Positions 1 to 37,582 of a stretch of DNA of 37,582 nt are shown in pieces. Source of the DNA: Bacteroidota bacterium (GTDB lineage: Bacteria > Bacteroidota > Ignavibacteria > Ignavibacteriales > SURF-24); the NCBI GenBank assembly GCA_030706145.1, contig JAUZPB010000035.1, positions 1-37,582 of the forward strand, given 5' to 3'. The first letter of the stretch is position 1, and each line of letters begins with the position of its first letter. The translations under genes and the position numbers were made by a program. The notes beneath the pieces were generated by a model. That model ran no database searches, was not told the origin of the DNA, and was given only the letters and a program-made list of their open reading frames with translations.

Positions 1-9
1 AGGGCATAA

Positions 10-1089
10 TTATTTTTTTACCAACTCATCATAGTTCACATTATATTTAACTATAACCGGATCTGTTTTGGATGAAAGGTCATAGTATAAGTTCCCCTTT
101 GAATCACATGCTGAGTAGCGGTACCAGAAGTCTATTGGATATTCTTTGCCTGGGAGGGATGCTTTTATATTTCCTTCAAGGTCGATTAGATCCATTGTCC
201 ATATTTTTTTCTTTGTATTCTGAAATGCAATTACTAACAAATAGCCCTGAGGTATATAAGTCAAGCCTCTTAATCCTGATTGTGATTCAACAGTTGTCCT
301 GCCATCCATGCTGGCAAACTTTGGGGCTATAAAGTTATCAAGTTTCCGCTCAATAGTCTTAAGAAGTACGCCGTCTTTGGAGAACTTTTCAATTTTATAT
401 GGGTAGGAATGTGCAAAATAAATATTGCCATCTTTATCTGTAGTAAGGTGACCTGAATTCCCAGACCAATCGATGGCTTTATCGCCTAACCTCTTGCAGA
501 ATGAGCCTAAAAACTGGCCAGTGGCTGAGTAATGGCGTACAAGGTCCCCGGAATAAGTAAAAGCAAAACCCGTCACATATATTGAGCCGTCTTTACCGAA
601 AGTAATTGTTCCGGGCATCATATCTACTTTGAATCTCCTTATGAAATTCCCGCTGCTGTCTAGAAGTGACAAAGTTTTGTTGCTTTTATCCCCGAGGCAA
701 ATCTTTCCATCATCTGAAACTGCAAAAGCAAGACCAACCATCTTGTATGTTCCCTCGGCCTTTCCATCTTTTACGAATTTCCTTCTCCATGATTTTTTAC
801 CATCTTGTGTAAACTTCCAGAGAGCCAGATATCCATCATCCCAGACATAAAGGTTATCATTGCTGTCAAAAGCCATACCGCTTATGTTTCCAAAAACCCT
901 CATACTATCAGGCGGAAGGACCGGACAGGCAGGATTATTATTTTCATCAATGATATTATTTATCATTATGTTTTCCGGAATATCCGGATACACCCAGGCC
1001 TTAGAAAAAACACGCGAGGAATTATTCTGAGCAGATAGGGCAGCATAAAATGAGAATAAGAGAACAAGAAGAGCCAGAGTCTTTTTCAT
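10..1089 (-). CDS. Secreted 6-bladed beta-propeller (NHL-like) protein
   Basis: The protein of about 359 residues begins with a signal peptide (MKKTLALL...ALSAQ) and is probably exported to the periplasm or cell surface. The rest shows recurring blade-like segments of the type hydrophobic-D-x-x-G/D-N-hydrophobic-Y, for example SGMAFDSNDNLYVWD (about residue 70), LAFAVSDDGKICLGD (120), ITFGKDGSIYVTG (162) and LTTDKDGNIYFAH (214), with another near the C-terminus. This is the pattern of 6-bladed NHL/SMP30-type propellers common in Bacteroidota-related bacteria. An upstream in-frame ATG at 1164 would add 25 residues before the signal peptide. I chose the ATG at 1089 because AGAGG lies just upstream and the signal peptide starts there. 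No catalytic residues are recognisable, so ligand and role are unknown. Confidence 0.8.
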   Translation of the reverse strand: MKKTLALLVLLFSFYAALSAQNNSSRVFSKAWVYPDIPENIMINNIIDENNNPACPVLPPDSMRVFGNISGMAFDSNDNLYVWDDGYLALWKFTQDGKKSWRRKFVKDGKAEGTYKMVGLAFAVSDDGKICLGDKSNKTLSLLDSSGNFIRRFKVDMMPGTITFGKDGSIYVTGFAFTYSGDLVRHYSATGQFLGSFCKRLGDKAIDWSGNSGHLTTDKDGNIYFAHSYPYKIEKFSKDGVLLKTIERKLDNFIAPKFASMDGRTTVESQSGLRGLTYIPQGYLLVIAFQNTKKKIWTMDLIDLEGNIKASLPGKEYPIDFWYRYSACDSKGNLYYDLSSKTDPVIVKYNVNYDELVKK

Positions 1090-1546
1090 GATATACCTCT
1101 TTTTGTAATTTGAACTGTTATTTAACAGAGCACATGGATTAATGTGTTTTAATTCCAGGAACAAAAGGTATATGGTGTTTCTATTTCTGCTCCACTAATG
1201 AACTGAAGAAAAAATAAAATGCGGGAATGCACAAGTTTGTGTTAAAAGCAGGATTACCATTCATGAAAGACTCTCCGTAAAAGTTAGTTTTTGTCGTCTT
1301 TAAGTAAATAGTAATTTTCTTTAATAGGCTGTCTTTTTGTTAGCGTTCAATGTTATTGTATCTAAAACTATTAATTTATAAAGTAAGATGCAACTATGAA
1401 AAATATTTATCAATCTCGCTTTGTGTAAATATCACCATTGATTAGCACATACCGTATAAATGGAATTGATCTTATAAAGAATAAGTTTTCCATTTTCCCA
1501 AATACATCCGAACCCCAAAAGGGAAAGTTAATCATAGGTATTTTAC
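1090..1546. other. Intergenic stretch, nothing firm
   Basis: About 450 bases between two minus-strand genes. Apart from the AGAGG ribosome binding site just upstream of 1089 (about 1095-1100), I see no open frame with coding character, no RNA gene, no terminator hairpin with a T-run and no convincing promoter. It presumably holds the promoter of the beta-propeller gene and the end of the transcript from the molybdopterin oxidoreductase gene. Confidence 0.5.
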
Positions 1547-3154
1547 TCAAATATTGGCTTGTTCACCAAAATACTCATGATCCTCATTATAGCCGCCTTC
1601 CCCCATGTTGACTGAAGCAATATCTTCAACAAAGCTGATTGACTGTATCCACTTAACCATCTTGAATCCGAGCTGGTTTTCGACTCTCAGGCGCAATGGT
1701 GCCCCATGCAGATCATTAAGCGGCTTATAGTTCATCTCGTAAGCCAGCAGTGTCTGAGAGTTAAGCGCATCCTGAATTGAAAGGCTGTCATAAAATTGTC
1801 CTCCTTCTCCCCCTTCGCCAAATGAATAAAATACAACTGCTTTAGCATTGGGCTTTGGTTTGACTAATTTGATAAGCTCGCTCAATTGAACACCTCCCCA
1901 TTCAGCTATACCCGACCATCCCTGAATACAATGATGCAGCGTGATCTGCTCCTTTTTTTTCATTGTCCGGAGATCATTAAGAGTGAGGTTAACTTTATTC
2001 TCTACCAAACCACTAACTTTAAGCCTATAGTCTTTGAAATCCCCTGCTGCCATTGCCTTCCACTCTTCGGTAGTAGGCACTTTGCCATTAGCCCAAAAGA
2101 AAGGAGAGATATCTTCTGGTTTGAACTCAGCAATCGGAGCAGACTGGTTAAAAAGAAAATCAGTAACAGGAGCAACTATTGCCTTGGCTGCATGCTGAAT
2201 ATTTCTTGGATGCTTCCACGCTGCCCAGTAAGCTAAGGCGTTAATACCTACGACAGCCAAAATTCCAACTAGTCCCAGATATAGTCCAACGGGATTAGTA
2301 TTATCTGTACCCATGACAATATGATTCATGTTCCTTGTAAGCCCCGTAACTGCAACCATGGTTACATGCAGAATTATAAAAGCAACAAAACCGCACATAG
2401 TCAGAAAGTGGAGTGAACGCCCTATCTGACGATTACCAGGAAGCCGTGGATACCATTTTATGCCAGCCGTAAAGGCAGGAGACATTGATGGCCCGGTTAG
2501 TATAGCCAAAGGTGCCAATATAAAGACTACTGCAAAATAGGATAATTGCTGCAAAGCATTATAATTGTAGAAGCCGTTGGGTTCGGGTGGTAAATGAAAG
2601 GTAGCGTAATGAGTAAATACTGCCCAGGCATCTGGCAAAATCTTCCACGAAGTTGGCACCAAGCGCTGCCATTGCGGAGTATAAAGCAGCATAAAAATAA
2701 AAGTTAAGCCATTTAAGATCCAGAATAGTATGCTCAGGAAATGCCAGTGGCGAGCCATACCGATCGAATGCCTGCGTCCAGGCAGCCCGATCCATGGTGA
2801 TAAGTAACGGGAATCTTGCTTAGCTGTCCATACGCCCTCACTGGGGAGCTTTACAGGTGTAAACCTAGCCCACTCTGAACCCGGAGTGCAGTGGAGTTCC
2901 CAATATAAACGTGGGTGGTCCGCTAATATCTGTAGTCCGCTGCGGATAAGAAGAATAATAAGCAGAAAGTTTATATAATGCGTCATTCGGAGCCATAGCG
3001 GAAATCCAAATGGTTTTAGTATAGGTGCGTTATTAAGTTCAGCTGAGTCTGGCACATTGGGAATACCACTTATGCCCCACTGTATATAAGCTACTGCAAA
3101 TAATATAAATATTGGTAAGACAAGCAGCAGTAAAGTTTTTGTTTTAATGTGCAT
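1547..3154 (-). CDS. Cytochrome b561-type membrane domain fused to molybdopterin (sulfite oxidase-like) oxidoreductase
   Basis: This 535-residue protein joins two redox modules. Residues 1-330 are a di-haem cytochrome b of the b561/hydrogenase-cytochrome-b kind: hydrophobic helices near 8-25, 58-78, 137-158, 203-220, 246-270 and 290-312, with candidate haem ligands H59, H136/H138, H249 and H263. Residues 345-535 are an oxidoreductase molybdopterin-binding domain of the sulfite oxidase/YedY family. LHHCIQGWSG holds the presumed Mo ligand C409, and HGAPLRLR (483-490) with GFKMVKW (496-502) are typical pterin-pocket segments. Electrons could pass between the quinone pool and the Mo centre on one chain, as MsrP and MsrQ do on two. 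There is no Tat signal, so the Mo domain follows the last helix and its side of the membrane is uncertain. The substrate cannot be told from sequence. The start is ATG with only a weak GGGAT upstream. Confidence 0.85.
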   Translation of the reverse strand: MHIKTKTLLLLVLPIFILFAVAYIQWGISGIPNVPDSAELNNAPILKPFGFPLWLRMTHYINFLLIILLIRSGLQILADHPRLYWELHCTPGSEWARFTPVKLPSEGVWTAKQDSRYLSPWIGLPGRRHSIGMARHWHFLSILFWILNGLTFIFMLLYTPQWQRLVPTSWKILPDAWAVFTHYATFHLPPEPNGFYNYNALQQLSYFAVVFILAPLAILTGPSMSPAFTAGIKWYPRLPGNRQIGRSLHFLTMCGFVAFIILHVTMVAVTGLTRNMNHIVMGTDNTNPVGLYLGLVGILAVVGINALAYWAAWKHPRNIQHAAKAIVAPVTDFLFNQSAPIAEFKPEDISPFFWANGKVPTTEEWKAMAAGDFKDYRLKVSGLVENKVNLTLNDLRTMKKKEQITLHHCIQGWSGIAEWGGVQLSELIKLVKPKPNAKAVVFYSFGEGGEGGQFYDSLSIQDALNSQTLLAYEMNYKPLNDLHGAPLRLRVENQLGFKMVKWIQSISFVEDIASVNMGEGGYNEDHEYFGEQANI

Positions 3155-3481
3155 ATCCCATTCTCATTTTATACGTTTCGTTGTTAAATATATTCAACAT
3201 CAACATATCTATATCCTAGGCTGGCTGTATATTTTAAGCGTTTAGATTTATATAGGCCTAATAAAAAAGATAATTTAATATGGTAGGAATTCAATACTAT
3301 TAGGGGATACCCATTTCAAACATTTGAAAGGATTATATTTAAAGCCCTGTATGGCACCAGGGCTTTTTTTTATATTAAGGCTATTAGAAGAGCAGAGCAT
3401 GCTGCCGATATTCTGACAATTCTGGGGATCAGAGACATGAGCTATGACCGCGGAAAGAGCAAGTCATTATTTATCAATATA
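3155..3481. other. Intergenic stretch with orphan plus-strand hairpins
   Basis: About 330 bases between two minus-strand genes. The only clear structure is a 7-base inverted repeat (TTTCAAA/TTTGAAA, 3314-3329) followed by a terminator-like hairpin with a T-run on the plus strand (listed separately). No annotated gene on the plus strand precedes it. Short open frames on both strands lack a start, a ribosome binding site and any recognisable homology. Confidence 0.5.
3342..3371 (+). terminator. Rho-independent terminator on plus strand, orphan
   Basis: AAGCCCTG (3342-3349) pairs with CAGGGCTT (3358-3365) around an 8-base loop, and a run of eight T follows (3364-3371). The T-run is only on the plus strand; read on the minus strand the hairpin is followed by TAAATATA, so it would be a weak terminator for the ABC-F gene about 110 bases upstream in that direction. 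No plus-strand gene lies between 1 and 3341, so the transcript it would end is unknown. Confidence 0.65.
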
Positions 3482-5113
3482 TCAGAGGTCAGTTACTGCT
3501 GCATGATAAACTTCCATGCGAAGTTTTCTGATTTCCGGATCATTTAAGAACTCATCAAACGTCATACGCCTGTCAATTATTCCACTGGGTAAAATTTCTA
3601 TGATCCTGTTTGCAATTGTATGAACAAATTGATGATCGTGCGAACTAAAAAGTATGGTACCAGGAAAATCAATCAGACTTTTATTCAATGCAGAAATACT
3701 CTCAAGATCAAGGTGATTTGTTGGTCCATCAAGAAGCAGGACATTTGCACCTGAGAGCATCATTTTTGCCAGCATGCAGCGTACACGTTCGCCACCCGAG
3801 AGGACATTGGCTTTTTTAAGAGATTCCTCGCCGCTAAAAAGCATTCTCCCAAGGAATCCCCTTATATAAGTTTCTTCCTTCTCGTCGGAGTATTGACGCA
3901 GCCAATCAATAAGGTTCAAATCGACATTAAAAAACTCCGCATTATCTTTTGGGAAATAGGCCTGGCTTGTTGTAGTTCCCCAATTGAAACTGCCCTTATC
4001 AGCTTTTTCTTTTTCCATAAGGATATTAAACAATGTAGTTTTCACCAAATCATTCGGTCCTACAAAAGCAATTTTATCTCCCTTTTCCACCTTTAAGGAA
4101 ACATCGTCCAGAAGCATTTCTTCGCCATAGGATTTCGAAATATTTAAAATTTCGAGCAAATTATTGCCAGCTTCGCGCTCCGGTTTAAATGCTATATAAG
4201 GCATTTTGCGCGATGAAGGTTTTATGTCCTCTAGTGTAAGGTTTTCGAGCTGTTTTTTTCTGGATGTTGCCTGTTTGGATTTTGAAGCGTTCGCGCTGAA
4301 GCGGGAAATAAACTCCTGCAGTTCAGCTCTTTTTGCTTCAATTTTTTTATTCGCCTCCCTGGCTTGTTTTGCTGCAAGCTGGCTGCTTTCGAGCCAGAAG
4401 TCATAGTTGCCCGTATACATCTGAATTTTTCCAAAATCAATATCGGCTATATGAGTGCAAACCTGATTAAGGAAATGCCTGTCGTGCGAAATGACAATTA
4501 CTGTATTCTTAAATTTCTCAAGGAATTCTTCGAGCCATTGTATAGAAACAACATCAAGGTGGTTTGTAGGTTCATCCAACAGCAAAATATCAGGATTGCC
4601 AAATAATGCCTGTGCCAAAAGTACCTTTACCTTTTCGTTTCCTGATAGCTCCTTCATCAGTTTTGTATGAAGCTCATTGCTGATCCCAAGTCCACTTAAA
4701 AGTTCAGCGGCCTCGGATTCGGCTTCCCAGCCATTTAATTCTGCAAATTCACATTCGAGTTCTGAAATTCTAATACCATCTTTATCGCTAAATTCAGCTT
4801 TTGTATATAGTGCATCTTTTTCTTCAATAATCGAGAAGAGTTTCTGGTGCCCCATTAGCACGGTTTTAATTACCTGAAACTCATCATATTCAAAATGATT
4901 TTGTTTTAAAGTAGCAAGCCTTTCTCCGGGAGTAATAATGACGTCGCCTGAACTTTGCTCGATCTCACCTGAGAGTATTTTAATAAAAGTTGATTTTCCC
5001 GAACCATTGGCTCCGATAATACCGTAGCAGTTGCCAGGTGTAAATTTTAGATTTACTTCTTCGAATAGGGCGCGTTTACCAAATCTTAGTGATAGATTAC
5101 TAGTACTTATCAT
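3482..5113 (-). CDS. ABC-F family ATPase (YbiT/YkpA-like) with degenerate second ATP site
   Basis: A soluble 543-residue protein with two ABC ATPase domains and no membrane segments: the ABC-F family, whose studied members bind the ribosome and rescue or protect translation. Domain 1 has Walker A GANGSGKS (34-41), LSGNEK (156-161) in place of LSGGQ, and Walker B with DEPTNHLD (180-187). A charged linker (about 245-300) includes RFSANASKSKQATSR, a stretch shared with E. coli YbiT. Domain 2 has a normal LSGGE signature (438-442) and H-switch SSHDHQF, but its P-loop reads GPNDLVKTT (352-360) and its Walker B reads LLLDGPTNHLD, so G463 replaces the catalytic glutamate. The codon at that site is GGA where the family normally has GAA or GAG. 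The start ATG has no good ribosome binding site. Assignment to ABC-F is secure; assignment to the YbiT/YkpA subgroup is likely. Confidence 0.9.
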   Translation of the reverse strand: MISTSNLSLRFGKRALFEEVNLKFTPGNCYGIIGANGSGKSTFIKILSGEIEQSSGDVIITPGERLATLKQNHFEYDEFQVIKTVLMGHQKLFSIIEEKDALYTKAEFSDKDGIRISELECEFAELNGWEAESEAAELLSGLGISNELHTKLMKELSGNEKVKVLLAQALFGNPDILLLDEPTNHLDVVSIQWLEEFLEKFKNTVIVISHDRHFLNQVCTHIADIDFGKIQMYTGNYDFWLESSQLAAKQAREANKKIEAKRAELQEFISRFSANASKSKQATSRKKQLENLTLEDIKPSSRKMPYIAFKPEREAGNNLLEILNISKSYGEEMLLDDVSLKVEKGDKIAFVGPNDLVKTTLFNILMEKEKADKGSFNWGTTTSQAYFPKDNAEFFNVDLNLIDWLRQYSDEKEETYIRGFLGRMLFSGEESLKKANVLSGGERVRCMLAKMMLSGANVLLLDGPTNHLDLESISALNKSLIDFPGTILFSSHDHQFVHTIANRIIEILPSGIIDRRMTFDEFLNDPEIRKLRMEVYHAAVTDL

Positions 5114-5401
5114 ATATTATTTCTATTGCCTTTAAGGTTTAACATTGTTTGTTCATACAGATCAGCCCATAGCATTTTATAACTTGCTCTCATGAAGTAG
5201 TTTTGCATGTAAAAATATCTGCAAAGAGGAATAAGATTGGTTAGCCAGGTCAACTTTGAAAAATGAAGAAGGTAAAACCAGAATTCATTTGCTAATCGTG
5301 TAGATTAAAAAATCACTATTTTAAAAATACAAAATATTTCAACCGGTTACAATTCAGATTTCTTGGCGTTAGGATTTCTATTGGGCCACTCTTAAAAGAT
5401 T

Positions 5402-6259
5402 CTATTGTCCTAAAAATACAATAAGACTCTTGCTTCTTGTTGAATGTCTAAGCCTGCGTAGAGCTTTTTCCTTAATCTGCCTTACTCTTTCGCGTGTAAG
5501 ATTTAATTTCTCTCCAAGTTCTTCAAGAGTTAGTGAATGGTCAGTATCAATTCCAAAATAGCATTTAATAACAGTAGCTTCTCTTTCAGATAGAGTTGAA
5601 ATAGAGCTTGCGATTTCTTCTTTTAATGACTGCATCATCAGCTTTGAATCTGGTTCCGGATGGGAGTCAGGAATAATACCAAGCAGGCTATTTGTTTCTT
5701 CACTCTGAGTAATTGGGGCATCTATTGAGATATGGCGTCCTGAAATTTCCATAACATAAGCTACTTCACTTACACTAATATCTAACTCGTTTGCAAGTTC
5801 ATCAGCACTTGGGGGTCTTTCAAAGTCCTGTTCTAATTTTTTATGAGCTTTTGCAATTTTACCTAAAGTACCAATTCTGTTAAGTGGAAGTCTTACGATT
5901 CTTGAATCCTCGCCAATTGCCTGAAGAATTCCCTGCCTTATCCACCAGACAGCATAAGAAATAAACTTAAAACCCTTGGTTTCATCAAATTTTCTGGCCG
6001 CTTTCATCAGCCCGAGGTTTCCTTCATTTATTAAATCACCAAGAGATAATCCCTGATTCTGGTACTGTTTTGCAACACTAACAACAAATCTAAGATTAGC
6101 CTTTGTTAGTTTTTCCAAAGCAACCTGATCGCCCTCTCTAATCCTTTTAGCCAATTCTATTTCATCTTCAGCAGTCAAGAGTTCAACCTTACCAATTTCT
6201 TGCAGGTATTTATCCAGTGACTGACTTTCACGATTTGTAAACTGCTTGCTTATTTTCAA
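5402..6259 (-). CDS. rpoD: RpoD/SigA-type RNA polymerase sigma factor
   Basis: A sigma-70 protein of 285 residues. Region 1.2 is [10 protein letters not shown] (14-23). Region 2 includes [18 protein letters not shown] (56-73), [10 protein letters not shown] and the -10 recognition segment [13 protein letters not shown] (97-109). Region 3 contains the -10-proximal [10 protein letters not shown] (119-128). Region 4.2 is the helix-turn-helix [21 protein letters not shown] (243-263). Region 1.1 is absent, as in Bacteroidota/Chlorobiota primary sigma factors of similar length (about 285-290). The start codon is TTG at 6259, supported by GGAGAG nine bases upstream and by alignment of the N-terminus with the family (ITKSITNRES in relatives, [10 protein letters not shown] here). 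The C-terminus (KSLIVFLGQ) is less typical, so this may be one of several RpoD paralogues rather than the single housekeeping factor. It is transcribed alone. Confidence 0.9.
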
Positions 6260-6782
6260 TATATATAACTCTCCGAATTAATTTAAAAAGCCCAGAAAAA
6301 TAACTATGGTAAAATTAAATCTTTGGCTTTGTGAACCGAAAAGCCTGGTATACAGTCCAAGATTATAAATCCCATAAGACAATATAACGATTAAATTTAG
6401 CTAAAGCCTCTTAAATTGTATGTGCTTTCCATTTTAGAAGCAAAATACTTCTTAATTCTTCATATTTCATCCTAATTTCTTTTATATAACCTGGGATAAG
6501 CCGATATTAGCTCATTTTGTTCTTCCGGACGGGAGTATTCATGATCATAAAGGTGGGCTTGATAATATTTTAGTGCAGACAACTATTTCACTCAAGGCTT
6601 TCTTCAAGAAAATAATAGGTAACTATGTTTATATTTCAGGTATATAGGTTAAGACATATTTTACTTTGTTTCCACCCTATTTATATTGCTTTGCACAAAT
6701 TTAAGAATAAAACCGCTGGTTAGTAAGGCGGGGTCATATAAGCAAATAACAACAAAGTAAAACTTATCAAGAGAGAAGAGAC
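6260..6782. other. Divergent intergenic region, rpoD to alpha-galactosidase
   Basis: About 520 AT-rich bases between divergent genes. It must contain the promoters of both, but I find no convincing -35/-10 pair, operator or RNA gene. The GGAGAG site for rpoD and GAGAAGAG just before the ATG at 6783 are the only assignable elements. No open frame in it resembles a protein. Confidence 0.5.
6269..6274 (-). promoter_or_regulatory. Ribosome binding site fixing the TTG start of rpoD
   Basis: GGAGAG on the minus strand, nine bases before the TTG at 6259. No ATG in frame lies between it and the conserved N-terminus, so this decides the non-ATG start. Confidence 0.7.
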
Positions 6783-8825
6783 ATGAAGAAATTTCTGCTG
6801 ATCGCATTACTATTTGTTTTATATCCTGTAATTATTAACAGTCAATCCTCAGACAATACAAATGCACACAAATGGTTAAAAGAGAAGTTTGCAAAAGGAA
6901 GTATTCCACCATTTTCATTTGTCTATGATGGGAAGTTATCAGACACATTTATTTCTTCCTGGGATTACAAAGCAGAAAAGTTAAAGTCAGATGAAGCTGA
7001 TGTTGAAAATTTTCTTTATACTTATTCTGATAAAAATACTGGCCTGGTAGTAAAATGTTTTGTAACATGCTACAATGATTTTAATGCTGCCGAATATCTT
7101 CTTCGTTTTATCAATACTTCATCAAAAAACACCCCTATAATAGAAAATGCTTCTGTTATTAATAATGTTTTCTCATATAATACAGGTGGGACGTTCATAC
7201 TCCATCATTCACTTGGAAGCAATGCTGCTGTAAATGATTTCCAGCCGTTTGATGAAGAAATGCAGATTGGGAAAAGTATCTATATGAGTCCAAGCCGCGG
7301 GCGTTCATCTGATGAAAAAGCTTTTCCATTTTTTAATATTGAGACACCTGCGCAGCAGGGAATTATAGTTGCAGTTGGGTGGAGCGGAAAGTGGTATGCT
7401 GATGTTGTTCAGAGAGATGAAAGATCTGTTTCTCTCAAATCCGGTATGGAAAATATGCATCTTACGCTATATCCAAAAGAAGAGATCCGCACGCCAAGAA
7501 TTTGTATGCTATTTTGGAATGGAAAAGACAGAATGGTTGGACATAACCAGTTCAGAAGATTTATTCTTGCTCATCACACAAGAAAAATTAACGGCAGCAT
7601 ACCTCAGTTACCACTGTCAGTTTCATTTGAACTAGATGGTCCCCCTTCCCCCTGTACGGTTCACACCTGTATTACTGAGGCCTCAGCTCTAGCGCATATA
7701 AAAAGGTACCAACAGTTTAAACTTTTTCCAGACCTATTTTGGTTAGATGCCGGATGGTATACCGGTTGTGGATGGGACAAAGAAGACGGTGGCTGGGCAG
7801 AAAATGTAGGGAACTGGACCATAGATAAAGGGCGCTTTCCAAACGGGTTAAAACCAGTCTCAGATGCCGCACATGCAGCCGGAGCTAAATTTTTGGTATG
7901 GTTCGAGCCTGAAAGAGTTCGTGTAGGTACGCAACTTTACAAGGAACACCCAGACTGGTTATTAAGTATTCCTGATGATGATAATAATCTACTTGACCTG
8001 GGGAACACCGAAATCAGGCTATGGCTTACAAACTACCTAACAGATTTCATAAAAAAAGAAGGAATTGATTACTATAGACAGGATTGTAATTTTGACCCAT
8101 CAATTTACTGGAAAAGGTACGAAACATCTGAGCGTATTGGAATATCCGAAGCAAAACACATTGAAGGCTTATATGCCTTTTGGGATAGTTTGCTTGTCCG
8201 TTTTCCAAATATGATAATTGACAACTGTGCTGCAGGCGGCAGAAGAATTGATCTTGAGACTACATCGCGCAGTACTCCTTTTTGGCGTACAGATCTTGAA
8301 CAAAACTCAACCGGGCATCAGTGCCATTCATATGGACTAAATTTATATTTGCCGCTTCATGGAACGGCATTATACAGGACCGGCAAATATTATGTAAGGT
8401 CCAGCCTTGGAAGTACTGCAGTTATAAACTGGAGTGTAAACGGAAGCAACAATGAAACAATTCAGTCCTATCAGCAGTACATGGAAGATTACAAAAGATT
8501 AAGGCAGTATTACTATGCAGATTACTACCCATTGACACTTCCTAAAAAGCATTATATGGATGCGAACTTTTGGTTAGCTTATCAGCTTAATCGTCCTGAA
8601 CAAAAAGATGGAATAGTATTGGCATTCCGGCGCGAAAAGAATCAGGAAGAATCAATACAAGTAAAGCTAAGCGGATTAAATCCCAGTTCGGCATATGAAT
8701 TATACTATGAAGATTCCGGACTTAAAATTATTAAGTCAGGGAAAGAATTAATGGAAGGGATTGAGATCAGAATTCCTGAGAAGCCAGGTTCTTTACTTAT
8801 TAGCTACAGAGTAAATAAGGAATAG
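6783..8825 (+). CDS. Secreted alpha-galactosidase, glycoside hydrolase family 36
   Basis: A 680-residue enzyme likely to release terminal alpha-galactose from oligosaccharides such as melibiose or raffinose, or from galactomannan. A signal peptide (MKKFLLIALL...IINSQ) sends it to the periplasm or beyond. An N-terminal beta-sandwich (about 40-270) precedes the TIM barrel, whose first strand shows DLFWLDAGWY (317-326). WFEPERV (373-379) is a GH36 hallmark. YYRQDCNFDP carries the presumed nucleophile D434, and FWRTDLEQNS the acid/base D504. A short beta domain closes the protein (about 605-676). The length is slightly below the usual 700-730 of GH36, but no catalytic element is missing. GAGAAGAG precedes the ATG. 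No transporter or regulator for sugars lies alongside, so the substrate is inferred from family only. Confidence 0.9.
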   Translation: MKKFLLIALLFVLYPVIINSQSSDNTNAHKWLKEKFAKGSIPPFSFVYDGKLSDTFISSWDYKAEKLKSDEADVENFLYTYSDKNTGLVVKCFVTCYNDFNAAEYLLRFINTSSKNTPIIENASVINNVFSYNTGGTFILHHSLGSNAAVNDFQPFDEEMQIGKSIYMSPSRGRSSDEKAFPFFNIETPAQQGIIVAVGWSGKWYADVVQRDERSVSLKSGMENMHLTLYPKEEIRTPRICMLFWNGKDRMVGHNQFRRFILAHHTRKINGSIPQLPLSVSFELDGPPSPCTVHTCITEASALAHIKRYQQFKLFPDLFWLDAGWYTGCGWDKEDGGWAENVGNWTIDKGRFPNGLKPVSDAAHAAGAKFLVWFEPERVRVGTQLYKEHPDWLLSIPDDDNNLLDLGNTEIRLWLTNYLTDFIKKEGIDYYRQDCNFDPSIYWKRYETSERIGISEAKHIEGLYAFWDSLLVRFPNMIIDNCAAGGRRIDLETTSRSTPFWRTDLEQNSTGHQCHSYGLNLYLPLHGTALYRTGKYYVRSSLGSTAVINWSVNGSNNETIQSYQQYMEDYKRLRQYYYADYYPLTLPKKHYMDANFWLAYQLNRPEQKDGIVLAFRREKNQEESIQVKLSGLNPSSAYELYYEDSGLKIIKSGKELMEGIEIRIPEKPGSLLISYRVNKE

Positions 8826-8831
8826 AAGAGG

Positions 8832-8875
8832 AAGACTTTAGTAAAATATTATTTTAGAATTACTAAACTTGTCTT
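8832..8875 (+). terminator. Imperfect hairpin after alpha-galactosidase gene
   Basis: AAGACTTTAGTAA (8832-8844) can pair with TTACTAAA plus GTCTT (8860-8875), leaving a 3-base CTT bulge and a 15-base loop. It begins six bases after the stop codon but lacks a T-run, so it may be a terminator or an mRNA-stabilising 3' structure. Confidence 0.4.
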
Positions 8876-8949
8876 GCCTGTTAGAATATTTATTCACATT
8901 TTCCCTTGCGCTTTAAATATGCTAGCATAACAAAAGGAGTAAGGGAAAA

Positions 8950-9837
8950 ATGGCAAAAGTAACAGCAAATGGAATTCAAATTGAGTATGATACTTTTGGA
9001 AACAGTTCATCCCCTGCACTGTTATTAATTGCTGGGAATGGTGCTCAGACGATCTTTTGGGATGTTGAATTCTGCAAATTACTAGTAAATAAAGGATTCT
9101 TTGTAATTCGCTTTGACAACCGTGATGCAGGTCTTTCGACAAAATTTGACGAAGCGGGGATTCCAGACTTTCAGGCTGCAGTTAAAGCTTTGATGGAAGG
9201 GAAGCATGTTGAAGCAGCATATTCCCTTGAAGATATGGCAGATGATGCCATTGGTTTGCTTGAAGCTCTAGGCATTGAAAAAGCTCATATCTGCGGCGCT
9301 TCGATGGGAGGTATGATAGCGCAGATTATTGCTTACAGGTATCCAAGACATGTCTTGAGTCTAACTTCAATAATGTCGACTACAGGAAATCCCAATCTTC
9401 CGCAGGGGAAACCGGAAGCAATTGCCTCTGTATTGATGCCGGCGCCAAAGGAACGAAATGCATATATTGAGCACAACATAAATATATGGCGGAAAATCTG
9501 GAGTCCAGGATTTCCGTTTGAGGAAAAAATGGCCCGAACTTTTATGGAAAAGAGCTATGACCGCTCATACTATCCAGAAGGAATGATACGTCAAAACATA
9601 GCCATTATACTAAATGGTGACAGAAGAAAATCACTTTCGACCATTAAAGTTCCAGCACTAGTAATTCATGGAGCTGATGATCCGCTTATACCCGTTCAAG
9701 GTGGGAAAGATACAGCACAGGTAATACAGGGAGCAAAATTATTAATAATTCCTGGGATGGGGCATGATCTGCCCAAAGAGGTTTGGGAGATGATAGTTGA
9801 AGCAATTTCAAAGAATGCTATCCGAGCCAGCGATTAA
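8950..9837 (+). CDS. Alpha/beta hydrolase
   Basis: A cytoplasmic 295-residue alpha/beta-fold hydrolase without signal peptide. The oxyanion region is LLLIAGNGAQ (24-33), followed by FDNRDAGLST (55-64). The nucleophile elbow is GASMGG with S118, the acid is probably D244 in HGADDPLIP, and the histidine is H272 in GMGHDLP. Overall spacing and the NRDAGLS and GASMGGMIAQ segments resemble the aclacinomycin methylesterase (RdmC)-like group, but the substrate is unknown. AAGGAG lies upstream of the ATG. It follows the alpha-galactosidase on the same strand with about 125 bases and a hairpin between, so it is probably a separate transcript. It converges on the small minus-strand gene at 9907. Confidence 0.85.
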   Translation: MAKVTANGIQIEYDTFGNSSSPALLLIAGNGAQTIFWDVEFCKLLVNKGFFVIRFDNRDAGLSTKFDEAGIPDFQAAVKALMEGKHVEAAYSLEDMADDAIGLLEALGIEKAHICGASMGGMIAQIIAYRYPRHVLSLTSIMSTTGNPNLPQGKPEAIASVLMPAPKERNAYIEHNINIWRKIWSPGFPFEEKMARTFMEKSYDRSYYPEGMIRQNIAIILNGDRRKSLSTIKVPALVIHGADDPLIPVQGGKDTAQVIQGAKLLIIPGMGHDLPKEVWEMIVEAISKNAIRASD

Positions 9838-9856
9838 AGAAAAATTGGGGAATTAT

Positions 9857-9899
9857 GGTCTCAGAATACATTGAACATAAGGCTTTGTATTCTGAGACC
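9857..9899. terminator. Long perfect hairpin between convergent genes
   Basis: GGTCTCAGAATACA (9857-9870) and TGTATTCTGAGACC (9886-9899) form a perfect 14-base stem with a 15-base loop. It sits between the stop codons of two convergent genes, 20 bases from one and 7 from the other, and probably ends transcription from both sides. Neither side has a clean T-run next to the stem. Confidence 0.6.
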
Positions 9900-9906
9900 T
9901 TACGAC

Positions 9907-10215
9907 TTATTTGTTTTTCCTATTACTCATATATTGCTGTAATCCTTTGCTCAGATCCTCCTGATTCATAACAGGTGTTAAAATGACATCAGCATTTAAT
10001 TCGGTAAAAAGAGGTTCTGCAATTGCAGGCATCTGAGATGAATCTTTCAGATCGAAAACAAAATAAGCTGTCCTCTTGCCATTTTCAGTCGCGAAATAAG
10101 CAGCTTCTGGTTTTATCATATCAACAACTGATTTAATAGTTTTGTCCAGAATTCCATCTCTTAGTGCCCTGTTACCGGCTTCAACATCCATAATTGCTCT
10201 CATTAATGTACGCAT
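9907..10215 (-). CDS. Small uncharacterised protein, possible ferredoxin-like fold
   Basis: A 102-residue soluble protein with no signal peptide. Its sequence (MRTLMRAIMDVEAGN..., then KPEAAYFATENGKRTAYFVFDL, then MPAIAEPLFTELNADVILTPVMN) alternates strands and helices like a small dimeric alpha/beta barrel. I recognise it as resembling conserved hypothetical proteins of about 95-105 residues in Bacteroidota and Actinobacteria, sometimes listed near DUF3303, but I cannot confirm the family. GAAAGGG lies upstream of the ATG. No function is assigned. It is transcribed alone and converges on the hydrolase at 8950. Confidence 0.75.
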   Translation of the reverse strand: MRTLMRAIMDVEAGNRALRDGILDKTIKSVVDMIKPEAAYFATENGKRTAYFVFDLKDSSQMPAIAEPLFTELNADVILTPVMNQEDLSKGLQQYMSNRKNK

Positions 10216-10447
10216 TTTTTATACCCTTTCGTTTAGTTATACGTGGCTTATTGATTTGTAAAAATAGAGCATCTACATTAAATTTTTCGAAGTAATATTA
10301 CGAAATATCACCTCTGATGAGATTTATTTCCTAACAGTTACTTTAAGGTAATAAGTTTTCGAAGATCAACATTTTCAACATCAAATTATTTGCCTGAATT
10401 TTTAAGCGCTTTTTGAAATCCGAATTGAAAAATGATACGTACATTAA

Positions 10448-11692
10448 TTAGTGTTCAGGCGTGGCCCAAAACAAACTAGCGTTATTTGTATTATAAGTGA
10501 CGAACCTTGTTTTTTTAGTTTCATCGGTTACAACATCTGGTTTTTGTTTAAAGTATTCTACGGGCAGGAGTTGTATATAGCTGATTAGCTTTCCATCCTC
10601 TTTAGTTTCGTAATTATATTCACTACTTACGGGGCATTCCAAGCGGTAAAGATTTTTTGTCATATAGCTTAAAAGATATCCATCTTTTGTCTGTGAAGTC
10701 ATATGGTTCCAATTGGCATCTGGATTTATTATTAAAGTGCTTCCACTAATTATTCTTTGACGAACCTCTTCTATGCCCAGAAGTTCGCCCTTTTCATTCA
10801 TAACATATGCATCAAATGTTGGATCAATCCAAATCCATTTTTTTAGTGAAGGTACATAAACCATATTGATAACGTGACAATCCGGATCGATAAGAAGACT
10901 ATCTTTTGGCAAGCATGTAACAAAACGAGATTTAAATCCCATAGCCAAATAACATTCATTTAACACTATTGCAAGTCCCCGGCAGTTTAGTCCTCTTTTC
11001 TCTTTTTTACAAATGTTCAGCATACTAAGAGCATTTCTTTCATCGGGATTTGAATGATTACCATCATGGGGGACTGTATTATGCAGCCAGTGCATAAGAC
11101 TAATAATCTTTGAAATATCATTTCCACTTCCTGCAAGAGAATCCAGATTAAGAGTTTTGCGCAAAGATATTAGCTTAGGATTATCATAAGCCTGGTAAGT
11201 AAAGTGTGGCAATTCTCTCTTATCGTTGTTATTATATTTTTCTGCGTTTTTCAGTATATATTCATAGTCACCAACAGAACGAATCCTGGAGACAAGCATA
11301 AGAAAATCTTTATCTTCGTGTAAAATATTAAAATCGGAGTCTTTTAATATGTGAGTGTAATTGATATATCCGTTTTTAATTGCGTTATCAATATTTGTAA
11401 GAGCTTTTTCTTTATTTCCAAGCAGTGAATGTAAACAAGCAAAGTTATAATAAAAATTAGCAATAGCAGACTTGTAATTTATCTTACTGTCGTCCTTAAA
11501 GGAGTTATACCTGGAAATGGCCTCGCGCATAGCAGCACTATACTTTGCTGTATCTCTTTGCTTATAGGCATCAACAAGTAATTTGTTTATTTGTGTAAAG
11601 TAATTTTCATCATCAGTCTTATCTTTGGGTTGTCCTGAAACCATAACTGAACTGAATAATAGTATTGGAATCAGAAAGTGCAGAAACTTCAT
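10448..11692 (-). CDS. Secreted transglutaminase-like protein
   Basis: About 414 residues with an N-terminal signal peptide (MKFLHFLIPILLFSSVMVSGQ). Residues about 25-150 are helical and TPR-like, with NFYYNFACLHSLLGNKEKAL typical of a tetratricopeptide hairpin. Residues about 190-300 are a transglutaminase-like cysteine peptidase fold: RGLNCRGLAIVL holds the presumed catalytic C237, DCHVINMVYV holds H273, and WIWIDPTFDAY holds D290. The Cys-His-Asp set is complete, so it may cleave or cross-link peptides or proteins in the periplasm; the substrate is unknown. An upstream in-frame ATG at 11740 would put 16 residues ahead of the signal peptide. I prefer the ATG at 11692, which has GAAGGA upstream. 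The next gene on the strand (11776) is 83 bases upstream and may be co-transcribed. Confidence 0.8.
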   Translation of the reverse strand: MKFLHFLIPILLFSSVMVSGQPKDKTDDENYFTQINKLLVDAYKQRDTAKYSAAMREAISRYNSFKDDSKINYKSAIANFYYNFACLHSLLGNKEKALTNIDNAIKNGYINYTHILKDSDFNILHEDKDFLMLVSRIRSVGDYEYILKNAEKYNNNDKRELPHFTYQAYDNPKLISLRKTLNLDSLAGSGNDISKIISLMHWLHNTVPHDGNHSNPDERNALSMLNICKKEKRGLNCRGLAIVLNECYLAMGFKSRFVTCLPKDSLLIDPDCHVINMVYVPSLKKWIWIDPTFDAYVMNEKGELLGIEEVRQRIISGSTLIINPDANWNHMTSQTKDGYLLSYMTKNLYRLECPVSSEYNYETKEDGKLISYIQLLPVEYFKQKPDVVTDETKKTRFVTYNTNNASLFWATPEH

Positions 11693-11775
11693 TAATAATA
11701 GTCCTTCTTTTGTTATAAACAAAAGGTTAGACTTAGGCAATAATGAAATGGTTGTATTACAAAATACAAAAAAAA

Positions 11776-12258
11776 TCAGGGGGTTCCTTGAATAGTATGC
11801 ATTAACAAATTTTTTAGTTGAAACTCGTGTCTTTTGGGGTGCATTACCGCATGCTCAAGCATAGCCTCTATGCAATAATCAGCCCCCCAGTTGGATTTGT
11901 ATACTTTATCAAAAAATTTAGATTCTTCAACTAAAGCCAGCGGGCGCTTCCACCTTTCAATCAGGTGATCGATATAGTTTTCGGCTTCATTTTCAATTAC
12001 TTCTATGCTTGGGAGCTGGTTTATCATAGGATCCTGTAGTTCAAGCTTTTGGCATATCCATCTCATATATCCGCCAGCAGAGCGTAAAACATGGAAAAGG
12101 AGTGTTTCTAAGGACTCATAATCCGGATCATCAGTTTCAGGAAGTCTTATTTCCCTTTCCTTTGCCTGCTTCCATACATTAAAAAAAGTCTTGATATTTT
12201 CTTCATGCAGCTGCACGAGAGCATTAGCACCTTTGTATATGTATATTTGACTTTTCAT
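11776..12258 (-). CDS. DinB-like helical bundle protein
   Basis: A 160-residue, mostly helical cytoplasmic protein. It has the histidines expected of the DinB/YfiT superfamily of putative metal-dependent enzymes: H56 in LLFHVLRSAGGYMRW and a cluster EHAVMHPKRH (H136, H140, H144), which would bind a divalent metal in a four-helix bundle. Some members are thiol S-transferases, but most are uncharacterised and no activity can be assigned here. Weak ribosome binding site (AGGT) before ATG. It is upstream of, and on the same strand as, the transglutaminase-like gene. Confidence 0.65.
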   Translation of the reverse strand: MKSQIYIYKGANALVQLHEENIKTFFNVWKQAKEREIRLPETDDPDYESLETLLFHVLRSAGGYMRWICQKLELQDPMINQLPSIEVIENEAENYIDHLIERWKRPLALVEESKFFDKVYKSNWGADYCIEAMLEHAVMHPKRHEFQLKNLLMHTIQGTP

Positions 12259-12425
12259 TTAATACCTAACTTTTGATACTCTTAATATTTATAATATTGA
12301 ATTCCAGTTTAAATTAACATGAGTTTTTAATATGAGTACGGACAATTTTTCCAGCTAGTTTTCAATTATAATAATATTTTCATTTAATATTGCATAGGTG
12401 TCAAAACTACAATCTTCAAAATAAG

Positions 12426-13061
12426 TCAAAGCAGACTTACTATTGCAATTACTCCAGCAATAAATATCAGTATACCTGCAATTTTATTTGCAAGGCGAAG
12501 TTTTGGCAAATCGAATTTAGCTCTAAAGAATCTAATAGCTGCAGTAAGGACTACAAACCACAAAAATGATCCTGTAAAAACACCACTAACAATCGACAAG
12601 GCATAAATATGATTTTTCTCATTTGCCAGGCCAATTGTAGAGAAAAGAGCAAGAAAAGCAAATATTGTTATTGGATTAGTAAGAGCAATTACAGTAGAAG
12701 TAATATAAGACTTAAACAGTCCATTACTTTGCACCTGAACATTTGGATCCTTAGGTTGAGCGCGGAATGTTTTATAGCCCAGGAAAAACAAAATTATTCC
12801 TCCAATAAGGCGAATCCAAAACTGTTCAAGAATTAAAAGGTTGGAAATTACAGTAAGGCCAAAAGCAGCAACCGAGCTATAAAACAGGTCACCTGTCGAG
12901 GCACCAAGGCCAATGATCAGTCCGCGCAATTGTCCCTCAGCAAGAGTCTCACGAATGCACATTACAGTAATAGGTCCAATTGAGATAGTCATTGCCAGAC
13001 CTATAAGAATACCTTTAAAGAAAAAAATTAAAAACATGTAGTTATCCCAAAAGCCATACAT
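12426..13061 (-). CDS. LysE family amino-acid exporter/translocator
   Basis: A 211-residue inner-membrane protein with about six hydrophobic helices, the length and layout of the LysE/RhtB family that exports amino acids or other small metabolites. The diagnostic N-terminal segment GLAMTISIGPITVMCIRETL (21-40) contains the conserved G-P, and SYITSTVIALTNPITIFAFLALF matches the central N-P-x-x-x-F motif. Start choice is uncertain: ATG at 13061 has no clear ribosome binding site, and a second ATG at 13037 (residue 9) would begin directly at the first membrane helix. The exported substrate cannot be predicted. It stands alone between gene-poor spacers. Confidence 0.85.
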   Translation of the reverse strand: MYGFWDNYMFLIFFFKGILIGLAMTISIGPITVMCIRETLAEGQLRGLIIGLGASTGDLFYSSVAAFGLTVISNLLILEQFWIRLIGGIILFFLGYKTFRAQPKDPNVQVQSNGLFKSYITSTVIALTNPITIFAFLALFSTIGLANEKNHIYALSIVSGVFTGSFLWFVVLTAAIRFFRAKFDLPKLRLANKIAGILIFIAGVIAIVSLL

Positions 13062-13277
13062 TTAATGCCAAATGCATATTTGTTACAAAAACTAAATTTA
13101 TTTTCCAGTCTTAAAATAATTATTATTCCAAATATTTGTGCAGGATTAACTTAAAAATAATCACGCAGAAATCAAGGATCAGAAGTTCTGACTTAATTCA
13201 AAACACACTTCATTTTATTAACCAAAGTAATTGTCTTATAATACATAATCAGGGAAGCTTCTTTTATTGAATGTATT

Positions 13278-13871
13278 TTAACGAGACAATGGAAAGTTTG
13301 ATTTTTCTCTAAATGGGGGATTGATAACATCTTTAGTTATTTCATCCAGCCAATCTACAAGCTCGGTTGCATTTTTTGATGTGTTATAATAAGACAAGTC
13401 GCCAGTAACTTTTAGTTGAACTTCACGATAAGTATTGCTTTTGACGTCATAAATGTAGCCGCTATGCACATAAGCCCCCATATCAGCTCCGGTACCAAGA
13501 GTGTCGCTATAAGTATTCAAAGGAACATTGTACAGGTCACCTAGTTTTTTTACAGCTATAGCTGGACTTATGTTTTTAATGAATTTTTTATTGAAGCTAA
13601 ATTTTATATCCAGATCCCGTTCGGTTATATTCACTCCATATCTATGAAATATTCTTAGACTATCCCGGGATAGAGTATCTGTTGGACTTACCTGATAAGA
13701 AAACATATCTCCATTTTTGTCAATATAAATTCCACGCAGAGTAAAGCCCCATGCATAATTTACGTAATAGACATCGAATAAATATTTTTGCTCTGGTGGA
13801 ACAGATTCAAATATTTCGCATCCTAAAAGTACAAAGCAAAGGGACAAGACCATCAGTCTTAGAGTATTCAT
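13278..13871 (-). CDS. Putative lipoprotein of unknown function
   Basis: A 197-residue protein with a lipoprotein signal: MNTLRLMVLSLCFVLLGC, where C18 would be lipidated after cleavage at the L-L-G-C lipobox. The mature part is mixed alpha/beta with many aromatic residues (YYVNYAWGFTLRGIYID) and no motif I recognise. AGGAG lies four bases before the ATG, which makes the start secure. It is probably anchored in the outer or inner membrane facing the periplasm. It lies downstream of the P-type ATPase on the same strand, about 180 bases apart, and is probably a separate unit. Confidence 0.75.
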   Translation of the reverse strand: MNTLRLMVLSLCFVLLGCEIFESVPPEQKYLFDVYYVNYAWGFTLRGIYIDKNGDMFSYQVSPTDTLSRDSLRIFHRYGVNITERDLDIKFSFNKKFIKNISPAIAVKKLGDLYNVPLNTYSDTLGTGADMGAYVHSGYIYDVKSNTYREVQLKVTGDLSYYNTSKNATELVDWLDEITKDVINPPFREKSNFPLSR

Positions 13872-14050
13872 TTTATCTCCTAAAATATCTATTACTTAAA
13901 TGCCAGGCCTGCATTTAGTATTTTGCAATAATAAAGTAGATTATTTTTGGAAAATAAAAAAGTTAATTTATATATACGCCATCATTTTATCGGACAAAAT
14001 AAGGCATACGTGAAATGTTAATATTATTCCTGTTAACACAAGGAATTACA

Positions 14051-16624
14051 TCAGTAGCGGAGATCTTTAACTTTATTAAGATTGATTATTAACTTTATTA
14101 TTTCAGTAAAAGCAATACTTGCAAATGCAGCAAGCAAACAAGCTAGTAAATCATCAAGATGAAGATAAGTAAAAAGAAATAAATTATTAACACTTGGGAC
14201 AAACAGGGCAATTAAAAGGAAAGAAACTGCAAACAGTACTATCCAGTTAAATGCCACATTTTTCTCAATCAGCAAATGAAACATATCAATACTCCAGGAA
14301 CGGTTGCTTAGTATAAGTCCAAGGTTAGATAGTATCAGGGTAGTAAAGGCCATTGCGCGCGCTTCACTCTGGCCCTTATTTCCATAAATAGTGACAAAAT
14401 AAACTGCCATTGAAGCCAGCAGAACAGCAATTCCCTGAAGGAGGCTGAACAATACATTTTTCCTTCCAAATAGAGGCTCGTTTACTTTACGCGGAGGGCG
14501 GCTAAGCAGATCCTTTTCTTCCTTTTCTGCTTCAAATACAATTGAGCAGGCAGGGTCAATTATCAGTTCAAGAAAGACAATATGTACAGGAAGAAGAATA
14601 AGATCCTTACCAATAAAAAGCGGAAGGAGTGATAAGCCAGCAATAGGAACATGAATAGAAATAATATAAGACATAGCTTTTTTTAAATTATCATAGATTC
14701 TTCTTCCCATTTTTACAGCACCGACAATTGAAGAGAAATCATCATCTAAAAGGACCAGAGAAGCGGACTCTCGGGCAACATCGGTTCCTCTTTTACCCAT
14801 TGCAATTCCAATATGTGCAGACTTTAAGGCCGGGGCATCATTTACCCCATCGCCTGTCATTGAGACAATCTCGCCTATTGATTTAAGTGTATTTACAATT
14901 TTTAACTTTTGTTCCGGTACAACACGGCAGAAAATATTAGTTTCTTTTATTCTTTGAGCAAGTTCCTCCTCATTCATTTCTGATAGTTCCTGACCAGTAA
15001 TGACTTTTTCCCAATTTTTGAGGCCAATTTTCCTGGCTATGTTCTTTGCAGTTCCAGGATGATCTCCTGTAATCATAATTATTCTGATGCCAGCCTTATA
15101 TGCCTCCTCTATAGCCTGGGGAACAGCGGGTCTTGGTGGATCAGCAAAACCAATAAATCCAATAAACTTAAATTCAAAGTCGTGCTGATTGACAGGCAGA
15201 TCCTTTATGTCATATATAGCATTTGCAACTCCGAGGACACGCAAACCTTCGCTACTCATTTTATCGACGACATCTGACAAACATTTTTTTTCTTCAGAGG
15301 AAAGATGGCAAAGATCAACTATTGCCTCTGGAGCTCCTTTAGATGAAATAGTAAATTGCTGCCTGCTCTCAGATTTCCAGACATTGGACATTGCAAGAAG
15401 CTCTCCGGAGAGTGGATATTCTTCAACTAATTGCCAGAGGTTATGCAGGTGTTCAGTACCACTTAGCTTAAGTTCACCCAACGTTTTAAGTGCTTTTTCC
15501 ATAGGGTCAAATGGATCTTTGCGGCTTGCAAGTATACCGTACTCGACTAAAGCGTGGAAAGTTTCCGGAATGGGATTCGACTCAAATTCATTATTCCCCA
15601 GATATTTGTCTGAAGCATAGAGCTTCGCAATTTCCATTTTGTTTAGCGTAAGAGTCCCGGTTTTATCGACACATAAAACTGTAGAAGCTCCAAGAGTTTC
15701 AATGGCAGGTATTCTTCTTGTAAGAACGTTGTGTTTTGAAATTCTCCAGGCACCTAAAGCCAGAAAAATAGTAAGTACGACCGGGAATTCCTCTGGAAGA
15801 ATGGCCATTGCCAAGGTAAGTCCTGCAAGAAGGCCCTGTAGCCATTCACCTCTAATAAGTCCAATAATTAAAACAACGACAATACATAATGAAGCACCTA
15901 TTATTGCAATATTTTTTACAAGTTTTCCAATTTCTTTTTTTAGCGGTGTTGCTTCAATTTCTATACTACCAATAGCCTTACCGATTTTGCCTAATTCAGT
16001 AAATTGCCCTGTTTTTATTACTCTTGCAATAGCCTGTCCCTGGACAATCATAGAGCCGGAATAAATAAAAGGCTGGTCATCCCCACCAGGCGTTCCTAAA
16101 AGTGGTGGTATTTCTAACTTTGGATCAATGTTTGATTTTCTTACAGGGACCGATTCACCGGTTAAAAGTGACTCATCAGCGCTCAAGTTAATTGACTGCA
16201 GAACTGCAGCATCGGCAGGGACTCTATCTCCCTCATTAATTACAATAATATCGCCTGGAACGACTTCCCTGCCTGCAATTCTTTTTTCAAGACCATCTCT
16301 AATTACTAATGCACGTGGGCTTGACAGGTCTCTTAGTGCTTCAAGAGCATTTTCAGTTTTTCTTTCCTGAAAGAAAGTAATAGTCATTATTATAAAAACG
16401 AAACCCAAAAGCAAAAATGCCTCCTGAATATCACCCAATAGTAAATAAAGGGTGCCACAAGAGACCAGCAAAATAAACATAGGTTCTTTTATCACTTCAA
16501 AAGCTATATCAACTAACCTTCTCTTTTTTCCAGAGGGAAGTTCATTAAAACCATTTTTTTGCAACCGTTCAGCAACTTCAGTAGAAGAAAGGCCAGGAAA
16601 AGCTGATAGATCAAAACTTTTCAT
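14051..16624 (-). CDS. P2-type cation-transporting ATPase
   Basis: An 857-residue P-type ATPase. The actuator domain has LTGES (154-158). Phosphorylation is at D320 in DKTGTLT. The nucleotide site has KGAPE (429-433). Hinge motifs are TGDHPGTA (519-526) and TGDGVNDAP (590-598). Ten hydrophobic helices and an N-terminal cation-ATPase domain (SSTEVAERLQKNGFNELP) place it in the P2 class with Ca2+, Mg2+ and related pumps. The ion-binding helices are non-standard: M4 has PEEFP (277-281) instead of PEGLP, and M6 has ELIIDPACSIVFE (686-698) instead of the SERCA N-x-x-T-D, so I do not call it a calcium pump. A GTG two codons upstream (16630) is possible, but ATG at 16624 with GAGAG upstream is preferred. 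No regulator is adjacent. Confidence 0.88.
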   Translation of the reverse strand: MKSFDLSAFPGLSSTEVAERLQKNGFNELPSGKKRRLVDIAFEVIKEPMFILLVSCGTLYLLLGDIQEAFLLLGFVFIIMTITFFQERKTENALEALRDLSSPRALVIRDGLEKRIAGREVVPGDIIVINEGDRVPADAAVLQSINLSADESLLTGESVPVRKSNIDPKLEIPPLLGTPGGDDQPFIYSGSMIVQGQAIARVIKTGQFTELGKIGKAIGSIEIEATPLKKEIGKLVKNIAIIGASLCIVVVLIIGLIRGEWLQGLLAGLTLAMAILPEEFPVVLTIFLALGAWRISKHNVLTRRIPAIETLGASTVLCVDKTGTLTLNKMEIAKLYASDKYLGNNEFESNPIPETFHALVEYGILASRKDPFDPMEKALKTLGELKLSGTEHLHNLWQLVEEYPLSGELLAMSNVWKSESRQQFTISSKGAPEAIVDLCHLSSEEKKCLSDVVDKMSSEGLRVLGVANAIYDIKDLPVNQHDFEFKFIGFIGFADPPRPAVPQAIEEAYKAGIRIIMITGDHPGTAKNIARKIGLKNWEKVITGQELSEMNEEELAQRIKETNIFCRVVPEQKLKIVNTLKSIGEIVSMTGDGVNDAPALKSAHIGIAMGKRGTDVARESASLVLLDDDFSSIVGAVKMGRRIYDNLKKAMSYIISIHVPIAGLSLLPLFIGKDLILLPVHIVFLELIIDPACSIVFEAEKEEKDLLSRPPRKVNEPLFGRKNVLFSLLQGIAVLLASMAVYFVTIYGNKGQSEARAMAFTTLILSNLGLILSNRSWSIDMFHLLIEKNVAFNWIVLFAVSFLLIALFVPSVNNLFLFTYLHLDDLLACLLAAFASIAFTEIIKLIINLNKVKDLRY

Positions 16625-16891
16625 AAACACTCTCAGAGCATTTTACTTGACAATAGAAGCATATATTATATATAAATTTTAATCAAATTTAATTGAGAAT
16701 TACAATGGAAAAATGACCTTTATTTAGTACTATCCCTTTCCCATTGCCTGCATAAGCAAAGAAGATTTTATTGGCAGCACTTCCAGGTTGGCCGGAGAAA
16801 ATATTATTGAATAATTCTATTGCATGTAACCTTTGTGGAATAATTTGGTCAAAAATACCATACAGATAATTTTTACTAAAAAGGTATTATT

Positions 16892-17800
16892 ATGAGAAGA
16901 GCAGCTTGTTTATTTTTGTTATTCATCTCGCTAAGTACATATTCACAGACAAGGCATATAATAACATCAGACAGCACAGATCTGTTCATTGAAGTAAAAG
17001 GCAGTGGTACACCATGTTTATATATTCATGGCGGGCCTGGTTCAGGGAGTTACTGGTTAGAAAAGTTTTTTGGTTCTTTCCTGGAGAAGCATTTCCAAAT
17101 GATATATTTGGATCAGAGAGGCACGGGCCGTTCAAAAAGTCCAAAGGATATGAATTTTTCAATGGATAGAATGGTAGAGGATTTTGAAGAAGTACGATCG
17201 GCCCTGGGAGTAAAAGACTGGATAATATTAGGACATTCATTCGGGGGAATACTGCAGATGGGATATGTTCATCGTTTTCCAGAAGCCATAAAGGGCATGA
17301 TAATGGTTGATTGTTCATTGAATATGAATGAGAGCCTTAATGATAGCTGGATACCAAAGGCATGTAAATTGCTTAATATAACCGATACAGCGCCTTATTT
17401 AGATAAGTCAATTTCTCCAGCTAAGAGATTAGAGAAGATTATACCAGAGCTTCAGAAAAAAGATCTTTTCTGGAAAATGGCGTTTAAGAGAAAAGAAAGT
17501 GAAGAGAAGATGGACAGGACCTATAGTGAGATCCCAAACTGGAATAATGACTTGAGTGAAAATGCAATGACAAGAGCAGAATATTTTGAAGACTATAAAA
17601 AATTCACTTCGGATATTAAAACACCTGTTTTATTCTTTTATGGAACAAACGATTGGATGATTGGACCAAAACATTATAAGGGAGTGAATTTTCCTAATAT
17701 GCAACTAAGCAAATGCGATGGCGGGCACATTCCATTTTTAGAAAACCAAAAGGATCTGGAAAAAGCCATTAGTATATATCTTAAGAAGTATAATTTTTAG
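16892..17800 (+). CDS. Secreted alpha/beta hydrolase, proline iminopeptidase-like
   Basis: A 302-residue alpha/beta hydrolase with a signal peptide (MRRAACLFLLFISLSTYSQ). HGGPGSGS (46-53) is the oxyanion motif typical of prolyl iminopeptidases (family S33), followed by YLDQRGTGRSKSP (72-84). The nucleophile is S116 in GHSFGG, the acid D254 in GTNDWMIG and the histidine H279 in GGHIPF. It may remove N-terminal residues from peptides in the periplasm, but S33-like sequences also include esterases. AAAGG lies seven bases before the ATG. It converges on the hydrolase gene at 17837 with only 36 bases between. Confidence 0.85.
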   Translation: MRRAACLFLLFISLSTYSQTRHIITSDSTDLFIEVKGSGTPCLYIHGGPGSGSYWLEKFFGSFLEKHFQMIYLDQRGTGRSKSPKDMNFSMDRMVEDFEEVRSALGVKDWIILGHSFGGILQMGYVHRFPEAIKGMIMVDCSLNMNESLNDSWIPKACKLLNITDTAPYLDKSISPAKRLEKIIPELQKKDLFWKMAFKRKESEEKMDRTYSEIPNWNNDLSENAMTRAEYFEDYKKFTSDIKTPVLFFYGTNDWMIGPKHYKGVNFPNMQLSKCDGGHIPFLENQKDLEKAISIYLKKYNF

Positions 17801-17836
17801 CCAATTAGTTTACATTGTTTTCGCACGGCCATAACC

Positions 17837-18880
17837 TTATTCTTTTTTTTCTTCGTGAGATTTAGGAAAAGAAACAGGAGCTTCCTGTATCCATTTTGTA
17901 TAGGCTCTTTGTCCATAATAAACATAATCGACAGCCTCATAAGAAGTGCCAGAGACGATGCTTTGAATAAAACCATTTAGCTCTACCTGCGTGGTGTGCA
18001 GGATCGCCCGGGTAGGGTTTTCTTTCAAGATAAAATTCACTCTGCCAGAAAGTGCCCGATAATGAAGGAAGTCCGGGGTGCTTTCGTCAGTAAAGAGAAA
18101 GCTTTTTTCAAGATTGTTCTTCATCATTTTACTTCTATACCAGGTTCCACCTGTAGGACTTACCACTGGAGAGCCGTTATATAAAGCTATTGAGTCATTG
18201 TAAGCAATCACGCATAGACAATTTTTTGAAGATTCTTTAAGCCAAGAAGCGATTTTATCTCCATGGCCTAAAGAATCATCATATGCATAATCACTATCGA
18301 GAAAACCAATCCTATCGACATAATCAGGTATACGTCTGACAGAGTTTAAGAATCCAAAAATAAAACTTCCACCACCACTATGACCGTTAAGTATTACCCT
18401 AGTATCAAATTTGTTAAATAAATTTCTTAGAGAGTCGACCAAATTTCTAATAAGAGCAGCATTGTCAGGATATTTTCTACGCCATGAGGGCCAGCTCTTC
18501 ATATCGGTTTCCAGGTATGCAGTTACAATGTTTACACCTTGCATATGCTCGCGAAGGAAGCGAGTCTGAGCCCCGATATGCTGAATATCATAATGCCAGT
18601 CATCTCCGGAATTTAACTTTCTTCCAATTGTCCAATCAGTAGTATTTCCATTTGGCAAAGCATAAAGTATGAGGTATACTTTTTTATTAGGGACAAAGTT
18701 TAAGTCTGATGGAGCATTGATCTGTACTTTAACTTCTGGCCAATAAGAGAAAGAGAGTACCTGTTCATTAAAATAAGGACTTTTCTGAAAGCCAGGCAAT
18801 AGTGAAAGATCTTGTGCAAAAAGGTTTATTTGAGACACAAGAAAGCAGACAGCAAGTGTAAATAATTTTTTCTTATCCAC
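17837..18880 (-). CDS. Secreted alpha/beta hydrolase (esterase-like)
   Basis: A 347-residue secreted protein with signal peptide MDKKKLFTLAVCFLVSQINLFAQ; translation starts at GTG (18880). Residues 48-170 form the first half of an alpha/beta fold. NGHSGGGSF holds the probable nucleophile S168, and FLDSDYAYDD (193-202) may supply the acid, although the acid in the classic position is not obvious. H295 in AILHTTQVELNGFI is the likely catalytic histidine. It lies convergent with another secreted hydrolase and divergent (110 bases) from the flavodoxin/ferredoxin gene. Function is unknown beyond probable ester or amide hydrolysis in the periplasm. Confidence 0.75.
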   Translation of the reverse strand: MDKKKLFTLAVCFLVSQINLFAQDLSLLPGFQKSPYFNEQVLSFSYWPEVKVQINAPSDLNFVPNKKVYLILYALPNGNTTDWTIGRKLNSGDDWHYDIQHIGAQTRFLREHMQGVNIVTAYLETDMKSWPSWRRKYPDNAALIRNLVDSLRNLFNKFDTRVILNGHSGGGSFIFGFLNSVRRIPDYVDRIGFLDSDYAYDDSLGHGDKIASWLKESSKNCLCVIAYNDSIALYNGSPVVSPTGGTWYRSKMMKNNLEKSFLFTDESTPDFLHYRALSGRVNFILKENPTRAILHTTQVELNGFIQSIVSGTSYEAVDYVYYGQRAYTKWIQEAPVSFPKSHEEKKE

Positions 18881-18990
18881 CGAAGTTCTTTTTATTTATT
18901 ATAAATGTTTGTAAAAAAAGTATTTCTAATCTAGCTTAAATTTTGCAACTTTGGAACAGAGAATAAAATTTAACAAAATAAAAATTTTTT

Positions 18991-20028
18991 ATGAATGCAT
19001 TTCCCAAATTTCAGATCTATTATTTCTCAGGGACTGGGAACTCAAAAAACGTTGCATTATGGATGTCAAATAGTGCTTTAAAGCATGGGATTGAAAGTCA
19101 AATAATCAACATTGCGAAGATTGACAGGCAGTCCATTGAAAAACCGCCATCAGATGCACTAGTAATTTTTGTTTCCCCAATTCACGGGTTTAACTATCCG
19201 CCTGTTATGTTAAATTTTATTTCTCATTTTCCCAAAGGAAATAACAAGGTTCTTTTGATGAATACAAGAGCTGGCATGTTGATTGGGAAATACGTAACAC
19301 CCGGTCTTACAGGTATAGCGTTTTTTCTTTCTTCGATTTTGTTACTTATCAAAGGGTATTCTATACAGGGAATGGTACCTGTAGATCTTCCTTCAAACTG
19401 GATCTCAGTTCATCCTGGGCTAAATGAAAGGACAGTAAAATATCTGCATACAAAAAATAAAGAGAGAGTCAGCCAATGTGCAGAAAAGATCATTTCGGGG
19501 AAAAAAGACTTCAAAGCTCTTAAAGAAGTTGTGCAGGACATAATTATCTCACCAGTTTCGGTCTTATATTATTTTGTTGGACGTTTCTGTCTTGCAAAGA
19601 CATATTATGCTTCAGGAGATTGCAACAATTGTGATATATGTATTCGAAATTGTCCGGTAAAAGCAATTATAAAGGTAAAGGATAGACCGTACTGGACATT
19701 TAAGTGTGAAAGCTGCATGCGGTGCATGAGCAATTGTCCTAAAAAAGCAATTGAAACTGGTCATGGTTATGTTCTTGGAATATTCTATATTTATTCTGCT
19801 GTTACGGCAATATTCTATAAGTTTTTTATCAAAGGTCAGATCGGACCTGATAATGAAATTTTCAAATTTTTCTTTGATACTATTGTATTTTTAGTCATTC
19901 TAGCCATATCATATCGCGGGATCCACTATTGTATGCGTTTTAAGCTATTTGAAAAACTGATAGTTTACAGCTCCCTTACAAAGTATAAATTCTGGGGAAG
20001 GCGTTATAAAGCCTTAAAAGATCAGTAG
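18991..20028 (+). CDS. EFR1-like flavodoxin/2[4Fe-4S] ferredoxin fusion with membrane segments
   Basis: A 345-residue redox protein. The N-terminus has the FMN-binding flavodoxin loop YFSGTGNSKN (11-20) and a second phosphate-side segment VSPIHGFNYPP. Two ferredoxin clusters follow: C211-x2-C214-x2-C217-x3-C221 (CNNCDICIRNCP) and C239-x2-C242-x2-C245-x3-C249 (CESCMRCMSNCP), each typical of [4Fe-4S]. This is the EFR1 family layout, but the usual length is about 260. Here an extra segment (about 95-185) contains a hydrophobic stretch (GLTGIAFFLSSILLLIKGYS), and a C-terminal tail of about 90 residues has two more (FYIYSAVTAIFYKFF and FFDTIVFLVILAISY), so it is probably membrane-attached. Partners are unknown. 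There is no clear ribosome binding site before the ATG. Confidence 0.85.
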   Translation: MNAFPKFQIYYFSGTGNSKNVALWMSNSALKHGIESQIINIAKIDRQSIEKPPSDALVIFVSPIHGFNYPPVMLNFISHFPKGNNKVLLMNTRAGMLIGKYVTPGLTGIAFFLSSILLLIKGYSIQGMVPVDLPSNWISVHPGLNERTVKYLHTKNKERVSQCAEKIISGKKDFKALKEVVQDIIISPVSVLYYFVGRFCLAKTYYASGDCNNCDICIRNCPVKAIIKVKDRPYWTFKCESCMRCMSNCPKKAIETGHGYVLGIFYIYSAVTAIFYKFFIKGQIGPDNEIFKFFFDTIVFLVILAISYRGIHYCMRFKLFEKLIVYSSLTKYKFWGRRYKALKDQ

Positions 20029-20096
20029 TCCACAAGAGCACTTCTACAGTAAAAAGATGCCCAGACGAATATATTTAGCAATTAAATTATCAGAAT

Positions 20097-20141
20097 ATAC
20101 CTTCAGCCTTTGGAAAGCACTAACTTTCAGAAAGAAGGTAT
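20097..20141. terminator. Weak hairpin between convergent genes
   Basis: ATACCTTC (20097-20104) and GAAGGTAT (20134-20141) are inverted repeats, with CTTT/AAAG pairs possible inside the loop. The second arm lies inside the 3' end of the AlkZ-like gene. It could help end both convergent transcripts, but there is no proper T-run. Confidence 0.25.
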
Positions 20142-21235
20142 GTTTTAAGGCCATAAAACTTTCTATAAAAGTCTGCTGCAAGGTTAAGCTCATGATATTC
20201 AGCTTTTGATAACTTAGAAAACAGTTTTATATCAATTTTTACAGTGTCCTTTAATATTTTTCTTTTCCAGGTCCCAGCAATTTTTCCATCTATAACTATT
20301 GTAGGACTAAGCATTCCATTGCCGGAATTAAGGACTTTTGAAAATTCTTTATCAATTACAGCAGTTCTATCTTTGTAAGACATCATATATTCATCAAATC
20401 CAGGAAGCAGATAAGTTCTTTTAACAACATCATCATTACTTTGCCTGGATAGCCAATATGTATGACCGTCGACTTTAATTTCATCAAGCTGGTTTCTGAT
20501 CATTTCAATAGCAGTTTTAGCTTCTGAAGCAGTAAGTCCCGACCACCAGGTAAAGTCCTTAATTTCAGCCGGACCGCGGCTAAAGAAATATCTTTTGGCC
20601 AGTTCAGCCAAAGCCTCATCGCGGTCAAGAATTGTTGATTTAGGGATCCATTCATCAAGGAGAGTAAATGTAAATTGTTTTCCCCGTCTTTTTCCGAAGC
20701 AGACAAGAAGATTAAGTGCCGCATACTGAAGTATATGGTATACTCTATTTGCATCAGTATTAAAGCCAGAAGATTTAAGTATGTGCGTAATTTCCTCACG
20801 TGTAAGGTGTTTGCCTCCAGATAATTCTTTTTCAAGTATAGCATTGCAGCTTGAGAATATTTTCTCATCCAAACCCAGAGCTCTATCACTTGGAGTACGG
20901 GCTTTTATCCTTCGTGCAGCCAGAAGTTTAATTATCCAGCGAATATCTTTTGAATTAACAAAATGTAATGTACTGCGCATAGGCCATGAGCGTACGATTA
21001 TACGATTATTAATTGCCATTTCAACATCATCATCACTTGTTCCCGGAAGGCGTAATCCAAAAGACCATTTAGCTCCAAAATAATCCTGGGCCTGAATAGC
21101 ACAAAGCCAGTTTGAGATCTCATCCAGATTTTTAAGTTTAGTATTTGTAATTTGCTGATTATTAAGTCTGTGAGAAGTGATGAGAGAATGATCCAGGAAC
21201 GCTCCTTTTGTTCTCATTTTGCTATATCCATTCAT
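20120..21235 (-). CDS. AlkZ-like winged-helix DNA-binding protein (HTH_42 / DUF1006)
   Basis: A 371-residue protein matching the HTH_42 (winged-helix DNA-binding domain) family by overall sequence: AIQAQDYFGAKWSFGLR (46-62), RSWPMRSTLHFV (83-94), LARRIKARTP-type and LLPGFDEYMMSYKDR (about 283-297) are the conserved blocks. The family includes Streptomyces AlkZ, a glycosylase that unhooks DNA crosslinks with a catalytic QxQ motif; Q48-A-Q50 here fits that motif. A role in repairing alkylated or crosslinked DNA is therefore plausible but not proven. No antibiotic cluster is nearby, so a housekeeping or broad-range glycosylase (YcaQ-like) is likelier than a self-resistance enzyme. The start could also be ATG at residue 7; neither has a good ribosome binding site. 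Confidence 0.8.
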   Translation of the reverse strand: MNGYSKMRTKGAFLDHSLITSHRLNNQQITNTKLKNLDEISNWLCAIQAQDYFGAKWSFGLRLPGTSDDDVEMAINNRIIVRSWPMRSTLHFVNSKDIRWIIKLLAARRIKARTPSDRALGLDEKIFSSCNAILEKELSGGKHLTREEITHILKSSGFNTDANRVYHILQYAALNLLVCFGKRRGKQFTFTLLDEWIPKSTILDRDEALAELAKRYFFSRGPAEIKDFTWWSGLTASEAKTAIEMIRNQLDEIKVDGHTYWLSRQSNDDVVKRTYLLPGFDEYMMSYKDRTAVIDKEFSKVLNSGNGMLSPTIVIDGKIAGTWKRKILKDTVKIDIKLFSKLSKAEYHELNLAADFYRKFYGLKTYLLSES

Positions 21236-21351
21236 TTTATATTATTAGTTTACATTATATGCATTATAAGGATTTGGCTATAATGTTTCAAAGGATCAAT
21301 AAAGAAAAGTATTTTTAATAATTGAAAGTGGCAGTTATAGCAGTCTATGAT

Positions 21352-23391
21352 CTATAATGGGAAAGAGAGATTAAAAGTTGTACCCTTATTAACTTCGCTT
21401 TCGACTGAAATAGTTCCATTATTTCTTTGTACAAATTCATTGACCAAGAGCAGTCCTAAACCTGTTCCCTTTTCTTTGTCTGTACCTGGAGTACTTTCCA
21501 CAGATTCAGGGCGGAAGAGATTATTAAGTTTTTCCTTTTCGATACCTTTACCACAGTCAGAAACAGAAACTATAATGTAATTGTTATTTTTTACCGCACT
21601 AATTTTCACAGCTGACTCTTTGAAAGAGTATTTGACAGCATTTGAAATGAGATTTCTGAAAATTGTATTCATCATTCTTTTATCTGCTATAAGACTCAGG
21701 TCACCATCAATATCTAATGAAAGGTATACTCTTTTAGATCTGCAATAAGCATCCAGTAATTCAACACTTTCTTTTATAACATCTTTAAGTTTTAATTTTT
21801 CCTTTTTTAATGTAATACCACCAGTTTCAGCGAGTGACCATTCGAGCAGGTTTTCCATGAGGTTATATGCCTTTTTGGTTGTATCTTTAATAACAGTAGC
21901 ATCTTCATTAATATCTTGTTGCTTATCTTCGCCTGTCTTCAAAATTATCAAATCAGAATATCCGAGCATAGCCTGAAAAAGATTCTTCATATCATGAGCG
22001 ATAATGGAGAAAAACTTATTTTTTATAGCAATTGTCTTAGAAAGTTCGGTATTAGCTTCCTTTAGAGCGAGGGTCCTTTCTTCGACCTTATGATCTAAAA
22101 AACGATTAGCAGTTTCGAGCTCCTGCGACAGGTTTTCAATTTTTCTATAGGAATCGTTGTATCTTAAAGAAAGGAAATAGGCTTGCGAAAAGACAAGGAC
22201 AATAAATCCCACACAGCCAAAATAGCCTGTATAAATTATTGCGACTGCATAAAGAAGGTCATTAATTCCTGCAAGCAGAGGGAAGAGTGTTCCTAAAAAT
22301 ACCAATAGTGCATGTTTCCTTTTTTGTAAAACAGCAAGGAAAAGTCCATAAAGCATATACATCAGCACCAGAAGTCCGAAATAAAAGACCGGATACTGGA
22401 GAGGCATATAATATTTAGTTGGTAAAACAGCAAGGGATAATACCTGCAGAAGGAACACAACGGAAACAAAGTTCATTACTTTTTTATTTATTTCCTGAGG
22501 GAAGAAGATATAATAGAACCTAAGGAGTACTGCAATTACAGATACCGAAGCCAGCCAGATTTTCAGATAAAGATCAGTAGAAAGGTTTGGCAGAATATAA
22601 AATACAAATTTATCCCCTTCGCAAATTGTCTGAATAGCGAGCAGGAAGCAAGTAATTGAAAAGTATAGATATTCCTTATCATTACGTCTTATGATAAAAA
22701 GCAGAAAGTGATAAAGACTCATAATTAGAAATACGCCAAAGCTAATCAGGTAGAGGAAATTTTTTTGCATCGATTCCAGAAAAATATCTTTTTCTGTCCC
22801 AAGAAAAATTTCCTCATCAATACCTGCTTCATTAGTATCGTAATAATTAGCTGCATTAATAACTATATCAAGGTAATTGGTATTTGCATCAAAACTTACA
22901 ATCTCTCTTCCCAGGGCAGGTCTACATTTTTCGGGTAAATCAGAATAAGATCCCTTTTCTAAAAAAAGCCTTCCGTTTAGCCATATCTTATATGAGGAGT
23001 GAATATCCTGTAGTTTTAAGGCCAAGATTATTTTATGGCCCTGAAGATTTTCAGGCATTTTAATTTTAAGTCTATAAGTTGCCTTGCCAAGGGGAGGCAG
23101 ATCCTTCAATTCTGCATTTTTAATTCCATTCCACTGTGAAGGGAGCTTAAAATAATGCATGTTATCCTTTTTTGAGGAATCGAAGTCACTTGGGTAAAAC
23201 GTCTTATTCCAATAAAATTCCCATTGTCCATTAAGTTCAACAATTCCATCTTTATTAAAATCCCATGAGCTAAGGTCGATAAGCCCTTTGACAGCAACAG
23301 GTTTATTATTATTGCTCTTACAACTGAAAGAAAAGAAAGCAGATAGGAAAAGCAACAACAGAAGGAATATTTTTTTATTTAAATAAGACAT
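21352..23391 (-). CDS. 7TMR-DISM sensor histidine kinase
   Basis: A 679-residue membrane sensor kinase. The N-terminus is a signal with a possible lipobox (FFSFSC, C24). A periplasmic jelly-roll domain (about 40-200; NGQWEFYWNK, LPSQWNG, YRLKIKMP) matches the 7TMR-DISMED2 sugar-binding-like domain. Seven hydrophobic helices (about 212-410) match 7TMR-DISM. A coiled coil (412-458) leads to HisKA with SIIAHDMKN (phospho-acceptor H466) and HATPase_c with N-box NLISNAVKYS (580-589), G1 DCGKGI (612-617) and G2 GTGLGL (642-647). It probably senses a soluble extracytoplasmic ligand, perhaps carbohydrate. No response regulator is adjacent, so it is an orphan kinase. There is no clear ribosome binding site before the ATG. 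Confidence 0.9.
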   Translation of the reverse strand: MSYLNKKIFLLLLLFLSAFFSFSCKSNNNKPVAVKGLIDLSSWDFNKDGIVELNGQWEFYWNKTFYPSDFDSSKKDNMHYFKLPSQWNGIKNAELKDLPPLGKATYRLKIKMPENLQGHKIILALKLQDIHSSYKIWLNGRLFLEKGSYSDLPEKCRPALGREIVSFDANTNYLDIVINAANYYDTNEAGIDEEIFLGTEKDIFLESMQKNFLYLISFGVFLIMSLYHFLLFIIRRNDKEYLYFSITCFLLAIQTICEGDKFVFYILPNLSTDLYLKIWLASVSVIAVLLRFYYIFFPQEINKKVMNFVSVVFLLQVLSLAVLPTKYYMPLQYPVFYFGLLVLMYMLYGLFLAVLQKRKHALLVFLGTLFPLLAGINDLLYAVAIIYTGYFGCVGFIVLVFSQAYFLSLRYNDSYRKIENLSQELETANRFLDHKVEERTLALKEANTELSKTIAIKNKFFSIIAHDMKNLFQAMLGYSDLIILKTGEDKQQDINEDATVIKDTTKKAYNLMENLLEWSLAETGGITLKKEKLKLKDVIKESVELLDAYCRSKRVYLSLDIDGDLSLIADKRMMNTIFRNLISNAVKYSFKESAVKISAVKNNNYIIVSVSDCGKGIEKEKLNNLFRPESVESTPGTDKEKGTGLGLLLVNEFVQRNNGTISVESEVNKGTTFNLSFPL

Positions 23392-23595
23392 TTATCATTA
23401 ATAATATTTATCACTTAGTAAAATGAAAGAGAATAGTAAGTAAAAGGGATGTTGTAAATTAAGTAAAACTTGGAATTGATCAAAATCAGACGTAATTCTT
23501 TTGTATTGCAGCTCTTCTAGAATACAACTGACTTGGATTCGAGTTATTTTGGATTTTTGCTGTGCAAGATTGAATTCCTTTAAGGCAATTAATAC

Positions 23596-24477
23596 TTATA
23601 GTCCCACCTGAAGAGCAAATCCATTACCCATTGGAGAAAAAGAAGGATAAAGAAAGACTTTAGCATCCTGTTTATCTCTTTTTTCGCCATAATGTACGAT
23701 TGTTTTTCCAACAATTGTAGCAATTGAAGCTCCAAGGATTGTATCAGAAAGCCAGTGTTTGTCATCATAAATTCTTTGAACTACAGTAAGTGATGCCAGG
23801 CCATAAAGGCCAATTGAAGCGTAGAGATTATCGATTCTAGAGGCAAGTACAGAAGATACTGCAAAGGCAACTGTAGCGTGTCCTGAAGGAAGAGATGTAG
23901 TTTCTGTCTTGAATTGAAATCCTCTATAGCGAAAAGCTCCCTCATTTGTATAAGGTCTACTTCTTCCTATAATACTCTTTGCTACAGTAGTGATTATTCC
24001 TGCATATGCCAATGTTTCAAAAAGCATTCTTCCAGTCTCTCTTATTTCATTATCACCACTAAAGAGTCCGCCGGCATATACCACACCAGATATAATGGCA
24101 CCGGTATAAGCTTCGCCATAAGTTTTTCCTATTTTTGTGATATTGTCCAGAGAATGGGAGTGATTACGCAAGGCCATATTTCTTATTTCTTTATCGGCTA
24201 AGAAGGCAACTGCTGTACCACCCAAAACAGAGCCAAGTGTTAGCCAATCAGATGAGTTATAGTGGAGTGGAGCTTTTACAAGTCTTACTCCATCATCAAC
24301 TGCAATAGAAAGGTCATTTTTTATCAAGTCAATGGAAGTAATCTTTTTCTCTTGGCTAAAGGAAGAACTGTCCGAGTGAATCTGCGCGTAGATATTGGAA
24401 TCATTAAAATTTAATATAGAAAAATTCATTTCGAAGGACAGGCACAATAATATAACGGACAATGAGATTCTTTTCAT
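23596..24477 (-). CDS. PAP2 family phosphatase
   Basis: A 293-residue membrane or periplasmic phosphatase of the PAP2/acid phosphatase superfamily. The three active-site motifs are present: K167-x6-R174-P (KSIIGRSRP), PSGH (197-200) and R235-x5-H241-x3-D245 (RIYDDKHWLSD). A signal-like N-terminus (MKRISLSVILLCLSF...) ends near IYAQ, a soluble stretch follows, and then hydrophobic helices surround the motifs. Family members dephosphorylate phosphatidic acid, undecaprenyl diphosphate or lipid A; the substrate here is unknown. The last 25 residues (FLYPSFSPMGNGFALQVGL) look like an outer-membrane-type beta ending, which is common in this family in Bacteroidota. GAG lies close upstream of the ATG. 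It is divergent from the NRAMP-like transporter. Confidence 0.87.
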   Translation of the reverse strand: MKRISLSVILLCLSFEMNFSILNFNDSNIYAQIHSDSSSFSQEKKITSIDLIKNDLSIAVDDGVRLVKAPLHYNSSDWLTLGSVLGGTAVAFLADKEIRNMALRNHSHSLDNITKIGKTYGEAYTGAIISGVVYAGGLFSGDNEIRETGRMLFETLAYAGIITTVAKSIIGRSRPYTNEGAFRYRGFQFKTETTSLPSGHATVAFAVSSVLASRIDNLYASIGLYGLASLTVVQRIYDDKHWLSDTILGASIATIVGKTIVHYGEKRDKQDAKVFLYPSFSPMGNGFALQVGL

Positions 24478-24571
24478 TTTACTCTTTCATTAAATTGATT
24501 ATTTCAGGATAATTCCAGAAAAAGGAGAAATACTACATATATTTAAAAATAGCTAACAATTCTAAGAAATA

Positions 24572-24604
24572 AAAATTGAAATGAAAATTGAAATGAAAAT
24601 TGAA
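24572..24604. repeat. 12-bp tandem repeat, about 2.75 copies
   Basis: The unit AAAATTGAAATG occurs at 24572-24583 and 24584-24595, followed by AAAATTGAA (24596-24604). It lies in the spacer between the divergent PAP2 and NRAMP-like genes. A 60-codon minus-strand frame running through it is low complexity and not a credible gene. Confidence 0.8.
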
Positions 24605-24752
24605 GGTGTAATATATTCAAGGCAAGTAAAGCAATAGAGGCTATAAAAAGAGGAGTTATTTGAAGAATAAAAAAATATTTTTCGGCATCAAAAGTTTTTT
24701 TATCTTTTATCATACCTGAAGGCAAAAAAATAGAATATAGACAATAATAATA

Positions 24753-25985
24753 ATGTTAAATGACAGGAAAAAATATCTTTTAATAATAAGCATAGTTGGT
24801 CCGGGACTTATTACAGTCAATGCAGGCAACGACGCAGGAGGAATAGCCACATACTCGACTGTAGGAGCCACTTATGGATTCAAAATGCTATGGGGACTTC
24901 TCTTAATTACATTCAGTCTTGCTGTAATACAGGAAATGAATGCGCGCATGGCTGTTGTTACAGGTAAAGGGCTTTCAGATCTAATAAGGGAAAATTTCGG
25001 GATAAAATTTTCAGTATTTGCAATGCTAACCCTATTTATTGCCAATTTCGGTGTTTGCGTAGGCGATTTTGCAGGTGTTGCTGCGAGTCTTGAGCTTTTT
25101 GGCATAAGTAAATTTATATCTGTTCCAATTATTGCAATAATGGTCTGGCTTTTAATTACAAAAGGCACATATTCAATTGCAGAGAAGGTATTTCTTTCCT
25201 TTACTCTTGTGTTTTTTACATATATTATTACATGCTTTAAGGTCAGGCCAGACTGGCCAGTAGTATTAAAGGCATTAGTCACGCCCACGCTTGAATTTGA
25301 CAGGGCGTTTATATTAACATTTATTGGAATGATCGGAACTACAATTACACCTTATATGCAATTTTACTTACAATCATCTGTTGTAGAAAAAGGCATAAAG
25401 CTTGAGGAATACAAATATGAGAAACTGGATGTATATCTTGGAGCGATCTGGGGAGATCTGGTATCATTTTTTATCATTGTATGTACTGCAATAACATTGC
25501 ACCAGGCAAATATTCACATAAATAGTGCTGAAGAAGCAGCTTCGGCATTAAAGCCATTAGCAGGAAACTATGCCTCCGTACTTTTTGCCTTTGGACTCCT
25601 TGGTGCATCAATTCTTGCTGTTACAATAATTCCTTTATCTACTACATATGCCATTTGTGAGTCATTCGGTTTTGAAAGGGGTGTTAATCACTCATTAAAT
25701 GAAGCTCCTGCATTCTATGGCATTTTTACATTTATGGTATTCTTCAGCGCAGTATTAACCTTAATACCAAATATTTCATTAGTTCATATAATGTTAATAA
25801 CGCAACAAATAGCAGGAATACTCTCACCTGTAATATTAATATTCATGGTTCTTCTAATAAACAGGAAGGAAGTAATGGGAAATTTTGTAAATAGCCGGAC
25901 TCAGAATCTTGTTATATGGATAACCGTATTATTTATAATCACACTTTCAATACTGTTAGTAGTATTACCGTTCCTGAACATGTAA
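24753..25985 (+). CDS. NRAMP superfamily divalent metal transporter, variant metal site
   Basis: A 410-residue inner-membrane protein with about 11 helices. The opening GPGLITVNAGNDAGGIATYS (17-36) aligns with TM1 of NRAMP transporters, and GMIGTTITPYMQFYLQSS (192-209) with TM6. Family identity is clear from these and from the VIQEMNARM segment (58-66). Classical Mn/Fe NRAMPs have DPGN in TM1 and MPH in TM6; here the sites read NAGN(D) and TTITPY. Metal choice may therefore differ, as is known for NRAMP-related Mg2+ transporters. Ion identity cannot be read from sequence. There is no clear ribosome binding site. It converges on the NAD(P)-binding gene with only 12 bases between stops. Confidence 0.85.
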   Translation: MLNDRKKYLLIISIVGPGLITVNAGNDAGGIATYSTVGATYGFKMLWGLLLITFSLAVIQEMNARMAVVTGKGLSDLIRENFGIKFSVFAMLTLFIANFGVCVGDFAGVAASLELFGISKFISVPIIAIMVWLLITKGTYSIAEKVFLSFTLVFFTYIITCFKVRPDWPVVLKALVTPTLEFDRAFILTFIGMIGTTITPYMQFYLQSSVVEKGIKLEEYKYEKLDVYLGAIWGDLVSFFIIVCTAITLHQANIHINSAEEAASALKPLAGNYASVLFAFGLLGASILAVTIIPLSTTYAICESFGFERGVNHSLNEAPAFYGIFTFMVFFSAVLTLIPNISLVHIMLITQQIAGILSPVILIFMVLLINRKEVMGNFVNSRTQNLVIWITVLFIITLSILLVVLPFLNM

Positions 25986-25997
25986 TCAATATACTAC

Positions 25998-26696
25998 TTA
26001 AAATTTTTGAGCCAGAGCTTTAATATCTTTTACTTCAAGGACTTTTCTTTCAGCATTATAATAAACCGAATTAATCATTGCTTTGCCGATCTGATTTAAT
26101 GAGCAGACAAAATCAGGAAAGAAGACAAGGCCGACAGGATAGACCCATCTTAAATATTTATAAAATGTCTTTACATTTTTTGCTTTCTTATCTGCGAAGA
26201 TAAACGCAGGGCGAAAGGCAAAAACACTTTTAAAAGGTAATTTCATCAAATCGTTTTCTGTCTTACCCTTTACTCTAGCCCACATATATCTACCCTTTTG
26301 GCTACTGTAGGTACCAGCGCCAGAGACATAGCAAAAAGTCATTTCAGGATTAAGCCTACAAAGTGTTTCAGCAATATTCAGTGTAAGTGTATAAGTCACT
26401 TTGTAGTAATCCTCTTCCGATCTACCTACAGAGGAGACTCCAAGGCAGAAAAAGCAGGCATCATAGCCTGAGAGGTTATTTTCAATACCAGAGATGTCAA
26501 AGAAATCACTGCAAATTATTTCATTAAGCTTTGGATGCACAACATTACAAGATCTTCTTGTTAATACCAGGACCTCTTCAACCCTTTTGTCAAGGAGACA
26601 TTCATTAAGGACACCTTCACCAACCATTCCGGTTGCTCCGGTAATAATGACTTTTATCTTTTTAGTTTCGCTTTGATCTGAATTATTTTGGGGCAT
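25998..26696 (-). CDS. NAD(P)-binding epimerase-like protein (atypical SDR)
   Basis: A 232-residue Rossmann-fold protein. KVIITGATGMVGEGVL (15-30) is the glycine-rich dinucleotide loop (GxxGxxG). FFCLGVSS (82-89) and YVSGAGTYSSQKGRYMWARVKGKTE (about 123-147) correspond to the central strand and active-site region; the serine-rich YSS and the K in RVKGK resemble atypical short-chain dehydrogenases such as HTATIP2/TIP30-like proteins, but the classical YxxxK is not clearly in place. It may be a reductase or a cofactor-sensing regulator; the substrate is unknown. Weak AAAG upstream of ATG. It lies downstream of mscL on the same strand, but a terminator separates the two. Confidence 0.75.
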   Translation of the reverse strand: MPQNNSDQSETKKIKVIITGATGMVGEGVLNECLLDKRVEEVLVLTRRSCNVVHPKLNEIICSDFFDISGIENNLSGYDACFFCLGVSSVGRSEEDYYKVTYTLTLNIAETLCRLNPEMTFCYVSGAGTYSSQKGRYMWARVKGKTENDLMKLPFKSVFAFRPAFIFADKKAKNVKTFYKYLRWVYPVGLVFFPDFVCSLNQIGKAMINSVYYNAERKVLEVKDIKALAQKF

Positions 26697-26783
26697 AAGA
26701 ATATCTTTCTGTTTATCTATCGAAAGATAAATATTCCTCGAGAAATAATGAATATTAAGACAGGGAATATTTTACATATATTG

Positions 26784-26812
26784 AAAAAACAGGGTAAAAC
26801 ATTTTTACCCTG
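26784..26812 (-). terminator. Rho-independent terminator of mscL
   Basis: On the minus strand CAGGGTAAAA and TTTTACCCTG form a perfect 10-base stem with a 3-base loop (26790-26812), followed directly by a run of six T (26784-26789). It starts about 15 bases after the mscL stop. Confidence 0.85.
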
Positions 26813-26827
26813 CACTAAAAAGTTGTT

Positions 26828-27328
26828 TTAATTTACAGCGTGGTCGATATGCAGTTCGGAAGTACAATATGCACATTTAGTAGCATGTACATCAATAGTT
26901 GAAAAGCAGAAGGGGCATTTTCTAATGGACTCAGCTTTAGCCTCCTCTTTCTTTTCCATTTTTTTAATATATCTTACAATCAAAAAGACACAAAAAGCTA
27001 TTATCAGAAAGCTAATAATAGTATTAATAAACAGGCCAATATTCATTGTAACAGCGCCAGCTTTCTGGGCCTGGTCAATTGTAAAATATGGGCCAGGAAC
27101 GCTTCCTTCTTTCAGTATGATGAATAAATTTGAAAAGTCCACATTACCCAGCAATAAGCCTATTGGAGGCATAATAATATCTTTGACTAGTGACTGAATA
27201 ATAACACCAAAAGCAACGCCAATAATAATTCCAACGGCTAGGTCGATCATATTACCCCGTATAGTAAAGATCTTAAAGTCTTTGATCAACGATCCGTTTT
27301 CTTTTGCAGCTACACCTTCTTTTTTCAT
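26828..27328 (-). CDS. mscL: Large-conductance mechanosensitive channel with C-terminal zinc ribbon
   Basis: A 166-residue MscL, the pentameric channel that opens under membrane tension during osmotic downshock. After a longer than usual N-terminus, DFKIFTIRGNMIDLAVGIIIGVAFG (17-41) is the conserved amphipathic helix and pore helix TM1; IIMPPIGLLLG (51-61) starts the loop; ISFLIIAFCVFLIVRYI (105-121) is TM2. The cytoplasmic helix KKMEKKEEAKAE is followed by a zinc-ribbon-like CPFC...CAYC (C138, C141, C152, C155), which most MscL proteins (about 136 residues) lack. GGGGA lies eight bases before the ATG. It is divergent from the VOC gene and ends at its own terminator. Confidence 0.93.
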   Translation of the reverse strand: MKKEGVAAKENGSLIKDFKIFTIRGNMIDLAVGIIIGVAFGVIIQSLVKDIIMPPIGLLLGNVDFSNLFIILKEGSVPGPYFTIDQAQKAGAVTMNIGLFINTIISFLIIAFCVFLIVRYIKKMEKKEEAKAESIRKCPFCFSTIDVHATKCAYCTSELHIDHAVN

Positions 27329-27646
27329 TTCACAGTCCCCTTTTTTATTATAAACAATTACAAAACTGTTACTAGAGAAAATATTTCAATAATCGTGTTA
27401 AAACTCAACTATTTTGTTCCTATAAAGAGAAAATGGGATAAATTTTTATACAACAAGAATTATTTTTTTAATAGGATTTTAGCCTGATAATAATATCTTT
27501 AATAACATTATTATATCTTAAAACAAAAGAAAGGTAAAGTCAGTTAAAGAAATCTTAGGCAATGCTCATAAGATCTTGATACATATCATAAAAAATATCC
27601 ATTCAAACTAATTGGGAATGAAAACTAAATAAAGAAAGGGAAAAGT
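27329..27646. other. Divergent intergenic region, mscL to VOC gene
   Basis: About 320 very AT-rich bases between divergent genes. An AT-only 8-base inverted repeat (ATAATAAT/ATTATTAT, 27487-27514) is the one visible structure, and is weak. The ribosome binding sites GGGGA (mscL) and AAAGGG (VOC gene) lie at the two ends. No RNA gene or coding frame is seen. Confidence 0.5.
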
Positions 27647-28072
27647 ATGCTAGCAATTCATCCTTATTTAAACTTTGATGGGAAAACAGAAGAAGCCTTT
27701 AATTTTTATAAGTCAGTATTTGGCGGGGAATTTACATCATTCCAGCGGATGAAAGATATGCCAAACAATACAATGCCGGCACCAGAACAAGAGAGGGTAA
27801 TGCATGTAGCTTTACCGATCGGGAAAGGAAATATTTTGATGGGTTCCGACATACTTCCCTCACAGGGGGACAGTTTAAAGGCCGGGAATAACTTTTATGT
27901 ACTTATTGCTCCAGAAAGTGAAGATGAAGCAAATAAAATATTTAATACTCTTTCAGCTGGAGGTAAAATTCAAGCGCCTCTAGGAAAGACATTCTGGGGT
28001 GCATACTTTGGAATGTTTACTGATAGATATGGGATTCAGTGGATGATAAACTACGAGTACGAGCGAAGATAA
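27647..28072 (+). CDS. PhnB-like VOC superfamily protein
   Basis: A 141-residue cytoplasmic protein with the two beta-alpha-beta-beta-beta modules of the vicinal oxygen chelate fold. HPYLNFDGKTEEAFNFYKSVFGGE (5-28) is the classic PhnB/3-demethylubiquinone methyltransferase-like opening, and FWGAYFGMFTDRYGIQWMINYE (116-137) the matching close. Despite the old names, most such proteins have no proven enzyme activity; roles in resistance or small-molecule binding are possible. AAAGGG lies before the ATG. It is transcribed alone, followed by a long hairpin. Confidence 0.88.
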   Translation: MLAIHPYLNFDGKTEEAFNFYKSVFGGEFTSFQRMKDMPNNTMPAPEQERVMHVALPIGKGNILMGSDILPSQGDSLKAGNNFYVLIAPESEDEANKIFNTLSAGGKIQAPLGKTFWGAYFGMFTDRYGIQWMINYEYERR

Positions 28073-28083
28073 TAAAATTGCAA

Positions 28084-28138
28084 TCCCCTCTTCCTTGAAA
28101 AGGATTTTACAATAACTTCGGGAAAAAGGAAGAGGGGA
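28084..28138 (+). terminator. Long perfect hairpin after the VOC gene
   Basis: TCCCCTCTTCCTT (28084-28096) pairs perfectly over 13 bases with AAGGAAGAGGGGA (28126-28138), with a 29-base loop, starting 12 bases after the stop codon. No T-run follows, so it may act as a 3' stability structure or a factor-assisted terminator. Confidence 0.5.
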
Positions 28139-28249
28139 AATGTTGCAGCTTAGAAGGAAATCAAGGCTTAAGTTTTTGGGCTTTGCCAATGCATTTTCTT
28201 TGCAAGTTCATTTGTTCTTCATAAATAATAACTTGTTTAAAATAATTCC

Positions 28250-28278
28250 TTGACTTTCTATTTTAATATTAGATAAAT
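28250..28278 (+). promoter_or_regulatory. Possible sigma-70-type promoter for nrfHA
   Basis: TTGACT (28250-28255) is followed after 17 bases by ATAAAT (28273-28278), about 90 bases before the nrfH start. The -35 is close to consensus, the -10 only moderate. I see no FNR/CRP-type TTGAT-N4-ATCAA site. Confidence 0.3.
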
Positions 28279-28370
28279 TAGAAAAGCCTTAGCATGACTA
28301 AACTACTTAAGAGAGATAAATAAAGTATTCGGTAAGAGACTTATATTTTTCAACAAAGCAAGAAAGGCTA

Positions 28371-28964
28371 ATGGGTATAAAGGAAATCCTCCATAAAATA
28401 ATTCCGCCTCTCAAGTGGAAAGTGCCAGTTATTATAACATTAGGAGTACTTTCCGGCCTCATGCTGCTAATATTTCGAATATCCAATGCCACTTCATACT
28501 TATCTGATGATCCGCGTGCATGTATTAACTGTCATGTCATGACAACTGAATATGCATCATGGCAGAGGAGCAGTCATGCAAGAGTCGCAACGTGCAATGA
28601 CTGTCATGTTCCGCATAATAATTTTATAAGTAAGTATGCATTCAAGGCAAGTGATGGGATAAGGCATGCGACTATATTTACATTTCGATTAGAACCTCAG
28701 GTAATAATAATAAAGGAAGCAGGCACGAACGTAGTACAAGAGAATTGCCTAAGATGTCACGAGCATCGAATCGATCAGACATATTTAAGCCGGCCGATCA
28801 ATTTAAGAGAAAAAGAAGCCGGTGTAGGAAGATTTTGCTGGGACTGTCACAGAGAAGTTCCGCATGGGATAGTTAGGAGTCTGTCTGCCTACCCATATGC
28901 ACGAGTACCTCAGTTAGAGCCTGTTCTACCAGAATGGCTTCAGGAATTTTCAAATACAAAATAA
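28371..28964 (+). CDS. nrfH: Cytochrome c nitrite reductase small subunit, quinol-oxidising
   Basis: A 197-residue membrane-anchored tetrahaem cytochrome c of the NapC/NirT/NrfH family. One N-terminal helix (about 17-37) anchors it in the inner membrane with the haem domain outside. Four CxxCH sites are present: CINCH (51-55), CNDCH (75-79), CLRCH (126-130) and CWDCH (156-160); CINCHVM supplies the methionine typical of NrfH haem 1. It takes electrons from menaquinol and hands them to NrfA. AAAGG lies just upstream of the ATG. nrfA begins nine bases after its stop, so the two are one transcript. Confidence 0.95.
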   Translation: MGIKEILHKIIPPLKWKVPVIITLGVLSGLMLLIFRISNATSYLSDDPRACINCHVMTTEYASWQRSSHARVATCNDCHVPHNNFISKYAFKASDGIRHATIFTFRLEPQVIIIKEAGTNVVQENCLRCHEHRIDQTYLSRPINLREKEAGVGRFCWDCHREVPHGIVRSLSAYPYARVPQLEPVLPEWLQEFSNTK

Positions 28965-28973
28965 TGGTGGAAA

Positions 28974-30452
28974 ATGAGAAGGATCAGAGATGTAATCACT
29001 GAGAAGCCCTGGCTGGCCTGGGTTTTATTTTTTGCAACACTTATAGTAGTTTTTCTTGTGGGTCTGTTCGGAGCCTCCATTATAGAAAGGAGAAGTGAGA
29101 CACAGTATTTGTTCAAAGCCACAAAACCTATTAACCCTATGGAGCCAAGGAATCAGGTTTGGGGAGAAGCATTCCCGAGGGAATGGGAGACATACCAGCG
29201 CACACTTGATACTACCTTTGCAACCAAGTATGGTGGTAACATATCGATCGATATGCTTGAACGCTATCCAAATCTGGTTATACTCTGGGCAGGATATGCT
29301 TTTGCAAAAGGTTATAATCAAGGGCGTGGGCACATGCATGCAATTGAAGATGTAAGGAATTCATTAAGGACAGGTTCTCCGCAGCCTGCGACATGCTGGA
29401 CATGCAAAAGTCCCGATGTACCCAGGGTGATGAAAAAAATGGGGGTAGCAGAATTCTATAAACAGACCTGGACTTCGCTTGGACAGGAAATCACAAATCC
29501 CATTGGGTGTGCAGACTGCCATGATGCGCAAACGCTAAATCTTACAATAACGCGGCCTGCGCTAGTAGAAGCCTTCCAAAGGCAGGGCAAAGATATAAAG
29601 AAAGCCTCTCACCAGGAGATGAGATCTTTAGTCTGCGCACAATGCCATGTCGAATATTATTTTAAGGGTAAAGAAGAACACTATCTGACTTTTCCATGGG
29701 ACCAAGGAATTGTAGTAGATTCAATTGAGAAATATTATGACAGGGTCAATCACGTTGATTTTGTTCACTATTTAAGTCGTACTCCAATACTAAAGGCGCA
29801 GCATCCTGACTGGGAAATATCACAGATGGGAATTCATGCTCAAAGAGGAGTCACCTGTGTTGACTGTCACATGCCATATATGACTGAAGGGGGTGTCAAA
29901 TATACGAACCATCAGATCGTATCGCCTGTAAAATATATAACTGAGGCTTGCCAGGTATGTCACAGGCAGGACAAGGAAACGCTACTAAAAAATATCTACG
30001 ACAGGCAGGATAAAATCAGGGAACTGCTTTCTACTGCAGAGGAAGTACTTGTACATGCGCATATTGAAGCAAAGACGGCATGGGATCATGGAGCAACTGA
30101 AGAGCAGATGAAAGAGGTTATGACATTAATACGGCATGCGCAGTGGAGATGGGATTTTGTAGCCGCCAGTCATGGAGCAAGTTTTCATGCTCCAATTGAA
30201 TGTGCAAGAATACTTGCGACTTCTATACAGAGAGCAGAAGCAGCAAGAGGAAGGCTGGCAGCTATTCTAACTTCATTAGGAGAAAAGCTTCCTGTACAAT
30301 TGCCTGATCTTACGACAAAGGCAAAAGCCCAGGCTTATCTTGGTTTTGATATGAGACAGTTCTCCAAAGAAAAGGCAAGTTTTATTCAATCCGAAATTCC
30401 CAAGTGGGACAAGCAAGCGCAAGAGCGGGAAGCACAATTTAAGAACAGATAA
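28974..30452 (+). CDS. nrfA: Cytochrome c nitrite reductase catalytic subunit (nitrite to ammonium)
   Basis: A 492-residue pentahaem periplasmic enzyme that reduces nitrite by six electrons to ammonium, the terminal step of respiratory ammonification. A hydrophobic N-terminus (14-33) directs export. The catalytic haem has the rare CWTCK site (141-145), with lysine as proximal ligand. The others are CADCH (179-183), CAQCH (221-225), CVDCH (295-299) and CQVCH (326-330). Active-site candidates are R118 in GRGHMHA, Y228 in HVEYYF (E227 also a calcium ligand) and H288 in GIHAQRGVTC. All expected elements are present, so it should be functional. NrfH is its electron donor. A strong terminator follows at 30498. 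Confidence 0.96.
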   Translation: MRRIRDVITEKPWLAWVLFFATLIVVFLVGLFGASIIERRSETQYLFKATKPINPMEPRNQVWGEAFPREWETYQRTLDTTFATKYGGNISIDMLERYPNLVILWAGYAFAKGYNQGRGHMHAIEDVRNSLRTGSPQPATCWTCKSPDVPRVMKKMGVAEFYKQTWTSLGQEITNPIGCADCHDAQTLNLTITRPALVEAFQRQGKDIKKASHQEMRSLVCAQCHVEYYFKGKEEHYLTFPWDQGIVVDSIEKYYDRVNHVDFVHYLSRTPILKAQHPDWEISQMGIHAQRGVTCVDCHMPYMTEGGVKYTNHQIVSPVKYITEACQVCHRQDKETLLKNIYDRQDKIRELLSTAEEVLVHAHIEAKTAWDHGATEEQMKEVMTLIRHAQWRWDFVAASHGASFHAPIECARILATSIQRAEAARGRLAAILTSLGEKLPVQLPDLTTKAKAQAYLGFDMRQFSKEKASFIQSEIPKWDKQAQEREAQFKNR

Positions 30453-30483
30453 ATTTTTCGGCAGATAAAAAAGTATTGTTTTT

Positions 30484-30521
30484 CAGGGCTGTTTTTCAGG
30501 GCTGTTTTTCAGCCCTTTTTT
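30484..30521 (+). terminator. Rho-independent terminator of nrfHA with duplicated left arm
   Basis: AGGGCTG (30498-30504), a TTTTT loop and CAGCCCT (30510-30516) form a 7-base stem followed by a T-run to 30521. The 13-base unit CAGGGCTGTTTTT occurs twice (30484-30496 and 30497-30509), so either copy of the left arm could pair with the single right arm. Confidence 0.85.
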
Positions 30522-30690
30522 ATTGTTTGAACTTAAATAATTTTATATCTATATTCAAAAGATACTTTTATAGTAGATCGGCCCAGAAAGACAGATCCAG
30601 CTTCTTTTAAATAAGGTTTTTAATATTCACCAAACTTTCAGTTAGTACTATTAATAATAATTAATAAAAACGAGCAAGTAAGGAGTGGAC

Positions 30691-31272
30691 ATGAAAATCG
30701 CTTATCGAATTGTAGCCCTGATTTCATTTCTTTTTTTAGTCTCAGCATCTACACCTGCGCAGCAGCAGCAGGCCAAAAAGCCTCGTGCAAGCCAGAAAGC
30801 CTCAGTATCACAGAGGATCGGACTCCAGACAGATATCAAAATAGACTATAGTCGTCCTGGTGTAAAAGGGAGGAAAATATGGGGAGATCTGGTTCCATAC
30901 GGATTAGCTCCCGGGAATAAATCTTCTGATAATAAACCTTATCCTTGGAGAGGTGGTGCTAATGAAAACACGACAATTGAGTTCAGTACAAATGTTCTTG
31001 TAGAAGGCAACAAATTACCCGCTGGTAAATACAGTCTTCATTTTATACCATCTGAGACTTCATGGGTTGTGGTTTTCAATAAGAACAGTTCGCAGTGGGG
31101 CAGCTATAAATATAGCCAGCAAGATGATGCACTCAGAGTAACAGTAACACCAGTAAAAGCTCCTTTCGAAGAATGGCTTACATATGGGTTCGACAATATT
31201 ACTGATAATTCCACGACAGCATATCTGCATTGGGCAGAGCTAAAAGTCCCATTTAAGATCTCCATTGAATAA
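30691..31272 (+). CDS. Secreted DUF2911 protein
   Basis: A 193-residue exported protein with signal peptide (MKIAYRIVALISFLFLVSASTPAQ). The body matches DUF2911: RIGLQTDIKIDYSRPGVKGRKIWG, LVPYG, WRGGANENTTIEFSTNV, LPAGKYSLHFIP and WVVVFNKNSSQWG are its characteristic blocks, in a beta-rich domain. The function of DUF2911 is unknown; it is widespread as a secreted protein in Bacteroidota relatives. A GTG two codons upstream (30685) is part of the ribosome binding site AAGGAG, so ATG at 30691 is the real start. It lies between nrfA and the PIG-L gene, with 105 bases to the latter. Confidence 0.88.
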   Translation: MKIAYRIVALISFLFLVSASTPAQQQQAKKPRASQKASVSQRIGLQTDIKIDYSRPGVKGRKIWGDLVPYGLAPGNKSSDNKPYPWRGGANENTTIEFSTNVLVEGNKLPAGKYSLHFIPSETSWVVVFNKNSSQWGSYKYSQQDDALRVTVTPVKAPFEEWLTYGFDNITDNSTTAYLHWAELKVPFKISIE

Positions 31273-31377
31273 AGAGGTTAAGGGAACTTAGGCAAAGTTA
31301 TATTTGGTAAAATATATCAGCTAAAGGGATATAAATTGTTTGCTATAGCTAAGAAAGAAAGAGAGCTAGAATAAGTC

Positions 31378-33897
31378 ATGGCAAAAATTCTAAGGACTAC
31401 TTTCAGAAATCTGACTATTGCTCTATTATTCATAAACACATTTTGTGCTCAACCTAATGAGGCTGAAAACTCAGCTGAGCTGCAGATAGCAATAGAAAAG
31501 CTCAATGTTCTTGGGAGTGTCTTATATATCGGAGCACATCCGGATGATGAAAATACAGGACTACTGGCCTACCTTGCCAAGGGGAGGAAATACAGGAGTG
31601 CGTACTTATCACTAACCCGTGGAGACGGCGGGCAGAATCTTATTGGGTCAGAAAAAGGAAGCGAGATAGGTTTAATACGCACGCAGGAACTGCTTCAGGC
31701 AAGAGGTATTGATGGAGCCGAGCAGTATTTTACACGCGCAGTTGACTTTGGTTTTTCAAAATCTGCTGAAGAGACCTTTAAGATATGGAATAAAGAGGAA
31801 GTGCTTTCTGATATTGTGTGGGTTATAAGGAATTTTAAGCCTGATATAATTATTACGCGTTTCCCACCGGGAGAAAGCGGAGGTCATGGACATCATACAG
31901 CATCGGCAGAACTTGCAAAGGAAGCATTTTCTGCAGCTGCAGATCCCATGCGTTTTCCAGAACAGCTTAAGTATGTTACTGTCTGGAAAACAAAGAGATT
32001 GTTCTGGAATAACTTTAGGCCAACTGAAAAGGAAGTAAAAAATTCATTAACTATTAATACAGGATCTTACAATTCCCTTCTTGGCAAGTCATATACAGAA
32101 ATTGCAGCAGAAAGCAGGTCGATGCATAAAAGTCAGGGCTTTGGTGTATCTGCAATAAGAGGCGAGAGGATTGAATACTTCACTTTTATTGAAGGTGATA
32201 GTGCAAAGAGTGATATAATGGAAGGAATTGATGTAAGCTGGGGCAGAATGGAAAACTCTAATAAGATCCAAAGGTTAGCAGAGGAAGTACAAAAATCATT
32301 CAATCCCCTTTCAGAGATATCTTCATTAGACAAGTTAATTAAGCTCCACAGCGAAATGGTAAAGCATGGTGGCAGTTACTGGGTAGATACAAAGATAAAA
32401 GAGCTTCAAAAAATAATTCAATCGTGCTCAGGTCTATGGTTAGAAGCAATAGCATCAGACTATTCGGCAGCCCCTGGAGATGAGCTTACAGTAAGTACAT
32501 CAGTGATAAATCGTACTGTAAACAGATTTATATTTGAGAAAGTAGAATTTCCATCTATTTCATTAAGTGCAATTACTAAGATACCAAGTGTAATTACTAA
32601 GATACCACTAGCTCTCAACAAGCCCGCACTAGTTGAAAGTAAAATTAAGCTGCCAGAAGATTTCCCGATATCCCAGCCATATTGGTTGGAAGAGAATTCA
32701 TCAAACGGGCTGTTTAAGGTTAAAGACAAAAGAATGGTAGGAATGGCAGAAAACCCGCCTGCAATTTCAGCAGATTTATTTTTAAGCTACGATAAAGACA
32801 CGATTATTTTTACGGTCCCACTAATGTATAGGTGGAATGATAAAGTTGAAGGCGAGAAATACAGGCCTTTTGAGGTCCGCCCGCCTGTTACGGCAAATAC
32901 CAGAAATAAAGTTGAAATATTTACCAAAGGACAAAACAAAGAGATCAGGGTTATAATAAAAAGCGGTACAAATAACATCAGCGGAGAGGTTCATCTTATT
33001 GGTGAGGACGGAAGGTGGGAGATCAGTCCATCTTCAATTCCATTTTCATTAAAGAACAAATATGATGAAAAGACTGTGATATTTAATGTAAGGCCTGTAG
33101 AGGGTAAAGAAGCAACATCCAGGCTAAAGGCTGAAGTAACTGTCAATAACAAAAAGTACAGCAAATCACTTGTTGAGATCACACATCCGCATATTAAACC
33201 TGTTTCATATTTTCCTGAAAGTTATATTAAACTTGTAAATTTGGATATAAAAAAAGTCTCTGATCTCAAAATAGGATACATAATGGGCTCAGGAGATGAA
33301 ATACCTGAATGCCTGCACAGTATGGGTTACAGTGTTGACCTTTTAAGCGATGACTTTCTGGAAGAAGGAGGCGATCTTTCAAAATATGATGTAATTATTG
33401 CCGGAATCAGAGCCTACAATACTCGGGAGCGGATAAAATTTTTTCAGTGGCGTCTACTAGATTATATAAAAGAAGGAGGAACATTTATAGTCCAGTATAA
33501 TGTACCCACAGCTCTGCAAATCTCTGATATTGCTCCTTATCCGTTAACGCTTGGAAACGATAGGATAACAGTAGAGAACTCTCCAGTTGAATTTGTTAAC
33601 AAAGGGCATCAGCTCTTAAACTATCCGAACAAAATTACAGAAAAAGATTTTGATGGCTGGGTTCAGGAACGCGGTTTATATTTTGCAAGCAAATGGGATA
33701 AGCGCTATGAAACTGTTTTATCTGGTCATGACCCGAATGAAAGTCCACTTGAAGGAGGAATGCTTTTTGCTCACTATGGCAAAGGAATATTTATATATAC
33801 AGGTTATTCCTGGTTTCGCCAGTTACCAGAAGGAATAGCAGGGGCCTACAGAATCTTTGACAACATGATATCAGCGGGCAAGTATGCCGGGCAATAA
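31378..33897 (+). CDS. Secreted PIG-L/LmbE deacetylase with ThuA-like C-terminal domain
   Basis: An 839-residue exported protein (signal peptide near MAKILRTTFR...FCAQ). Residues 48-200 are a PIG-L/LmbE zinc de-N-acetylase: IGAHPDDEN (51-59, H54 and D57 as zinc ligands), TRGDGGQN (80-87) and GGHGHHTAS (168-176, H173 likely the third ligand). Such enzymes remove N-acetyl from GlcNAc-type sugars. A beta-rich middle (about 350-600, NEW3-like) leads to a ThuA/GATase-like domain (about 620-835; YDVIIAGIRAYN, YIKEGGTFIVQYN, GMLFAHYGKGIFIYTG). The residues at 397-410 are an in-frame 7-residue duplication. It overlaps the next small gene or nearly touches it, and a symporter follows, so import of the released amino sugar is conceivable. 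The substrate is not known. Confidence 0.88.
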   Translation: MAKILRTTFRNLTIALLFINTFCAQPNEAENSAELQIAIEKLNVLGSVLYIGAHPDDENTGLLAYLAKGRKYRSAYLSLTRGDGGQNLIGSEKGSEIGLIRTQELLQARGIDGAEQYFTRAVDFGFSKSAEETFKIWNKEEVLSDIVWVIRNFKPDIIITRFPPGESGGHGHHTASAELAKEAFSAAADPMRFPEQLKYVTVWKTKRLFWNNFRPTEKEVKNSLTINTGSYNSLLGKSYTEIAAESRSMHKSQGFGVSAIRGERIEYFTFIEGDSAKSDIMEGIDVSWGRMENSNKIQRLAEEVQKSFNPLSEISSLDKLIKLHSEMVKHGGSYWVDTKIKELQKIIQSCSGLWLEAIASDYSAAPGDELTVSTSVINRTVNRFIFEKVEFPSISLSAITKIPSVITKIPLALNKPALVESKIKLPEDFPISQPYWLEENSSNGLFKVKDKRMVGMAENPPAISADLFLSYDKDTIIFTVPLMYRWNDKVEGEKYRPFEVRPPVTANTRNKVEIFTKGQNKEIRVIIKSGTNNISGEVHLIGEDGRWEISPSSIPFSLKNKYDEKTVIFNVRPVEGKEATSRLKAEVTVNNKKYSKSLVEITHPHIKPVSYFPESYIKLVNLDIKKVSDLKIGYIMGSGDEIPECLHSMGYSVDLLSDDFLEEGGDLSKYDVIIAGIRAYNTRERIKFFQWRLLDYIKEGGTFIVQYNVPTALQISDIAPYPLTLGNDRITVENSPVEFVNKGHQLLNYPNKITEKDFDGWVQERGLYFASKWDKRYETVLSGHDPNESPLEGGMLFAHYGKGIFIYTGYSWFRQLPEGIAGAYRIFDNMISAGKYAGQ
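32566..32607 (+). repeat. In-frame 21-bp tandem duplication in the PIG-L gene
   Basis: AGTGCAATTACTAAGATACC(A) at 32566-32586 and its copy with one C-to-T change at 32587-32607 encode SAITKIP and SVITKIP, residues 397-403 and 404-410 of the deacetylase. The one mismatch suggests a fairly recent slippage or duplication. Confidence 0.85.
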
Positions 33898-33913
33898 ACA
33901 TATAGCAGGGAAT

Positions 33914-34066
33914 ATGGTACAGGAAAGTGAATCTAAAACAAGATCTCAAGATGATGAAGAAAGGCCGCCAATACTATCGAGCTGGAGGCAGCTTTATTTG
34001 CTTGTCTTTCTTAATCTTGTTGTACTGATTATACTATTTTACACATTCACAAAACTATTCAGCTAA
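33914..34066 (+). CDS. Small single-pass membrane protein
   Basis: About 50 residues: a charged N-terminus (VQESESKTRSQDDEERPP), then one hydrophobic helix (LYLLVFLNLVVLIILFYTF) and a short tail. The frame opens at 33884, overlapping the PIG-L stop by 14 bases, but ATG at 33914 with AGGG just before is the likelier start. It lies 16 bases after the deacetylase and 38 bases before the symporter, so all three are probably one operon. Its size and single helix suggest a small accessory subunit or tether, but no family is recognised and this is inference. Confidence 0.6.
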   Translation: MVQESESKTRSQDDEERPPILSSWRQLYLLVFLNLVVLIILFYTFTKLFS

Positions 34067-34104
34067 CATACGCAGGCTTTAAAAGAAACAGACGGCAAGC
34101 AGAT

Positions 34105-35835
34105 ATGAGTTCATTGGATTGGATAATACTTATAGCATTTATAAGCTTTGTTGTAGTCTATGGCACATGGAAGACACGCGGGAAGAAAAACATACGAGAA
34201 TATCTGCTTACAAACCGAACCACCCCCTGGTATATTGTTACTCTTTCTATAATGGCAACACAGGCAAGCGCCATAACATTCTTATCAACACCCGGGCAAG
34301 CATATGTAGACGGGATGAGGTTTGTACAGTTTTATCTTGGACTACCAATAGCTATGATAATACTTTCGCAAACTGCAGTTCCCATATTTCACCGCATGAA
34401 TGTTTACACGGCATATGAATACCTGGAGCAGAGATTTGATCTTAAGAGCAGAATTTTAGGGAGCATTCTTTTCTTGATTCAGCGAGGGCTTGCAACGGGA
34501 TTTACAATACTTGCCCCATCGCTAATAATTTCTGTACTGCTTGGCTGGGACATAAGGCTTACAATTTTAACGATTGGATCACTCGTTGTTCTATACACAG
34601 CATCAGGGGGAACAGATGCTGTAAACAGGACGCATCTACTGCAAATGATAATTATTTTATGTGGTATGTTATCTGCATTCATTTTTATTTTTAAGGTACT
34701 TCCCCCGGACATAACATTTTTTGATGCTACGCGTGTAGCGGGGAAAATGGGAAAGCTAAATGCCATTACCTTCAATTTTGCCTGGAAGGACAGGTACAAT
34801 TTCTGGTCGGGGCTAATAGGCGGGACATTTCTTGCGCTCTCATATTTTGGAACGGACCAGTCACAGGTGCAGCGATATCTGGCAGGAAAGTCAATTGCAC
34901 AGAGCCGCATAGGGTTATTAGCAAATGGAATCGTAAAAATACCGATGCAGTTCAGCATTCTTTTTCTTGGAGCAATGGTCTTTGTATTTTACCAATTCGT
35001 TACTCCCCCACTGTTTTTTAATCCCGTTGAAAGGGAGAAAGTAAAGCTTAGCAGTTACGGAGATAAGTTCAGTAGCCTTGAGCAAAAATATGGAGAGCTA
35101 CACACAAAGAAGCAAAAAAAGCTCAGGGAAATGCTTACAGCACTAGATAATGGTAATGAAAATGAGATTGCAAGTGCTAAGAGATCGGTTGATGAAGTAA
35201 AGAAAGATGAGCTTGAAGTCAGGGAAAGTGCTATAGGTGTAATAAAGCAGGCAAATCCAAATGCAGATACAAGTGATACAAATTATATTTTTCTAAGTTT
35301 TGTAATCCACGTCTTACCTCCTGGTCTTATTGGGCTTGTGCTTGCATCAATTTTTTCTGCTTCCATGTCTTCAACCTCAGCTGAACTTAATGCTCTTGCA
35401 TCGACAACAGTAGTCGACATATATAAGCGGCTTATTAAGCCAAATGCAACAGAGAGACATTATTTAATATTATCAAGAATATTTACTGTCCTATGGGGCA
35501 CTTTTGCAATTTTATTTGCACTGTTTGCCAACAGACTTGGGTCATTAATAGAGGCAGTAAACATCTTGGGATCACTTTTTTATGGAACCATTCTTGGAAT
35601 ATTCTTAATTGCATTTTATATAAAGAGTCTTTCCGGCAGTGCTACATTCTATGCAGCAATTGCAGCAGAGATCATAGTAATTGCTTGTTTTTTATTTACA
35701 GATATTCCTTACTTGTGGTATAATGTAATTGGCTGTGCTATACTAATAATAATTGCATACCTGATAAATCCTTTTATTAAAAGCCTCGGAAGCAGCAGAG
35801 AAGAGAGAGGGCAAGGTAGAGATAATAAAGAATAA
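34105..35835 (+). CDS. Sodium:solute symporter (SSS family) with large charged insertion
   Basis: A 576-residue inner-membrane symporter of the SSS family (SGLT/PutP/NanT type, LeuT fold). Typical blocks are TNRTTPWYIVTLSIMATQASAITFLSTPG (TM2 region, about 36-64), TASGGTDAVNRTHLLQ (165-180), FGTDQSQVQRYLAGKS (248-263) and IFSASMSSTSAELNALASTT (416-435), where the S/T residues form the usual Na2 site. A charged, mostly helical stretch of about 90 residues (about 306-394) lies in the loop before that helix, far longer than in standard members; it should face the periplasm. The substrate is unknown. With the PIG-L deacetylase upstream, an amino sugar or related glycoside is a guess. It follows the small membrane protein by 38 bases. 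Confidence 0.88.
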   Translation: MSSLDWIILIAFISFVVVYGTWKTRGKKNIREYLLTNRTTPWYIVTLSIMATQASAITFLSTPGQAYVDGMRFVQFYLGLPIAMIILSQTAVPIFHRMNVYTAYEYLEQRFDLKSRILGSILFLIQRGLATGFTILAPSLIISVLLGWDIRLTILTIGSLVVLYTASGGTDAVNRTHLLQMIIILCGMLSAFIFIFKVLPPDITFFDATRVAGKMGKLNAITFNFAWKDRYNFWSGLIGGTFLALSYFGTDQSQVQRYLAGKSIAQSRIGLLANGIVKIPMQFSILFLGAMVFVFYQFVTPPLFFNPVEREKVKLSSYGDKFSSLEQKYGELHTKKQKKLREMLTALDNGNENEIASAKRSVDEVKKDELEVRESAIGVIKQANPNADTSDTNYIFLSFVIHVLPPGLIGLVLASIFSASMSSTSAELNALASTTVVDIYKRLIKPNATERHYLILSRIFTVLWGTFAILFALFANRLGSLIEAVNILGSLFYGTILGIFLIAFYIKSLSGSATFYAAIAAEIIVIACFLFTDIPYLWYNVIGCAILIIIAYLINPFIKSLGSSREERGQGRDNKE

Positions 35836-35896
35836 CTTTCATATTTTTGTAGTTTAGAAATATCACGCAAACCCATAGCTAAGAAAGTTTATTCTA

Positions 35897-37582
35897 ATGT
35901 CATTGCCCAACAATAAATTCCCAATAGATGAAGCATTGCCGCGCCTTAAGGCAGCGCTGCTTGAAAACAACATTTGCATACTAGTAGCTCCACCCGGAGC
36001 CGGAAAGACGACACGCGTACCGCCTGCCCTTATTGAGGAAGAGTGGCTTGGCAAGAAGAAGATAATCATGCTTGAGCCAAGGAGGATTGCCGCAAAAAGA
36101 TCAGCCGAATTTATGTCCTCTCAGATGGGAGAAAGATGTGGACAGACAATAGGATACCGCATTCGCAGTGAAGCATGCATAGGAGAAAAGACAAGAATAG
36201 AAGTTGTTACTGAAGGAATTCTTACGCGCATGCTGCAATCTGATGCTGAAATGCCAGAAACAGGGCTAATAATTTTTGACGAATTTCATGAAAGAAGCAT
36301 TCATGCAGATACAGGGCTAGCATTCATATTGGATGTACAGAAGAATATAAGGCCCGAAATAAAGGTCATTATCATGTCAGCTACGCCGGATACAGAAAAG
36401 CTGTTAAATCTTTTAGGAGAAGCTCCAATTATTGAATCCTCAGGCAGAGCTTATCCAGTTGAAACGCATTACCTCAAGCATAATAATGATAAAAGAGTTG
36501 AGATAAAAGTAGCAGAAGCAACTGTTTCAGCGTTAAAGAAGGAAGAAGGAGACATACTTGTTTTTCTTCCTGGAAAAGCAGAGATAAAAAGGACAAAAGA
36601 GATTTTGACAGATAGGCTTAATGAAAGTGAAGTAATTGTTCATGAACTTTATGGTGAAGCATCCCGAGAAGAACAAGATGCAGCATTATTACCTTCAAAG
36701 GGGGAAAGGCGAAAGGTAATACTTGCAACAAGTATAGCTGAGACAAGTCTTACGATAGATGGGGTCAGGATTGTAATAGATTCCGGCTTATCCCGCATTT
36801 CAAGCTTTGATATAAGGCGAGGGATGCCAGGACTTATGACTGTAGCTGTATCAAAAGCCTCAGCTGATCAAAGGCGAGGAAGAGCAGGGCGGCAAGCTCC
36901 TGGAGTCTGTTATAGGTTATGGACAAAAGAAGAAGAGGCACTTCATCCCACGCATACGCAGCCTGAGATACTGACTACTGATCTTGCTCAATTAGCTCTG
37001 GAGCTAGCGCAGTGGGGCACGCCAAAGGCAGAAGGGCTTTTGTTTATTGACAGACCACCTGCCGCAAATCTTGATCAGGCAAGTTCTGTACTTTTTATGC
37101 TTGGCGCTACTGATAAGCTGGGGAGGTTTACACAATTTGGGAAAAGGATGTGCCAGTTACCTGTACACCCGAGATTTTCTGCAATGATACTCCATGCAAA
37201 GGACATGGGCATTGGGTCGCAGGCTTGCTTTCTTGCAGCTCTACTTGAAGAAAGGTTTAGTTCACCGGCTTCAAAGGCTGAAAGCATTGATCTGAATGAA
37301 AAATGGTATTTATTACATAATCCTAATGGGGCAAAGGAGGCGGCTCTAAGTAAAAGGGTATTTCAGCAGGCTCGAAGGTTGCAAAAAATAGCAAAACTTA
37401 AAGAAGACATGCCCGATAATAGGCCTTTAGGCAAACTGCTCGCACTTGCATATCCTGAAAGGACAGCAAAAAAAGTCTCTGGCAGACAATATCAGCTTGC
37501 GCAAGGCACAGTAGCTTCACTTCCTGAAGGGAGTTTACTTTTAAGGGAAGAATTCCTGGCCATTGGAGATGTCGATGCAGCA
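35897..37582 (+). CDS. hrpB: ATP-dependent helicase HrpB, 5' part (runs off window)
   Basis: The first 562 codons of a DEAH-type RNA/DNA helicase, open to the window edge; HrpB is normally about 800-850 residues, so roughly a third is missing. Motif I is VAPPGAGKTT (30-39), motif Ia LEPRRIAAKR (59-68), motif II DEFHERS (128-134; DEFH instead of DEAH is typical of HrpB) and motif III MSATPD (160-165). The second RecA domain shows LATSIAETSLTIDGVRIVIDSG (motif V region) and motif VI QRRGRAGRQAPGVCYRLW. The biological role of HrpB is poorly known. The start is ATG at 35897 with a weak AAGAAAG upstream, 61 bases after the symporter stop, and it may be co-transcribed. Confidence 0.93.
   Translation, partial: MSLPNNKFPIDEALPRLKAALLENNICILVAPPGAGKTTRVPPALIEEEWLGKKKIIMLEPRRIAAKRSAEFMSSQMGERCGQTIGYRIRSEACIGEKTRIEVVTEGILTRMLQSDAEMPETGLIIFDEFHERSIHADTGLAFILDVQKNIRPEIKVIIMSATPDTEKLLNLLGEAPIIESSGRAYPVETHYLKHNNDKRVEIKVAEATVSALKKEEGDILVFLPGKAEIKRTKEILTDRLNESEVIVHELYGEASREEQDAALLPSKGERRKVILATSIAETSLTIDGVRIVIDSGLSRISSFDIRRGMPGLMTVAVSKASADQRRGRAGRQAPGVCYRLWTKEEEALHPTHTQPEILTTDLAQLALELAQWGTPKAEGLLFIDRPPAANLDQASSVLFMLGATDKLGRFTQFGKRMCQLPVHPRFSAMILHAKDMGIGSQACFLAALLEERFSSPASKAESIDLNEKWYLLHNPNGAKEAALSKRVFQQARRLQKIAKLKEDMPDNRPLGKLLALAYPERTAKKVSGRQYQLAQGTVASLPEGSLLLREEFLAIGDVDAA

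Follow-up and report, generated by a model that had tools for sequence, protein, structure and literature searches.

A PIG-L family enzyme (hereafter DEAC), a single-pass membrane micro-protein and a sodium/solute symporter of the SSS family (hereafter SSS) form a conserved, ordered gene unit across several phyla, and a gene for a DUF2911 protein recurs alongside it. The unit was analysed in a 37,582-nucleotide stretch of DNA from a Bacteroidota bacterium (contig JAUZPB010000035.1), the whole of which is referred to as the window. Within the 395 genomes of the window's phylum that were surveyed, SSS of the window's type was found in 143, DEAC was also present in 106 of these, and the two genes were adjacent and in the same order in 94 of the 106 genomes holding both (Fisher p=1.3e-54 for the co-occurrence, a nominal value because the genomes are related). 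The proposal, made earlier from the window alone, that enzyme and symporter serve one function is thus well supported, and a check of the gene order and of the intactness of the small open reading frame (ORF) outside close relatives, in which the trio recurs, likewise favours a unit. DEAC was missing, by the cut used, in 37 of the 143 SSS genomes, and SSS therefore also has a use independent of DEAC.

Organization of the locus

The ORF list agrees with the original prediction of three tightly packed genes, the small frame lying between the two large ORFs (Table 1). The micro-protein frame has an ATG at position 33884, which gives 60 aa and an overlap with the DEAC stop, and an inner ATG at 33914, which gives 50 aa and gaps of 16 and 38 nt to DEAC and SSS, respectively; either may be the start. 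A scan for promoters and terminators remained at chance level (13 vs 15.7; 5 vs 4.3). One terminator-like hairpin (30498-30516) separates the DUF2911 gene from its upstream neighbour, so that the unit might conceivably begin with DUF2911.

Table 1. Features of the unit in the window
Feature	Position	Strand	Evidence
DUF2911 secreted protein, 195 aa	30685..31272	+	PF11138 2.2e-48
DEAC, 839 aa: PIG-L domain, beta-rich middle, ThuA-like C-terminus	31378..33897	+	PF02585 1.2e-18
PIG-L catalytic domain, about residues 43-287	31504..32238	+	structure matches, invariant columns
ThuA-like / class I amidotransferase-like domain, residues 628-839	33259..33894	+	model vs structures
Single-pass membrane micro-protein, 50 aa	33914..34066	+	ORF, profile, conservation
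SSS-family sodium/solute symporter, 576 aa	34105..35835	+	PF00474 1.2e-37
SSS insertion of about 90 residues, limits approximate	35011..35274	+	32-row alignment, SiaT 5nv9 comparison

The DUF2911 gene, which the original prediction did not include, was present in 23 of 41 clustered loci and in 44 of the 81 loci of a larger set (80 named loci and the window), either upstream in the same orientation or beyond SSS in the convergent one. The AlphaFold2 model of its product (pLDDT 87.6) yielded nothing in Foldseek at E<=0.001 and nothing in VIA-align above Z 4.0, so that no functional lead was obtained.

Enzyme and symporter

The PIG-L domain of DEAC was recognized by Pfam over residues 49-183 (68.3 bits against a gathering score of 28.2), and the motifs H54-P55-D56-D57 and H170-G171-x-H173 were invariant among 50 sequences, which confirms the family assignment made earlier. 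In the AlphaFold2 model of DEAC (mean pLDDT 91.5), the PIG-L domain matched MshB (4ewl, Z 22.8), LnmX (5bmo, Z 21.2) and BshB (6ull, Z 19.4), with diacetylchitobiose deacetylases nearly as close (Z about 20). No Pfam ThuA match was found for the C-terminus; the ThuA-like domain that had been proposed there holds at the level of the fold only, the model of residues 628-839 matching the ThuA-like structures 1t0b (Z 16.4, 3.1 A over 194 residues) and 4jqs (Z 16.3), and also 2gk3 (Z 18.4). The helix at residues 2-22 is a putative signal peptide.

MshB, Mca, BshB and LnmX act in thiol pathways. DEAC shares their HPDD and HxxH motifs and, as far as MshB, LnmX and BshB are concerned, their fold, and its best NCBIfam model is the mycothiol-conjugate amidase Mca, which was matched by all of the 50 DEAC relatives scanned at E<=0.001. 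Unlike these enzymes, DEAC is predicted to be secreted, carries beta-rich and ThuA-like domains within its 839 aa, and scores far below the equivalog cut-offs (Mca, 49.6 bits against 277.15; BshB1, 28.1 bits against 182.5).

The SSF domain extends across both halves of SSS (PF00474, 130.3 bits against a cut-off of 22.8), and the TIGR00813 model was matched at 2e-65 (221.4 bits against a cut-off of 184). The score for TIGR03648, the large subunit of VC_2705-type two-component SSS, was 47 bits and thus below the cut-off of 320.75. The closest solved relative by profile was the sialic-acid transporter SiaT (5nv9, 5.7e-74, both halves aligned); the 'S.SS' helix motif aligns between the two, and SSS is predicted to be a Na+-coupled transporter. 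The SSF domain is common to SSS and to SiaT, SMVT, SMCT and vSGLT. Unlike these, the window's SSS has its own micro-protein partner and an insertion of about 90 residues just before the S.SS helix (profile positions 302-394; about 10 residues at this site in SiaT 5nv9). A stretch of similar size is kept by the SSS relatives in the 32-row alignment, so the insertion as originally described stands; its periplasmic side is deduced from the known topology of the SSS family.

Association with bacillithiol genes

The genes bshC-bshB1-bshA lie within the operon of two Aminicenantes genomes, and bsh genes adjoin the unit in one Acidobacteriota-type and one Myxococcales genome. Locus L108 has the order DUF2911-DEAC-micro-bshC-bshB1-bshA-SSS, which recurs without the micro-protein in L194; in L191 bshA overlaps the DEAC start, in L175 bshA and bshC are divergent from DEAC, and in L187 bshA follows SSS. 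The BshA and BshC proteins scored above the NCBIfam cut-offs, the BshB1-like piece of L187 below, and L108 encodes a separate BshB1 above the cut-off alongside DEAC. Among the 16 named loci not titled Bacteroidota or Ignavibacteria, four carried a bsh gene where a rough rate predicts about 0.2, and BshC was found in 14 of the 16 genomes, represented in G554 by weak pieces only.

In the phylum of G542 (Aminicenantes and G551, an Acidobacteria genome), BshC was present in 23 of 25 genomes with SSS and in 23 of 50 without (p=6.8e-5, nominal); the SSS matches of G565 and G595 were weak or partial, and no BshC was detected in the SSS-positive genomes G576 and G624. The corresponding counts in the window's phylum were 143 of 143 and 241 of 252 (p=0.0066, uncorrected for kinship), and the window's own genome encodes BshA (E 1e-168) and BshC (5.6e-112). 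Proximity of bshC to DEAC in this phylum was rejected as an argument, because BshC occurs in 384 of the 395 genomes and lies within 10 kb of DEAC in only three (G311, G480, G515) among the matches listed, which cover 70 of the 113 DEAC genomes, a count not clearly above chance. Taken as gene associations, these data support, short of proof, the view that the unit would act on bacillithiol (BSH) chemistry.

Proposed function

The reading placed first, with slightly less than even confidence, is an extracytoplasmic salvage module for a BSH-type thiol. The secreted DEAC would be a zinc amidase or deacetylase of the MshB/Mca/BshB kind and would cut the amide between cysteine and glucosamine in BSH, N-methyl-BSH or BSH S-conjugates reaching the periplasm; SSS would bring back a product (GlcN-malate, cysteine or a cysteine conjugate) with Na+, allowing BshC to rebuild the thiol. 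The micro-protein, usually placed as for translational coupling, with its stop overlapping the SSS start, would serve as partner of SSS. Of the originally proposed de-N-acetylation of a sugar conjugate, the substrate class would agree with bacillithiol, itself a cysteinyl-glucosamine-malate conjugate, and the reaction may be wrong, the nearest family model being an S-conjugate amidase.

Glutathione turnover proceeds by a periplasmic gamma-glutamyltranspeptidase and uptake. The logic would be shared, a protected cysteine amide being cut outside the cytoplasm and its parts re-imported; the unit would be its counterpart for bacillithiol, although the proteins of the glutathione system are unrelated to those of the unit and act on glutathione. 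Put forward more tentatively still is an extracytoplasmic bacillithiol cycle in Bacteroidota, Acidobacteriota and other phyla, in which a secreted amidase would act on BSH, the one-helix micro-protein would be the second component of a two-component Na+ symporter, and DUF2911 would have an accessory role.

It is rather unlikely that the unit scavenges amino sugars instead, with DEAC removing N-acetyl groups from an environmental GlcNAc-type oligosaccharide or glycoconjugate and SSS importing the amino sugar. The closeness of the PIG-L fold to diacetylchitobiose deacetylases, the rank of SiaT as best profile match of SSS and the presence of sugar-enzyme domains among the ThuA-like matches all point in this direction, but besides SSS, DEAC and DUF2911 every gene cluster (ORFs of at least 90 aa) was confined to 6 or fewer of the 81 loci, and the operons of several lineages hold bsh genes, not sugar genes. 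This alternative is close to the idea of the original prediction.

Less probable again is a detoxification route, in which DEAC would process exported BSH S-conjugates of electrophiles or antibiotics and SSS would recover the GlcN-malate half only. The uniform match of DEAC relatives to the Mca model agrees with it, as do ORFs near the unit, presumably DinB-like, in 5 of 80 loci; however, five is a small number and includes close relatives, and no recurrent efflux gene was found in the 81 loci. In the accessible part of PMC4360819, Mca and Bca amidases are reported to cleave thiol S-conjugates, which speaks for the route, but the sequence described there is cleavage first and export of mercapturic acids afterwards. 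As to the salvage of a BSH-type thiol, a literature search, mostly outside subscription journals and with sources available in part, found no route by which bacillithiol-type thiols are taken up or degraded outside the cell.

Micro-protein

The micro-protein family has the motif PP...SW...Y..V...L..LI.LFY.FT..F, with the W, the Y and the helix conserved across phyla. A scan of 46 members at E<=1, covering all 12 NCBIfam and the first 25 of 30 Pfam families, gave no entry above cut-off and no small-subunit model of the DUF4212/TIGR03647 type among these families; a 'Regulin-like' Pfam match (ALN 0.0077; 0.011 in one of the 46 members) was taken as chance. In the 35-codon core, pN was 0.15-0.19 and pS 0.65-0.79 in three relatives; the micro-protein is under purifying selection and is not a chance ORF.

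In held-out loci a profile yielded 28 matches at E<0.01 (pool of 9346 short ORFs, training loci included), every one of them immediately upstream of SSS, with no match in any other place. A profile trained on one class placed the micro-protein immediately before SSS at E<0.05 in 74 of the 80 named loci, among them loci of Acidobacteria, Calditrichia and Myxococcales; further cases upstream of SSS were L176 (E=0.08) and, by eye, L147 and L179. Twenty hand-picked phylum-wide loci had it in 16 cases by profile (E<0.01) and in four by position and hydropathy only. Among 75 cases, 67 showed a 4-nt overlap between the micro-protein gene and the SSS start; the window and some relatives retain the micro-protein although its frame stops 35 nt or more short of that start. 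Universal presence was rejected, as loci L052-L054, L105 and L110/L194 are without it; L193 has a divergent candidate only.

Regarding the 12 genomes in which DEAC and SSS lie apart, nine SSS loci were examined: the micro-protein was directly upstream in six (E<0.01), two gave a weaker match (E 0.05 and 0.11), and in one (G148) it was elsewhere, about 108 kb from its own SSS. Seven loci with DEAC only (L060, L062, L064, L071, L092, L093, L099) had no micro-protein at E<0.3. Genome G196 (L065/L066) was excluded from this comparison because its SSS and DEAC stand at contig ends and are possibly neighbours. The micro-protein mostly tracks SSS, not DEAC, and is therefore best read as a symporter partner, a subunit or regulator of SSS being favoured over a tether of DEAC. 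The earlier suggestion of a tether or regulator accordingly keeps its second half, now referred to the symporter; the tether is disfavoured, since separated SSS loci keep the micro-protein and DEAC-only loci do not. Two loci with the micro-protein next to DEAC speak for a tether, namely G017, where SSS is reduced to remnants, and L108, where the bsh genes separate the micro-protein from SSS.

Small subunits of SSS transporters are known as TIGR03647/DUF4212, YhdT and DUF3311; like the micro-protein, they are tiny membrane proteins beside or acting on a transporter. The same holds for AcrZ, MgtS and MgtU, given as small partners of transporters in the available part of PMC10710835, where the single SSS entry refers to a PII protein and not to a micro-protein. 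Unlike any of these, the micro-protein is a single helix with a W...Y motif. By analogy with AcrZ and MgtU, it probably binds SSS, whether to stabilise it, to regulate it or to serve as its small subunit. It is very improbable that the micro-protein has no function as a protein and is a leader for translational coupling or the product of accidental gene overlap: the frequent 4-nt overlap is what a coupling device would show, but the residues conserved across phyla, the purifying selection and its retention at a distance from the SSS start in the window and some relatives all stand against it.

Significance

The DEAC-SSS unit is a candidate route for the recovery of bacillithiol outside the cytoplasm, and the micro-protein family, widely conserved, uncatalogued and tied to one SSS subfamily, offers a test case for the biology of small subunits.

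Gene organization and domain structure

The ORF calls bore out the three gene places of the original prediction, namely those of a PIG-L enzyme (DEAC), a single-pass membrane micro-protein and a sodium/solute symporter (SSS), with intergenic gaps of 16 and 38 nt.

Table. Coordinates of the features described in the text
Feature	Sequence	Position	Strand	Remark
DinB-like ORF (presumed)	window	11776-12258	-	
Two multiheme cytochrome genes	window	28371-30452		CxxCH motifs
Terminator-like hairpin	window	30498-30516		after the cytochrome gene pair
DUF2911 gene	window	30685-31272	+	
DEAC	window	31378-33897	+	839 aa ORF
Micro-protein	window	33914-34066	+	50 aa; 60 aa in the ORF listing (from ATG 33884)
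SSS	window	34105-35835	+	576 aa ORF
Second, shorter micro-protein copy	L149	664-801		about 1.9 kb 5' of SSS
DEAC, micro-protein, SSS remnant	L197 (G017)	1945-4900		DEAC and micro-protein retained; of SSS, a few dozen residues at either end remain

Pfam matches were PIG-L for DEAC (1.2e-18) and SSF for the SSS protein (1.2e-37). The AlphaFold2 model of DEAC (A2; built with 50 sequences; pLDDT 91.5, pTM 0.89) comprised, from N- to C-terminus, a PIG-L domain, a beta-rich middle section and a ThuA-like domain, in line with the domains originally assigned. The PIG-L domain matched MshB (4ewl; Z 22.8, 2.9 Å, 225 residues), LnmX (Z 21.2) and BshB (Z 19.4), and the ThuA-like domain matched 2gk3 (Z 18.4), 1t0b (Z 16.4) and 4jqs (Z 16.3). 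Residues H54, D56, D57, H170 and H173 were invariant in 50 sequences and presumably have the zinc-binding and catalytic roles of known PIG-L enzymes. The N-terminal helix, followed by 'AQ' in the consensus, suggests that DEAC is secreted. At a site that in SiaT comprises about 10 residues, the window's SSS has an insertion of about 90; a similar stretch is present in the relatives of a 32-row alignment.

Conservation of the unit

DEAC, micro-protein and SSS form a unit of conserved order. In the class (245 genomes), SSS was found in 37 genomes (E≤1e-70) and DEAC in 48 (E≤1e-50); in the phylum (395 genomes; Bacteroidota, judging by named relatives such as L109, Ignavibacteria), the counts were 143 (E≤1e-60) and 131 (E≤1e-40), respectively. 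Pairing was counted with DEAC matches down to about 2.5e-61 (113 genomes). At this cut-off both genes occurred in 106 genomes of the phylum. In 94 of them DEAC ended no more than 3.5 kb 5' of a co-directional SSS, with a median gap of 164 nt, and in the other 12 the two were apart; 37 genomes had SSS without DEAC and seven DEAC without SSS. In one of these seven (G017), SSS is shrunk to its two ends, by either recent decay or an assembly fault.

Genome G180 carries the unit twice, once towards each end of a single chromosome contig (L057, L058); DEAC is broken in both copies, and one SSS has an internal TAG. The SSS region of L061 (G240) occurs twice, in opposite directions and with equal scores, a duplication that is probably an assembly artefact.

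The micro-protein

The micro-proteins constitute a family, new within the databases and literature searched. An ORF was present in 24 of the 27 fetched class loci with DEAC and SSS (L032-L058), the others being three genomes of one genus (L052-L054) with no micro-protein ORF, where DEAC overlaps SSS directly. At 40 SSS starts of loci outside the training set (L059-L107), a profile trained on 23 class sequences gave 28 matches at E<0.01, six at 0.04-0.11 and six misses, with no match at E<0.01 away from SSS starts. Five misses (L068, L084-L086, L088) have a divergent one-helix ORF; none was found at the SSS start of the sixth (L105).

The micro-protein goes with SSS, as supported by several counts. 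Nine of the 12 genomes with DEAC and SSS apart were examined at the SSS locus: the micro-protein lay 5' of SSS at E<0.01 in six (G156, G258, G273, G388, G432, G524), gave weaker matches there in two (G161, G311) and was about 108 kb from SSS in G148. Seven enzyme-only loci yielded no profile match below E 0.3. Among the 80 named loci (the best 80 of at least 586 relatives confirmed by SSS similarity, among 592 matches listed), 74 had the micro-protein 5' of SSS at E<0.05; L176 matched at E 0.08, in L147 and L179 the ORF was recognised by eye, L110 lacks the micro-protein and L187 has no sequence 5' of SSS. Matches away from the SSS start numbered two among 11241 short ORFs of these loci (L108, L149); in L108 the micro-protein comes after DEAC, and bsh genes lie between it and SSS. 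The window's genome has six other SSS-like places, and its single significant match was the window's micro-protein ORF. Among 149 class genomes scanned, 14 matched at E≤0.001. The match adjoined SSS in twelve of these, lay next to DEAC and the remains of SSS in G017, and was distant in G148; the SSS-bearing genome G003 gave no match at this threshold.

With rule-based start assignment, the micro-proteins are 30-66 aa long, and in 67/75 the micro-protein overlaps the SSS start by 4 nt. M1, W24 and Y28 are conserved at ≥90%, and codon comparison of three relatives indicated purifying selection on the core. The charge counts (224 K/R to 214 D/E on the N side, 53 to 22 on the C side) weakly favour a cytoplasmic C-terminus. 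Some Bacteroidia (L073, L074, L076, L080, L082, L090) have a second small ORF between the DEAC and micro-protein genes. It is glycine-rich and probably encodes two helices; its length is 53-65 aa in five loci, whereas in L090 it is the terminal part of a longer frame.

Neighbouring genes

The recurrent DUF2911 gene was present in 23/41 loci of one clustering and 44/81 of another, either 5' of the unit and in the same orientation or 3' of SSS and convergent with it. Besides SSS, DEAC and DUF2911, no cluster of ORFs of at least 90 aa occurred in more than 6/81 loci. A gene that we take to be class V aminotransferase-like with a Tat-like leader adjoins DUF2911 in seven loci (L035, L037, L043, L044, L050, L051, L065). 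In five loci of one family (L034, L036, L038, L047, L057) the unit is divergent from genes presumed to be kdsA-, kdsD- and lptC/A/B-like. Bacillithiol S-transferases share the DinB-like fold; of the ORFs that we regard as DinB-like, one lies in the window and one near the unit in each of 5/80 named loci (L130, L153, L166, L169, L174). The window's multiheme cytochrome genes presumably resemble nrfH-nrfA nitrite reductase.

Possible link to bacillithiol

A possible link of the unit to bacillithiol (BSH) has support from gene neighbourhood and co-occurrence. In L108 (Candidatus Aminicenantes bin34) the order on one strand is DUF2911-DEAC-micro-protein-bshC-bshB1-bshA-SSS, with neighbouring genes overlapping by up to 20 nt or separated by up to 210 nt and all three bsh genes above NCBIfam equivalog cut-offs. 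L194, from a second Aminicenantes genome (G543), has this order without the micro-protein; L110, a short contig of the same genome with bshA-SSS in an 87%-identical stretch, is therefore either a duplicate or derived from a variant strain. The region L191, from a genome of the G542 phylum (G576), was chosen because no BshC was found in that genome; in it, bshA overlaps the DEAC start, and the micro-protein, SSS and DUF2911 follow. In L175 (Myxococcales) bshA and bshC are divergent from DEAC-micro-protein-SSS, in L187 (Chthoniobacterales) bshA follows SSS, and in L188, chosen for the closeness of bshC, that gene is about 7 kb upstream. Four of eight regions fetched together (L189, L190, L192, L193) had no bsh gene, and in the window's phylum bshC lay within 10 kb of DEAC in 3/70 genomes for which the places of both were among the matches listed.

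Sixteen genomes belong to named loci whose titles give neither Bacteroidota nor Ignavibacteria (that of L161 reads only 'bacterium'); BshC was found in 14 of them, in G554 as weak pieces. With relatedness ignored, BshC occurred in 23/25 genomes with SSS versus 23/50 without in the phylum of G542 (75 genomes), and in 143/143 versus 241/252 in the window's phylum. The window's genome has BshC, and BshA on a different contig.

Proposed function

The mycothiol-conjugate amidase (Mca) model was matched at E≤0.001 by 50/50 DEAC relatives scanned, and the window's DEAC scores far below its cut-off. A passage of PMC6336425 states that the cysteinyl-glucosamine amide requires dedicated hydrolases, as glutathione requires gamma-glutamyl transpeptidase. 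In the simplest account, in which we infer the reaction, its direction and the SSS cargo, DEAC would be a periplasmic amidase of BSH or BSH conjugates, its product would feed the Na+ symporter, and the micro-protein would be a small partner of the latter. The unit is real and widespread, is uncatalogued as a unit within the databases and literature searched, and represents a new combination of known protein families plus a new micro-protein family.
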